A stretch of 52,770 bases of DNA from positions 1-52,770 of the forward strand of contig JAJDZZ010000049.1 of the NCBI GenBank assembly GCA_022824405.1, in the 5' to 3' direction. The position numbers were made by a program, and so were the translations under genes. The stretch is from Opitutales bacterium. Lineage in GTDB: Bacteria > Verrucomicrobiota > Verrucomicrobiia > Opitutales > UBA2995. The notes under the pieces were generated by a model, which did no database searches, had not been told where the DNA came from, and saw only the letters and a program-made list of their open reading frames with translations. Positions 1 to 52,770 of the stretch are shown in pieces (the stretch's first letter is position 1; the number at the start of each line of letters is the position of its first letter).

Positions 1-2
1 TG

Positions 3-83
3 CATTCACAAGAAGCATACGAAATGCTTATCCCCGGCAGCAGGGCCATAAGAATTGCTGAAACTCTGGGTGAGAGAACTTAG
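3..83 (+). CDS. possible C-terminal tail of a gene cut by the window edge
   Basis: Frame 3 is open from the window edge to a TAG at 81-83 and would encode a 26-residue C-terminal tail, HSQEAYEMLIPGSRAIRIAE followed by TLGERT. The composition is protein-like, but the stretch is too short to assign to a family. It could equally be chance open frame in non-coding DNA. If real, it lies 62 nt before the proposed start of the TonB receptor and on the same strand. Confidence 0.3.
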   Translation, partial: HSQEAYEMLIPGSRAIRIAETLGERT

Positions 84-145
84 CTTTTAACGCTTTTATC
101 AATCAAAGTTGAAAAATACGCGGTTACCGGATCTGCCCGATAAAC

Positions 146-3100
146 TTGTTTGCAACACTCTCTGCTGCCATGACCTTAGGGATTGCAGGCACGCTAACGG
201 CCCAGGAAGTCGATGACGATGAGATCTTCGAATTGAGCCCCTTTACTATCGATGCCTCCGAAGATACCGGATACACGGCCACCGCCACCCTGGCCGGAAC
301 CCGGGTCCGTACAAACCTGAAGGACCTGGGCGCCGCCATCAGCGTCTACACTGAGGAATTTATGAACGACACTGCGGCCACGGACGCAGCCACTTTGTTG
401 TCCTACACCTCCAACACCGAGGTGGGAGGCTTCCAGGGAAACTTTTCCGGAGCTGGACCCGACCTGAACAACGGGGGCCGTTTCATGCAGAGGGATGAAA
501 GGACCAATCCACAATTCAATCAGAGGATTCGGGGGTTGGGACGTGCCGACTTGACCCGAGGTCTATTCCTGACCTCTATCCCTTTCGACCGTTACAATAC
601 CGAACGCGTAACCGTAAGCCGCGGCCCCAACTCTCTGCTCTTCGGTATTGGCAGTCCCGGTGGGGTTATTGACAATTCCACCAAGCAAGCGGTTCTCAAC
701 AATGATTTCGGCGAACTGGGCTTACGTTTCGACAACAACAGCAGTTGGCGGGCTGAACTGGATTACAACAAGAGCATTGTACAGGATCGGGTGTCCCTGC
801 GGGTTGCGTTGTTGAACGAAAGCCAAAAGTACCAGCAGGAACCGACCTTCGATGACCAGGATCGTTACTACGTCGCTCTAAATGCAGTGCTATTCGATAA
901 TGCGGGGAGCGACATATTGGATGCTACGCGTTTTCGGGCCAATTTCGAACAAGGTGATCAAAGCGGATCTCCTGTGGAAATTATTCCACCTACGGTTGCT
1001 TACCACGGTTGGTTCGAACCGCTTCCCACGGGCATCGAGCAGTATTCCGGTGTAGCTCCTCCGGGGCGTGTGCTTTCTCCAGCCGATGGAGGAACCTGGG
1101 AATTCCAGACGACCTTCAATCCCTTCCTGATAAATTCTGAAGCAGGCATTAACACAAACACTCACCCGAACTGGTTCCGTTGGATTGCAGCGACCTGGAA
1201 TGATGCCAGCAACCCGGCAGCCAACTTGGGGATTGGCGGGCTTCAGGGCTATCAGGGCCTGTTGACTTGGAGCGCCGGACGCGGTGATACACTGGAAAGC
1301 ACGGGGTTATATAACAAACCTGGAACCATTGCCGCCTTTGGCCCGGATGCTCCACCCGACATGCGGATAAATCGAACCGTTTCCTACCACGCCAATAGCC
1401 CGTATTCCGAACCCTACGCAATAGGGTTCGCCCCGCCTACGATTCAGAATCGAGCGGTCTTCGATTACCGGAACAAAATTTATTCGGGCGGGATTGACCG
1501 CATAGAACGGGAGTTCGACGCCCAGAACATTGCCTTGGAGCAGAGTTTTTTCGACAATAAACTGGCTGTGGAATTTGCCTACGATAAACAGCGCTACGAA
1601 ACCTACCAGGATTTCCTCTTCACAGGCAGTGGGGGGACGAGTACGACCGGGCCTTACGACCTCTATGTGAGCATCGTGGAATACCTGCCGGACGGAGAAC
1701 CCAATCCGAATCTCGGCCGGGCCTACACTCGGGTGGGCCGACCGGAAACGCGCTTAAGTGAGGTCGACCGGGAAACCTTCCGTATAACCGCTTTTGGCGA
1801 AATAGACTTCACCGAAAAGGACGGTTGGCTCAAATGGCTCGGGCGGCATCGGATCGCCGGCCTCTACAACGATCATGCCCGGGACAACCACAGCATGAAT
1901 TGGCGGGAAGCTTGGGTGAGCAATGAGTTTGATGTGCGGGCAGCCTTGCAGGGACCCAATCTGAACAGCGCCCGCAGCACCGCAAGTTATGTAATTTACA
2001 CCAGTGATTCCTTATTGGGTGTGCAATCTCTGGACGATGTTCGCATTCAGCAGATTCAAATAGATCGCCCTCAGCCCGGGGACCAATACAACGTCATCTA
2101 CACGGACACCAGTTCTGCAAACAGAGAAATTGCGGAACGCCGATTGAAGACAGGCAGGGTTCAAGTAGAACGCTATCTCTTTTCCGAAGGGATCAGTCGA
2201 ACTGAAATCGAGGCCAATGCTTTCGCGTGGCAGACCTATTTGTTCAATGAAAATATCGTAGGTCTCTACGGTTACCGTGAGGATGATACCATAAATTTTG
2301 CCCGGGCAAGTGAAGCCGAGGTCGGCATGGATGATCGGGTAGAACTTGGACGTTGGAATCCCGAGTTTACACGGCTTTCGACAACCCCGAGCCTGGTGGA
2401 ATCCGGAGATACCACAACCTGGAGCGTGGTGGCGAGGCTTCCGGATAATTTCCTTGGAGACCTTCCGGGTGGCATGGAAATTCAAGGGCACATTGCGGAA
2501 TCGGAAAACTTCAATCCGGTAGGGCTCCGCAACAACTCCCTGGGCCAGGCAATTAGTCAGCCCACCGGGACTACGGCGGAATATGGCTTTCAGATTGGTT
2601 TTAATGAGAACAAGTTCATTGTGAAAGCCAACTGGTTTGAAACCGCACTCAACGACGTCGATGCAGGTCCACGGGTGAACGTGGGCAATGAGGCCTATGG
2701 AAGAATCAACAACTACCGTGATTCCGAACTGAATCTGCAACGGACCTTCGACAATCAACTCGTCACGGTTCAAGGAGATCCTGCGGCCTTTCCGATCCAG
2801 GATTATCAAGCCTTTTACGACACCATGTTGAGCATAGTTCCCGACGCTTTTAAGGCGATTACCAATCCCCGCTTGGTGGATAACGAACTCAATGACGGGG
2901 TTTGGGATACGCTGGAATGGGATCAGATTCCCAACCTGAGGTCCACCCAGGATCGTGTCGCCGAGGGCTTTGAACTGGAATTGATCGCAAATCCTTCACC
3001 GGGTTGGCGCATTCTCGCCAACATCAGTCAGCAGGAAACCGTGCAAAGCAACACAGCCTCGGTAATGGCTGCGGTGGTGGAAGAATTTACCGCCGGCATG

Positions 3101-3619
3101 CAAAGTTCGCGGATTGGGGAATTGCGAAGGGATCCCACCGGCACCGTTCAAACGCGGCCCATCGACGAAATCTGGCTGTCTGAAAGTGTAGCTGAAGTTC
3201 GGGGAGCTGCTGCCTTGGACAATACGGTTTCCAACGAACAACGGGAGTGGCGTTACACTTTTGTTTCCACCTACCGCTTCATGGAAGGCGCCTTACGCGG
3301 CTTCTCCGTTGGTGGCGCCGCTCGCTGGGAAGACCAAGCTGCCACCGGTTATGTATTTGTCGTCGAGCCCGAAACTGGAGTCCCGATACCAGACGTGAAC
3401 CGACCGTTTTTCGACGATGGATTGTTCAGTGGAGACCTCTGGTTGGCCTACGAGAAACAACTGACCGACAGGATCAACTGGAGGGTTCAGTTGAATGTCC
3501 GCAACGCATTTGGGGATGATGATGACATTCCGGTAAAAACCAATCCGGACGGTCAGGTGTCGGTAATTCGTATACCAAATCCGCAAACCATTTACCTGAG
3601 CAATACCTTCAGGTTCTAA
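146..3619 (+). CDS. TonB-dependent outer-membrane receptor
   Basis: This 1157-residue protein is an outer-membrane TonB-dependent receptor that would take up a large substrate, possibly a glycan fragment or siderophore, using energy from TonB-ExbBD. A short hydrophobic signal-like N-terminus ends TLTAQ. It is followed by the FELSPFTIDAS segment typical of Opitutae receptors and a plug domain (about residues 45-200, with the RGLGRADLTRG and RVTVSRGPNSLLFGIGSPGG motifs). The rest is a long beta-barrel ending in a C-terminal Phe (SNTFRF), the usual outer-membrane sorting residue. The start is uncertain. The only in-frame starts near the signal peptide are TTG at 146 and ATG at 170; an in-frame stop lies at 110-112 and no ATG lies between. 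The resulting signal peptide lacks its usual basic N-region. The substrate cannot be read from the sequence. Confidence 0.93.
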   Translation: MFATLSAAMTLGIAGTLTAQEVDDDEIFELSPFTIDASEDTGYTATATLAGTRVRTNLKDLGAAISVYTEEFMNDTAATDAATLLSYTSNTEVGGFQGNFSGAGPDLNNGGRFMQRDERTNPQFNQRIRGLGRADLTRGLFLTSIPFDRYNTERVTVSRGPNSLLFGIGSPGGVIDNSTKQAVLNNDFGELGLRFDNNSSWRAELDYNKSIVQDRVSLRVALLNESQKYQQEPTFDDQDRYYVALNAVLFDNAGSDILDATRFRANFEQGDQSGSPVEIIPPTVAYHGWFEPLPTGIEQYSGVAPPGRVLSPADGGTWEFQTTFNPFLINSEAGINTNTHPNWFRWIAATWNDASNPAANLGIGGLQGYQGLLTWSAGRGDTLESTGLYNKPGTIAAFGPDAPPDMRINRTVSYHANSPYSEPYAIGFAPPTIQNRAVFDYRNKIYSGGIDRIEREFDAQNIALEQSFFDNKLAVEFAYDKQRYETYQDFLFTGSGGTSTTGPYDLYVSIVEYLPDGEPNPNLGRAYTRVGRPETRLSEVDRETFRITAFGEIDFTEKDGWLKWLGRHRIAGLYNDHARDNHSMNWREAWVSNEFDVRAALQGPNLNSARSTASYVIYTSDSLLGVQSLDDVRIQQIQIDRPQPGDQYNVIYTDTSSANREIAERRLKTGRVQVERYLFSEGISRTEIEANAFAWQTYLFNENIVGLYGYREDDTINFARASEAEVGMDDRVELGRWNPEFTRLSTTPSLVESGDTTTWSVVARLPDNFLGDLPGGMEIQGHIAESENFNPVGLRNNSLGQAISQPTGTTAEYGFQIGFNENKFIVKANWFETALNDVDAGPRVNVGNEAYGRINNYRDSELNLQRTFDNQLVTVQGDPAAFPIQDYQAFYDTMLSIVPDAFKAITNPRLVDNELNDGVWDTLEWDQIPNLRSTQDRVAEGFELELIANPSPGWRILANISQQETVQSNTASVMAAVVEEFTAGMQSSRIGELRRDPTGTVQTRPIDEIWLSESVAEVRGAAALDNTVSNEQREWRYTFVSTYRFMEGALRGFSVGGAARWEDQAATGYVFVVEPETGVPIPDVNRPFFDDGLFSGDLWLAYEKQLTDRINWRVQLNVRNAFGDDDDIPVKTNPDGQVSVIRIPNPQTIYLSNTFRF

Positions 3620-3832
3620 TTCTCCCAGCGGGGAAGAAGCTTTGGGAAATAGCCGCAAAAGATCGCAAAGAGCATAAAGGGATAAGAGTTGCTGAGAGGG
3701 AGCAGGAGGCAAATGGTTGCCAAAGATCGCAAAGGGCGCAAAAGGACCCCCTTTTTTCCTAAATCTCTGTGCCCTCTGTGTCCTCTGTGGTTAATCCCTC
3801 CAAGAATTCACGGGAAAACGCCCCGCTTCCAT
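3620..3832. repeat. intergenic short dispersed repeats (GCAAAG / CACAGAG type)
   Basis: The gap between the convergent receptor and oxidoreductase genes holds two imperfect copies of a GCAAAAGATCGCAAAG-like motif (near 3652 and 3717). A stretch that reads, on the minus strand, as the periodic ACCACAGAGGACACAGAGGGCACAGAG follows (about 3765-3795). These are low-complexity interspersed repeats resembling the 51-kb and 6.9-kb repeats in this window. No gene or clear terminator is visible. Confidence 0.6.
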
Positions 3833-5146
3833 TCACACTGCCCAATCCTCCCGTGCCGGTCGATTTCTCAACCCGTTGGCATGGGCATCCTGGACGAAAC
3901 TCTCGCGAACGGGATCCCATTTCAGGGGACGCTTCAACTCGATGGCGATGTTCGACAGGTGACATAAGGTCGCGGACCGATGCCCAATCTCTACTCCGGC
4001 ATGGAGCTGTTCTGATTTCCGAGTGCGTATGCAATCAAACCAGTTTTGCAAGTGACCTCCCTTTGTATGCCGCATGGAGATGGGCAAATCCTTGGAATGC
4101 CTGCGAATGAGTTCTTTAGGCGTCGTGTGGAGTTCGCCACGGTTCACGTATAGCTGACCTTCAGTACCATAAAAGGTGACGCCGTTTTTCCCGCTCTTCA
4201 GGTGCATGGTAACCCCGCTGGCATACTCGAAGTCCACGTCGATATCAAAGAACGATGTATGCCTGGAACCGAAGGGATTTCTTTCTCCCATACCTCGGAC
4301 CATCACCGGCCCGGTATCGTCGGCGCCTATTCCGGATTGCGCCGTATCCAGAAAATGAGCGCCCCAATTGGCAATCTCGCCTCCCGAAATCTCCGGAACG
4401 AACCGGAAGTTGTAGTGAACACGTTCCGAATGGTAGTCACTCCAAGGAGCGGGCCCGAGCCACATATTGTAATTGAGATGGGGTGGCACAGGTTCCGCCT
4501 CCCAGGTCTCTGCGCTCCCCGGACGCGTTTTAATGGCAACCTCAACGTGTTTCACCTCTCCGATCAAACCGTTCCGCACTATTTCCGAAGCGATTACAAA
4601 CCGCTCGTCGGATCGCTGCTGACTGCCCACTTGAACCACCTTTTCATGGGTCGTCGCCAGTTCAACCAACTCCCGGCCTTCCACAATATGCAGCGATAGC
4701 GGCTTTTCCACGTAAACGTCCTTTCCGGCCAGGATGGCGGCCTTGGCCATGGGCACATGCCAATGATCGGGAGTGGCGATCACTACGGCGTCAATGTCGT
4801 CCCGGGCCACAAGATCCCTGAAATCCCCGAAACCTTTTATCCCTTCATACCTGGTTTTTCCGTATTGTTCTGCGTATTGAGCGGAAGCTTTCCCGATCGC
4901 GTCCGATTGCACGTCGCCGTCCACGTCGCAGATGGCGACAACCTGGCAATCTTCACTGCTCACCAAGGTGGGAAGATGAACCCTTCCTCCCTGGTTCTTG
5001 GCTCCGATCAAGGCCAATTGAATCCGGTCATTGGCTGACTTTCCAGTAGCAGAAGATGTGCTTGCTGCGAACGTTGAAATTAATCCAGGCGTCGTAGCGC
5101 TCAAGGCGCTCAAGGTGGATAGTTTTGCAAAATCTCTTCTATTCAT
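3833..5146 (-). CDS. Gfo/Idh/MocA family oxidoreductase with Tat-type signal
   Basis: This 437-residue NAD(P)-dependent oxidoreductase belongs to the Gfo/Idh/MocA family, which acts mostly on sugars and cyclitols. The N-terminus MNRRDFAKLSTLSALSATTP resembles a twin-arginine signal (RRDF then a hydrophobic run), suggesting export of the folded cofactor-bound protein. A Rossmann fold follows (LIGAKNQGGRVHLP, CDVDGD). The family EKP motif is present (VYVEKPLSLH), and GGEIANWGAHFLDTAQ carries the C-terminal-domain His/Asp region. It is encoded convergently to the TonB receptor, as is common in Opitutae polysaccharide-utilisation neighbourhoods. The substrate cannot be assigned. Confidence 0.92.
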   Translation of the reverse strand: MNRRDFAKLSTLSALSATTPGLISTFAASTSSATGKSANDRIQLALIGAKNQGGRVHLPTLVSSEDCQVVAICDVDGDVQSDAIGKASAQYAEQYGKTRYEGIKGFGDFRDLVARDDIDAVVIATPDHWHVPMAKAAILAGKDVYVEKPLSLHIVEGRELVELATTHEKVVQVGSQQRSDERFVIASEIVRNGLIGEVKHVEVAIKTRPGSAETWEAEPVPPHLNYNMWLGPAPWSDYHSERVHYNFRFVPEISGGEIANWGAHFLDTAQSGIGADDTGPVMVRGMGERNPFGSRHTSFFDIDVDFEYASGVTMHLKSGKNGVTFYGTEGQLYVNRGELHTTPKELIRRHSKDLPISMRHTKGGHLQNWFDCIRTRKSEQLHAGVEIGHRSATLCHLSNIAIELKRPLKWDPVRESFVQDAHANGLRNRPAREDWAV

Positions 5147-5327
5147 GGATAACTGAAGGTTGTGTTAATGCCAAATATGGCGGAGCGATTGAAATTCTGC
5201 CAAACAATTTTCCTCCAACCGAGGAGAGGGGGTCGACTTTTCGTTGGAAGGAAAAAAAGAGACCGGGTCTTGACCATATACAACCCAAGTTGATTCGATA
5301 CATCTCTTCTCTATTGACCAATTCTTT

Positions 5328-6854
5328 ATGAGTATGAGCCAAGAAAGTGAACCAGAGCCTGCATCGCCGTCCAGGCTGAGGCAGGGACCTGTTCCGGCCG
5401 GAAGCGATGAGGCGACCGACGGGCTGCAGATGTCGCCGGATCGGATGCTCGACCTTGCGCGCCGAGCCGCCGAACTCGTTGTCAATCGAATCGAGTCCCT
5501 GCCTGGGGAATTGGCTTGGGATGGAGAATTCCGGCAGGGACTGCTCGATGATCTGATGGAGGATCCTCCCGAGAAAGGGCGGCCGGGCGAGGAGGTGCTC
5601 GATAGAGCCGCTCGGGATATCCTGCCGTTGGGGCTTCGCCTCGATCACCCGCGGTCGTTCGGGTTTATCCCATCCTCGCCCACTTGGCCTGGCATATTGG
5701 CTGATTTCATGGCTGCCGGCTATAACATCAATGCCTGCTCCTGGCTATGTGCCAGCGGCCCGAGCCAGCTTGAACTGGTAGTGATTGACTGGTTTCGACG
5801 CTGGCTCGGCTATCCGGAGGGCGCGGGCGGGTTGTTCACCAGCGGCGGTTCGGCGGCAAGCCTCGATGCGTTCGTTGCGGCCAGGGAAGCGGCCGGCCAT
5901 CCCCAGCGCGGGACTATTTACCTGAGCGATCAGAGTCACACGGCATTGCTGCGAGCGGCAAACATCGTCGGCATCCGCAGGGAGTGCATACGAAGGATCC
6001 CGAGCGACCGGAGTTTTCGTATGGATATGGAGACTCTGAAGCGCTCGGTGTCGCGGGACCGGGCGGATGGATACACTCCGGTGGCGATCTGCGCCAATGC
6101 CGGAACCGGCAGCACGGGGACCATCGACCCGCTTGGGGATATGGCGGAGTTCTGCTCGGAAGAAAGCATCTGGCTTCACGTGGATGCCGCCTACGGGGGG
6201 TTCGCCGTTTTGACCGAAGCGGGCAAGCGGCTCTTGCGCGGAATCGAGCGGGCCGATTCGGTTGGGCTGGACGCCCACAAGTGGTTATTCCAGCCCTACG
6301 AGGCGGGATGCCTCCTGGTTCGGGACATCCATACGCTGGAGACGGCATTCGAGCTTCGCCACGCAATGCTTCAGGACACCTATTGGGGAGCGAATCACCC
6401 CAATTTCTCTGTTCGAGGCCTTCAATTGAGCCGTTCCTTTCGAGCCTTGAAGGTTTGGATGTCGATTCAGACCTTCGGCATGGCAGCATTTCGCCGGTCC
6501 GTGGCCAATGCCATGGAGTTAGCCGTGCAGGCCGAGGCCTACATCCAAGCAAGCCCGACGCTCGAAGTCACCAATCCCGTTTCACTTGGAATAGTGTGTT
6601 TTCGTGTCAATCCTGCCGATGCAGCGTTCGAGGAGACCGCGCTGGAGGCGATCAACCGAAAGGTGCTTGCCCAGATCCTCTGGAACAACTCCGCCTTCAT
6701 TTCATCGACCTCGTTGCGCCGGAAATTCTCTCTAAGGCTCTGCATCGTTAATCATAATACGACTTGGGAGGATGTGCTCGAGACGCTCCAGGCTATTGAA
6801 CGCTTTGGCAGGGAGGAAGGTTCGCAAAGCTCTCCAATGAGGAAGGAGGAATAG
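5328..6854 (+). CDS. PLP-dependent group II decarboxylase (aromatic-amino-acid-decarboxylase-like)
   Basis: This 508-residue fold-type I PLP enzyme belongs to the pyridoxal-dependent decarboxylase family that includes aromatic-L-amino-acid, glutamate and cysteine-sulfinate decarboxylases. The FTSGGSAASLDA segment contacts the PLP phosphate. HVDAAYGGFA places Asp286 against the pyridine nitrogen, and DAHKWLF gives Lys318 as the Schiff-base lysine. The first 35 residues are charged and Pro-rich and look like an extension. No good ribosome-binding site precedes ATG 5328, and a second ATG lies at 5334. It is the leftmost gene of the RiPP island and converges on the halogenase-like gene. A role in decarboxylating Trp, Cys or a released core product is inference; an ordinary amino-acid decarboxylase is possible. 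It is not a LanD/PpcDC-type flavoprotein decarboxylase. Confidence 0.9.
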   Translation: MSMSQESEPEPASPSRLRQGPVPAGSDEATDGLQMSPDRMLDLARRAAELVVNRIESLPGELAWDGEFRQGLLDDLMEDPPEKGRPGEEVLDRAARDILPLGLRLDHPRSFGFIPSSPTWPGILADFMAAGYNINACSWLCASGPSQLELVVIDWFRRWLGYPEGAGGLFTSGGSAASLDAFVAAREAAGHPQRGTIYLSDQSHTALLRAANIVGIRRECIRRIPSDRSFRMDMETLKRSVSRDRADGYTPVAICANAGTGSTGTIDPLGDMAEFCSEESIWLHVDAAYGGFAVLTEAGKRLLRGIERADSVGLDAHKWLFQPYEAGCLLVRDIHTLETAFELRHAMLQDTYWGANHPNFSVRGLQLSRSFRALKVWMSIQTFGMAAFRRSVANAMELAVQAEAYIQASPTLEVTNPVSLGIVCFRVNPADAAFEETALEAINRKVLAQILWNNSAFISSTSLRRKFSLRLCIVNHNTTWEDVLETLQAIERFGREEGSQSSPMRKEE

Positions 6855-6937
6855 ACTCTCGCCAAAATCACCAGGAACGCAAAGGATCCGGCTTTGCCGG
6901 AACAGGAGTTAACGGATGGGGGACAATCCACCCCCCC
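6854..6937. repeat. dispersed hairpin repeat, copy 1
   Basis: This 84-nt element begins GACTCTCGCC. It contains a CCGGC-TTT-GCCGG hairpin and ends in a degraded G5/C6 hairpin. It matches 51276-51360 over its whole length with about a dozen differences. It sits directly after the decarboxylase stop codon, between convergent genes. A transcription-terminating role is possible, but no T-run follows. Confidence 0.7.
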
Positions 6938-6983
6938 AATTGTTACGATAAACGGATGAGGGCCTATAGAGTACCAGTGCGGG

Positions 6984-8255
6984 TCAGGACTGGCAGCCAA
7001 GTCCCTGAGACACCTGGCAATAACTGGTGAGGGGGACCGCGCACATCCGATTCCAGTCCGATTTGTCGATGACGGACTGGTTCATCAGTTCGATCATTTC
7101 GTCGAACTTGCCGAGCGCGTCGCAACCCACCGCTTCGGGGGCGGCCGCTTTTCTGTGCCGTGGCCAAGCGCGGGAACGGGCGTGGCGCCAGAATTTGCTG
7201 TCGTAGCGGGAGCCGCAGGAATAGTGCCAGCCGACGAACAGACCGTAGCGGAGCATGTTGTCGATGAGAAATCGATTGACTACCGGGGCGTCCCGTTCGA
7301 GGTGCTCCGCCGGACGATTGAGTCGTATGTGGAGAACCATCCCGATCTGCAACTGCGCCGATACGATTGCGGTTGCTTCGAGGGGTTCCATAAAGGCCGC
7401 AGCGTTGCCGATACGGGCCACCGCGCCATCGAAAATTTGACGGTGGACAAAATTGGGAAACGGAATGACGGCGCGTTGCTCGAATTCCGATATGCCATCG
7501 GTTTCAAGGAAAGCGTCAAAGTCCGATTCGACTTGCGCAAGGCTGGATAAATCGCGGTTGAAGATGTACCCGTAGGACGTGTGTACCGTCAAAGGAATGA
7601 CAAATATCCAACCGTGCGGGCGCGCCACGGCACGTGTGTAGGTAGGTTGCAGAAACGGCCCGTCCCCTTCTGCTCCGACCATCGTCGGACAGCGGCGGAT
7701 GACGGCTGTATTGGTGGGTATGAAGGAGATGTCTATGTGCCGGTCCGGATGAAGCTCTTTCGGAAAGCCGCGGGCATCGAAGACCAAGTCGTAGCGTTCC
7801 GAGGCCATGCCCTCGAACTCCACTAGAGCGCCACCCTCAACCCTGGAGATATTGAGCACTTTCGCGTCGATGTGACGCGCGCGGGCGCTTTCCTGCAGCA
7901 GGTCCGACATCGTGTCGGCGGAAAGGTGATAGGCGTAAGATACCTGTTGGGGCGTGAAGTAGTGGATAAATTCCCGATTGCGACGGCCCCATCCCTCAAA
8001 CGCCACCCCGTATTTACGGGTTCCATTCAGGCGTTTCTGGACGGTTTCATGGGGAAGACAAGTCAGTTTGCGCAATTCCTGAACGAGGCTCGGCCAACTG
8101 CCTTCTCCCACTCCGATAACCGGGATGCGGGAATCATAAATGTGGTGCAGTTCGTGGTCCCCGTCGGGGAGAAGACGGGTTACGCTGGCGGCAGCCATGG
8201 ACCCTGCCGTTCCTCGCCCGATAACTGCGATCTTCTGTAAGGATTGGGGATTTAT
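6984..8255 (-). CDS. flavin-dependent halogenase-like protein, non-canonical start
   Basis: The product resembles FAD-dependent tryptophan halogenases and related monooxygenases. Visible motifs are the dinucleotide-binding KIAVIGRGTAGSMAA (family consensus GGGTAGWMAA), IGVGEGSWPSL, and GTRKYGVAFEGW with a lysine at the position of the halogenase catalytic lysine. GWIFVIPL stands where halogenases have GWxWxIP, and AAAFMEPLEATAI follows. The FAD motif lies upstream of the first ATG (8196-8198), yet no ATG, GTG or TTG occurs between it and the in-frame stop at 8298-8300. An ATA codon at 8253-8255 sits exactly where a start would be expected, giving MNPQSLQKIAVIGRGTAG. I set the start there (423 residues, shorter than the roughly 500-540 of typical Trp halogenases). 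It may be an ATA-initiated gene or one whose start decayed. Trp of the adjacent precursor core is an attractive substrate, by inference. Confidence 0.78.
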   Translation of the reverse strand: MNPQSLQKIAVIGRGTAGSMAAASVTRLLPDGDHELHHIYDSRIPVIGVGEGSWPSLVQELRKLTCLPHETVQKRLNGTRKYGVAFEGWGRRNREFIHYFTPQQVSYAYHLSADTMSDLLQESARARHIDAKVLNISRVEGGALVEFEGMASERYDLVFDARGFPKELHPDRHIDISFIPTNTAVIRRCPTMVGAEGDGPFLQPTYTRAVARPHGWIFVIPLTVHTSYGYIFNRDLSSLAQVESDFDAFLETDGISEFEQRAVIPFPNFVHRQIFDGAVARIGNAAAFMEPLEATAIVSAQLQIGMVLHIRLNRPAEHLERDAPVVNRFLIDNMLRYGLFVGWHYSCGSRYDSKFWRHARSRAWPRHRKAAAPEAVGCDALGKFDEMIELMNQSVIDKSDWNRMCAVPLTSYCQVSQGLGCQS

Positions 8256-8336
8256 AACTGCAAATTGGATTTGGAAAGGGGCATTGTCAATTTTCCGCTA
8301 TAATTCCCAAATCAAAAATATCGCTCTTAATGGGAC

Positions 8337-8365
8337 TTGACCATACCTGGAATTTACTTTAAAAG
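8337..8365 (+). promoter_or_regulatory. candidate promoter of the precursor gene
   Basis: TTGACC at 8337-8342 and TAAAAG at 8360-8365 are separated by 17 nt, which fits a sigma-70-type promoter 58 nt upstream of the precursor start. The surrounding leader is AT-rich and contains AAGAAAATATTTTTTCTT, a weak hairpin. The assignment rests on pattern only. Confidence 0.4.
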
Positions 8366-8422
8366 TCTCCAAAGAAAATATTTTTTCTTCACGATCAACT
8401 AAATAAAATAAGGAGGAATACC

Positions 8423-8674
8423 ATGAAAAGTGGAAATGAAATGTTGCAACAGATTGTTGAAAAGTCTGCCCTGGATGCTGATTTCAGGCAACAGCTTATC
8501 GATAATCCAAAGGCCAGCATCAGTGCGGAATTGGGCATAACCATTCCCGAGTCGATGAACATCGAAGTTCATGAGAGCGACATGCAGACGGTGCATCTTG
8601 CATTGCCACCGGATCCGCATATCACCGAGGAGCAACTCGAAGCTGTTTCAGCGGGCCTTTGCTGCTGCTGGTAA
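8423..8674 (+). CDS. NHLP-leader RiPP precursor peptide, core LCCCW
   Basis: This 83-residue peptide has a nitrile-hydratase-alpha-like leader (residues 1-78), recognisable from DFRQQLIDNPKASI, ELGI, IEVHES and HLALPP followed by ITEEQLEAVSAG. The leader ends in an S-A-G site of the type C39 peptidases cut, leaving only Leu79-Cys80-Cys81-Cys82-Trp83 as core. A strong ribosome-binding site (AGGAGG, 8411-8416) lies 6 nt before the ATG, so high expression is expected. The complete NHLM exporter a few kilobases away, including a C39 peptidase, supports a secreted peptide product. An N-terminal domain homologous to this leader also occurs on the toroid enzyme at 9971-11278. No second precursor is visible in the island. 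Confidence 0.9.
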   Translation: MKSGNEMLQQIVEKSALDADFRQQLIDNPKASISAELGITIPESMNIEVHESDMQTVHLALPPDPHITEEQLEAVSAGLCCCW

Positions 8675-8688
8675 ACACGCTATGGCAA

Positions 8689-8726
8689 CCGGCGAGATTA
8701 GCCGGACCGGATGCGGAATAATCCGC
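8689..8726 (+). other. two small hairpins after the precursor gene
   Basis: CCGGC-GAGATTA-GCCGG (8689-8705) and GCGGA-ATAA-TCCGC (8713-8726) lie 12 to 50 nt after the precursor stop codon. They could stabilise the 3' end of the precursor mRNA. They are perfect short stems read directly from the sequence; function is inferred. Confidence 0.45.
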
Positions 8727-8746
8727 AATCGGGCATAGTTTGAATT

Positions 8747-8788
8747 TGTAACCCAATGCCCCGTCTGCGGATGGGGCATTAGGTTACA
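8747..8788. terminator. long hairpin between convergent genes, probable bidirectional terminator
   Basis: TGTAACCcAATGCCCC pairs with GGGGCATTaGGTTACA, a 16-position stem with a single mismatch around a 10-nt loop. It sits between the convergent precursor and unknown-protein genes. There is no long T-run on either side, so it may act as an RNA 3'-end structure and not as a classic intrinsic terminator. Confidence 0.6.
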
Positions 8789-8824
8789 TTCTTCGCTCAC
8801 TGGGAGGTTTGTGAGGAATACGGG

Positions 8825-9943
8825 TTAGAAGGCCACCGCTCCGGATAGCACCATGAAGACATAGGCTTTGGCCCCGCGAAGCTGATTTTCAGCTATCACG
8901 AGTTTAATATGGTGGATGCCCCGAAGCATCACATAATTCCCGGACTTAGCGAAGAGGGTTGTCGGTTTCGAGACCCAGCCAGCCAGAGCCTTGAGCTTTG
9001 CCGGAACTACGAGGTCTTCCCTGCTCAGGGCTTCCAGGAACGGATCCCAATCGGTCAGGCCGTCGAGCCAATAACGTGAATCTTTGGTATACCTCTGTTT
9101 GACGATGAGGGTCAGACCGAGCGTCGGACCGAGACCGCCTTCCCGCACGTCAATATTCACCCCCGACCTGACAACATTGGCGCGTTCCTTGAATCGTGAG
9201 ACCACGGATTGGACGGCTGAGAGCTGACCCGGCCAACCCGTATCTCTCAGATAGGAACACAGTTCCTTCTCTGCCTTGAAGCCCATGACGGCCAGGCGGA
9301 CGGCCCTGGAGCGAGACGGGAACACACCGAAAGAATCCATCCGGGTATCTTCCGGCAGAGCCTGGTAAACGCGTTCGACCTTCTTAAGTTCGGTCTCATT
9401 CCTTTCCCAGCCCACGCAGGAGACGAGAGCGTCAACCACCGTAGCGACATCATTCACCTGATTATTGGCGCCTACAATGGGGCGTTCGCCGGGTCTCAGG
9501 AAAATGGCCGGATGCGGAGGTTCATCGTCCCGGGACGAACCGATGTCGTATTCCAGCATCAACTTGCGGCCGACGATGTGGCGCAGGGGCGAGTTATCGG
9601 TATCCATTTGCCTGAAGATCCGCGCGATGGATCTTGCGGTTTCATCCGTTCTGTCGGCCTTGGCGCGATCCTCGAAAACCGCCGCCGCTCGGGTCCCGCT
9701 GGCCAGGGAAACGCCGAAATCGGCCGCCGGGGCGGGTTGGTGCAGCGGCAGTTCAAAGCCGAATGGATGGGCGCCCATAGCGATCGGGTGTTGCCTGGCG
9801 CATTCGAGAACGCGCTCCCATTCCGGACCTCCGATGAGGATGGGGGAAATCCTGTTTCGAAAATGTCCAAGCAAGTCACCCATGGTGCCGCCCTCCTTGG
9901 CGAGACGGTCCTGGGTCAGTGTGATGGCTTGGTCGATATCCAT
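8825..9943 (-). CDS. RiPP-island protein of unknown family
   Basis: I do not recognise this 372-residue protein. It has no signal peptide, no membrane segment and no obvious nucleotide-binding or metal motif. Features that could matter are MLEYDIGSSRDDEPPHPAIF (about residues 130-150), GGLGPTLGLTLIVKQRY (about 269-285) and a C-terminal hairpin-like segment, RGIHHIKLVI followed by KAYVFMVL. It starts 27 nt after the toroid enzyme and is the last gene of the leftward operon, so it is probably translated with that enzyme and may be its partner. A prenyltransferase-like barrel is one speculative possibility; nothing in the sequence proves it. Confidence 0.85.
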   Translation of the reverse strand: MDIDQAITLTQDRLAKEGGTMGDLLGHFRNRISPILIGGPEWERVLECARQHPIAMGAHPFGFELPLHQPAPAADFGVSLASGTRAAAVFEDRAKADRTDETARSIARIFRQMDTDNSPLRHIVGRKLMLEYDIGSSRDDEPPHPAIFLRPGERPIVGANNQVNDVATVVDALVSCVGWERNETELKKVERVYQALPEDTRMDSFGVFPSRSRAVRLAVMGFKAEKELCSYLRDTGWPGQLSAVQSVVSRFKERANVVRSGVNIDVREGGLGPTLGLTLIVKQRYTKDSRYWLDGLTDWDPFLEALSREDLVVPAKLKALAGWVSKPTTLFAKSGNYVMLRGIHHIKLVIAENQLRGAKAYVFMVLSGAVAF

Positions 9944-9970
9944 AATTTCACCCGCAATTTCCTTTTCGGA

Positions 9971-11278
9971 TCAGGGGGCATTTTCAAGGATTTCGACGAG
10001 ACGCTCCAAAGCTTCGATACAAAAGGCAGAGGTCAGGGATTCCGACCCATGTCCTATCTGGCCTACGGCGCCCCATTTCAGGGATTGGTCGCCAAACGCC
10101 AGAAGCTCCGGCCAACTGCCATCCTCACGTTGCCAAGCCAGGAACCTCTCGATTTCGCATTTGGCATCGATGCGTTTGAGGCTGCCGACATTGTAGAGCG
10201 CCGCCATGGCTTGGGCGGTCTGAAGGATGTTGCCGAATTCTCCGCCCGGGTCGCGCAGGCCGAGAATACGATCTGCCAGTAGGGGGCGCAGTCGATTGAG
10301 GGCGGGCTGTGCGCGGATCATGGCACGGGTGGTGGCGTAGTAAATCGCGACCTTGTCCGGATACCACTTGGAGGAGCCTTCCAGCCGGTCCTCGGTAATC
10401 ATGGATTCCAACCATCGTTGGGCATCCCTGGTCTCGGGCCGATCGCCGAGGAAGGCGATTACGTTGGCATTGACTACGGGGTCGGCTTCGATACGAAAGG
10501 TCGAGACGACGTTGGGTTCGTCTTCCGCCAGCACCCAGGTCATGAAACGGCCCTTCTCGTCGCGATTCGCCAAAAATTTTGGGGTGTTCCTTTCCAATAA
10601 AATCCAGGGATGATTCCCAATGATGAGAGAACAGAGCGAGGTACTGTCGAGGTCCTGGGGCAGATGGCGGTAATAGCGCCAGAATCCCGGGTACTCCATC
10701 GTGTCGACCAGGTAGGCCTTGGTGCGGTCGCAGATGGCCCTGGCCTGCGGTTCGCTGCTGCTTTCCAGGGCAAGTAGGCAGAAAGCCGAAACGAACGGTG
10801 GCTTCTCGTAATGACGGGGTATGTCCGGATCGGCTATATTGAACCGGATGCAATGCCAGGCCCCGCTTAGTTCGATAGTCGATTCGATGAAGGACAAGCC
10901 CCGGCGGATGCTTTTTCTACCCTCTTTTACCAGAGCCCCGGAGGTGAGGGATCCCACCCTGGGAGCCGCCGGTTTGGCGGCGGGGGGGCGAATAGGGGGG
11001 GCTGGATCGTACATCGTCCTTTTGAGAAACTCGAGTGAGGCTGCGCCGGTCCTGGCCGCTTCCCGTTCTTCCGCGCTGAACCTACTCTTGGGGGGAAGCA
11101 CCAAATGCGTCGAGGCATCGGTTTCTTCATGCACGTGAATTTCTTGGCCCCGGTCCAGTGGCAAACCGAGTTCCCGCTCTAGCGCATCCTTGGGATTTGC
11201 CAGCAGGCGCGCGCGAAATTCACCATCGTTCCCGGCTTTTGCGAGAAGGCGTTCTGTCGCGTTGACGGGTTCTTTCAT
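9971..11278 (-). CDS. NHLP leader domain fused to a terpene-cyclase-like alpha-toroid enzyme
   Basis: Residues 6-80 are a leader domain like that of the precursor (FRARLLANPKDALERELGL, IHVHEE, HLVLPP), followed by a Pro/Ala-rich linker. Residues 120-435 show features of the squalene-cyclase/prenyltransferase-beta toroid: a QW motif (QREDGSWP, about 383-390), a DLDSTS motif (about 209-214) that recalls the DxDDTA acid motif of class II cyclases with one Asp replaced by Ser, and repeated helix-pair segments such as EADPVVNANVIAFLG. I chose ATG 11278, 4 nt after the exporter stop and behind GGAGG, because the upstream start at 11326 overlaps that gene. The zinc ligands of the other RiPP toroid, LanC, are not seen. 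Whether the leader domain docks with modifying enzymes, targets export or is a relic is unknown. Confidence 0.85.
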   Translation of the reverse strand: MKEPVNATERLLAKAGNDGEFRARLLANPKDALERELGLPLDRGQEIHVHEETDASTHLVLPPKSRFSAEEREAARTGAASLEFLKRTMYDPAPPIRPPAAKPAAPRVGSLTSGALVKEGRKSIRRGLSFIESTIELSGAWHCIRFNIADPDIPRHYEKPPFVSAFCLLALESSSEPQARAICDRTKAYLVDTMEYPGFWRYYRHLPQDLDSTSLCSLIIGNHPWILLERNTPKFLANRDEKGRFMTWVLAEDEPNVVSTFRIEADPVVNANVIAFLGDRPETRDAQRWLESMITEDRLEGSSKWYPDKVAIYYATTRAMIRAQPALNRLRPLLADRILGLRDPGGEFGNILQTAQAMAALYNVGSLKRIDAKCEIERFLAWQREDGSWPELLAFGDQSLKWGAVGQIGHGSESLTSAFCIEALERLVEILENAP

Positions 11279-11282
11279 GAAC

Positions 11283-14231
11283 TCAGGCGACTTGCCTCCT
11301 GACCAGTTCCTTGAATACCCCGTCAATCTCCATGAGTTCCCTGAAGGATCCGCTTTGTACGACTTTTCCAGCCTTCATCACATAGATGCGGTCAGCTTTT
11401 TCCAGTGTCGACAGTCTATGGGCGATTACGATCCGGGTCGAGGTCAGAGCGGTCAGGTTTTGCATTACTTTGGCTTGGCTTTCGTTATCCAGCCAATTGG
11501 TTGCCTCGTCAAACAGCATTATCCGCGGCATGCCGATTACCGAACGAGCGATGGTGACGCGCTGACTCTCGCCGCCGGACAGCACGGCTCCTCTTGTGCC
11601 GACCATGGTCATCAAGCCCATGGGCATGGCCTTGATCTGGTCTTCGATTTCGGCGGTTCGGGCCGCCGACCACACTTCCTCGGTGCCCACCCTCTCGTGG
11701 TGACTGACCAAATTGTCCCAGAGATCGTGGGGATGGAGTCCGACCGACTGCGGTACCGCGCCAATTTTCCGGCGCACCTGTTTCAGGTTAAGACGCCTCA
11801 GGTCGCGTCCGTCGTAATACACCGCGCCAGCGGATGGCCGGTCGATTGCAAGGGCGAGGCGAAACAAGGTGCTCTTACCCGCGCCTGACTCGCCCGCAAT
11901 GGCGACGAATTCGCCGGGACGGGCCCGAATCGTGACATCGTCGAGAATCAAAGGGCCGTCGGGGTCGTAGCGGAAGGAAATGCGGTCGAAGAGGACTTCG
12001 CCGCCAAGACGTTCAACCGGCTCGCCCTCGACCACGGTTTCAGGAACGGCGGAGAGGAGCGGGCGCATCTGATCAAACGCCGGCAGCATGGCGGCAATGG
12101 CGCCGAAGGACTCGCCGAGCCGGGCGATTGCGGTTTGAAAAACGATGAAGACGGTATAAACAACCAGAAAATCGCTCACGGGCACATTTCCGTTTCCCGC
12201 CGTTACCACTGCGAAAAGCAGTACCCCGCCGGCAAGAAAGGGAAGCGCGGCGCCAAATGCCCGGGCATGCCCTTCAAGCGCGCCCTGTTCAATCTCCGCG
12301 CGTTTCTGCTTTCGATAATCCCGCGCCCAGATGGCAAAAGCGGAACCCTCCGCGTTTTCCACTCGAAGCTTGGCGATACCGCCAATGATCTGGAATAGTC
12401 GGCCGGCTACGCGACGTATGGCGCGGATCATCCGGCCATAGGGCGAAATCTGGCGCAAACCGAGAAGGATGGTGACCAGCAGCGAAGCCAGGCTGAAGAC
12501 CAGGACGATGCGCCCGAGGGTGGCATCGTAGAAGAAAATGAGGCCAAAAACCGGCAAAAGAAAAATGATCGACAGCAGGCTGTCGGCGACGATTCCCTGA
12601 ATGCCGTCGCGCAGGTTCTGGAACGACATTCCGGACATGGCCAGGTCACCTGCCGGATGCCGATGCAGAATGTTTGAAGGAAGGCGCATGAGGCGGTCCC
12701 AGAAAGCAGCTTCCACCCGCGAGGCGGAGCGTCCCTCAAGCCGCATCATGGCGTTGCTTTGCAGCAGGTGCAATAGCGCCCCGAGCAAGCCGAACCCCGC
12801 CAGGGATATGGCAACGGCGTAAAGGGGTCCGGCGCTTCCACCTGCCGCGACATGATTGGCAACAAATCCCAGCGCGAGCGCCGGAAGCAGTTTTATCAGG
12901 CCGCCAGGAATTCCGGCGAGCACCAGCCGCGCAAGTTCCGGGCCCGACCCGTGCATGGCCATTCCCAGCAGATCCGCCGGTTTCACCTTCCCCGACGGCA
13001 ATGGCCGATAGAACATCCAGGCTTCCTCCTTCAACGCTCCGGCGCGTTCCGCCGTAAGCCGGACCCGTCGTTTGGTGACCGGATCGATTTCCCGGTATCG
13101 CCCGAACATTCCCGGCAACAGCGCAACGGGCTGGCTGTCCTCGGCGCGGAATGCCAGCAGTGCGTTACTGTCGCCTCGCCACCATTTGCCCTCGGCTGTG
13201 AAACGCACGCGCCGGGCCCTGAGACCTGAGGCATCGAGGATATCGAGGAGGTCGACGGGAGAATCGGAAGGCCGAGAGGGCGCTGGAATCCTGAATTTGA
13301 TACCTTCATGGCGCCCGATAATATTCAGGGCATCGGCCAGGACCGTGTCCTCGACTTTGGCATCTCGGTCAATGGGTAGGTCATAGATATTGAAAAGCCG
13401 CTGTCGCGCAGCTTGTTCCGCTGTGCGGCGGCTGGTTGTGCGCTCGCGTTCGAGGTTCGCATCGTCGACTACGGCCAAACGGCGGTTAAGGCGTTCCAGA
13501 TTGAATGCAACCGTGTGAAAAGAAGCGAGCGCCGAAAGCAGCATGCCTTGCCGCGCCAATGTTTCGGATGACCTGCCCGAAACTGTGGCCTCGTTGAACA
13601 AGGTGAGCCAGCTCGTCCGCGTCAGGGGTATCACAGCCTGTTGAGGGGCGCATGCCTCGGCCAGTTGGGTTTGGTCGACCATATCCATGAACAGGCTGGA
13701 TCCGCCGGATTGTTCGGATACCCAGACGACATCCCGTTGTACGGACAGGGTGGTAGGAGGGGTCAGGGTCTGGGTCTGGCCGGGTTTGGCCAGAGCAGTC
13801 GCACGTGGAAGGTGGGTTACAAACCGCGAAAGTGTTTTGGAAATGGCGGTCAGCCAGGTATCGGTCTGTTTGGCCAGTTCTGCAGGATGAACCTTGGAAA
13901 GCAAGGGCGCCGGCATGCGTTTCAATAGCGTGCCGGGCAATCCTTTGGCAATCAGGCTGAGTGTCGTGTCTTTGTAGCTGTCGTCTTGTTCGTCGGGAGC
14001 GACGCCCGGCAGTAACCTGCCCGATTGGCAGCGCACCAGGTGCTGCGGAGCCGCATGTTCAACCCCATCCTTGAATTCGACCAGGAAAAGATCCACCGTG
14101 CCCCGGTCGATGAACCAAACACTATTCGGATCGTCCAGTTCCACCGGCAGGTTTCCGGCGCAAGGCACGGATGTGCCGGAGCGAGCCGCGAGTTCGGCAA
14201 TCGACAGGTATTTCGGATTTTCCTCCCGCAT
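11283..14231 (-). CDS. NHLM-type ABC transporter, ATP-binding/permease protein without peptidase
   Basis: This 982-residue half-transporter matches the architecture of the second ABC protein of NHLP/NHLM microcin export systems. A long N-terminal region of about 430 residues (with a CRP-like start, GTSVPCAGNLPVELDDPNSVWFIDRGTVDLF) precedes a transmembrane domain (about 440-720). The C-terminal ATPase carries Walker A GESGAGKST, signature LSGGESQR and Walker B IMLFDEATNWLD. Its ATG overlaps the stop of the C39 transporter, so the two are translationally coupled and probably form a heterodimer. The role is secretion of the modified peptide across the inner membrane. Confidence 0.93.
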   Translation of the reverse strand: MREENPKYLSIAELAARSGTSVPCAGNLPVELDDPNSVWFIDRGTVDLFLVEFKDGVEHAAPQHLVRCQSGRLLPGVAPDEQDDSYKDTTLSLIAKGLPGTLLKRMPAPLLSKVHPAELAKQTDTWLTAISKTLSRFVTHLPRATALAKPGQTQTLTPPTTLSVQRDVVWVSEQSGGSSLFMDMVDQTQLAEACAPQQAVIPLTRTSWLTLFNEATVSGRSSETLARQGMLLSALASFHTVAFNLERLNRRLAVVDDANLERERTTSRRTAEQAARQRLFNIYDLPIDRDAKVEDTVLADALNIIGRHEGIKFRIPAPSRPSDSPVDLLDILDASGLRARRVRFTAEGKWWRGDSNALLAFRAEDSQPVALLPGMFGRYREIDPVTKRRVRLTAERAGALKEEAWMFYRPLPSGKVKPADLLGMAMHGSGPELARLVLAGIPGGLIKLLPALALGFVANHVAAGGSAGPLYAVAISLAGFGLLGALLHLLQSNAMMRLEGRSASRVEAAFWDRLMRLPSNILHRHPAGDLAMSGMSFQNLRDGIQGIVADSLLSIIFLLPVFGLIFFYDATLGRIVLVFSLASLLVTILLGLRQISPYGRMIRAIRRVAGRLFQIIGGIAKLRVENAEGSAFAIWARDYRKQKRAEIEQGALEGHARAFGAALPFLAGGVLLFAVVTAGNGNVPVSDFLVVYTVFIVFQTAIARLGESFGAIAAMLPAFDQMRPLLSAVPETVVEGEPVERLGGEVLFDRISFRYDPDGPLILDDVTIRARPGEFVAIAGESGAGKSTLFRLALAIDRPSAGAVYYDGRDLRRLNLKQVRRKIGAVPQSVGLHPHDLWDNLVSHHERVGTEEVWSAARTAEIEDQIKAMPMGLMTMVGTRGAVLSGGESQRVTIARSVIGMPRIMLFDEATNWLDNESQAKVMQNLTALTSTRIVIAHRLSTLEKADRIYVMKAGKVVQSGSFRELMEIDGVFKELVRRQVA

Positions 14232-16441
14232 CAGCCTGACTTTACCAGTTTGTAATAGGCGCCATGCCGGTCCGCAATCAACTTCTCGTGCGTGCCGCGT
14301 TGCACTTCGACCCCTTTATCGAGCACGATAATTTCGTCGCAATCCCGTACCGTGCTCAGCCGGTGCGCCACGATCAGACAGGTGACGCCGCGACGCCGCA
14401 GGGCATCATCGACGTATTCCTCGGTCGCGGCATCGAGTGCGCTGGTTGACTCGTCCAGGATGAGCACGGTTGGATTGCCCACAAGGGCGCGGGCGATTTC
14501 CAGCCTTTGCCGCTGCCCGCCACTGAAATTCACTCCGCCTTCCTCGACCTGGGTCGCATATCCCTGCGGCCTGAGCAGGATTTCCTCATGAATGCAGGCG
14601 TCCCGCGTGGCGGCAATGATGACTTCATCCGGAACGGCAGGGTTCCACAATGTAATGTTGTCGCGCAGGGACGCGGAAAAGAGCACAGCCTCCTGATCCA
14701 CCATGGAAATTGACCTCCTCAGCACCTCCTCCGGGATCTCCTCCCGCTCATGGCCGTCAAACAGGATTTGGCCCGACCAGGGCTGACAGATTCCCGAAAC
14801 CAGGCGGGCCAGGGTCGATTTGCCGGAACCGCTGGGGCCGACCACGGCAACCCGCTGCCCGGGTTTGATCCGGAGGTTGAAATCCTGTATCAGAGGCGGT
14901 CGGCTCTTGTTGTAACCGAAAGTGACGTTGCGCAGTTCGAGCCGGCCCACGAGCTGAAGCTGGCCGTTGAAGGTGGGGATTGAATCCGATTCGGGGCTAC
15001 GGCGATTGAAAACGGGGTCTTCAGCGGATTTGGAGATGTCTTCCAGTCGTTGCAAATCGGTTGCGAGGGTCTGGCGTTGGTCGGCGAACCCCAAAAAACG
15101 CCCGACTGGCGCCAGGAACATCTCTGCCAGGATATAAAACCCGACCAGGGTCCCCAAACTCATTTCTCCACTCAAGACCAGACTTCCCCCGACACCCAGG
15201 ATGGCGGCGCTACGTAATAGGGCGACCAGTCCCGGAAGCGCGTTATTGACCGAGCCCAGTTCGGAATACAACTGTCGCGCATGCAGTTCGCGCGCCTGCT
15301 GACCGCTCCATCGCGAAAAGAACCGGTCATCCGACCCCGTCATGCGCAGGTTGTCGGCATGATTTAACATCTGCATGCCGACGCCGATGAGCAAACCCTG
15401 TTCGCGCCTCATGGCCTGGCTTCTCACAGCCCGGAGCCCGTTGAGGAAATAGGCCAGCAATCCGTGCAGAAGGGCCAGAGCCAGGACAATCAGAGAGAGC
15501 AGGACGTCATAGAGGAACATGGCGACGAGCAGCACTGCGCTCATTGCCATGTCGATAAGGAGCACGAGAAACTGATCCGTCAGATTCTTCGCGATTCTGT
15601 CTATGGAAGAGACTCGGTCGGTCAAATCTCCGACCAGCCTGTGTTGGAAAAAATCCACCGGCAACCGCAGCAGCTTCGATACGCTCCGGTTGTAACCTGT
15701 CACGGAAATTCGAACGGCCAGCCGCTTGAGAAATCGGTGTTTGAACAAAGAAAGGACGTATACCAGAACGCCGGCGCCAAGCAAGGCCGCCACCAATCCG
15801 CCCCAAGGTCCATGGTTTTCCAGTACATCGTCCACGAAAATACCCAGGGTTGCTGGAACGACGAGCGCCAGTAGAGTCAACATGACTCCACAGGCAATCA
15901 CCCCGGTGAGCACACGCCATGATCCGGTGAGCAAGGCGTTCAATTGGCTGAACAGGCCAGGCCGTTCCCCACCAGGCTTGAAACCTGTCCCGGGTTTGAA
16001 TCGCAGGGCAATTCCACTGTAGCCCTTGTTGAATTCCTCCTCGGAAATGGTGCGCCGGCCCGTGGCCGGGTCATTGAGATGGAAATTGCGGCTATCGAAC
16101 CCTTCGAGGACGACGAAATGACTGTATTGCCAAAACAAAATCTGAGGTAAGGGCAGCTTTTTCAGTTGATCGGGGTTCACGCCGAGTCCTCGGCACTCCA
16201 ATCCATAGTGCTTGGAGGCGCGAAAGATGCTCGCGGCGCTGCTACCGTCGCGGCTCACCTCGCATTTTTCCCGCAGTTCGGTAAGTGGCACCCATCGCCC
16301 GAAGTAGGCCAGTATGCTGCCGAGGCAGGCGGCGCCACATTCTGACGCGTGCATCTGCAAAAGAATGGGCGTGGTTACCCTCCGTTTCGAAGTCTCGGAC
16401 GCGGCCATATTGCTCGTCCCACTGGAGACGCGCGGCCGCAT
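14231..16441 (-). CDS. NHLM-type ABC transporter with C39 peptidase domain
   Basis: This 736-residue exporter carries an N-terminal bacteriocin-processing C39 peptidase. The catalytic Cys is about residue 35 in ASECGAACLGSILAYFGRW, the His lies in YSHFVVLEGF and the Asp in LNDPATGRR. A six-helix membrane domain and an ATPase follow (GPSGSGKST, FSGGQRQRLEIARAL, LILDESTSALD). It would cut the leader of the NHLP precursor, probably after SAG, and export the core. ATG 16441 is preferred because it follows the preceding stop by one nucleotide; an upstream ATG at 16462 would overlap the adaptor gene, and ATG 16408 is a further option. Confidence 0.94.
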   Translation of the reverse strand: MRPRVSSGTSNMAASETSKRRVTTPILLQMHASECGAACLGSILAYFGRWVPLTELREKCEVSRDGSSAASIFRASKHYGLECRGLGVNPDQLKKLPLPQILFWQYSHFVVLEGFDSRNFHLNDPATGRRTISEEEFNKGYSGIALRFKPGTGFKPGGERPGLFSQLNALLTGSWRVLTGVIACGVMLTLLALVVPATLGIFVDDVLENHGPWGGLVAALLGAGVLVYVLSLFKHRFLKRLAVRISVTGYNRSVSKLLRLPVDFFQHRLVGDLTDRVSSIDRIAKNLTDQFLVLLIDMAMSAVLLVAMFLYDVLLSLIVLALALLHGLLAYFLNGLRAVRSQAMRREQGLLIGVGMQMLNHADNLRMTGSDDRFFSRWSGQQARELHARQLYSELGSVNNALPGLVALLRSAAILGVGGSLVLSGEMSLGTLVGFYILAEMFLAPVGRFLGFADQRQTLATDLQRLEDISKSAEDPVFNRRSPESDSIPTFNGQLQLVGRLELRNVTFGYNKSRPPLIQDFNLRIKPGQRVAVVGPSGSGKSTLARLVSGICQPWSGQILFDGHEREEIPEEVLRRSISMVDQEAVLFSASLRDNITLWNPAVPDEVIIAATRDACIHEEILLRPQGYATQVEEGGVNFSGGQRQRLEIARALVGNPTVLILDESTSALDAATEEYVDDALRRRGVTCLIVAHRLSTVRDCDEIIVLDKGVEVQRGTHEKLIADRHGAYYKLVKSG

Positions 16442-16442
16442 C

Positions 16443-17000
16443 CTATAATCGCCTCCTTCCAAAAAGCGCCACCGGGGGTTGCCTTCCCAATTTTATGATA
16501 ATCCGGCATTCCCTGCTGGCAAGGGAAGGAAATTCCAAGTCTTCACCCAGGGCAATAGCGAGGCGGTGCACGGACCCTGGGGCCAGGGTATCAAGCGCTT
16601 CCGGCCCATCCTTCATGGGTGGGGCGAGAACGGCGATTGCGGCGACCGCTCCATCAAGGGTTCTTGCCCCTCCACCTGTCACGGCCAGCTCTATCGAGGC
16701 TGGCATGCCGGCTTCGATCTGCGGCGCCACGTCCTTTTCGACCCAGACCCAGGCTTGTACGGATCCGTTGCTCTCAAACTGGTTTTCGCCGTGTTCGACC
16801 AGCACCCCCTCAACCGCGACCTCACGGGCTATGCTGCCAAGGAAGAGCCATCCCGCCAGAATGAAAAACACCAAGCCGATGGCGGCGACTAGCAGACGCT
16901 CCCGCGGTGTGGAAATGGTCAGCAACCGGTCGAGTTGTTCACGCTTTTCCTTTGCTTCGGCAACTGTGTTGTGAAATGAGCCAAATGGATTATTGAACAC
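16443..17000 (-). CDS. short HlyD-like adaptor of the NHLM export system
   Basis: This 185-residue membrane-anchored protein has a basic coiled N-terminal segment (VAEAKEKREQLDRLLTIST), one transmembrane helix (LLVAAIGLVFFILAGWLFLG, about 37-56) and a periplasmic beta-rich part with an IEAGMPASIEL segment like the beta-barrel of HlyD-type adaptors. It is much shorter than typical periplasmic adaptors and shows no room for the long alpha-hairpin that reaches an outer-membrane channel. First gene of the leftward operon, one nucleotide before the C39 transporter. It probably couples the two ABC proteins to the periplasm or envelope. Confidence 0.82.
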   Translation of the reverse strand: MFNNPFGSFHNTVAEAKEKREQLDRLLTISTPRERLLVAAIGLVFFILAGWLFLGSIAREVAVEGVLVEHGENQFESNGSVQAWVWVEKDVAPQIEAGMPASIELAVTGGGARTLDGAVAAIAVLAPPMKDGPEALDTLAPGSVHRLAIALGEDLEFPSLASRECRIIIKLGRQPPVALFGRRRL

Positions 17001-17054
17001 GAGCGTGGGTAGCTACCTCATGTAGGTTAAGCATGTATGAAGAAAACCTCATCC

Positions 17055-17108
17055 TGCCTGGGCGAAAGATTCAGGGAATTATGTGCCAGCTTGCCCAGGC
17101 AAGGTCAA
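17055..17108 (-). promoter_or_regulatory. candidate promoter and operator of the RiPP export operon
   Basis: TGCCTGGGC (17055-17063) and GCCCAGGCA (17093-17101) form a perfect 9-bp inverted repeat with a 29-nt spacer. The right arm lies inside a second palindrome, CTTGCC-CA-GGCAAG (17090-17103). On the minus strand a TTGACC box (17108-17103) abuts it and a CATAAT box (17083-17078) follows after 19 nt, so a regulator bound here would control the operon starting at 17000. The promoter spacing is long and the call is tentative. Confidence 0.35.
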
Positions 17109-17228
17109 GTCCTAAGAAATGCCGGAAAGATCGGTTCGGCCTGCATTGGCCGGTCGCCAAAAAACGATTTGTAACCTCCATGAATCGAGCCCATAAAATA
17201 ATTCGCCCCGTTTAATCGACCTTTTTCC

Positions 17229-17990
17229 ATGCCTCATCAGGAGATACTGCTCGGAGTAAACATAGACCATTGTGCCACGGTTCGCCAGGCTCGTTACAGA
17301 GATTTCCACGTGACCGCGGGCGGCATCATTGAACCCGATCCGGTATTTTTTGCCCAGCAATGCGAATTGGCTGGGGCGGACAGTATAACGGTCCACCTGC
17401 GGGAAGACCGGCGGCACATTCAGGATCGGGACGTGGAGCGCCTGGGCGAAGCTTTGCGCCTGCCCCTTAACCTGGAAATGGCCCCTACCGAGGCCATGCT
17501 GGATATTGCCCTGGCCCTCGGGCCCGATTACGTCTGCATCGTCCCGGAAAACCGGCGGGAGGTGACCACCGAGGGCGGTCTCGATATCGTCCAGGCCCGG
17601 GAGCGCGTGGCAGAGGCGATCGGCGCCCTGCAAAGCGCCGGTGTCGTGGTCAGTCTGTTTATCGATCCCGACCCCGGGCAAATCCGGATGGCGGCGGAAT
17701 TGGGCGCTCCCGTGATCGAAATGCACACCGGCACATATGCCAATTCCTATTTCTCGGTTGAGAGGAAGCAGGAGTTTGCAAGGCTCCGGGAAGGGGCCGA
17801 ATTGGGCCATGGTCTGGGACTTACCGTCAACGCCGGGCACGGCATCAACTACGTAAATATTGCCGAAGTGCGGACGCTGCCCCACCTTCATGAACTCAAT
17901 ATAGGGCACAGCATCGTGAGCCGGTCCTTACTGACCGGGGTGAAAGAGGCGGTCAGGGAAATGAGGAGGTTGATGAATGTCGGAGGCTGA
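17229..17990 (+). CDS. pdxJ: pyridoxine 5'-phosphate synthase
   Basis: This 253-residue TIM-barrel enzyme condenses 1-deoxyxylulose 5-phosphate with 3-amino-1-hydroxyacetone 1-phosphate in the DXP-dependent vitamin B6 pathway. Signature segments are LLGVNIDHCATVRQARY at the N-terminus, DSITVHLREDRRHIQDRDV, LNLEMAPTEAMLDIA and VNAGHGINYVN. Length is normal for the family. Its last 14 nt overlap the start of acpS, so the two are coupled. It is divergent from the RiPP export operon and probably not part of the island. Confidence 0.97.
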   Translation: MPHQEILLGVNIDHCATVRQARYRDFHVTAGGIIEPDPVFFAQQCELAGADSITVHLREDRRHIQDRDVERLGEALRLPLNLEMAPTEAMLDIALALGPDYVCIVPENRREVTTEGGLDIVQARERVAEAIGALQSAGVVVSLFIDPDPGQIRMAAELGAPVIEMHTGTYANSYFSVERKQEFARLREGAELGHGLGLTVNAGHGINYVNIAEVRTLPHLHELNIGHSIVSRSLLTGVKEAVREMRRLMNVGG

Positions 17991-18420
17991 GGCTGGCCTG
18001 GCAGGATTGGCCTTGCGATTTCCCCGAGGCGGAACCGTTTTGAACGTCGGCGCCGACGTCATAGAAGTGGAACGGGTGGCCAAGGTATGCCGACGACGCA
18101 AGGAGCGGTTCCTCAAACGTGTGTTTACCGAGGAGGAACGGGAATATTGTTTCGGAAAATCCGACCCCTTCCCTCACTTGGCAGCCCGATTCGCCGCCAA
18201 AGAAGCGGTCTCGAAGGTGTTTTCCACTGGGATCGGAAAATTGTTTGGTTGGAAATCGTGCGGCATCTACCACGATCCCGGCATGCAGCCCTTAGTTCGG
18301 CTCGATGAGCAGGGAAATGCCCTTTTGCGCGCCCTGGATGCGACCGAGGTGCGCATCTCCCTTTCCCATACCAAAACGCTTGCCATGGCGGTAGCCATAC
18401 TTGTGAAAGAACAACCCTGA
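17977..18420 (+). CDS. acpS: holo-[acyl-carrier-protein] synthase
   Basis: This 147-residue protein transfers 4'-phosphopantetheine from CoA to acyl carrier protein. The family metal-binding motifs are present: the first Asp in VGADVIEVERV and the Glu in AARFAAKEAVSKV, and KLFGWKSCGI and SLSHTKTLAMA follow. The first 20 residues extend beyond the usual start and overlap pdxJ, so a shorter start is possible, though the overlap suggests translational coupling. Confidence 0.95.
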   Translation: MSEAEAGLAGLALRFPRGGTVLNVGADVIEVERVAKVCRRRKERFLKRVFTEEEREYCFGKSDPFPHLAARFAAKEAVSKVFSTGIGKLFGWKSCGIYHDPGMQPLVRLDEQGNALLRALDATEVRISLSHTKTLAMAVAILVKEQP

Positions 18421-18433
18421 GTCTGCCTAAGCG

Positions 18434-19996
18434 GTGAAGACCGATTATATCCACCCCATCCTTTCCTGTGCTCAATCGCGGGAATGGGAAGAGACATTAT
18501 TGGGTAATGACTCCGGCCGGCAATGGGAAGCCATGAACCGGGCCGGTTCGGCTTTGGCGGATTCCCTGTCCTTGGATATTCCGGAGCGCATGGGTAATCG
18601 GACCCCCGAGGCAGCGCTGATATTGGTGGGCAAGGGCCACAATGGGGGAGACGCCATCATCGCCCTGAGGCATATCCTGAACCGGTTTGGGGCAATGCGC
18701 GCCTTTCTGGTATTTCCCTCCGGTCTGACAAGAGTGAGGCCTTTGGTGCGGCGGTGTCTGGATGATTTGCAAGTTGCCCATTCTTCCCGCCTTTCATTCG
18801 CCTCCCTGAGAAAGGGAAATGCCCCATCCATAGCGTCTCAAATCAGGGGCTTGATCGGGGGTGTCCCAATCGACCTCTGCCTGGATGGGGTGTTGGGCAT
18901 GCAGTTTCGTCCGCCTTTGCGGAGTCCGGTGCGGGAATTGTTGGAAGTGGTAAACGGGATGAAGGAAATTGCTTTGCGAGCGGCCGTCGATATTCCCACC
19001 GGCCTGGGGGACCACTCGGATGACTTGGCTTTCAAGGTGGATTTTACCTATGCCACCGGCATTGCCAAACGGCCGCTTTTCGAGGCTTCCAACCGTTCGA
19101 GGACAGGCCGTATCCGCTATTTGGATTTGGGATTTTTCGACGGGTGTGTCGCCGTCGATAGCGCCGGGGTCCTGACCGACGGCATCTTGGAATTTCGTCG
19201 GGAATTGAGGGATTCTCAGGTGCACAAGAAGACCTTCGGGCATCTTTTTATCGTAGGTGGTTCCGCCAACATGCCAGGCGCCATTCTCATGGCGGTGCGG
19301 GCGGCGCTCAAGAGCGGTGTTGGATTGGTTACGGCATTTGTGCCCGAGAGCATTGCGGCAGAGGCGGCGGCAAATTTCCCGGAAGCCATGTGGGTAGCCC
19401 TGCCCCAGAACCCGACGGACGGTGGGCTGACCCTGGAGGGAGTGAAGCGGGTCCTTCCCCTGGTTTCGCGAGCCACCGGTTGGGTGATTGGTCCGGGCAT
19501 GGGGACGGGCCGGGAGACCGAGGCCTTCATTAAAGGGATTCTCGACCTGTCCGACCAACCGGTTCTTTTGGATGCCGATGCCTTGCAGCCTTGCATTGTT
19601 GGGCGGGATTGGCGTTGCCGTCCCTGTGTTTTAACCCCGCATGTGGGGGAGTTTATCCGGCTTTCCCAACGGTCTCCGGGGGTATCGGTGGACGATTCGG
19701 AAGTAATGGAATTTGCCGGGTCCCACCATCTGACCGTCTGCTTGAAGGGTTCTCCCACCCGGATCGTGCATGGCCGTTGGCCGATCGCCAGCCCCTATGG
19801 AGGACCGGTTTTGGCACGCGGCGGAAGTGGCGACCTATTGGCCGGCCTGGTGGGGGGGCGCATCGCCATACCGGGAAATGACTTTGCCAGGGCGGTTTGC
19901 CAAGGGGTGGCCTGGCACGGGTGGGCGGCGGATCGTCTGGCCCGGGAAAAGGGGCAGGTGGCAGCCAAAGCCACTGATATTTTGGATTTCCTTTAG
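18434..19996 (+). CDS. nnrD: bifunctional NAD(P)H-hydrate epimerase / dehydratase
   Basis: This 520-residue fusion repairs hydrated NAD(P)H. The N-terminal half resembles the epimerase YjeF_N, with GKGHNGGDAIIAL in place of the usual GxGNNGGDG. The C-terminal half is the ADP- or ATP-dependent dehydratase of the ribokinase-like fold (IVGGSANMPGAILMAV, LLDADAL, LTPHVGEFIRL, RGGSGDLLAGLVGG). Translation starts at GTG 18434, 13 nt after acpS. It is probably cotranscribed with pdxJ-acpS and dprA. Confidence 0.93.
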   Translation: MKTDYIHPILSCAQSREWEETLLGNDSGRQWEAMNRAGSALADSLSLDIPERMGNRTPEAALILVGKGHNGGDAIIALRHILNRFGAMRAFLVFPSGLTRVRPLVRRCLDDLQVAHSSRLSFASLRKGNAPSIASQIRGLIGGVPIDLCLDGVLGMQFRPPLRSPVRELLEVVNGMKEIALRAAVDIPTGLGDHSDDLAFKVDFTYATGIAKRPLFEASNRSRTGRIRYLDLGFFDGCVAVDSAGVLTDGILEFRRELRDSQVHKKTFGHLFIVGGSANMPGAILMAVRAALKSGVGLVTAFVPESIAAEAAANFPEAMWVALPQNPTDGGLTLEGVKRVLPLVSRATGWVIGPGMGTGRETEAFIKGILDLSDQPVLLDADALQPCIVGRDWRCRPCVLTPHVGEFIRLSQRSPGVSVDDSEVMEFAGSHHLTVCLKGSPTRIVHGRWPIASPYGGPVLARGGSGDLLAGLVGGRIAIPGNDFARAVCQGVAWHGWAADRLAREKGQVAAKATDILDFL

Positions 19997-20030
19997 TCGG
20001 AGGGGTCTGCAAACTGTCGACCCTCAATTT

Positions 20031-21155
20031 ATGCCCATCTCCCCGCTGTCCCGCAAACAGGCATTCCTCGTTCTGAATGGTCTACCCGAAATCGGTCCCG
20101 TAACCTTGCGCAGGTTGATGGACGCCTTTAACGGGGACCCCGTTTCCATTTTCACCGCCCCGGCCAATCGGCTCAGGTCCGTCCGGGGAGTGGGCCAAAA
20201 GATCGTGAATACTTTGCGGGGCTGGGAGAATCACTTCAATTTGCAAAAGCAGTGCGAAAGGATGGAACGATCGGGCATTCGCTTTGTGGTGGCGGAATCG
20301 GACCGGTACCCTCCTTTGTTAAAGGAGATTTATGATCCTCCGATTGGTTTGTATTGGCGTGGAGACTATACCCTCGATGGCCCGGCCGTGGCCATTGTGG
20401 GAAGCCGAACCACCACGGTTTATGGACGGCGCATGGCGCGGAAACTGGGACGAGAGTTGGCGGGAAGCGGGTTTTGCGTGGTCAGCGGCGGGGCCCGCGG
20501 GGTGGACACCGAAGCCCATAAAGGGGCCTTGGAGGCGGAAGGTAAAACCGTGTCGGTGATGGGCTGTGGCATGGATATCGTCTATCCTCCCGAGAATTTT
20601 GAATTGTACAACCGGATTGCCCGAACCGGAGCGGTTTTGAGTGAGTTTCCCTTTGGCCGCCGAGCCGATCGGCAGACTTTTCCCATGCGCAACCGCATCA
20701 TCAGCGGCATGTGTCAGGCCCTGGTTGTAGTGGAGTCCAACCTCAGCGGAGGGAGTATGATTTCGGCCCGTTTTGCGGCTGAACAGGATCGCACCGTATT
20801 TGCCATTCCCGGAAGAATCGATCAGGCTACCAGCCGCGGCTGCCATCAATTGATCCGGGAAGGCGCCATTCTGTTGTCGAAACCTTCCGATGTGGCGGAA
20901 GAACTCGGGTATTTGATCGGGAACAGCCAGACCTCCGATGCAACGGGGGCAACCCCAACGGGGCCGGAGTTGTCCCAAGATGAGCGGCTCATCCTGGGAC
21001 ATTTCCAGGGGGGAGAAATATTGGATATGGATCGGCTGATCGACCTGACTGGCAAAACGTCACCCGAATTGGCCTCGGCCCTCATGTTACTGGAGTTGAA
21101 ACACCTGGTGGTCAAACGCTTCGACGGGACCTTCGAAGCGATTGGGGAAGGCTAG
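20031..21155 (+). CDS. dprA: DNA-processing protein DprA
   Basis: This 374-residue protein loads RecA on incoming single-stranded DNA during natural transformation. An N-terminal helix-hairpin-helix-like region (LPEIGPVTLRRLMDAF, VRGVGQKIV) is followed by the Rossmann-like DprA domain (VSGGARGVDTEAHKGAL, MGCGMDIVYPPEN, SEFPFG, FPMRNRIISGM). A C-terminal winged-helix-like segment ends the protein (DMDRLIDLTGKTSPELASAL). ATG 20031 is chosen 34 nt after the upstream gene; the frame is open further upstream through nnrD but that stretch is not DprA-like. Confidence 0.95.
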   Translation: MPISPLSRKQAFLVLNGLPEIGPVTLRRLMDAFNGDPVSIFTAPANRLRSVRGVGQKIVNTLRGWENHFNLQKQCERMERSGIRFVVAESDRYPPLLKEIYDPPIGLYWRGDYTLDGPAVAIVGSRTTTVYGRRMARKLGRELAGSGFCVVSGGARGVDTEAHKGALEAEGKTVSVMGCGMDIVYPPENFELYNRIARTGAVLSEFPFGRRADRQTFPMRNRIISGMCQALVVVESNLSGGSMISARFAAEQDRTVFAIPGRIDQATSRGCHQLIREGAILLSKPSDVAEELGYLIGNSQTSDATGATPTGPELSQDERLILGHFQGGEILDMDRLIDLTGKTSPELASALMLLELKHLVVKRFDGTFEAIGEG

Positions 21156-21164
21156 GGAAATCGG

Positions 21165-21509
21165 TCACCCGGGCGGCCAGGACATTTGGCGGCCGCCCAG
21201 CAAATGCACGTGCAAATGGGGAACGGCTTCTCCTCCATCAGGGCCATTGTTGATGACAATGCGAAAACCACCGTTCAGGTTCAGTTGGCGCGCCACCTTT
21301 TTTGCGGTCAGGAGAAGGTGACCCAGCAGAGCCTGATCCGATGCATCGGCCAGGGCCGTTCGAGGGATGGGTTTCCTCGGAATTATCAGAATATGGACCG
21401 GGGCCTGGGGATCGATGTCGCGGATGGCTACGCAATGTTCGTCCTCGTGCTCAAACCGTCCCGGTATCTCACGTTCGATGATTTTGGTGAATAGGGATTT
21501 CTCAGGCAT
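21165..21509 (-). CDS. HIT family nucleotide-binding hydrolase
   Basis: This 114-residue histidine-triad protein is of the HINT/protein kinase C inhibitor type, which hydrolyses nucleoside phosphoramidates. The triad is VPHLHVHLLGG near the C-terminus, and FTKIIEREIPG, VAIRDIDPQAPVHILIIPRK and FRIVINNG are typical. ATG 21509 is chosen, 3 nt beyond the stop of the upstream 160-residue gene. It is the third gene of a likely nrdR operon. Confidence 0.95.
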   Translation of the reverse strand: MPEKSLFTKIIEREIPGRFEHEDEHCVAIRDIDPQAPVHILIIPRKPIPRTALADASDQALLGHLLLTAKKVARQLNLNGGFRIVINNGPDGGEAVPHLHVHLLGGRQMSWPPG

Positions 21510-21511
21510 GA

Positions 21512-21994
21512 CTACATGATGATGAGGGTTAGTTCGGAATTGCCAGTCGTCCAATGGGCCGCCAGTCGGCGCAAATATTCGACGGCCTCTTCATATTCGG
21601 CGTCCAGTTTGGAGTTCCACTTTTTTCGCCTTCCCTGTATGGCTTTGCGCAAACCGGTGCCCAGGAACAGGGCACGGGGATATCCGGCAATCTGTTTGAG
21701 ACCCGCAACGATCTCCTCCCGGGCCCAGAGCGGATTAAAGGGGCATTGACCGGAAAAGGCGTCCCAATGGAAAAACCCGAAGTTGCGATCCCGGGTCAGG
21801 TATTTTTCCAGGAGTCGGACCAGGGCCTGGTTGAAATCCTCATTGGCCCCGCCAATTTCCGGATCGCCGGTGGCGGAAAAATTGATGGCGCGCTCGATTT
21901 CTCGGGCCAGGTAGAGGTCATTGCCGGTGAGCAGGGGAAAGAGAGTGTTGAGGATATGCAAACGGGCCATCCTCTCGCGTCGATCGGCTTGCAT
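21512..21994 (-). CDS. conserved-looking hypothetical protein between nrdR and the HIT gene
   Basis: I cannot assign this 160-residue protein. It is soluble and helix-rich, with NDLYLAREIERAINFSAT near the N-terminus, a Phe/Trp-rich middle (FGFFHWDAFSGQCPFNPLWA) and a basic stretch (GRRKKWNSK). It starts 5 nt after nrdR and ends 3 nt before the HIT gene, which suggests a three-gene operon and therefore a real gene. Confidence 0.8.
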   Translation of the reverse strand: MQADRRERMARLHILNTLFPLLTGNDLYLAREIERAINFSATGDPEIGGANEDFNQALVRLLEKYLTRDRNFGFFHWDAFSGQCPFNPLWAREEIVAGLKQIAGYPRALFLGTGLRKAIQGRRKKWNSKLDAEYEEAVEYLRRLAAHWTTGNSELTLIIM

Positions 21995-21998
21995 GGGA

Positions 21999-22448
21999 TC
22001 AGGGTTTCAAATCGGAGATTTCCTTCAACAGTTCGTCGATTTCGCGAAAATCTTTGTAAACACAGAGGAAACGCACATAGGCAATGGGATCGATTTGTTT
22101 CAGGCGCGTCATGATTCTTTCGCCGATGGCGTGCCCGGGGATCTCGTATTCGTAGTCCTTCATCAGGTCTTCGATGACATCGTTGACCAACAGGTGGATC
22201 TGTTCCACGTCCACCGGCCGCTTTATCGTGGCCTTGCGGATTCCATCGACCATTTTATTGCGGTCGAATTCTTCTCTCCGGCCATCCCGTTTGCGGACCA
22301 TCATTCCCTCCCGCTGGACTTCCTCTATCGTGTTGAACCGATGGCCGCAATCCAGGCATTGGCGCCGCCGCCGAATGGAAGCGGTTTCCTTGACAACGCG
22401 GGAATCGATTACCTTGTTGTCGGAAGAAGCACAAAGCGGGCACTTCAT
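21999..22448 (-). CDS. nrdR: transcriptional repressor of ribonucleotide reductase genes
   Basis: This 149-residue NrdR has an N-terminal zinc ribbon ([15 protein letters not shown], then CLDCGHRF) and an ATP-cone domain ([20 protein letters not shown] through [15 protein letters not shown]). It senses ATP/dATP and represses nrd operons by binding NrdR boxes. It is divergent from the UDP-glucuronate decarboxylase gene. Length and motifs are standard. Confidence 0.97.
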
Positions 22449-22596
22449 GGGGAATGGGGATCAGGGGGCCAAGTTGTGTAGATCAGGCTTAAGGCAGAGT
22501 AGGGGAGGGTCAAGCGAGTTGCCGTCTCGCTCGGGGAGAAGGGCCGGCTAAAATTGACTTTTCAATACGGAAAAGGCGGGCTAAAACAACCCGCAC

Positions 22597-23556
22597 ATGA
22601 GTTTACGCATTTTGGTTACAGGGGGGGCGGGATTCCTGGGTAGCAATCTGTGTGACCGCTTGTTGTCGGACGGCCACGAGGTGGTTTGCATGGACAACCT
22701 GTTCACCGGCAGGAAAGTGAACATCGAACACCACTTTCAAAATCCCAAATTCGAATTCATCCGGCACGACGTGGTGGATCCTTTCAAGGTGGAGGTGGAC
22801 CAAATCTATAATCTGGCCTGCCCCGCCTCACCGGTGCACTACCGCTACAATGCCATCAAGACCATAAAGACCTCGGTAATGGGCATGATCAACTGCCTGG
22901 GTCTGGCCAAACGGGTCAATGCCCGTATTCTTCAGGCCTCGACCTCGGAAGTATATGGCGATCCGAAGGTGCATCCTCAATCGGAAGATTATTGGGGCCA
23001 CGTCAACCCGATCGGCCCCCGTTCCTGTTACGACGAAGGGAAGCGGTGCGCGGAAACGCTATGCTTCGATTACCACCGGCAAAACGACGTCGATATCCGC
23101 ATCGTGCGGATTTTCAATACTTATGGGCCCCGCATGCATCCCGACGACGGGAGGGTCGTTTCCAATTTTATAGGTCAGGCCTTGAGGGGGGATGACTTGA
23201 CCGTGCATGGAGACGGCAGGCAAACCCGCTCCTTTTGCTACGTGAGCGATCTGATAGAAGGTATGGTGCGGATGATGAACCAGGACCATGTGACGGGCCC
23301 CCTGAACCTGGGCAACCCGGGGGAATGCACCATACGCGAACTTGCCCGACATATCATCGACCTCACCGAAACCTCATCTGAAATTGTTCACTGTGAATTG
23401 CCTATGGACGATCCCAGGCAACGGCGTCCCAACGTAGACTTGGCCGAGAAATTCCTGGATAATTGGCGCCCCCTGGTGCCATTGGTCGAGGGTTTGCAAA
23501 AAACCATCCGGCACTTCCGTGAGACCCTCGGTATTGGGGCCGGGATCCAAGTCTGA
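22597..23556 (+). CDS. uxs: UDP-glucuronate decarboxylase (UDP-xylose synthase)
   Basis: This 319-residue short-chain dehydrogenase/reductase family enzyme converts UDP-glucuronate to UDP-xylose with bound NAD. The N-terminus has [11 protein letters not shown], and the catalytic Tyr-x3-Lys occurs in [13 protein letters not shown]. Segments diagnostic of UXS over other epimerases are [34 protein letters not shown] and [21 protein letters not shown]. It supplies sugar nucleotides for surface polysaccharide. A terminator follows immediately. Confidence 0.95.
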
Positions 23557-23559
23557 TGG

Positions 23560-23581
23560 GACCCGTCGGGGTCATTTTTTT
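23560..23581 (+). terminator. intrinsic terminator after UDP-xylose synthase gene
   Basis: GACCC-GTCG-GGGTC forms a 5-bp GC-rich stem followed at once by ATTTTTTT. This is a classic Rho-independent terminator, 4 nt after the stop codon. The 172 nt from here to secA show no further gene. Confidence 0.75.
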
Positions 23582-23753
23582 GGAATCCTGACGAAGCTTG
23601 CGGTGTCAACCGATTCAAGGATTGACCCGTTCCTCGGTAAGCCGACCCTTTTCCACATGCGCAAAGGCATCACATTTATTCAGCATTATCCCGGCAAATC
23701 TGCGGTTGCTTCCGCGTAGGGAACGACCTAGATTCCACCGTTCTTAATGAGCC

Positions 23754-26700
23754 ATGCTATCCTTTATATTCCAACGATTCGCCGGTCGGCCCTATAGAAA
23801 ATTCATCAAGCGGTGTCTTCCGGCGGTAGCCCGGATCAATGAGTTGGAAAAGCAGTATCAGTCATTGACCGATGAGCAGCTTCGCAACCATACCGGCCAA
23901 TTCCGGAAACGTTTGGAGGAAGGTGAAAACCTGGAAGCCCTCCTGCCGGAAGCCTTTGCCACGGTAAAGAACGCGTCTCGACGGCTTTGCGGCAAAACCT
24001 TGAAGGTGTGCGGCCACGCCCTGGACTGGAACATGGTGCATTACGACGTCCAATTGATTGGGGGCATGGCTCTGCACCAGGGAAAGATTGCCGAGATGGC
24101 GACGGGTGAAGGGAAAACCCTCGTGGCCACTCTGCCGCTCTACCTCAACGCCCTGGACGGGCGCGGGTGCCACTGTGTCACCGTGAACGATTACCTGGCC
24201 CGCCGCGACAGTGAGTGGATGGGCTACTTGTACGATTTCCTGGGTCTGAGCGTGGGCTGTATCCAGAACGGGATGGGGCTGGCCCAAAAAAAGGAGATGT
24301 ACGGCCGGGACATCACCTATGGAACGGCCTCGGAGTTTGGTTTCGACTACTTGCGCGACAACGGGATGGCCATGGTGGCGGAGGGACAGGTTCAGCGCGA
24401 CCACGTCTACTGCATTGTGGATGAGGTCGATTCCATTCTGGTGGATGAGGCCAGGACTCCTTTGATCATTTCCGGACCGGCGCAAATTACGCGGGAGTTG
24501 CCCTTTCAGCAATACAAGCCGGTCATCCAACGACTGGTGCGCAAGCAGAACCGTTTTTGCACCAGGGTGGTGACAAAAGCAAAGAGGGAACTGGAAGACG
24601 TCGGAAAACCTCAGGAAGAGATAGATGTAGGCCTGGATCTGCTCCAGGTCCGAATGGGAATGCCCAAGAACAAGCAACTCTTGCGCATGTTGGAAGAGGG
24701 CCCTACCCGAAAGTTGATAGAAAAGGCCGATCTGGAAATGCACAACGACATGCGCAAGGCGGAGCTTTTCCAGCTCAAGGAGAAGCTGTTTTTCGTCATT
24801 GATGAAAAGCAGCACCAGGCCGACCTGACGGAAAAGGGCCGCCAGCTCATACGACCGGATGACCCCGATGCCTTTGTATTGCCGGACCTTCCCAGCCTAT
24901 TTAGTGAACTGGACAAGGACACCTCCCTGAGCTCCCGCGAGCGGGAGGAAAAGAAAACGGAATGGCAGGAGAAATTTGAGAAGACGAGCGAGGAGATCCA
25001 CACCATCAGCCAATTGTTGAGGGCCTACTCACTTTACGAGAAGGACGTGGAATACGTGGTGCAGAATAACAAGGTGCAGATCGTCGATAAAAACACCGGC
25101 CGCATTATGCCCGGTCGCCGCTGGAGTGACGGATTGCACCAGGCGGTGGAGGCCAAGGAAGGGGTGGCCATCGAAAAGGAAACCAAAACCTATGCCACCA
25201 TCACCATTCAAAATTACTTCCGGCAGTATGAAAAACTGGCTGGCATGACGGGCACGGCGGAAACGGAGGCAACCGAATTTTACGATATCTACAGCATGGA
25301 CGTAATGGTTGTTCCGACCCATAAGCCGAACCAGCGAAACGACCTCAATGACGTCATCTACAAGACCAGGCGGGCAAAGTACAATGCGGCCATCCAGGAT
25401 ATTCAAGAAGCCCACGGGAAGGGTCAGCCGGTTCTGGTGGGCACGGCCTCGGTGGAATCGTCCGAGGTCCTGAGCCGCATGCTCAAGCGAGTGCATATCC
25501 CCCATACCGTCCTCAATGCCAAGTTCCACGAAAAAGAAGCCGAGATCGTGGCCCGGGCCGGGCAGACCGGAGCGGTTACCATCGCCACCAACATGGCTGG
25601 CCGCGGTACGGACATCAAATTGGGAGAAGGCGTGGAAGAGATGGGCGGATTGCTCGTGCTGGGCACGGAGCGCCATGAGTCGCGTCGCATCGACCGGCAA
25701 TTGAGAGGACGCTGCGCCCGTCAGGGAGACCGCGGCAAATCCAAGTTTTTCATTTCCCTGGAGGATAACCTGATGCGTTTGTTCGCCCAGCCGGGGCCCA
25801 TTGCCAACATCATGGAAAAGTCTTTCAGCGAGGACGACGAATTGGCTCACCCCCTCCTGAATCGGTCTATCGAAAGCGCCCAGAAGAAAGTGGAGCAGCA
25901 AAATTATGCCATTCGAAAACGACTTCTTCAATACGACGATGTGCTGAACCAGCAAAGGGAAGTGGTCTACGGATTGCGCAATGAAGCCCTCCATCTGGAC
26001 CAACCCAAGGAGATAATATATGAAATGATCGAAGAGGAGCTGGAGGTCCGGTTGGAACACCCCGAACTAATGGGAGACAGGGGCGATTCCGAGGGACGCG
26101 AAGCCTTGGTTCGCTGGATCAACACCCACTTTCCCATTGCCATGGGAGGGGATGACATCGATTGGTCTACGGCCAAAACGGCGCGAGAGTCCATATTCGA
26201 AAAAATTCGCCATGCCTATGATTCCAAGGAAGCGCTTCAACAACCCGATGCCTTCAAAAATCTGGAGCGCTGGATTGTTATTTCCGCCCTCGACCGGCAC
26301 TGGCAGGACCACCTGACGGAAATGGAGGATTTGCGGCGTGGGGTTGAACTGCGGCGCCTGGGGCAGAAGGATCCATTGAATGAGTATAAGAACGAGGCCT
26401 ACCTCTATTTCGAGCAATTGCTGGAAAATGTCCGTTCGCAAATAGCCACTTCCCTGTTCCGTTCCGCTGTCATGCTGGAACGCAATATCATCGATGCTTT
26501 GCAGGATCGCATGAACAAGGCCCAGGCCGTGCAACCGGCTTTGGCCCGCGCCGCCGCCCCAACCGCGGCCGAAGGAAGGGCCACCCCGAACCAGACGCCC
26601 GTGGCGCCGGGTATTGGAAGCAGGCGACCGGCCGTGAATCCCGCGGCGCGGGTCAAGGCCGAACCGTTTCGACGCAAGATGCCGAAAGTGGGAAGAAATC

Positions 26701-26756
26701 AGCCCTGTCCCTGCGGCAGCGGAAAGAAATACAAGTACTGCTGTTACGGCAGGTAG
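23754..26756 (+). CDS. secA: preprotein translocase ATPase SecA
   Basis: This 1000-residue motor drives unfolded preproteins through SecYEG. The order is NBD1 ([28 protein letters not shown]), a preprotein-crosslinking region ([21 protein letters not shown]), NBD2 ([29 protein letters not shown]) and a helical wing and scaffold. The C-terminus is a zinc-binding tail, [13 protein letters not shown], preceded by an Ala/Pro-rich linker. Residues about 245-400 hold a charged, helix-rich insertion absent from E. coli SecA and like those of other PVC/Bacteroidota SecA proteins. It is followed 42 nt later by lnt. Confidence 0.98.
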
Positions 26757-26798
26757 CCCGCCTGGGCAGGGGTTGCTCCAGTTGGCTGTGGGTAAGGC

Positions 26799-28454
26799 AT
26801 GAAATCGAAATTGACCGTCCAGTGGAACCCAACGCTTTGGGCCTCGGCCGTGTTTGTTTCCACTTTCTGTTTTCACACCTTTGCCTTCCCGCCTTACGAC
26901 ATCGCCGAGTTGGCCTACCTGCTTCCCGTTCCCATCCTGCTGTGGCTATTTTACAGACCTCCCTCCCTCAGGATTTTTATGGCGACGGCGGGAGGGGCCT
27001 TCTGGCTTTCCTGGCTGGTTTTGATATTTTGGTTACGCCACGTCACCTGGCTGGGCTGGTTCGGCCTGGCCTCGGTCCTGACCCTCTTTCCCGTCGGGTG
27101 GGCCCTATTGGTTTTCTGGTGGGTTCCCCGGTTCAAGGACCGCGGTTTTCCGACCCGTTTTTTGGGCATACTAAGCGTATGTTCCGCCTGGGTCATACTG
27201 GAATTTGTCCGCACATTTTTCCTGACCGGGTTTCCCTGGTTGCCCCTCGCCGCCAGCCAGTGGAAGCGCCCCGTCATGCTTCAGATTTCCTCCCTGACCG
27301 GTTTCTATGGGGTTTCCTTTGTTCTGCTTTTGGTGGGGGTGACCATCGCGTTCTATATTCGGCATCTTTTGCAGGGAAGGAAGCGCGGGTGGCAGCGGTT
27401 TTGTCCCGAATTTCTCCTGGGCATCGCGGTTTGGCTGTTTGTCACCTTCGGCATCTTCCAGTTCAACTTTGTCCGCGTGCAGCGGGTTCCCCTCTTCGAT
27501 GCCGCATTGGTTCAACCCTATATTCCCCAGACGGTGAAATGGGAACCGTCCCAGTCTCCCCGGATCATGTCCCAATTCGAGAATCTGGTCATTTTCCAGA
27601 AGCATATCGGGGCGGACATCGCGGTCCTGCCCGAAGCGGCCATGCCCTATCCCGTTATCGGCGATGCCGCCATGCGGGATTGGGTGGAAAAATTGGCCCG
27701 GGACTTCGGCGGGCCCCTTCTGATGGGCGCGTTGGCGGCGGAGGGACCCACTGTCCTGGACGATCCGTGGTTCAACGGGTTCATGCTGGTTTATCCGGAA
27801 GATGGCTTGGACCCCGACTACTACCAAAAACGGCGACGCGTTCCCTTCGGTGAATTCATCCCCTTTCGCCAAGCCTTGTTTTTCCTCGAAAAATTCGTTC
27901 CCATTGGCGGGGACATTGCTCCGGGAAAGTCGTCCGCTCCACTGAAGCTGAGGATGATGGGGGGAGAAACGCTCATCGGGCCATTGATCTGTTACGAAGA
28001 CATATTCCCCTCCCTGGCAGCCGACTCCGTGCGCGAGGGAGCTCAGGTGTTGTTCGTGATCACCAACGATGCCTGGTACGGGGAGGAAGGGGCCCCCTAT
28101 CAGCACGCGGCTCATTCGGTTCTGCGAGCGGTGGAAACGCGGCGGCCCGTAGTGCGTGTCGGCAACGGGGGATGGAGTGGTTGGATCGACGAAAATGGAA
28201 ATATCCGCGATGTTTTGAAATCGAACGAGGGGTCGATTTATTTCTCCGGTAGCGAGGTGGTTGAGGTGAGTTATAATCCCCATTCCGTGGGGGAGCATAC
28301 CTTTTTTGTCACCTACGGAAACTGGTTCATTTGGGCCGGTTCAGCCGTAATTGTCCTGTTTTTGCTGCTGCTGCGCCGGGCTCCCCCCGGCCTGGAGGAA
28401 GAGGCGGAGTGGAAAGGCCTGGACCGGATGAAAATAAAAATTCCCACGGAATGA
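26799..28454 (+). CDS. lnt: apolipoprotein N-acyltransferase
   Basis: This 551-residue inner-membrane enzyme adds the third acyl chain to lipoproteins. Several N-terminal transmembrane helices (about 10-225) precede a periplasmic nitrilase-like domain. Its Glu-Lys-Cys triad is visible in AVLPEAAMPYP, KRRRVPFGEFIPF and LICYEDIFPSL. A final transmembrane helix follows (WFIWAGSAVIVLFLLLL). It is co-oriented with secA and convergent with the transhydrogenase genes. Confidence 0.95.
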   Translation: MKSKLTVQWNPTLWASAVFVSTFCFHTFAFPPYDIAELAYLLPVPILLWLFYRPPSLRIFMATAGGAFWLSWLVLIFWLRHVTWLGWFGLASVLTLFPVGWALLVFWWVPRFKDRGFPTRFLGILSVCSAWVILEFVRTFFLTGFPWLPLAASQWKRPVMLQISSLTGFYGVSFVLLLVGVTIAFYIRHLLQGRKRGWQRFCPEFLLGIAVWLFVTFGIFQFNFVRVQRVPLFDAALVQPYIPQTVKWEPSQSPRIMSQFENLVIFQKHIGADIAVLPEAAMPYPVIGDAAMRDWVEKLARDFGGPLLMGALAAEGPTVLDDPWFNGFMLVYPEDGLDPDYYQKRRRVPFGEFIPFRQALFFLEKFVPIGGDIAPGKSSAPLKLRMMGGETLIGPLICYEDIFPSLAADSVREGAQVLFVITNDAWYGEEGAPYQHAAHSVLRAVETRRPVVRVGNGGWSGWIDENGNIRDVLKSNEGSIYFSGSEVVEVSYNPHSVGEHTFFVTYGNWFIWAGSAVIVLFLLLLRRAPPGLEEEAEWKGLDRMKIKIPTE

Positions 28455-28499
28455 CCCCTTTACGCCTCAATTACCCCGCTTGACCATGCGCCAATCGGG

Positions 28500-29921
28500 T
28501 CAATCTTTGAATTGGCCCACCAGTTTGGTCACCGTCTGTTTGGCGTCGCCGTAGAGCATGCGGGTGTTTTCCCGGAAGAAAAGCTGGTTGACCAAACCGG
28601 AGAATCCTGCGCCTTGGCCCCGTTTGAGGGCGAACACCGTTTTGGCCTCGTGAACGTTGATGATGGGCATTCCGTAGATGGGGCTCTGGGGATCTTCCTC
28701 CGCCGCCGGGTTCACCACGTCATTGGCCCCGATGACAATAGCCACGTCCACAGTGGACATGACGGGTTTCACGTCATCCATCTCCGATAATTGTTCGTAG
28801 GCAACGTCGGCTTCGGCCAGGAGCACATTCATGTGCCCGGGCATTCTTCCGGCTACGGGATGAATGACGTAACGCACTTCAGCCCCATTTTCTTCCAGAA
28901 TATCTCCCAGTTCCTTGACCGCGTGCTGGGCCTGGGCCACCGCCATGCCGTAACCCGGTACGAAAATCACGTTGCTGGCCGCCTCCAACACGTAGAAAGC
29001 GTCTTCTACGCTGAGGGGTTTCATTTCCCCGTCCTGCTTGGCGCCTGCCTTTTCCGCGGTGGCGCCGAAACCGCTGAGCAACACGTTGGCCAGGGTCCGG
29101 TTCATGGCCTTGCACATGATAATGGTCAAAATCAGGCCGCTGGCCCCCACCAGGCAGCCTGCCACGATAAGCACGTTGTTGCGGATGACGAACCCCGCGG
29201 CGCAGGCGGCCAAACCCGAACAACTGTTCAGAAGGGAAATGACTACCGGCATGTCCCCGCCACCGATGGGCATCACACCAAAGATCCCCAATAGTAGGGA
29301 GAACAGGATCAATCCCAGAAAAATCGCGTAGGCCTCCTCCCCGGCCAGACCCGAGGCATAAAGGATTCCGGCAATGAGGATTCCCGCCAAAAACAACAGG
29401 TTGACGGCTTTCTGGCCCCTGAAGACCGTGGCCTTGCCGCTGATCTTTCCGGATAGTTTTCCCCAGGCATAGACGCTGCCGGAAAAAGTGATTCCCCCGA
29501 CAAACACAGCCAAAAAAATGACGGAAGCGGTGAAGTGGTCCATGGCCGCCGGGATGGATCCATCGATTCGTCCCCCTCCGGCATCGACGAATTTCTGGTA
29601 TTCGGCCCAGCCCACCAGGAGGCTGGCCAGCCCTCCGAAACCGTTGAATAGGGCCACCATTTCGGGCATTCTGGTCATCCGGACCCATTTCGCCGCAAAA
29701 AATCCAATCAAGCCGCCGGCCAGGATTCCCGCCGCAATCCACATCCAGCTTCCCAAAACCTGCCTGTCGATCAGGGTAACGGCGATGGCGATCAACATGC
29801 CGATCGAGGAAACCAGGTTTCCCCGGCGAGCGGTATGAGCCGAGCCCAGCATCTTGATGCCAAAAATGAACAGAATGGCCGAGGCGATGTAGAAGAAATT
29901 GATCAGGCCGGGAGTCTGCAC
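28500..29921 (-). CDS. pntB: NAD(P) transhydrogenase subunit beta
   Basis: This 473-residue membrane subunit provides the NADP(H) site and most of the proton channel of proton-translocating transhydrogenase. About nine hydrophobic helices are followed by the NADP-binding domain (FVPGYGMAVAQAQHAVKEL, HPVAGRMPGHMNVLLAEA, VIGANDVVNPAAEEDP, NVHEAKTVFALKRG). GTG 29921 is the likely start: it follows the upstream stop by 2 nt, has AGGAGA upstream and gives VQTPGLINFFYIA. The frame is open further upstream but that sequence is not PntB-like. Confidence 0.95.
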   Translation of the reverse strand: MQTPGLINFFYIASAILFIFGIKMLGSAHTARRGNLVSSIGMLIAIAVTLIDRQVLGSWMWIAAGILAGGLIGFFAAKWVRMTRMPEMVALFNGFGGLASLLVGWAEYQKFVDAGGGRIDGSIPAAMDHFTASVIFLAVFVGGITFSGSVYAWGKLSGKISGKATVFRGQKAVNLLFLAGILIAGILYASGLAGEEAYAIFLGLILFSLLLGIFGVMPIGGGDMPVVISLLNSCSGLAACAAGFVIRNNVLIVAGCLVGASGLILTIIMCKAMNRTLANVLLSGFGATAEKAGAKQDGEMKPLSVEDAFYVLEAASNVIFVPGYGMAVAQAQHAVKELGDILEENGAEVRYVIHPVAGRMPGHMNVLLAEADVAYEQLSEMDDVKPVMSTVDVAIVIGANDVVNPAAEEDPQSPIYGMPIINVHEAKTVFALKRGQGAGFSGLVNQLFFRENTRMLYGDAKQTVTKLVGQFKD

Positions 29922-29923
29922 CT

Positions 29924-30211
29924 TTACCGGTCTCCTTTCTTCCTGAACATTCCCAGCATGCGGTCGGTCACCTTGTAACCCCCCACCACATTGATGGAAG
30001 CCAAGACCAGGGCGGCGAACCCAAGGACCATGGCCGCGCTTCCCTCCGGATTCTGCAGGGTAGCGATCAAGGCGCCAACTATGGTGATGCCAGAGATGGC
30101 ATTGGAACCGGACATCAGGGGCGTGTGCAATTGGGAGGGGACCTTGGAGATCAGTTCGAACCCGAGAAAGGCGGCCAAAGTAAAAATAAACAATAACAGG
30201 ATGATATCCAT
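29924..30211 (-). CDS. pntAB: NAD(P) transhydrogenase small alpha subunit (membrane part)
   Basis: This 95-residue protein has three hydrophobic helices and equals the C-terminal membrane part of E. coli PntA. PSQLHTPLMSGSNAISGITIVG is the characteristic segment. It lies between pntAA (12 nt) and pntB (2 nt) and completes a split-alpha, three-gene arrangement like that of Rhodospirillum rubrum. Confidence 0.95.
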   Translation of the reverse strand: MDIILLLFIFTLAAFLGFELISKVPSQLHTPLMSGSNAISGITIVGALIATLQNPEGSAAMVLGFAALVLASINVVGGYKVTDRMLGMFRKKGDR

Positions 30212-30223
30212 GGCTGTTGGGCG

Positions 30224-31363
30224 TTACCTTTGAGCGAGCTTTTCCTTGAAAGTGGGATGAATGATTTGGCCGTCGTGTGTGAGCAGACAACCCTGCAAGA
30301 TGACATCTTCCAGATCCAGGTTGAGGGACTTCGCTTCTCCGTCCCAGAAGTGTTCCAACAGGTTTGCGATATTGGAGGCGTAGACTTGAGTGGCGTGGAA
30401 GGGGACCTCGGCTTCGAGCAAACTATGGCCTACGATGATCACACCGTTTTCCGTAACCACCTCCCGGTCGGGCCGGGTGCCCTCCACGTTTCCGCCATTC
30501 GCCGCCGCCAGATCGACGATTACACTGCCCGGTTTCATTCCGGAAATCATTTCCCCGGTCACCAGAGTCGGGGCCTTTCGACCGAAAAGCTTGGCCGTGG
30601 TAATAATCAGATCCGAATTGGCGCAAACCTTGGCCATGCCCCGGCGCTGCAAGGCGATTTGCTCGGCCGTGAGTTCCTCGGCGTATCCCTGTTCGGTCTG
30701 GGCCGTTTCTCCCAGGTCGATTTTGATGAACTTCGCCCCCAGGGATTTGACCTGTTCTTCAACCACGGGCCGGGTATCGAACGCTTCTACCCGGGCCCCC
30801 AGCCGCTTGGCCGTGGCAATGGCCTGCAGGCCGGCCACTCCTACGCCGATGACAAATACCCGGCAAGGGGAGATGGTGCCGGCCGGAGTCATCATCATGG
30901 GTAGCGCTTTGTTGAGGCGATCGGCCCCCGCGATGACGGCCTGGTAACCGGCCAGATTCATCTGCGAACTGAGCACGTCCATCTTTTGGGCCAGCGTGGT
31001 GCGGGGGATCATTTCCATGGAAATGGCGCTGACCCCGGCCCGGGCCAGGTCATGCAGAAGATCGGTGCGGAAAAACGGGTCCAGAAAACCGACAAACAAG
31101 CTGCCCGGTTTAAACCGGGCCACGGTTTTGGCATCGGGGATTTCCAGACCCAGGATCAGGTCGGCCCCGGGAAGGGCGGCATCGTCGGGTCGAAGCTTCA
31201 CTCCTTTTTCGGCGTAGAGCCGGTCCGGATAACCGCTTTTTTCCCCGATACCCTCTTCCGCCGAGAGGTTTATTCCCAGGCCTGTGAGTTTCTCCGCGGA
31301 ATCGGGGGTAAGTGCGGCTCGGGTTTCCCGAGGATCGTTCGCTTTGGCTACAAAACCTTCCAT
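30224..31363 (-). CDS. pntAA: NAD(P) transhydrogenase subunit alpha, NAD-binding part
   Basis: This 379-residue soluble subunit binds NAD(H) and is related to alanine dehydrogenase. Visible motifs are ESGYPDRL-like substrate-side segments, the Rossmann turn VIGVGVAGLQAIATAKRLGA, and AFDTRPVVEEQVKSLGAKF. Together with the two downstream genes it makes the proton-coupled enzyme that forms NADPH. The region upstream to gspG is a divergent promoter region. Confidence 0.96.
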   Translation of the reverse strand: MEGFVAKANDPRETRAALTPDSAEKLTGLGINLSAEEGIGEKSGYPDRLYAEKGVKLRPDDAALPGADLILGLEIPDAKTVARFKPGSLFVGFLDPFFRTDLLHDLARAGVSAISMEMIPRTTLAQKMDVLSSQMNLAGYQAVIAGADRLNKALPMMMTPAGTISPCRVFVIGVGVAGLQAIATAKRLGARVEAFDTRPVVEEQVKSLGAKFIKIDLGETAQTEQGYAEELTAEQIALQRRGMAKVCANSDLIITTAKLFGRKAPTLVTGEMISGMKPGSVIVDLAAANGGNVEGTRPDREVVTENGVIIVGHSLLEAEVPFHATQVYASNIANLLEHFWDGEAKSLNLDLEDVILQGCLLTHDGQIIHPTFKEKLAQR

Positions 31364-31518
31364 GGTCGGGAATTACACTTGATGGGGGACAATCGACATC
31401 AAAGGGGCTCATATTTGTTTCCTCCGGGGTTCATGAAAAGGAGAAATGTCGATAAAGATTGAAGTTCTGTCCGCCATTGCCCTTAGTTTAATCCTGAATT
31501 GGAATCAGCCTGAGAATT

Positions 31519-31546
31519 TTGACTGACCGGTTTTTACATCTATTAA
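31519..31546 (+). promoter_or_regulatory. candidate promoter of the type II secretion operon
   Basis: TTGACT (31519-31524) and TATTAA (31541-31546) are 16 nt apart, 22 nt before the gspG start. The rest of the 204-nt divergent region shows no gene; GATGGGGGACAATCGACATC at 31381 resembles part of the hairpin repeat. Confidence 0.5.
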
Positions 31547-31567
31547 TTTAGCCCGCTCCGATTATTC

Positions 31568-32014
31568 ATGAACGCTTCTTTCCGGATTCATCCTTCCGTC
31601 CGCGATTCGAGAAAAAAGAGCCGCCACGGGTTCACCCTCCTGGAAATCCTCCTGGTTTTGGCCCTGTTGGCCGGCCTGATTGTCCTGGCCGTCAACAATG
31701 TGGATAAAATCCTGCAGGGCGGGCAGGAAGACACGGTGCAAATTTACGTTAACGATACTTTGAAGGCGGCCCTGTTTCGTTACCGCATCGACAATGGTCG
31801 CTACCCCACTACGGAGGAGGGCTTGGATGCATTATTGAACCGACCCGGGGAAGCCCCCAACTGGAATGGCCCTTATGTGGAAAACCTTCCGGCCGATCCC
31901 TGGGGGCAGGACTATCGCTACCAGTTTCCCGGGAAAAATAATACCGATAAATACGACCTTTTTTCCCTCGGCAGCGACGGAGTGGAAAGTGCCGACGACA
32001 TCGGCAACTGGTAA
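31568..32014 (+). CDS. gspG: type II secretion major pseudopilin GspG
   Basis: This 148-residue protein is the main subunit of the T2SS pseudopilus. A basic leader is followed by the prepilin peptidase site G/F in HGFTLLEILLVLALLAGL, with Glu at mature position 5. The GspG-specific C-terminal part follows (NGRYPTTEEGLDALL, NWNGPYVENLPADPWGQDYRY, DLFSLGSDG), including the calcium-site region. It is the first gene of the operon. Confidence 0.96.
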   Translation: MNASFRIHPSVRDSRKKSRHGFTLLEILLVLALLAGLIVLAVNNVDKILQGGQEDTVQIYVNDTLKAALFRYRIDNGRYPTTEEGLDALLNRPGEAPNWNGPYVENLPADPWGQDYRYQFPGKNNTDKYDLFSLGSDGVESADDIGNW

Positions 32015-32029
32015 AGCCCGCAATATCCG

Positions 32030-32527
32030 ATGCCTGTGAGAACCGCAGGAGGATTCACCCTTCTCGAGGTGCTTTTGGTCCTTGTCCTGATCGGTGGAGC
32101 AACCGTTCTGTTTACCCTGAACGCGGATAAGATAATTGAACCCCAGCCCATGGCGGAGTTGGAGAAAGCTTTCCATAGGGCCCAAAGCGAAGGCCGGTGG
32201 ATGGCGGTGGAAGACCGCAAAACCTACCGACTGGTATGGGACAAGGAGAATCAGCGGTTCGTCCTGCTGGACCGGGCCGTCGTCTCCAATTACCCCATTG
32301 AGGGCCTGGAGGGAAAGCCCTCGAAATTGAACGCGACATTTTTTTATCAGGTGCCCCTGACCAAGGGCGCGTCCTTCCAGGACTCATCCTGGTATCGGGC
32401 CGATAGCATAAACCTTTATCCCGACGCCACCTCGCCCCTCTTCAAGGTGAGATTGGAGGACGGCACGCGCCAACTCGAGTTGGAAGTGGAACCTTTTACG
32501 GGATTTATCACAAAGCGAAGTGGATGA
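32030..32527 (+). CDS. gspH: type II secretion minor pseudopilin, GspH-like
   Basis: This 165-residue protein has a prepilin signal (GGFTLLEVLLVLVLIGGATV) after a very short basic leader. A GspH-like globular part follows (KAFHRAQSEGRWMAVEDRKTYRLVW). Operon position after gspG and before the gspI-like gene supports the assignment; the C-terminal domain is divergent. Its stop overlaps the next start. Confidence 0.82.
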   Translation: MPVRTAGGFTLLEVLLVLVLIGGATVLFTLNADKIIEPQPMAELEKAFHRAQSEGRWMAVEDRKTYRLVWDKENQRFVLLDRAVVSNYPIEGLEGKPSKLNATFFYQVPLTKGASFQDSSWYRADSINLYPDATSPLFKVRLEDGTRQLELEVEPFTGFITKRSG

Positions 32528-33003
32528 AGGACCGGGATAGCGGCTTTACCCTGATTGAGGTTCTGATAGCGATGTTGATTTTCGGAACTGCCTCCGCCGT
32601 ATTGGTGGCAGCCTACATCAACATTCTGACCAATTTCGAGCGGAGTCGCCTGGTGGCCAATTTGGAAGAGGAACTGGCCTACGTCCGGCAGGAGTTGCAG
32701 CTCAGGAGCGATTTGGATGAGGCCGTTGAAGGGGGAGAGTTCGATCTGGGCAACGGCGCCACCGGGATCTGGTTCTCCGAGATCGAGCCCACCGAGATAC
32801 CGAACCTGTTCCGGGTGAGGCTGAGGGTGGAACGGGTGGACGAAAAAGGGGGCAAATCCAGTGAAGAGGAGCAGTTTTTCCTTTTGCGCCCAACCTGGGC
32901 CGACCCGGATGAGAATGATCGATTGCGGGAGGATCTCCAGGAACGCATGACGGATTTTCGCGAAGACCAGCAATGGGGATGGGGTTATTTCGGTTCAAGA
33001 TGA
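32524..33003 (+). CDS. gspI: type II secretion minor pseudopilin, GspI-like
   Basis: This 159-residue pseudopilin has the N-methylation signal SGFTLIEVLIAMLIFGTASA and an acidic C-terminal domain. ATGA overlaps join it to the genes on both sides, which implies translational coupling. The name rests mainly on position between the GspH- and GspJ-like genes. Confidence 0.78.
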   Translation: MKDRDSGFTLIEVLIAMLIFGTASAVLVAAYINILTNFERSRLVANLEEELAYVRQELQLRSDLDEAVEGGEFDLGNGATGIWFSEIEPTEIPNLFRVRLRVERVDEKGGKSSEEEQFFLLRPTWADPDENDRLREDLQERMTDFREDQQWGWGYFGSR

Positions 33004-33656
33004 GAAAATCCCACCCAGACCGATCATACGGATTCACCCTATTGGAAGTGCTGCTTGCTCTGTCCCTGGCCGCCGCCATCATGACCTCCGTATTGTTGCT
33101 CACGGCCGGTTTGAGCGACATTTGGCGCGGAACCACCCCCGTGCGCAATCTGGAAGTGCATTCCCGGCAGGTGGTGGATTTCCTCAAGCGTGGATTTGCC
33201 CGGGCCTTGCCGGTGCAAACCACTGGGACGGCTTATGTTTTTCTCGATCACACCTCGGGAGAATTCAACCGAACCGGACCTCCCCTGTTATCCTGGGAGG
33301 TTCAGGCCAGCGACGGCATTATTGCCTGGGGGGCTCAACCGCTTCCTTACGTGCTCTACCAACTCGAGGTCATCGAGGATGTCGGCCTGGCCCTTTATTG
33401 GCAGTCGCGTCTGGAAGTGGATTTTGAAGAAATACCGCCCCGGCAGACCCTGATATCCCCCTTTGTGACACGAATGGAGTATCACTATTTCGATGCCGAG
33501 GATGAGGTTTGGGAACTCGAGGACGAACTGCGTTACAATACGGAGCGGCTCTACGACATACCCAACCGCATAAAGCTGTTTTTTGAGAGCGAGGACGAGG
33601 CGATCTCCTACATGATCAATCTGCCGAAAACCGGGGAAGGGGTGCCTCTTTATTGA
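33000..33656 (+). CDS. gspJ: type II secretion minor pseudopilin, GspJ-like
   Basis: This 218-residue pseudopilin has YGFTLLEVLLALSLAAAIMT at its N-terminus and a larger globular domain (VTRMEYHYFDAEDEVWELED) typical of GspJ. ATG 33000, which overlaps the previous stop, is preferred to ATG 32973. It probably forms the pseudopilus tip with I and K. Confidence 0.8.
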   Translation: MRKSHPDRSYGFTLLEVLLALSLAAAIMTSVLLLTAGLSDIWRGTTPVRNLEVHSRQVVDFLKRGFARALPVQTTGTAYVFLDHTSGEFNRTGPPLLSWEVQASDGIIAWGAQPLPYVLYQLEVIEDVGLALYWQSRLEVDFEEIPPRQTLISPFVTRMEYHYFDAEDEVWELEDELRYNTERLYDIPNRIKLFFESEDEAISYMINLPKTGEGVPLY

Positions 33657-33661
33657 TAGTG

Positions 33662-34744
33662 ATGCCAATCAGGAATCGTCGGGGCAGCATTATTATATTC
33701 GTTATGGTCATGATAGCGTTGCTCAGCCTGTTGCTGGCCTCCTTTACGGAGCATATCATGCCGCACATTCGGATGTATGCCATGAAGGGGGCCGAGCGGG
33801 AGCTTCGAAGGGTGGCTTATTCCACTTTGGAAGTCAGCCTGGCTGTTATGGCGGCTTACGGAGAATACGACCAGGCCCTCTACGCCCCTACGCAGGGCTG
33901 GGGCGATCCCTTGGCCATTGCCGGCATCTCTTTTCCCGAGGTCGATTCCGTGACGGTGGAATTTGTCGATGAAACGGGAAAACTTCCCCTGTCCAGCCTC
34001 TACGGGGATGACATCCTCTTCCGGGCTATTCTCGAGACCCTGGGTTACGACGACTACACCGCTTCCGAATTGGTCGACAAACTGCAGGATTGGGTGGATG
34101 ATGACGACCTGGAAAGGGCCAACGGAGCTGAAAACGATTATTATTGGGATATGCCCATTCCCTATGAACCCCCCAATCAACCCCTCTATTCCATGAATGA
34201 ACTGGCTTTGATCGGAGGGTTCAATGAGCAGTTCTTCGAACTGGATGGACGACCCAACGAACTCTTTCTTTTCATGAACAGCTTGTTTTCCCCGGTAAAC
34301 GATTCCGAGGTGAATATAAATACCGCCGAGGCTACTCTCTTTTCCCTGGGGGAGGAGGGAATGACCTATGAACAACAGCCTTTCTGGGAGTATTTGGCTG
34401 GGGATGACGGTGTGCGCGGCACCGGCGACGACCGGTATTTCCAAAACCTCGGCGAGGTGCCGGAAACCATTCGGGCCGCCCTTCCCGGAATCAGGATTTC
34501 CAATCGCATTCGCTGGTTGAACCTTTACGTTACCGTGAAAAGCGGGCTGAATGTTTTCGAACTTCGCGCCCTGATCTCGGTCGGAGGGGAAATTCCACGT
34601 AACCAAAACACCGCTTACGACCGTTTTCAAAGAGAGGAGCCCGTCTTTGCGGTCGAGGATGCCAGCGAAAGGACCAGTCGAATAAACAGCCTTCAGTATC
34701 CCCTCGTTGTCGTAGAGGTTTTCGAAAATGAAATTGCGCTTTAA
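33662..34744 (+). CDS. gspK: type II secretion minor pseudopilin, GspK-like
   Basis: This 360-residue protein begins with RNRRGSIIIFVMVMIALLSL, the GspK-type hydrophobic helix with no Glu at position 5. A large domain follows with SSLYGDDILFRAILETLG, DKLQDWVDDDD and a VNINTAEATLFSL helix-hairpin-helix-like motif characteristic of GspK. TTG 33653 and GTG 33659 are alternative starts next to ATG 33662. Confidence 0.88.
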   Translation: MPIRNRRGSIIIFVMVMIALLSLLLASFTEHIMPHIRMYAMKGAERELRRVAYSTLEVSLAVMAAYGEYDQALYAPTQGWGDPLAIAGISFPEVDSVTVEFVDETGKLPLSSLYGDDILFRAILETLGYDDYTASELVDKLQDWVDDDDLERANGAENDYYWDMPIPYEPPNQPLYSMNELALIGGFNEQFFELDGRPNELFLFMNSLFSPVNDSEVNINTAEATLFSLGEEGMTYEQQPFWEYLAGDDGVRGTGDDRYFQNLGEVPETIRAALPGIRISNRIRWLNLYVTVKSGLNVFELRALISVGGEIPRNQNTAYDRFQREEPVFAVEDASERTSRINSLQYPLVVVEVFENEIAL

Positions 34745-34784
34745 CGGGGAAAGAAACTCCCTATTCTCGGCCTATTAATTGCTC

Positions 34785-36023
34785 ATGGCCAAACTTCCAC
34801 AGAGGATGCGACTACTTTTGGGAAACGAGGATCCGGTTGAACCCCATTTCGTTCCGGGGAATTGGTTTGTCAACCGGTCCTTACCCCTGCCCGAGGGTTT
34901 GAAAGGCGGCGAACTCCGGGAATATGTCGAGTTGACCGTGGAGGAACTGTCTCCCTTCAACGAGAAGCAATTGCACTGGGGCTACACCTGCTCCCGCGAA
35001 ACGGGCCGCTTGTTCGTTTATGCCGCCTTCGACCAAAAGCTGAAAACCCCCATGGCGGACACCGATTCCGCCGACTATGTTTTTCCCGATTTTGCCCAAA
35101 CCTTCGGCCTGACCTTCGATCGGCCCACCCTGATCTTTTTTCTTCATGAAGACAGGTTGAGCGGTGCGCTTTTCCCTGCCATGGATACGGTACCGCAAAG
35201 TGTGGTGGGTATCCAATTGGAAGGCGGGGAACCCGGGGATGATGTTTTGGTGGAAGCCAAAGACCGGATCATTTGGCGGATACGACAACAATTGGCCCTG
35301 TCCAGGGAGCCTACCCCGTCCGATCCCGTATGCGATTTTAAGGAGGTTGACATTCCGGATGCCGTATACGTGCGCAACCAGGATGCGGGGGACCGCCAGA
35401 ACCCTTCCGCTATCGAGTTGATTCCGCGGGACGGGGAGGCCGGGCCTCCTCGGAAAGTGCACTTGCCCTCCTCCAGTCGGTTGTGGGAGCGGGATATCCG
35501 GAAATCGGAGGCGAAGGAGTTGTTGATGAAAAAACAAAAATGGACCATGCGTCTTTGGCGGTGCAGTGTGGCGGCCATCTTTCTGTTTTTTCTACTGGGG
35601 CTTCTCGAGGGCGGATTGGCAGGGTTGAAGAAATGGCATGCCAAGGAATCTGAAGTGGCTTCCGAACTGAAGCCGATGGCCGAAGTAGTGGAACGCAAGG
35701 GGGACATGCTGGCCAAAATCAACATGATTACCACCAGCCAGTTGCTGCCCTTCGAAATGCTCGACGCCATCAACCGGGTGCGTCCGACCAATATCTACTT
35801 TACCCGGTTTATCGCGGAAAACAGCAATGCCTTGCAGATCGAGGCCATCAGCGCCAATTCGGGAGAAGTAAAGGGGTTTGAGGAGAGCCTCAAGGAACTC
35901 GAATTCCTTTCCGGCATCGAAATCAGCAATTTGCGCGACGCCAACAATCGATCGACTTTCAGGTTGCGGGTCGAATTCAAGCAAGGAGCACTGGAACCCC
36001 AAACCTTTTTAACCGAATTGTGA
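34785..36023 (+). CDS. type II secretion inner-membrane protein, GspL-like
   Basis: This 412-residue protein has a cytoplasmic N-terminal half resembling a degenerate actin-like GspL/PilM domain (GGELREYVELTVEELSPFNE). One transmembrane helix (VAAIFLFFLLGLLEGGLAG, about 265-283) and a periplasmic ferredoxin-like half (FEMLDAINRVRPTNIYFTRF) follow, similar to PilN/GspL. It would link the GspE ATPase to the pseudopilus platform. ATG 34785 is preferred to TTG 34779. The assignment depends strongly on operon position. Confidence 0.75.
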   Translation: MAKLPQRMRLLLGNEDPVEPHFVPGNWFVNRSLPLPEGLKGGELREYVELTVEELSPFNEKQLHWGYTCSRETGRLFVYAAFDQKLKTPMADTDSADYVFPDFAQTFGLTFDRPTLIFFLHEDRLSGALFPAMDTVPQSVVGIQLEGGEPGDDVLVEAKDRIIWRIRQQLALSREPTPSDPVCDFKEVDIPDAVYVRNQDAGDRQNPSAIELIPRDGEAGPPRKVHLPSSSRLWERDIRKSEAKELLMKKQKWTMRLWRCSVAAIFLFFLLGLLEGGLAGLKKWHAKESEVASELKPMAEVVERKGDMLAKINMITTSQLLPFEMLDAINRVRPTNIYFTRFIAENSNALQIEAISANSGEVKGFEESLKELEFLSGIEISNLRDANNRSTFRLRVEFKQGALEPQTFLTEL

Positions 36024-36562
36024 TCGCGTCGATAAAGAGGCTTTACAAAGTTACCACCACCCGGGAAAAGGTGTTGTTGTTTCTATTTCTGGGCGGGATA
36101 GGGTTCGTCTGGCTGGGGTCTACGGTTTCCCGCTACCGCCAAAGCGCCCAATCGCTTTCCCACGCCCGGCAACAAATCGGGAATGCGCTTCAGATACTTG
36201 ACACGGGGGATTACATCGAAGCTCAACTCATTGAAAAAACCACTCAATTCGACTCCGACAGAACCCTTTCCAGCACCGAGTTGGTGGGAAGGATTTCCGA
36301 AATAATCAGGCCATTGGAGTTGCAGTATTCCATTAACAGTCCGCGATCGGAAACCGGAACCCTCTTTACCTTTCACAATATCCGGTTGAACGTGAACAAA
36401 GCCGAATTTGAATCGGTCTTAAGACTGTCGGACAACCTGAAGCGATTGGTCCCCTACGTCACCCTGGATCGGGTTATCGTGACGGCCGACCGGGCCGATC
36501 AGAACCTCCTCAACGCCCAGTTCTTTATCTCCTCGGTCGAGATGACGGCCCCAACCCTATGA
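36020..36562 (+). CDS. type II secretion inner-membrane protein, GspM-like
   Basis: This 180-residue protein has a cytoplasmic start, one helix (KVLLFLFLGGIGFVWLGSTV), a coiled-coil-like stretch and a small periplasmic domain, the layout of GspM/PilO. It starts at GTG 36020 overlapping the previous stop and ends in an ATGA overlap with the secretin gene. The family name is inferred from topology and position. Confidence 0.72.
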   Translation: MIASIKRLYKVTTTREKVLLFLFLGGIGFVWLGSTVSRYRQSAQSLSHARQQIGNALQILDTGDYIEAQLIEKTTQFDSDRTLSSTELVGRISEIIRPLELQYSINSPRSETGTLFTFHNIRLNVNKAEFESVLRLSDNLKRLVPYVTLDRVIVTADRADQNLLNAQFFISSVEMTAPTL

Positions 36563-38619
36563 TCGCCCGCCTCCATCGATTTCGAGGAACCGCCCACCTC
36601 CGGCTCGGGAGAACCGGGCTCCTCATCTTCGCTTTTTTCGGCTTCATCTCCGTGTCCTTTCCCCGGCTCCAGGGGCAGGAGGAAGGATTCGCGCCGCTCA
36701 TCCTGCGAGGCGATTCGGTGGATTCGGTACTGGCGTTGCTGGAGAAGCTGACGGGCCGTTCCGTTATTCGCCCGCAGTCATTGCCCAATCCAGGGTTCAA
36801 TTTTACCAGTCAGCGTTCCATGAGCGTGGAGGAACGGATCGAGGCGCTGGAAAGCCTTCTGTCCCTCAACGGGGTAGCGATCATCGAACAGGGCGATCTG
36901 TTTCTCAGGGTGGTTCCCGTCGCTTCCATAACGGGGCGAACCCCTACTTTCCTGGAGGGGGATCTCACGGGTCTGCCCGAAACCGGGGGAATCTTCACCA
37001 AAGTCTTTTCCCTGAATTTCCTCACATCCGCGGAATTTCAACCGTTGGTCCAACCGTTTCTCAGCCCGGGAATCGGACAGATATTTCTTTTTGAAAAAGC
37101 CAATACCGTTCTGGTCAGCGACACCTTGATCAACCTGCAGCGAATCGATAAGATTCTCCAGCAGGTGGACCAGCCCTCCAACCCCAATGTGATCGTAAAA
37201 TTCTATGAGATCGAGAACGCCATCGCATCCGAGGTGGTGGCGCAGGTGGAATCCATTATTACCTCGGGTTATTCCAAATACCTGAATCCAAACTCCACCA
37301 TCCAGGCCGATGACCGCACCAACCAGATCATCCTGGTCACTCACCCCAGCAACTTGCCGGTGATCGAGCAGTTTATCCAGGAGATCGATTCGGATAAGGG
37401 CCTTTCCATTTTTAACGAGGTCGTCCCGTTGCGCCACGGTGACGCGGCCGAAATTACCGGGATTCTGAATGAGATAATTTCCGGCCAGGAGGACGACGAC
37501 GGTCCGGAAGTCCAACAGAGAACCAGGGCCCAGGCTGGCGCCGCCCAGGGCCAGCCGGCTCAGGCCCAACCGACTCCCAGTGTGACGGTTCGGGGCGCTT
37601 CCCGCGCCGGAGGGGATGACTATGGGCTGCAATTCAGCGACAAGTTGACCATCGTAGCCGACGAACGCAGCAACTCCCTTATCGTGACGGGAACCAAGCG
37701 GGATATCGAGCAGGCCAAACAGTTGATTGAGAAGATCGACGTGTTGTTGCCCCAAGTCCGGATCGACGTCGTCATAGCGGAGGTCAGTCTCAACAGCAGT
37801 GATGATTCCGGTATCAAAGCCTTTGGATTCAACTATGCCGGTGACTGGGATCAAAGTTATATCACCGGTATCAGCAGCGGCCGAGTCAGCCTTACGCCCT
37901 TTGGGGAAAACACCGGCATATCCCCCTCTCGTCTTTCCATGAACATGGTCTTCAACATCGCCAAGACCAATAATAATATCCGCCTCATCAGCGTTCCCAC
38001 CATTGTGACGACTCACAACAAGGAGGCTTTGATCATAGTCGGGGAGTCCCGTCCCATCATTACCGGTTCCCAGTCGGACATTACGGGAGGAACCTTCACC
38101 AGAAGCACCGTTCAATACCGCGACATTGGAATTGAATTGACCGTGACCCCTCTGATCGGCTCAGACGGCTCCATCCAAATGCAAATCGACCAGACGGTGG
38201 ACAACCTGGGGGGTAGCGTGGAAATCGACGGCAACGAACAACCCATCATCACGCGGAGGCAAGCCACTTCCTTCCTGACGGTATCGGACGGGGAATTGAT
38301 TACCCTGGCCGGCTTTCAGGACGCCTTCACCGATGAAAGTGAGAATCGGGTGGGGATCCTGGGGGAAATTCCCATACTGAACCTGCTTTTCCAACCCCGG
38401 TCGGAAACCAACCGGCAACAGGAACTCGTCTTTTTCATTCGGCCGAAAATCTTGAGAACTTCGGGCGAGGCCTATGACGATGCCCTGGAAAAAGCGGAAA
38501 ATTTTGGCGATGCGGAATTGATCGGCAAAGCGCTCAGGGGAGATGTCCAACTGATCGAGCCATCCGGGAACGATTCCGGAACGTTCGAGGACCTGGAAGA
38601 AGGGGATTTTGAGGAATGA
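36559..38619 (+). CDS. gspD: type II secretion secretin GspD
   Basis: This 686-residue protein forms the outer-membrane channel of the T2SS. A signal peptide or anchor near residues 15-40 is followed by N0 (DSVLALLEKLTGRSVIRPQS) and N1-N3 repeats (NVIVKFYEIENAIASEVV, DDRTNQIILVTHPSNLPVIEQFI, DERSNSLIVTGTKRDIEQAK). The secretin domain follows (SVPTIVTTHNKEALIIVGE, RDIGIELTVTPLIG, ELITLAGF, GEIPILNLLF). A Gln/Ala/Pro-rich insert (about residues 320-350) separates two N domains. The C-terminus is acidic. Confidence 0.96.
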   Translation: MIARLHRFRGTAHLRLGRTGLLIFAFFGFISVSFPRLQGQEEGFAPLILRGDSVDSVLALLEKLTGRSVIRPQSLPNPGFNFTSQRSMSVEERIEALESLLSLNGVAIIEQGDLFLRVVPVASITGRTPTFLEGDLTGLPETGGIFTKVFSLNFLTSAEFQPLVQPFLSPGIGQIFLFEKANTVLVSDTLINLQRIDKILQQVDQPSNPNVIVKFYEIENAIASEVVAQVESIITSGYSKYLNPNSTIQADDRTNQIILVTHPSNLPVIEQFIQEIDSDKGLSIFNEVVPLRHGDAAEITGILNEIISGQEDDDGPEVQQRTRAQAGAAQGQPAQAQPTPSVTVRGASRAGGDDYGLQFSDKLTIVADERSNSLIVTGTKRDIEQAKQLIEKIDVLLPQVRIDVVIAEVSLNSSDDSGIKAFGFNYAGDWDQSYITGISSGRVSLTPFGENTGISPSRLSMNMVFNIAKTNNNIRLISVPTIVTTHNKEALIIVGESRPIITGSQSDITGGTFTRSTVQYRDIGIELTVTPLIGSDGSIQMQIDQTVDNLGGSVEIDGNEQPIITRRQATSFLTVSDGELITLAGFQDAFTDESENRVGILGEIPILNLLFQPRSETNRQQELVFFIRPKILRTSGEAYDDALEKAENFGDAELIGKALRGDVQLIEPSGNDSGTFEDLEEGDFEE

Positions 38620-39251
38620 AACATTGGATTGTGTTCTGGACCACGGTTCTGGTTCCCCTTCTGTCCCAGGGACAAGGGACGGTTTCCCTGTTGGAAAATT
38701 CTCCCTTTCTGCCCCCGGTCAAGCCAGGGGCGGGAAATGCGGACGAATCGGAAACTACCTCCTTGGCCCTCCTGCAGTTGCGGGGCATTACCTCCATTGG
38801 AGGAGAATATATTTTTAGCATCTACGATCCCTCCACTCGCCAAAGCAAATGGATCGGACAAGGGGTGCAGGAGGATGGATTGATCATCAGGGATTATAAT
38901 CCGGATGGCAACACGGTGATCATACACTCCGAACCCGATAACCTGTCCCACCAGCTTCAATTGAATGAATACGCCAAGCCAACCGCGGCCAGCGCTCCCA
39001 AGGCTCCCACGACGCCGACCGGGACCACCCAACCCACCACCCCTGCCAGTACTACCAGCGGCGGAACGGCCTCCCGGGCAACTCGGACCGTCGATACCAG
39101 CAGACCTTCGCGCCGCAACCTGGAAATTCTGAGAGAACGCCGACAGGCCCTGGCCGACCAATTGCGCCAACAATCCACCCCTGGTTCCGGATCGTCCAAT
39201 AGTTCCCAGGGACGCGGGACGAGCCAGCCTTCCAACCGGTCCAATCGCTAA
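38616..39251 (+). CDS. periplasmic T2SS-associated protein, minimal GspC/PilP-like
   Basis: This 211-residue protein has a signal peptide (MKHWIVFWTTVLVPLLSQGQ). A small beta-rich region (ALLQLRGITSIGGEYIFSIYD, SKWIGQGVQEDGLIIRDYN) recalls the homology region of GspC or PilP, with an advancing-strand pattern ending in a surface-linking segment. A Thr/Pro/Ser-rich tail ends in basic repeats (RRNLEILRERRQALADQLRQ). Its start overlaps gspD and it precedes gspE. The GspC role, connecting the inner-membrane platform to the secretin, is inferred. Confidence 0.65.
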   Translation: MKHWIVFWTTVLVPLLSQGQGTVSLLENSPFLPPVKPGAGNADESETTSLALLQLRGITSIGGEYIFSIYDPSTRQSKWIGQGVQEDGLIIRDYNPDGNTVIIHSEPDNLSHQLQLNEYAKPTAASAPKAPTTPTGTTQPTTPASTTSGGTASRATRTVDTSRPSRRNLEILRERRQALADQLRQQSTPGSGSSNSSQGRGTSQPSNRSNR

Positions 39252-39266
39252 TTCCCTCCTCCCACC

Positions 39267-40970
39267 ATGGTCAGCGCCACCTTCGATCCGCTCCAGTTGA
39301 TAGGCAATTTTTCCGAGGCGGACCGGGTCCGTGTATTGGCGTCTCACCGCAAGGAGCGCCTGCAATTGATGGCCCAATTCATAGGCTGCGATCTGGAGGA
39401 GGCCCTTTCGCGGGTGTCGCGTGAATCGGGCTATGCCATAGAGGAGAGGCCGCAGTTCAACCCCGAGCAGGTTCGGGAAATGCCGGTCCGTATTATCCAC
39501 GAGTACCATTGCCTGCCCATGGGGAGTGAGGGAAACGAGTGGATTCTCGGAACCGTCTGGCCCCCGGACGGCCTGATGGATGATTGGATTTTTTCCACCC
39601 TTGGCCGGGAAGTTACCTGGAAACTGGTTCATCCCGAGTTGGCCAACCGGTTCATCACCGAATTTTTCGGGGTGGGTTCCGAGAGCTTCGAGGAGGAGGA
39701 AGCCGAGCTATTGGAAAACCAGGTGGAGGTGGACGAAGAAGATGAGGATGCCGCCATTATCCGGTTCGTGAATGAAATCATTCATCAGGCCGTCCAGGAT
39801 TCGGCCACCGATATCCACATCGAACCCCAGGCCGAAGTCCTGCGTATCCGCTACCGGGTGGATGGAGGCCTCGTATCCATACCCGTTCCCGATAACCTCC
39901 GACGCTATCAGGAGGCCGTAATATCCCGCATGAAAATTATGGCCAAACTCAATATTTCAGAACGCAGGCGCCCCCAGGATGGCCGCATCACCTACAAGTC
40001 TGGCGACAGTGAACTCGATATTCGCCTCTCTACCGTACCAACCCTCCACGGTGAAAGTGTCAGTTTGCGCCTTTTGAACAAAAAATCCAAACCGCTCACT
40101 TTTGTTGAATTGGGGCTTCCCGAGGAAGATCGGGCCGTTGTCGATGAGGTTCTGGGATTGCCCCATGGCATCGTCTTGGTGACCGGACCGACCGGGGCGG
40201 GAAAATCCACTTCCCTCAATGCATTTATCCGGGAGGTCAACTCATCGGACAAGCGGGTAATCACCATTGAAGATCCGGTAGAATACGAAGTGGAGGGGGT
40301 AAATCAGATTCAGGTAAACAACGAAATCGACTTCGGGTTTCCCCAAGCCTTGCGGCACGTCCTGCGGCAGGACCCCGATATTATCATGGTGGGAGAGATG
40401 AGGGATACGGAGACCGCCGAAATCGGTATCCAGGCTTCTCTTACCGGACACCTGGTATTCAGCACTCTTCATACCAACGACGCCCCCGGCGCCTTGACCC
40501 GTTTGATCGATATGGGCATCGAACCCTTTCTCATCGCCTCGGCCATTGAAATGGTAATCGCCCAGCGCCTGGTGCGAAGACTGTGTCCGGTTTGCGCCCA
40601 ACCTCACCCCGTCACCCGGGAGGAACTCATGGAAACCATGCAAAGCTTGCGCTTGCCTCCCTCCAGGGCCGATGGCGTGACCGGTCTGTTCCGCCCCCAA
40701 GGCTGCGGCCAGTGCCGCGGTACCGGGTATTCGGGGCGCATCGGGATCTTCGAAATTCTCCGGGTCGACGACAACCTGCACGACTTGATTGTGGACCGCG
40801 CTTCCTCCCGCGAAATTCGGCGCAAAGCGTCCCAACACGGAATGAAAGCCCTGAAGGATTCCGCCTGGAATCTGGTGCGGAATGGGACGACCTCCCTGGA
40901 AGAAATCTTCCGCGTCATCGAATTGGAGGGCTCTTCAGAAAATTCCAAATCCCGGTCGCCGGATGGCTGA
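39267..40970 (+). CDS. gspE: type II secretion ATPase GspE
   Basis: This 567-residue cytoplasmic ATPase powers pseudopilus assembly. The N-terminal GspE-N domain is followed by the catalytic core: DSATDIHIEPQ, Walker A GPTGAGKST (about 306-314), the Asp box ITIEDPVEYEVEGVNQIQV, Walker B-like DPDIIMVGEMRDTETAEI and the His box TGHLVFSTLHTND. A zinc-binding four-cysteine motif (CPVC then CGQC) is present. The last codons overlap gspF. Confidence 0.97.
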   Translation: MVSATFDPLQLIGNFSEADRVRVLASHRKERLQLMAQFIGCDLEEALSRVSRESGYAIEERPQFNPEQVREMPVRIIHEYHCLPMGSEGNEWILGTVWPPDGLMDDWIFSTLGREVTWKLVHPELANRFITEFFGVGSESFEEEEAELLENQVEVDEEDEDAAIIRFVNEIIHQAVQDSATDIHIEPQAEVLRIRYRVDGGLVSIPVPDNLRRYQEAVISRMKIMAKLNISERRRPQDGRITYKSGDSELDIRLSTVPTLHGESVSLRLLNKKSKPLTFVELGLPEEDRAVVDEVLGLPHGIVLVTGPTGAGKSTSLNAFIREVNSSDKRVITIEDPVEYEVEGVNQIQVNNEIDFGFPQALRHVLRQDPDIIMVGEMRDTETAEIGIQASLTGHLVFSTLHTNDAPGALTRLIDMGIEPFLIASAIEMVIAQRLVRRLCPVCAQPHPVTREELMETMQSLRLPPSRADGVTGLFRPQGCGQCRGTGYSGRIGIFEILRVDDNLHDLIVDRASSREIRRKASQHGMKALKDSAWNLVRNGTTSLEEIFRVIELEGSSENSKSRSPDG

Positions 40971-42219
40971 TTTCTCCTATTCGGCGCGGGATGCCGCCGG
41001 AACCCTTGTTTCCAGCCAATTAACCGCAGCGGACCGCAAAGAAGCCCTTAGGAAAATTCGCAGTCGCGGCTTGACCCCCATTAAGGTTTCCGAGGGCGCC
41101 TTCCCGAACGATAAAGGCGGTAAAGGGGGAAATTCCATCGCGGCACTGATTAAATCCCGCCGCAAGTCGCCCAAAGCCGCAAAAGTCGGTCGGCGTCACG
41201 TGTTGCCCTTCCTGAAAAATTTTCAGGAATTGTATAAAAGCGGTCTTCCCATTGCCGAAGCTCTTCGCATTCTCCACAATCGCATCAAGGACCCGGCCCA
41301 GCACGCCATCAACAAGCGCTTGCTCAGAAGCGTTCAGGAGGGCCGTTCCTTTTCCGATGCCCTGGCCGAATTTGGTCCTGTTTTTGAGCCTTCTACCATA
41401 AATTTGATCGGGGCGGGAGAGGTGACGGGCAGTCTTCACGAGGTGTTGGGACGGCTCATTCAATACAGGGAAAACCAACGGGAAATGCGCTCCAAGGTGA
41501 TCACTTCCCTGGTCTATCCCGGTATCATTCTCCTCGTCGCCTTTGGTGTCGTCCTGTTTTTCCTTTTCGTCCTCATGCCCCGATTGCAGAGCCTCTTCGA
41601 TTCCCTGGGAGGACAGTTGCCGTTCATCACCCAAGCCCTGATCGGCACTGCCGATTTTCTCCTCTATTACGGTCCCTTTATACTGGCCGGAATCGGAGTT
41701 ATAGCGGTCGGTTCCTGGAGGTGGTATAAGACGAGCAGAGGGCGTCTACTGCTGGACCGCTTCTTTTTGCGCCTTCCCCTGGTGGGAAACATGATCATTT
41801 TTGCCGAAACCACCCGCATCACCCAGACCCTCGGACTCCTGCTGGAAAATGGAGTAACAACGGTGGAATCCTTCAAGTTGACCGAACGCACCATTGGAAA
41901 CGCGGCCGTTGCCCTGGCCTTCAAGGAGGTGCGGCAAAAAGTTTTGGAAGGGGTGGCGGTTTCCAAGGCATTGGAGAGCATGGCCCTGATGCCGGACATC
42001 ATGATCGATTTGATTTCCGTGGGGGAAAACACCGGCAACCTGGTGCCCAGTTTTTACGAAGTCTCCAAAATTTTTCAGAAGAAACTCGCCCTGGGGTTGT
42101 CCGCCCTGAGCGGGGTCATTTCCCTGGGGGCGCTGTTTTTCGCCTTTCTATTTGTGGCCATGGTGGTATTTGGCATTGTCGCCGCCGTCTTTTCCGTGAG
42201 TTCCAGCCTGGGACAATAA
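40963..42219 (+). CDS. gspF: type II secretion platform protein GspF
   Basis: This 418-residue inner-membrane protein is the pseudopilus assembly platform. It contains two repeats of the T2SSF domain (FLKNFQELYKSGLPIAEALRI and FAETTRITQTLGLLLENGVT, each with the family Gly/Glu pattern) and three or four hydrophobic helices. ATG 40963 overlaps the gspE stop. It is the last recognised secretion gene; the prepilin peptidase GspO is not encoded nearby. Confidence 0.96.
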   Translation: MADFSYSARDAAGTLVSSQLTAADRKEALRKIRSRGLTPIKVSEGAFPNDKGGKGGNSIAALIKSRRKSPKAAKVGRRHVLPFLKNFQELYKSGLPIAEALRILHNRIKDPAQHAINKRLLRSVQEGRSFSDALAEFGPVFEPSTINLIGAGEVTGSLHEVLGRLIQYRENQREMRSKVITSLVYPGIILLVAFGVVLFFLFVLMPRLQSLFDSLGGQLPFITQALIGTADFLLYYGPFILAGIGVIAVGSWRWYKTSRGRLLLDRFFLRLPLVGNMIIFAETTRITQTLGLLLENGVTTVESFKLTERTIGNAAVALAFKEVRQKVLEGVAVSKALESMALMPDIMIDLISVGENTGNLVPSFYEVSKIFQKKLALGLSALSGVISLGALFFAFLFVAMVVFGIVAAVFSVSSSLGQ

Positions 42220-42233
42220 CTCCTTTTCAACAG

Positions 42234-43436
42234 ATGCCTTTTTTTTCGAAGAATAAAGGTGGTTTCGAGAGTTCGCTCAAGAAGCGGATAGTAGCCGATG
42301 ACATCACCCGCCTGCGGTTGAAATACGATTTGTGGTATCAGTCCTTCGACCGGCAGGAAGGCAACAAGGTCTGGCTCGATGGACGTGAACTCCTGATGCT
42401 GTCCAGCAACGATTACCTGGGGCTGGCCTATGATCCGAGGGTCAGGGAAGCGGCGCGGGATGCCTTGATGGAATGGGGCACCAGTTCAACCGGATCCCGG
42501 ATTTCCAACGGAAGCCGCCGTTACCACTCCGAACTGGAAGAACAATTGGCCGAATTTTTGGGTAAGGAAGCCTGTCATATCCATTCGGCCGGATACCTCT
42601 CCTGTCTGGCCTCCGCCTCCGCTTTTGTGGGCAAGGGCGATGTCATACTGGTCGATCGAAATGTGCATTCCAGTTTGTGGGACGGAATCCGCCTGTCCAT
42701 GGCATCGATTGAAAGGTTTTTCCACAACGATCCGGCCGATTTGGAAAATGTGTTGTCCTACGTGGACGCGCATCGCAAGAAGATGCTGGTGGTGGAAGGG
42801 GTTTATTCCATGGAAGGCCACCTCAGTCCGTTGCGAAAATGGGTGAAAATCGCTTCCGAACACGATTGCTTCATCTTGTTGGACGACGCCCATGGTTTCG
42901 GGGTCATGGGGGAACAAGGCCGGGGTACGGCCCATCACTTCGGCGTGGAGGATCAAATCGACGTCATATGCGGTAGTTTTTCCAAATCCCTGGCCAGCAC
43001 CGGTGGATTTATCGCGGCGGACCGCTCCGTCATCGAGTATCTGAGAACCTATTCCAAACAAACCATATTCAGCGCTGCCTTGAGTCCTTCCCAAGCCTCC
43101 GCCGCGGCCAAGGCGCTGGAAATTCAACGGCAGGAGCCGGAGCATTTGCAGCGCTTATGGGAAAATACCCGCCGATACCTGGATTTCCTGGAAAGCTTGA
43201 ACCTCGACTACTGGCAAAGCCAGACCCCCGCCGTCCCCATCCTGGTCGGAAGCAAGGAAAAGGCCTATTTTTTTCAACAACGGCTCATGGAGAGGGGGGT
43301 CTATGCAAATCTGGTCCTTCCCCCGGCTGTTCCACCGGGGAAGGACCTCATCCGAACGGCCATTTCAGCCAGCTTTACAGCAGAGGACATGGACCGCATA
43401 GAGGACGCCATAGCTTATGCCGCCAAGGCTCGGTGA
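42234..43436 (+). CDS. alpha-oxoamine synthase family PLP enzyme (AONS/KBL-like)
   Basis: This 400-residue fold-type I PLP enzyme joins an amino acid to an acyl-CoA with loss of CO2. Typical motifs are LMLSSNDYLGLA, GTSSTGSRISNGSRRYHSELE, LLDDAHGFGVMGEQGRGTAHHF and the PLP lysine in GSFSKSLASTGGF. It could be 8-amino-7-oxononanoate synthase, 2-amino-3-ketobutyrate ligase or a sphingoid-base-like synthase; no biotin gene lies next to it. It begins 15 nt after gspF and may be read through from the secretion operon. Confidence 0.9.
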   Translation: MPFFSKNKGGFESSLKKRIVADDITRLRLKYDLWYQSFDRQEGNKVWLDGRELLMLSSNDYLGLAYDPRVREAARDALMEWGTSSTGSRISNGSRRYHSELEEQLAEFLGKEACHIHSAGYLSCLASASAFVGKGDVILVDRNVHSSLWDGIRLSMASIERFFHNDPADLENVLSYVDAHRKKMLVVEGVYSMEGHLSPLRKWVKIASEHDCFILLDDAHGFGVMGEQGRGTAHHFGVEDQIDVICGSFSKSLASTGGFIAADRSVIEYLRTYSKQTIFSAALSPSQASAAAKALEIQRQEPEHLQRLWENTRRYLDFLESLNLDYWQSQTPAVPILVGSKEKAYFFQQRLMERGVYANLVLPPAVPPGKDLIRTAISASFTAEDMDRIEDAIAYAAKAR

Positions 43437-43492
43437 GGGATCAGTCGTTAAATTTTGACATGTCCTCGGGTTGAAAATTTATAACTGACCCC
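43437..43492. repeat. REP-like imperfect inverted repeat
   Basis: GGGATCAGTCGTTAAATTTT (arm from 43437) pairs imperfectly with the arm ending in ATAACTGACCCC (43470-43492), 16 of 23 positions, around a 10-nt loop. It begins right after the upstream stop codon and fills most of the 114-nt gap. It may be an interspersed palindrome and/or terminator. Confidence 0.5.
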
Positions 43493-43550
43493 TTTGACCC
43501 GTATTGTGGGAACATATTAGCAAGACATGATATTAGAAGGATGAATCATT

Positions 43551-44702
43551 ATGAAAAATGAAGTTGGACTTGGCATTATCGGATTGGGAAACATGGGTCG
43601 GTTTTACGCCCAGGCGCTTTTGGAGGGGCAGGTTCCCGGCCTGAATCTGGCTGCGGTTTGTGATGTGCAGAAGGAACGCACGGCCCGCTTCGAAGCGGTT
43701 GAGAGGTTCACCGACCCGCACGAGATGTTCCAGTCGGATTCGGTGGAGGCGGTGCATATCGCCACCCCTCACTATTTTCATACCACCCTTGGTATCGCAG
43801 CTTTGGAGGCCGGCCTTCATGTGCTGGTCGATAAACCGATTTCCGTCCACAAGGCCGATTGCGAGCGCCTCATCGCCGCCCATGAGAATGAGAACCAGGT
43901 CTTTGCCGCCATGCTCAACCAAAGAACCGATCCCCGATTCCGGAAGCTCAAAAGCCTGATTGAAACGGGCCAACTGGGTCGAATAAACCGCATTCAATGG
44001 ACGGTGACGGATTGGTTTCGTACCGAAGCCTACTATTCCTCGGGCGCTTGGCGCGCCACCTGGAAAGGTGAGGGGGGTGGGGTGCTCCTCAATCAGTGTC
44101 CCCACCAATTGGATTTGTGGCAGTGGTTGTTTGGCATGCCGGTGGAAATCTTTGCCCAATGCGATCTGGGCCGCTTTCACGATATCGAAGTCGAGGATGC
44201 GGTCACCGCCTTAATGCGCTATGCGAACGGAACTACCGGAGTCTTCATATCCACTACCGGGGAAGCGCCCGGGGTCAACCGGTTGGAGATTGCGGCCGAG
44301 CGCGGCCTGGTCGTGCTGGAAGGGGATTCCATTCGCTGGACCCGCAACGAAACCGAGTCCTCGGTTTTTTCCAAGAAATGCCCTCAGGGATTTGGCAAGG
44401 TTCCCACCTGGGACGTGGAAATTCCGATCGAAGGAAGGGGGTCCCAGCACATGGGTGTGTTCAAGAATTTTTCCGATGCGATCCGGGGGGAGGCCGAACT
44501 CCTTTTCCCGGCCGCGGATGGCATCCACTCGGTGGAACTGGCCAATGCCATCCTCTTCTCCGGGCTCCACCATCGGCCCATTGCCCTGCCCCTCGATTCA
44601 GCCGCATACGAAAGCATGCTCAAGGGTTTGATCGAAGGATCGACTCATGAAAAGAAAGTGGTCGAGACCTCGGTCGAGACGGACATGACCTCGTCGTTCT
44701 AA
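43551..44702 (+). CDS. Gfo/Idh/MocA family oxidoreductase
   Basis: This 383-residue cytoplasmic NAD(P)-dependent oxidoreductase has a Rossmann N-terminus (GIIGLGNMGRFYAQALLEG), VHIATPHYFHTTLGIAAL, the catalytic-lysine motif VLVDKPISVHKADC and a C-terminal substrate domain with GGGVLLNQCPHQLDLWQWLFG. It is unlike the Tat-exported relative at 3833-5146 in lacking a signal. A sugar or cyclitol substrate is likely but unidentified. Its stop overlaps the convergent toxin gene stop within CTAA. Confidence 0.95.
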   Translation: MKNEVGLGIIGLGNMGRFYAQALLEGQVPGLNLAAVCDVQKERTARFEAVERFTDPHEMFQSDSVEAVHIATPHYFHTTLGIAALEAGLHVLVDKPISVHKADCERLIAAHENENQVFAAMLNQRTDPRFRKLKSLIETGQLGRINRIQWTVTDWFRTEAYYSSGAWRATWKGEGGGVLLNQCPHQLDLWQWLFGMPVEIFAQCDLGRFHDIEVEDAVTALMRYANGTTGVFISTTGEAPGVNRLEIAAERGLVVLEGDSIRWTRNETESSVFSKKCPQGFGKVPTWDVEIPIEGRGSQHMGVFKNFSDAIRGEAELLFPAADGIHSVELANAILFSGLHHRPIALPLDSAAYESMLKGLIEGSTHEKKVVETSVETDMTSSF

Positions 44703-45124
44703 ACGGTCCGAGTAGAACCAAGGTCTATTACTTCGCGAATGAAGACCTCTGCTGTCACGATAGGAATCTCCTCCCACTTCCCCAATTTGAGTAGGTGTCT
44801 ATCGCCGGAAACGATGTATTGGGCATTGGAAGCAACTGCCGCTTCTAAAATGCGCTCATCATCCGGATCACTCGTAACGGCTTCGATGACAAGGCGGGGT
44901 TCAATAAAGTCAAACGTGTCCCGCACCAGTGCCATTATTTCGTGAACCTCTTCGGATCGAAGCCCGAATTTTGGGCGGCTGAGAACATCTTCCAGTTCAC
45001 GTAAGATAGGCGCCGAAATGTAATTGATTACGAGGCCTCGGGATGCTGCCCGAATGATATTTCGAGGGTTGCCGCCAAAAAGAAGGCCCGACACAAGGAT
45101 GTTCGTGTCGCAAACGATGTTCAC
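44699..45124 (-). CDS. PIN-domain toxin (putative VapC-like ribonuclease)
   Basis: This 141-residue PIN protein belongs to the putative toxin-antitoxin PIN group. The acidic metal-binding residues are visible in VCDTNILVSGLLF (Asp6), APILRELEDVL, DPDDERILEAA and SGDRHLL. It would cleave RNA when free of its antitoxin. Its ATG overlaps the antitoxin stop (ATGA), the usual arrangement of such pairs. Confidence 0.9.
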   Translation of the reverse strand: MNIVCDTNILVSGLLFGGNPRNIIRAASRGLVINYISAPILRELEDVLSRPKFGLRSEEVHEIMALVRDTFDFIEPRLVIEAVTSDPDDERILEAAVASNAQYIVSGDRHLLKLGKWEEIPIVTAEVFIREVIDLGSTRTV

Positions 45125-45372
45125 AACCTTCTGCTTTTGCGTCGCCGCACACTCCGAATTTCCGTTTCGACATCACTTTTTTTTAGTTTAAGCCGCTGGT
45201 TGAGGCGGTCTCCGAGGCGAAATACGTCCTCCCACTGCTTCTGGCGCCGCACATAAACGCGTGCGGCCTGACGGAGAAGTTCGGACCGTGAGCGAGACTC
45301 CCGGGCTGCCACGGAATCAATTTCCTTCAGCAGTTTGTCCTGAATCGAAATATTGACCGTAACATTACTCAT
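45121..45372 (-). CDS. ribbon-helix-helix antitoxin
   Basis: This 83-residue protein has an N-terminal RHH fold (VTVNISIQDKLLKEIDSVA, SRSRSELLRQAARVYV) for DNA binding and a basic C-terminal tail that would bind the PIN toxin. ATG 45372 gives the usual short N-terminus; ATG 45384 is possible. Autoregulation of the pair is expected from the family. Confidence 0.88.
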   Translation of the reverse strand: MSNVTVNISIQDKLLKEIDSVAARESRSRSELLRQAARVYVRRQKQWEDVFRLGDRLNQRLKLKKSDVETEIRSVRRRKSRRL

Positions 45373-45444
45373 GTTGCAGCCCATACAAAGTTTGTATAAT
45401 TGTGTCAAGAGGCCAAATCCACGGCACGTTCCTCCGATAGCCGG

Positions 45445-46656
45445 TCAGGAGGCGGACGTGACCAGCACGCCGTTCTCGACCAATCGGTCGATTTCCTCTT
45501 GAGTGTAACCGAGTTCACGGGCAATGACGGTGGAGTGTTCTCCCAAATCCGGGGGGGGGTGCCGCAATTGGGGTGGGGTAGCCTGAAGCCGAATGGGTGT
45601 GCCCGACAACTTCAGATCGCCCGCCTCGGGGTGCTCCATTTCAACGATCAGATTATTGGGGGCGGTTTGGGGATGCTCGGTGGCCTCGGCAAAGGTGTGG
45701 ACCCGGGCGCAAAAAATGCCCTGTGGTTCCAATTCGGCCATCCATGTTTCAGTGGTCCTGGCCCGGAATCGCTCTGCCAATAGGGCGTTGAGCGTCTCGC
45801 GGTTCTTCAATTGTTTTTTCTCCGTGGCAAATCGAGGATCTTCGGAAAGATCGTTCAGACCGAGGGCCAGGGAAATGTCCCTCAATGCGTTATCGGAAAA
45901 CACCGGAGAGATTTCAATGTAGCCGTCTTTCGTGGCAAAGGCCTTCAGAATCGCTTCCTCGGTTCCTCCCAATGCTGCGGGCGCATCGATCTTGGCCCCG
46001 TTCATCTGGGATGCGCCATCCCAGATATGGGCGTGAAAAGCGACGCTGAATAGATCGGTGGAAATAAATTGCCCCTGCCCCGTTTTCTCTCGGTGGTAAA
46101 GGGCCATCAGAATGGCCATCATCAGGTGCAATCCGGCGGTGTAGTCCGCGCTCATCCCTCCCGGTATGGGCGCATTATCCTTATCGGGTTGCAGAAACCA
46201 GCCCGCTTCGGCTCGAGCCATGAGGTCGTGGCCCCCCCGGCCGCAATCCGCTGAAGGTCCCGAATCGCCCCACCCGCTGCTCCAAGCGTAAATGAGTCCG
46301 GGATTGACGGCGCGCGCATCCTCGTAGCCAAACCCGAGCTTCTCCATTACTCCTTTTCTGAAGTTGTGCACAACCACGTCCGTCTCCGCCATCAGCTTGC
46401 CTGCCAATTCCCTTCCCGCTTGCGATTTGAGATCGACGGCAAGGGATCGTTTGTTTCGGTTCAAATTGGCAAACGGAAGCGATACGCCTTTGATAAAGGG
46501 ACCCCAGGCCCGACTCCAGTCACCTCGGGGAGGTCTTTCCACTTTTATCACGTCAGCTCCATAGTCGGCCAGGATCTGCGTTCCCATCGGGCCCTGAAAT
46601 ACGTGGGAAAAATCGAGTACCTTCAGACTCTCCAAAGCCTGTGGTGGAAGTCTCAT
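45445..46656 (-). CDS. CaiB/BaiF-type CoA transferase (family III)
   Basis: This 403-residue enzyme moves CoA between carboxylic acids through an aspartyl intermediate, as in formyl-CoA transferase and carnitine CoA-transferase. Family features are LKVLDFSHVFQGPMGTQILADYGADVIKVE, RNKRSLAVDLKS and the likely catalytic Asp in GRGGHDLMARAEAG. It follows the hydratase gene by 5 nt, so the two probably act in one CoA-dependent degradation pathway whose substrate is unknown. Confidence 0.93.
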   Translation of the reverse strand: MRLPPQALESLKVLDFSHVFQGPMGTQILADYGADVIKVERPPRGDWSRAWGPFIKGVSLPFANLNRNKRSLAVDLKSQAGRELAGKLMAETDVVVHNFRKGVMEKLGFGYEDARAVNPGLIYAWSSGWGDSGPSADCGRGGHDLMARAEAGWFLQPDKDNAPIPGGMSADYTAGLHLMMAILMALYHREKTGQGQFISTDLFSVAFHAHIWDGASQMNGAKIDAPAALGGTEEAILKAFATKDGYIEISPVFSDNALRDISLALGLNDLSEDPRFATEKKQLKNRETLNALLAERFRARTTETWMAELEPQGIFCARVHTFAEATEHPQTAPNNLIVEMEHPEAGDLKLSGTPIRLQATPPQLRHPPPDLGEHSTVIARELGYTQEEIDRLVENGVLVTSAS

Positions 46657-46661
46657 TCCCG

Positions 46662-47447
46662 TTAGTTCTTTCCCTTATCCAGGAAATCGCGAATGCGCAT
46701 CCTGGTATCGGAACTTTTGATGCAGTCTTGCGAATAAGCGCTTTCTGCCAGGGCGTTGCCATCCCTGGCAGAGCGTTCGGCTTCGTTCAGGATTTTCTTG
46801 AATCCGCCGACCGCCACCAGGCTTTTCAAAGACACCGTGTTGGAAAACTTCTCGATATAGGTATCCAAATCTTCCCTTTCCCTTATCTCATCGATTACTC
46901 CCAGGGAGAGGGCGGTTCGGGCAGCGATAATTTCTCCCGTAAAGAATAGGCGTTTTGCACCTGCCTCTCCAATTCGCTTGGGTAGTCGGTGAGAGCCCCC
47001 CCAACCCGGCACAAGTCCCAGGTTGGCCTCGACCTGTCCTACTTTGGCGGTGGGATCGCACACGATCAGATCGCAGGCCATGGCCAACTCCAGACCGCCT
47101 CCCAAGGCGTAACCGCGAACTTTGGCCACCACCGGAATGGGCAAATCTTCCAAGGCATTGAAAGTATCGTGCCCCCAGGTATTCCATTGGGGAATGGTTT
47201 CCACCGACAAAGTAGGGAGTACCCCTATATTGGCGCCCACGCAGAAGTAGCGTTCGCTCGCGCTCTGCACCACCAGGAGTCGGCACCGTCCATTTTCGGA
47301 TTTGGACAATGCCTTGGCGATGGTAGCCAAAGCGGCCTGCAATTGGGTCATTACCTCTCGATCCAGGGTAGGGGGTTTTCCCTCGGGAGGGATCAATGTG
47401 ATTTCCCAGCGATTCTCAAACTCTTTTAACCGAACCGTGGTTTGCAT
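46662..47447 (-). CDS. enoyl-CoA hydratase/isomerase family protein
   Basis: This 261-residue crotonase-fold protein has the oxyanion-hole segments SERYFCVGANIGVLPTL and VRGYALGGGLELAMACDLIV, plus GLVPGWGGSHRLPKRIGEA. Glu in LGGGLELA and the Trp-rich GWGG loop fit crotonases, though the exact reaction is open. ATG 47447 is chosen over the longer start at 47510, which would run into the divergent regulatory region. First gene of the operon with the CoA transferase. Confidence 0.92.
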   Translation of the reverse strand: MQTTVRLKEFENRWEITLIPPEGKPPTLDREVMTQLQAALATIAKALSKSENGRCRLLVVQSASERYFCVGANIGVLPTLSVETIPQWNTWGHDTFNALEDLPIPVVAKVRGYALGGGLELAMACDLIVCDPTAKVGQVEANLGLVPGWGGSHRLPKRIGEAGAKRLFFTGEIIAARTALSLGVIDEIREREDLDTYIEKFSNTVSLKSLVAVGGFKKILNEAERSARDGNALAESAYSQDCIKSSDTRMRIRDFLDKGKN

Positions 47448-47457
47448 GGTTGCCAAC

Positions 47458-47489
47458 TTGTATTGCAAACAATTTACAAAGAATTCTTT
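47458..47489. promoter_or_regulatory. candidate GntR operator in the divergent region
   Basis: TTGTA-N12-TACAA (47458-47479) is a perfect inverted repeat, and AAAGAATTCTTT (47478-47489) is a perfect 12-bp palindrome that touches it. Both lie in the 89-nt gap between the hydratase start and the GntR regulator start, where an FCD-type GntR protein would bind. Confidence 0.45.
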
Positions 47490-47536
47490 ACTTAATTTGT
47501 TTGAGGTCAACTTCTTAATCCTCTACATGAAAAACA

Positions 47537-48130
47537 ATGCCTACACCACTAAAACGGCAAATCGCCGACACCCTCCGGGGGCAAATACTGGCCGGCAAAT
47601 GGAGCGAAGGGACCCGTATCAAGGAAGAAACCTTGGCCGATCAATTCGGGGTGAGCCGCGGGCCCATTCGCGACGTGATGCTGGAATTATCCAAAGAGGG
47701 CCTTCTGAGGGCTCTTCCCAACAGAGGGGTCTCGATCAATCGCATGCCCTCCCGGAAAGCGCGTCGCATTTACTTGCGGACGCGCCGGGACCTGGAAACG
47801 CTCGCGTTGCAAGACGGGTTTCCCCATTGGTCCGGGGATGACCTTCTCACGGCGGAAAAAATTTTAAGGCATTTTCGGGTGGCCGCCGAATTTGGCGACC
47901 TTTCGGAGGTTATTGAATATGACGTAGCCTTCCACCGCTCCATCATTGAAAGGTACCGGGAGGAAAACCTGTTGGTGTTGTGGCTGCCCTTGATGACGAC
48001 ATTGGCCCTGCCCTATTCGAGGCACCGCGATTTGATGGAGAGTTTACGGGAGCATGAGGATATCCTGGCCGCTCTCAAAAAGGGAGATTTGCAGCAAGCC
48101 ATCACCTTATTGAAAACCCACATTCAATAA
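47537..48130 (+). CDS. GntR family transcriptional regulator (FCD type)
   Basis: This 197-residue regulator has an N-terminal winged helix (PLKRQIADTLRGQILAGKWS, EETLADQFGVSRGPIRDVML, GLLRALPNRGVSI). A C-terminal helical ligand domain follows with the metal-site histidine/aspartate pattern of FCD proteins (DVAFHRSIIERYREEN, SLREHEDILAALKKGD, LLKTHI). It most likely controls the divergent CoA-transferase/hydratase operon and itself. Confidence 0.92.
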   Translation: MPTPLKRQIADTLRGQILAGKWSEGTRIKEETLADQFGVSRGPIRDVMLELSKEGLLRALPNRGVSINRMPSRKARRIYLRTRRDLETLALQDGFPHWSGDDLLTAEKILRHFRVAAEFGDLSEVIEYDVAFHRSIIERYREENLLVLWLPLMTTLALPYSRHRDLMESLREHEDILAALKKGDLQQAITLLKTHIQ

Positions 48131-48208
48131 AGGAAGGGTTAAATTGCGAAGCTTGCGGAAATTTGAGGCGATCCCGGTTGGATGAGCGGGGACAGGACCG
48201 ATATCAAG

Positions 48209-48285
48209 TGGTGGGAGATGGCAGATTCGAACTGCCGACCCCTTGCGTGTCGAGCAAGTGCTCTAACCAGCTGAGCTAATCCCCC
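48209..48285 (-). tRNA. tRNA-Val (anticodon GAC), CCA encoded
   Basis: The minus strand folds into a full cloverleaf. The acceptor is GGGGGAT with ATCTCCC (one G-U pair), the D arm AGCTCAGCTGGTTAGAGC and the anticodon stem CTTGC/GCAAG with loop TCGACAC. The T arm is GGCAG-TTCGAAT-CTGCC, the discriminator A, and CCA is encoded (48209-48211). The anticodon GAC reads valine codons GUC and GUU. Confidence 0.96.
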
Positions 48286-48400
48286 CCACTTGTAAAAGGT
48301 GTATCAGCCAATTGAAGAATGGTGGATTGGCAAGAATAAAGGTTAACCCGCATGTTTGCCAAATTCCGGGGCGCAGTGGAAAAATTGTGAGACAGGTGGG

Positions 48401-49513
48401 TTATGAGGTGCCCGGGTTGAACCTGAATAACACCACGTCTCCATCCCCGATGACGTAGTCTTTGCCTTCCAGCCGGTAGGCGCCTGCCTCCCGCGCTGCC
48501 TGGATGCTGCCGGCGGAGAGGAGATCATGGCAGGAAACGACTTCCGCCTTGATGAAGCCCCGTTCAAAGTCGGTGTGGATGAGGCCGGCGGCGCGCGGGG
48601 CCTTGGTGTTTTGAGGAATGGTCCAGGCCCGGACCTGCTCTTCGTTATTGGTGAAAAAGGTCACCAACCCCAGCAGGCTGTAAACGGCACGGATGAGTTC
48701 GCTCACACCGGAATTCTCCACCCCCAAAACGGCCATGAATTCTTCAGCTTCTTCCTTGCTCAGGTCGGCCAGATCCGATTCCAGGCGGGCGCTCAGGCCC
48801 ATGCACTCGGAGCCCAAGTGTCGGGCTGCGTATCGCTCGACTCGCTTCAAATAGGGGTTCTTCTCCAAGTCGACCGGATCCTCCTCCGCCACGTTGGCGG
48901 CAAACAGGGTGGGTTTGGAGGATAGCAGAAAAAAGGAGTTCACCATCGCTTTCTCCTCCTCCGTTGTCGGCCAGGTGTTGGCCGGTTTCCCCTCGTTGAG
49001 ATGGGGCAGCAGTCTATCGATCAGCTCCACTCCGATCCGGGCAACCTTGTCATTGCCTCGGGATAATTTGACGAATTTGTCCCGTTTTCTTTCCAGCGAG
49101 GCCATGTCGGCCAAAATGAGTTCGGCATTGATGATCTCGATATCGCGGATGGGGTCGACGGATCCCATGGGGTGAACGATGTCCTCGTCCTCAAAGCACC
49201 GAACCACTTGGATGAGGGCATGGCATTCCCGGATTTGGGCCAGAAACCGGTTGCCCAAGCCCTCCCCTTTGTTGGCCCCTTTTACCAGCCCGGCGATGTC
49301 CTTGAATTCGATAGCAGCGGGTATGACGATGTCGTTTTTGGTGATTTCAGCCAAGGGTTCCAACCGGTCGTCCGGTACCTTGACCACCCCTATATTCGGT
49401 TCGATGGTGCAAAAGGGGTAGTTGGCCGCCGCCGCCTTCCGCGTCCTCGTTACGGCGTTGAACAAGGTGGATTTACCCACATTGGGAAGGCCCACGATAC
49501 CAGCCTGCAGCAT
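48401..49513 (-). CDS. ychF: ribosome-associated ATPase YchF
   Basis: This 370-residue Obg-family P-loop protein binds ATP and associates with ribosomes. Motifs are GIVGLPNVGKSTLFNAVT (Walker A), IEFKDIAGLVKGANKGEGLG, the NKxD-equivalent region KPTLFAANVAEED and the C-terminal TGS-like domain ending FNPGTS. Length is standard for the family. Confidence 0.96.
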   Translation of the reverse strand: MLQAGIVGLPNVGKSTLFNAVTRTRKAAAANYPFCTIEPNIGVVKVPDDRLEPLAEITKNDIVIPAAIEFKDIAGLVKGANKGEGLGNRFLAQIRECHALIQVVRCFEDEDIVHPMGSVDPIRDIEIINAELILADMASLERKRDKFVKLSRGNDKVARIGVELIDRLLPHLNEGKPANTWPTTEEEKAMVNSFFLLSSKPTLFAANVAEEDPVDLEKNPYLKRVERYAARHLGSECMGLSARLESDLADLSKEEAEEFMAVLGVENSGVSELIRAVYSLLGLVTFFTNNEEQVRAWTIPQNTKAPRAAGLIHTDFERGFIKAEVVSCHDLLSAGSIQAAREAGAYRLEGKDYVIGDGDVVLFRFNPGTS

Positions 49514-49669
49514 AAATTAGAGGAAAATTGTCGGATTCCAGTCGAAAATTACGCCGGAAAGGTTCATTCGCGGTCAGAGGCAAAGACAATCACAAAGTTG
49601 TATTGACAAGCCTTTCCGGTCCTATTGGGTTCTTTCTCTTTTCTTCAATCCTGCAACAGGCATTCAATC

Positions 49670-50038
49670 ATGGCGCTTCGTATAAAATTAGCCCGACGGG
49701 GATCCATCCACAATCCGGTTTACCGCGTCGTTGTCGGTGAAGCCCGCACTAAACGGGACGGTAAATTTGTCGAGTGGATTGGAACCTATTCTCCCAAGGC
49801 TCCTCACGGACAGTTGAGACTCAAGCTGGACCGCGCGGATCATTGGATAGGCCTCGGGGCGAAACCGACCGATACGGTTCGCTCCCTTATCAAGCGGGCT
49901 CGACGGCGTGAAGAGAAAGTTGAGGCGGAGGCCGAAGCATCTCCTGCAACGGAGGCTGAAGCAACCGCCGAAACCGAACCGACTGCCGAAGCCGAACCGA
50001 CTGCCGAAGCCGCTCCGGGCGAACAAGCGGAGTCCTGA
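49670..50038 (+). CDS. rpsP: 30S ribosomal protein S16
   Basis: This 122-residue protein begins MALRIKLARRGSIHNPVYRV and contains GKFVEWIGTYSP and GLGAKPTDTVRSLIKR, the S16 signature. The last 45 residues form an Ala/Glu/Pro/Thr-rich tail (repeats like EAEPTAE) that is not part of the conserved ribosomal fold. It heads the rpsP-trmD-rplS cluster. Upstream (49514-49669) only a TTGACA box at 49603 is notable. Confidence 0.97.
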   Translation: MALRIKLARRGSIHNPVYRVVVGEARTKRDGKFVEWIGTYSPKAPHGQLRLKLDRADHWIGLGAKPTDTVRSLIKRARRREEKVEAEAEASPATEAEATAETEPTAEAEPTAEAAPGEQAES

Positions 50039-50078
50039 TTGGACAGATTGAAAAATTATCCCGTGAAAGACCCCTCCC

Positions 50079-50774
50079 ATGGAAACAATGCTCACCATCG
50101 ATTTGCTTACCTTGTTTCCGGGAATGGCTCGGGGGTTCTTGGATGAAAGCATCATCGGGCGGGCCATAAAAAACGGTCTGCTCGCGGTTCACGTGCGCAA
50201 CATTCGCGATTGGGCCGAGGGAAAACATAAGATTACGGATGACCGGCCCTTTGGGGGTGGAGCCGGCATGGTCATGAAACCGGAACCCCTTTTCGCCGCC
50301 ATTGAATCGCTCCGCGGTTCCGGTTCCCAGGTGATCTACCTGGCCCCTGACGGGGAGCAATTGACCCCCTGTCTGGCCGAGGACTTGAGTCGGTCTTCCC
50401 ATCTCATATTGTTGAGCGGTCATTACGAAGGAATCGATCAACGGGTGAGAGATTGCCTGGTCGATCGGGAAATCAGTATCGGCGACTACGTGCTGACCAA
50501 CGGCACCGTGGCCGCCTGCGTAGTGATTGACGCCCTGGCACGTTACATACCGGGGGTTTTGGGAGAGGAAAAATCATTGACCCAGGATTCCTTCGCGGGC
50601 AGGCTCCTCGCTTTTCCTCAATTTACCCGCCCGGCAGAGTTCCGTGGCATGCGGGTTCCGGAGGTGTTGCTGTCCGGTAACCACGCCGAAATTGCGGCTT
50701 GGCGACTCGATCAACGCCGGAAGAAGACAGAAAACAGACGACCCGATATTTTTCTCAACCCTGCCGAATCATGA
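50079..50774 (+). CDS. trmD: tRNA (guanine-N1-)-methyltransferase
   Basis: This 231-residue trefoil-knot methyltransferase makes m1G37 in tRNAs with SAM. Motifs include [46 protein letters not shown] and [10 protein letters not shown], with [23 protein letters not shown] 50088 is an alternative start. It overlaps rplS by ATGA. Confidence 0.97.
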
Positions 50775-51121
50775 ACCGAGTAATAAACGAAATAACCAAG
50801 GACGCCATCCGCACCGATCTAGTCGATTTCAAAGTGGGGGACGGGGTTCGGGTACACCTGAAAATTCGCGAGGGCGGCAAGGAACGCATCCAGGTCTTTG
50901 CTGGAATCGTCATTGCCCGCCGCGGCAGCGGTATTCACGAAACCTTCACCGTCCGCCGCATTTCCTTTGGCGAGGGGGTGGAAAAAGTCTTTCCTTTAAA
51001 CGCGCCAACCATCGACAAAATCGAGGTCGACCGGGTGAGCGTGAGGCGTCGGGCCCGCCTTTACTACCTGCGCGACCGCATTGGGAAAGAAGCTACCAAG
51101 GTAAAGGAAAGACGCCGGTGA
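50771..51121 (+). CDS. rplS: 50S ribosomal protein L19
   Basis: This 116-residue protein has the L19 core: [60 protein letters not shown] and [20 protein letters not shown] 50771 overlaps the trmD stop, so translation is coupled. A short hairpin GGCGCC-GGA-GGCGCC (51122-51136) follows the stop. Confidence 0.97.
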
Positions 51122-51418
51122 GGCGCCGGAGGCGCCAATTAGGAATTAGGAATGAAAAGACACATCCGCCTTCGCCGAAGGCCTACCATGCTCTGCCTGA
51201 AGGCTCCGCACGGCACAGCGGCGTGACAGGGAAGGGATAGAGGATTATCGTGATCGTGATCGAAAAGGGAGAGAGGACTCTCGCCAAGATCTCCAAGAAC
51301 GCTAAGAGATCCGGCTATGCCGGAACAAGAGATAACGGAGGGGGGACATTCCTGTCCCCCACCACGCCAATTTTATATTCGCAAACCGGGCCATGGGGGA
51401 TTAGGTAATGTATTGAAA
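51122..51418. other. 297-nt intergenic region rich in small repeats and hairpins
   Basis: The gap after rplS holds the GGCGCC hairpin (51122-51136), AATTAGGAATTAGGAAT short direct repeats (about 51137-51153), a GCCTTC-GCC-GAAGGC hairpin (51168-51182) and the 85-nt dispersed repeat at 51276-51360. I see no gene or clear promoter here. Confidence 0.6.
51276..51360. repeat. dispersed hairpin repeat, copy 2
   Basis: This 85-nt copy of the element at 6854-6937 keeps both hairpins: CCGGC-TAT-GCCGG and the perfect GGGGGACA-TTCC-TGTCCCCC stem. The second stem is better conserved than in copy 1, which suggests that the structure is the constant part. It ends 58 nt before the radical SAM gene. Confidence 0.72.
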
Positions 51419-52651
51419 ATGTCGGTCCAATCTCGGTTGCCCTTCCATGTAATGACCAAGCCCATTGGGCCGTTGTGCAACCTCGATTGCTCCTATTGCT
51501 TTTATCTGGAGAAGGAAGCGCTCTTTAAAAAGGAGGCATCGCGCAGAATGTCATTCGGGGTATTGGAAACCTATATCGAGGATTACATCGCTTCCCAACC
51601 CAACGATTCGGTTACCTTTGCCTGGCAGGGTGGGGAGCCGACCCTTTTGGGAGTCGATTACTTCCGCAAGGTGGTGGAGTTCCAGAAGAAGCATGCCAAG
51701 GGCAAGAAGGTCGAAAACGCCTTCCAGACCAACGGGACTCTGCTCGATGATGAATGGTGCGCATTTTTTCGGAAAAATGACTTTCTGATCGGGCTCAGTA
51801 TAGATGGCCCTCGCCAACTCCACGATGCCTATCGCATCGACAAAAGGCGCAAACCCTCCTTCGACCGGGTCATGGCGGGACTCGGATTCCTCAAGAAGCA
51901 CCAGGTAAGGTTCAATACCCTCACCTGCGTCAACCGCAAGAACATGAAGTCGGGCAGGGAGGTTTACCGTTTTCTCAAATCCATAGGATCGAATTTTATG
52001 CAGTTTATCCCCATCGCGGAGCGGAGGCCGGGGAAGAGGGAAGAAAACATCGGGTTTTGGCTGGCTCAACCCCCGGCCGGGCGGATGGAGGAGGAAGACG
52101 ATCTTCCCGTAACGGCCTGGAGCGTAAGGCCCCGCTATTACGGGCAATTTCTCTGCGATATATTCGACGATTGGATCAAAGCCGACGTAGGCAAAATTTT
52201 CGTGCAAATGTTCGATACCGTGTTGGGCAAGTGGCTGGGTGTTCCGGGGGGGCTCTGTATTTTCGAAGAAACCTGTGGCCGGGCCATGGCCATAGAACAT
52301 ACCGGGGACGTGTATTCATGCGACCATTACGTCTACCCGGAGCATAAGGTCGGCAATGTCATGGAATCTTCCCTGGGGGAGATGACCCGTTCCCGGCAGC
52401 AGGAGAAGTTCGGCAAGGATAAACGCGACTCCCTTCCGCGGATGTGCCGGGAATGCGAATTCAGGTTCGCCTGCAACGGAGGTTGCCCCAAGCAGCGGTT
52501 CATGAAAACACCCGACGGAGAACCGGGCCTCAATTACCTCTGTGAGGGTTACCTGAAGTTCTACCGACATTCCAGGAATGCCATGCAAACCATGGCCGGA
52601 CTCTACCGCTCGGGACGGTCCCCCGCCGAAATCATGCGAATGATGGATTAA
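51419..52651 (+). CDS. radical SAM/SPASM anaerobic sulfatase-maturase-type enzyme
   Basis: This 410-residue radical SAM enzyme has the CxxxCxxC cluster site in CNLDCSYCFYLEKEALF, and TFAWQGGEPTLLG follows. The C-terminal SPASM cysteines are in CIFEETCGRAMAIEHTGDVYSCDHYVYP and CRECEFRFACNGGCP. The family converts an active-site Cys or Ser of type I sulfatases to formylglycine. ATG 51419 is chosen because the longer frame from 51317 would translate the dispersed repeat. No sulfatase is in the window. It is outside the RiPP island. Confidence 0.92.
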   Translation: MSVQSRLPFHVMTKPIGPLCNLDCSYCFYLEKEALFKKEASRRMSFGVLETYIEDYIASQPNDSVTFAWQGGEPTLLGVDYFRKVVEFQKKHAKGKKVENAFQTNGTLLDDEWCAFFRKNDFLIGLSIDGPRQLHDAYRIDKRRKPSFDRVMAGLGFLKKHQVRFNTLTCVNRKNMKSGREVYRFLKSIGSNFMQFIPIAERRPGKREENIGFWLAQPPAGRMEEEDDLPVTAWSVRPRYYGQFLCDIFDDWIKADVGKIFVQMFDTVLGKWLGVPGGLCIFEETCGRAMAIEHTGDVYSCDHYVYPEHKVGNVMESSLGEMTRSRQQEKFGKDKRDSLPRMCRECEFRFACNGGCPKQRFMKTPDGEPGLNYLCEGYLKFYRHSRNAMQTMAGLYRSGRSPAEIMRMMD

Positions 52652-52652
52652 G

Positions 52653-52767
52653 AGGCACAAAGGCACAAAGGCACAAAGGCACAAAGGCACAAAGGCACAA
52701 AGGCACAAAGGCACAAAGGCACAAAGGCACAAAGGCACAAAGGCACAAAGGCACAAAGGCACAAAGA
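52653..52767. repeat. 8-bp tandem repeat (AGGCACAA)n at the window end
   Basis: About fourteen uninterrupted copies of AGGCACAA start 1 nt after the radical SAM stop codon and run to the window edge. Perfect identity points to recent slippage expansion. The unit belongs to the same GCACAAAGG/GCAAAG style as the other dispersed repeats here. The open frame on the minus strand is an artefact of the repeat. Confidence 0.9.
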
Positions 52768-52770
52768 TTA

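Follow-up and report, generated by a model that had tools for sequence, protein, structure and literature searches.

What is made from a precursor peptide that ends only five residues after the SAG at which its leader would be cleaved, and which of the surrounding genes contribute to the product? The question is raised by the gene at positions 8423–8674 of the window, the whole stretch of 52,770 nt that was analysed. The features on which the argument depends are listed below.

6984–8297, minus strand: SrpI-like flavin-dependent tryptophan halogenase (PF04820, 2.2e-44), upstream of and divergent from the precursor gene
8411–8416, plus strand: AGGAGG ribosome-binding site of the precursor gene, read from the sequence, 6 bases 5' of the ATG
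8423–8674, plus strand: SrpE-type NHLP (proteusin) precursor, 83 aa, leader 1–78 and core 79–83
8657–8671, plus strand: core LCCCW, the same in 81 of 81 sequences and matching the published SrpE core
8825–9943, minus strand: protein with the ABBA (PT-barrel) prenyltransferase fold, 372 aa, assigned by fold; candidate tryptophan prenyltransferase
9971–11281, minus strand: NHLP-leader domain (N-terminal) fused to a class II terpene cyclase, ~436 aa, catalytic motif D209-L-D211-S-T
11283–14231, minus strand: NHLM ABC transporter permease/ATPase (TIGR03797)
14231–16411, minus strand: NHLM ABC transporter with a C39 peptidase (TIGR03796), likely leader protease and exporter
16443–17000, minus strand: short NHLM HlyD-like secretion protein (weak TIGR03794 match)

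The precursor and its predicted modifying enzymes

The pentapeptide core with a C-terminal tryptophan, which the initial annotation had placed after VSAG, belongs to a real open reading frame, as the NHLP leader (TIGR03793, 2.7e-20 in a profile search) and the orthologues agree. The NMR structure of the proteusin MprE7 (8TB1) gave a 43-bit match to the precursor (4.8e-10). The protein ends in LEAVSAG, followed only by LCCCW and a TAA stop codon (8672–8674). The AGGAGG that had been noted before the gene is present at 8411–8416. The core span had been given as 8654–8671; LCCCW itself was correctly read, but that start is one codon early and takes in the glycine codon, the true start being 8657.

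The gene encodes SrpE, precursor of the already described srp peptides of marine sponges, and the strongest clue to this identity is the SrpI-like halogenase directly upstream, which had been overlooked. SrpE is a sponge-symbiont proteusin with the core LCCCW, in which the three cysteines are converted to thiazolines by the YcaO cyclodehydratase SrpC and the terminal tryptophan acquires bromine at indole C6 through the leader-dependent action of the flavin enzyme SrpI (PMC10858898, PMC10286304); the heavy modification of the core that had been expected from its sequence is thus borne out by the published chemistry. In the SrpE leader, SrpI binds the L(X)4L motif that spans residues 67–72 (PMC10858898). 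The segment HITEEQL (66–72) of the window precursor aligns without gaps with NLTEEQL (66–72) of the published SrpE, and the SrpI-binding motif is kept as the conservative variant I67-xxxx-L72, with Ile67 found in most orthologues. Thiazolines and 6-bromotryptophan are predicted for this strain by analogy with the published homologues.

The window halogenase was classed as SrpI-type by PF04820 and its motifs; the catalytic lysine and the PLE(S/A)T motif are present in the aligned sequence. Its frame is open for ~420 codons, with ~80% identity to its orthologues. No ATG, GTG or TTG was found in frame before the flavin motif (window 8297–8230, minus strand), GTT occupies the start position at which the aligned orthologues have GTG, ATG or TTG, no Shine-Dalgarno sequence precedes that position, and no second halogenase copy was found elsewhere in the genome. 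Because the gene has no canonical start codon and no second copy exists, bromination in this strain is uncertain. The in-frame stops seen inside many halogenase matches proved to be only the natural stop, located a few residues short of the query end. Among the best 80 of 137 SrpE loci (described below), a halogenase lies within 10 kb of SrpE in 43, and 31 of the 37 other genomes carry one elsewhere (at least 66% identity, some of them fragments).

No YcaO was found in the 52,770-nt window. The single YcaO of the genome, on contig C70, belongs to the SagD type and carries a TOMM leader-binding domain; its neighbour there is a 799-aa desaturase-like protein. Many other srp loci have YcaO and this desaturase between the genes for the 372-aa protein and the NHLP-domain protein; since here they sit on C70 instead, the cluster is split, with the srp genes of this genome divided between contigs C10 and C70. 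Such splitting is common in other genomes, and 12 of the 14 genomes without a full YcaO copy near SrpE have one elsewhere. The 799-aa protein (L086 8824–11223, minus strand, contig C70) combines a membrane fatty-acid desaturase domain with a GlnE-like region, GlnE being glutamine synthetase adenylyltransferase, and relatives of it occur at 45 of the 80 srp loci.

Conservation and spread of SrpE

Among 84,980 species genomes scanned with patterns that left the core out, 137 related places turned up, and the best 80 of these were compared. Every one of the best 80 is 83 aa long and ends in SAGLCCCW, so that the alignment of orthologues proposed in the initial annotation shows a core constant in both length and sequence, with no variable or absent termini among these 80. 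A sequencing error at the stop codon (8672–8674) was ruled out, as all 81 sequences (the window and the best 80) are equal in length. The 81 DNA sequences are all distinct, with a synonymous pS of 0.41–0.59 overall and about 0.41 in the core, and the core contains zero amino-acid changes. Because the synonymous sites have diverged while the core amino acids have stayed unchanged, we conclude that selection maintains both the length and the sequence of the core. Its invariance across phyla speaks for a single conserved role of the product.

Going by record titles, the best 80 represent at least six other phyla, namely Pseudomonadota, Acidobacteriota, Gemmatimonadota, Myxococcota, Nitrospinota and Rhodothermota, and judging by their names the bins look like products of sponge metagenome projects. 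The wide distribution in sponges is not claimed here as new, since the abstract of the founding 2021 srp paper (JACS) reportedly already describes a wide spread among sponge bacterial taxa.

A search of 388 genomes of the window's phylum, which by gene content is probably Verrucomicrobiota, and of the sole other genome of the window's genus yielded no further SrpE, only distant NHLP peptides. The window SrpE, halogenase, prenyltransferase and transporter are mostly 63–87% identical to their counterparts in other phyla, and SecA in the same comparison is 36–62% identical by segment (short matches to the C-terminal tail aside). As the srp identities across phyla exceed those of SecA, the sequences point to horizontal acquisition of the window srp genes. 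In the prenyltransferase tree the window sequence pairs with a gammaproteobacterial one (SH-aLRT 95), and the phylum labels change 6 times against a minimum of 3; multiple origins are not forced by the well-supported branches, and the tree alone is no proof of transfer. Carriage on a plasmid or phage was also considered and rejected, with no close match to the srp genes in plasmids, phages or viral contigs.

A candidate prenyltransferase and an NHLP-fused cyclase

The 372-aa protein had no Pfam match, even at an E-value of 10, and its family gave no relatives in the PDB by sequence-profile search; the prenyltransferase assignment therefore rests on fold. An AlphaFold2 model built from an alignment of 55 orthologues (pLDDT 88.7) consists of five beta-beta-alpha-alpha repeats forming a ten-stranded antiparallel barrel ringed by helices. 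The best structural match in VIA-align is the indole prenyltransferase MpnD (Z 16.6, rmsd 4.6 over 306 residues). Foldseek and VIA-align both rank aromatic or indole prenyltransferases of the ABBA barrel first throughout. All 50 rows listed from VIA-align are aromatic prenyltransferases, and below the 132 chains at Z ≥ 8 comes a gap, with a single chain between 5 and 8. Many invariant Arg, Lys and Tyr residues of the family lie in the barrel strands. The ABBA fold is well supported by the model, and we propose that the protein is a predicted tryptophan prenyltransferase.

In the model of the adjacent protein (9971–11281), an NHLP domain at the N-terminus leads into a class II terpene cyclase. 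The NHLP domain was detected by profile search (3.2e-12) and is 33% identical to SrpE (E-value 1e-10). The cyclase part resembles drimenol synthase (Z 29.7, rmsd 2.5, alpha/alpha barrel) and MstE (Z 26.9). A sequence-profile match to drimenol synthase (7e-6) aligns the invariant DLD(S/T) with the catalytic DLDTT, and the residue changed in the D333N structure of drimenol synthase is the middle Asp of this motif. The DxD(S/T)T motif is intact in the window cyclase and DxD(S/T) is invariant among its orthologues. The domain architecture is as if the enzyme had taken the place of the precursor core.

Both genes accompany SrpE widely among the best 80 of 137 loci: the prenyltransferase gene is near SrpE in 64, and of the remaining 16 genomes 14 carry it in full elsewhere and one as a fragment; the cyclase gene is near SrpE in 58 and was found elsewhere in 14 of 21 others searched, many contigs in the missing cases being short, so that absence is weak evidence.

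Other neighbours were also surveyed. A PLP-dependent decarboxylase (5328–6854, plus strand), considered as a tailoring enzyme, was rejected, as it is not conserved at other srp loci. An MMPL/RND transporter lies beside SrpE in 16 of the 80 loci (L012 10499–12922, plus strand) and a DUF1302-like predicted outer-membrane barrel in 15 (L008 3847–5106, minus strand); their recurrence suggests that a lipid-like product is trafficked. A Rieske ring-hydroxylating oxygenase is found beside SrpE in 7 of the 80 loci (L067 11377–12585, plus strand, and six others), possibly representing an extra srp tailoring step.

Proposed product, alternatives and related systems

We propose, with a probability of roughly 0.7, that the window carries SrpE of the srp pathway and that the product is a brominated tri-thiazoline pentapeptide bearing a cyclised isoprenoid, probably on the tryptophan. 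As known for the family, the NHLP leader of SrpE would recruit the enzymes through its (I/L)xxxxL motif at 67–72. The C70 YcaO would convert Cys80–82 to three thiazolines and the SrpI-like halogenase would brominate Trp83, both reactions having been demonstrated experimentally for the published srp homologues and the latter being uncertain in this genome. The 372-aa ABBA-fold enzyme would prenylate the core, most likely at Trp83, and the NHLP-fused class II cyclase would close the prenyl chain, possibly once the C70 desaturase-like protein has oxidised it. Finally, the ABC transporter with the C39 peptidase would, as is general for its family, cleave after SAG and export the product. Prenylation and chain cyclisation are inferred from fold, catalytic motif and genome-wide co-occurrence; the proposed scheme leaves bromination, prenylation and cyclisation unordered, and prenylation could occur on another residue or in some hosts only.

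A narrower product is conceivable, consisting of Leu-(thiazoline)3-6-bromo-Trp only, with the prenyltransferase and cyclase making a separate meroterpenoid or persisting as catalytically dead scaffolds. Thiazoline formation and bromination are indeed the sole experimentally shown chemistry. However, both additional genes accompany SrpE in most genomes, even where unlinked, the cyclase combines an NHLP domain with an intact, invariant DxD(S/T) motif, and prenylating RiPP systems are known from mpp, NctPC and ChrPC, all of which makes this restriction unlikely. Far less probable still is the analogy with PEARL-type scaffold peptides drawn in the initial annotation, in which amino acids are added to the tail and a small alkaloid is cut off. 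The very short core, its C-terminal tryptophan and the nearby tryptophan halogenase would fit such a pathway, but LCCCW is the ribosomally encoded core of the published SrpE, modified by YcaO and SrpI, and a YcaO is present in the genome. PF04738 (LanB-type dehydratase N-domain) was unmatched in this genome, as it was in the control genomes.

It is also possible, although doubtful, that the pathway is decaying in this genome, the halogenase start having been lost, the cluster broken and no brominated product made; such decay would be compatible with the proposed isoprenoid product for the family as a whole. The GTT at the homologous start position with no in-frame ATG, GTG or TTG, the missing Shine-Dalgarno sequence, the single halogenase copy and the distribution of the genes over C10 and C70 all favour it. 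On the other hand, the halogenase frame has stayed open over its ~420 codons at ~80% identity to its orthologues, splitting is frequent in other genomes, and a base error in the draft genome or a rare ATA or ATT start may account for the missing codon.

For the proposed isoprenoid product we extend the reading to the whole family at about even odds: the srp metabolite, with its invariant LCCCW in at least seven phyla, would be a brominated tri-thiazoline with a cyclised isoprenoid on the tryptophan, made by a hitherto unrecognised ABBA prenyltransferase and a leader-domain cyclase. Held jointly with it, and at the same balance, is the idea that the cyclase's own copy of the leader domain serves as a docking device, undescribed for terpene cyclases in the literature examined; this could be a new way of bringing a tailoring enzyme to a peptide. 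An isoprenoid on the srp peptide is unmentioned in the srp literature consulted, relative to which the prenyltransferase and cyclase assignments are new, although the founding 2021 paper may have named the genes. The srp pathway is among the most widely shared in sponge microbiomes, yet what it makes is cryptic. Should a prenyltransferase and an NHLP-fused cyclase act in it, the mass and hydrophobicity expected in sponge extracts change completely, and the isoprenoid could explain why no brominated pentapeptide was found. The analysis thus adds a testable prediction, namely that the srp product bears a cyclised isoprenoid.

In comparison with the published srp cluster (SrpE/SrpC/SrpI; Nguyen et al. 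2021, 2023, 2024), the window shares an NHLP leader of equal length and numbering, the identical LCCCW core with its C-terminal Trp, an adjoining SrpI-type halogenase and a SagD-type YcaO in the genome. It differs in Ile67 for Leu67, in a halogenase without a canonical start codon, in the division of its genes between two loci, and in belonging to a phylum whose sampled genomes are otherwise without SrpE.

The mpp cluster of Moorena producens (MppE/M/I/C/D/G) likewise joins a long-leader RiPP to an SrpI-like Trp brominase, the ABBA prenyltransferase MppC, a terpene synthase and an oxygenase, and MppC geranylates Trp C5 in a leader-dependent manner (PMC11791876, PMC12715784); mpp is, however, a lanthipeptide system with a Nif11 leader and LanM, whereas srp relies on an NHLP leader and on thiazolines made by YcaO. 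NctPC and ChrPC prenylate Trp and cyclise the chain (PMC13290415), giving peptides that bear polycyclic isoprenoids (Hubrich et al. 2024), and the combination of a prenyltransferase with a class II-like cyclase on a RiPP Trp is shared with srp; in the enzymes as described there both activities are fused, whereas in srp they reside in separate proteins, the cyclase carrying an NHLP leader domain. In Paenibacillus alvei, the NHLP precursor PalX is prenylated by PalQ on its C-terminal Trp (PMC10853753); the NHLP leader and the C-terminal Trp are shared with SrpE. The fold of PalQ is that of an isoprenoid synthase, in contrast to the ABBA barrel in srp, and the three-gene PalX/PalQ cluster is described without the halogenase, YcaO and class II cyclase that characterize srp.
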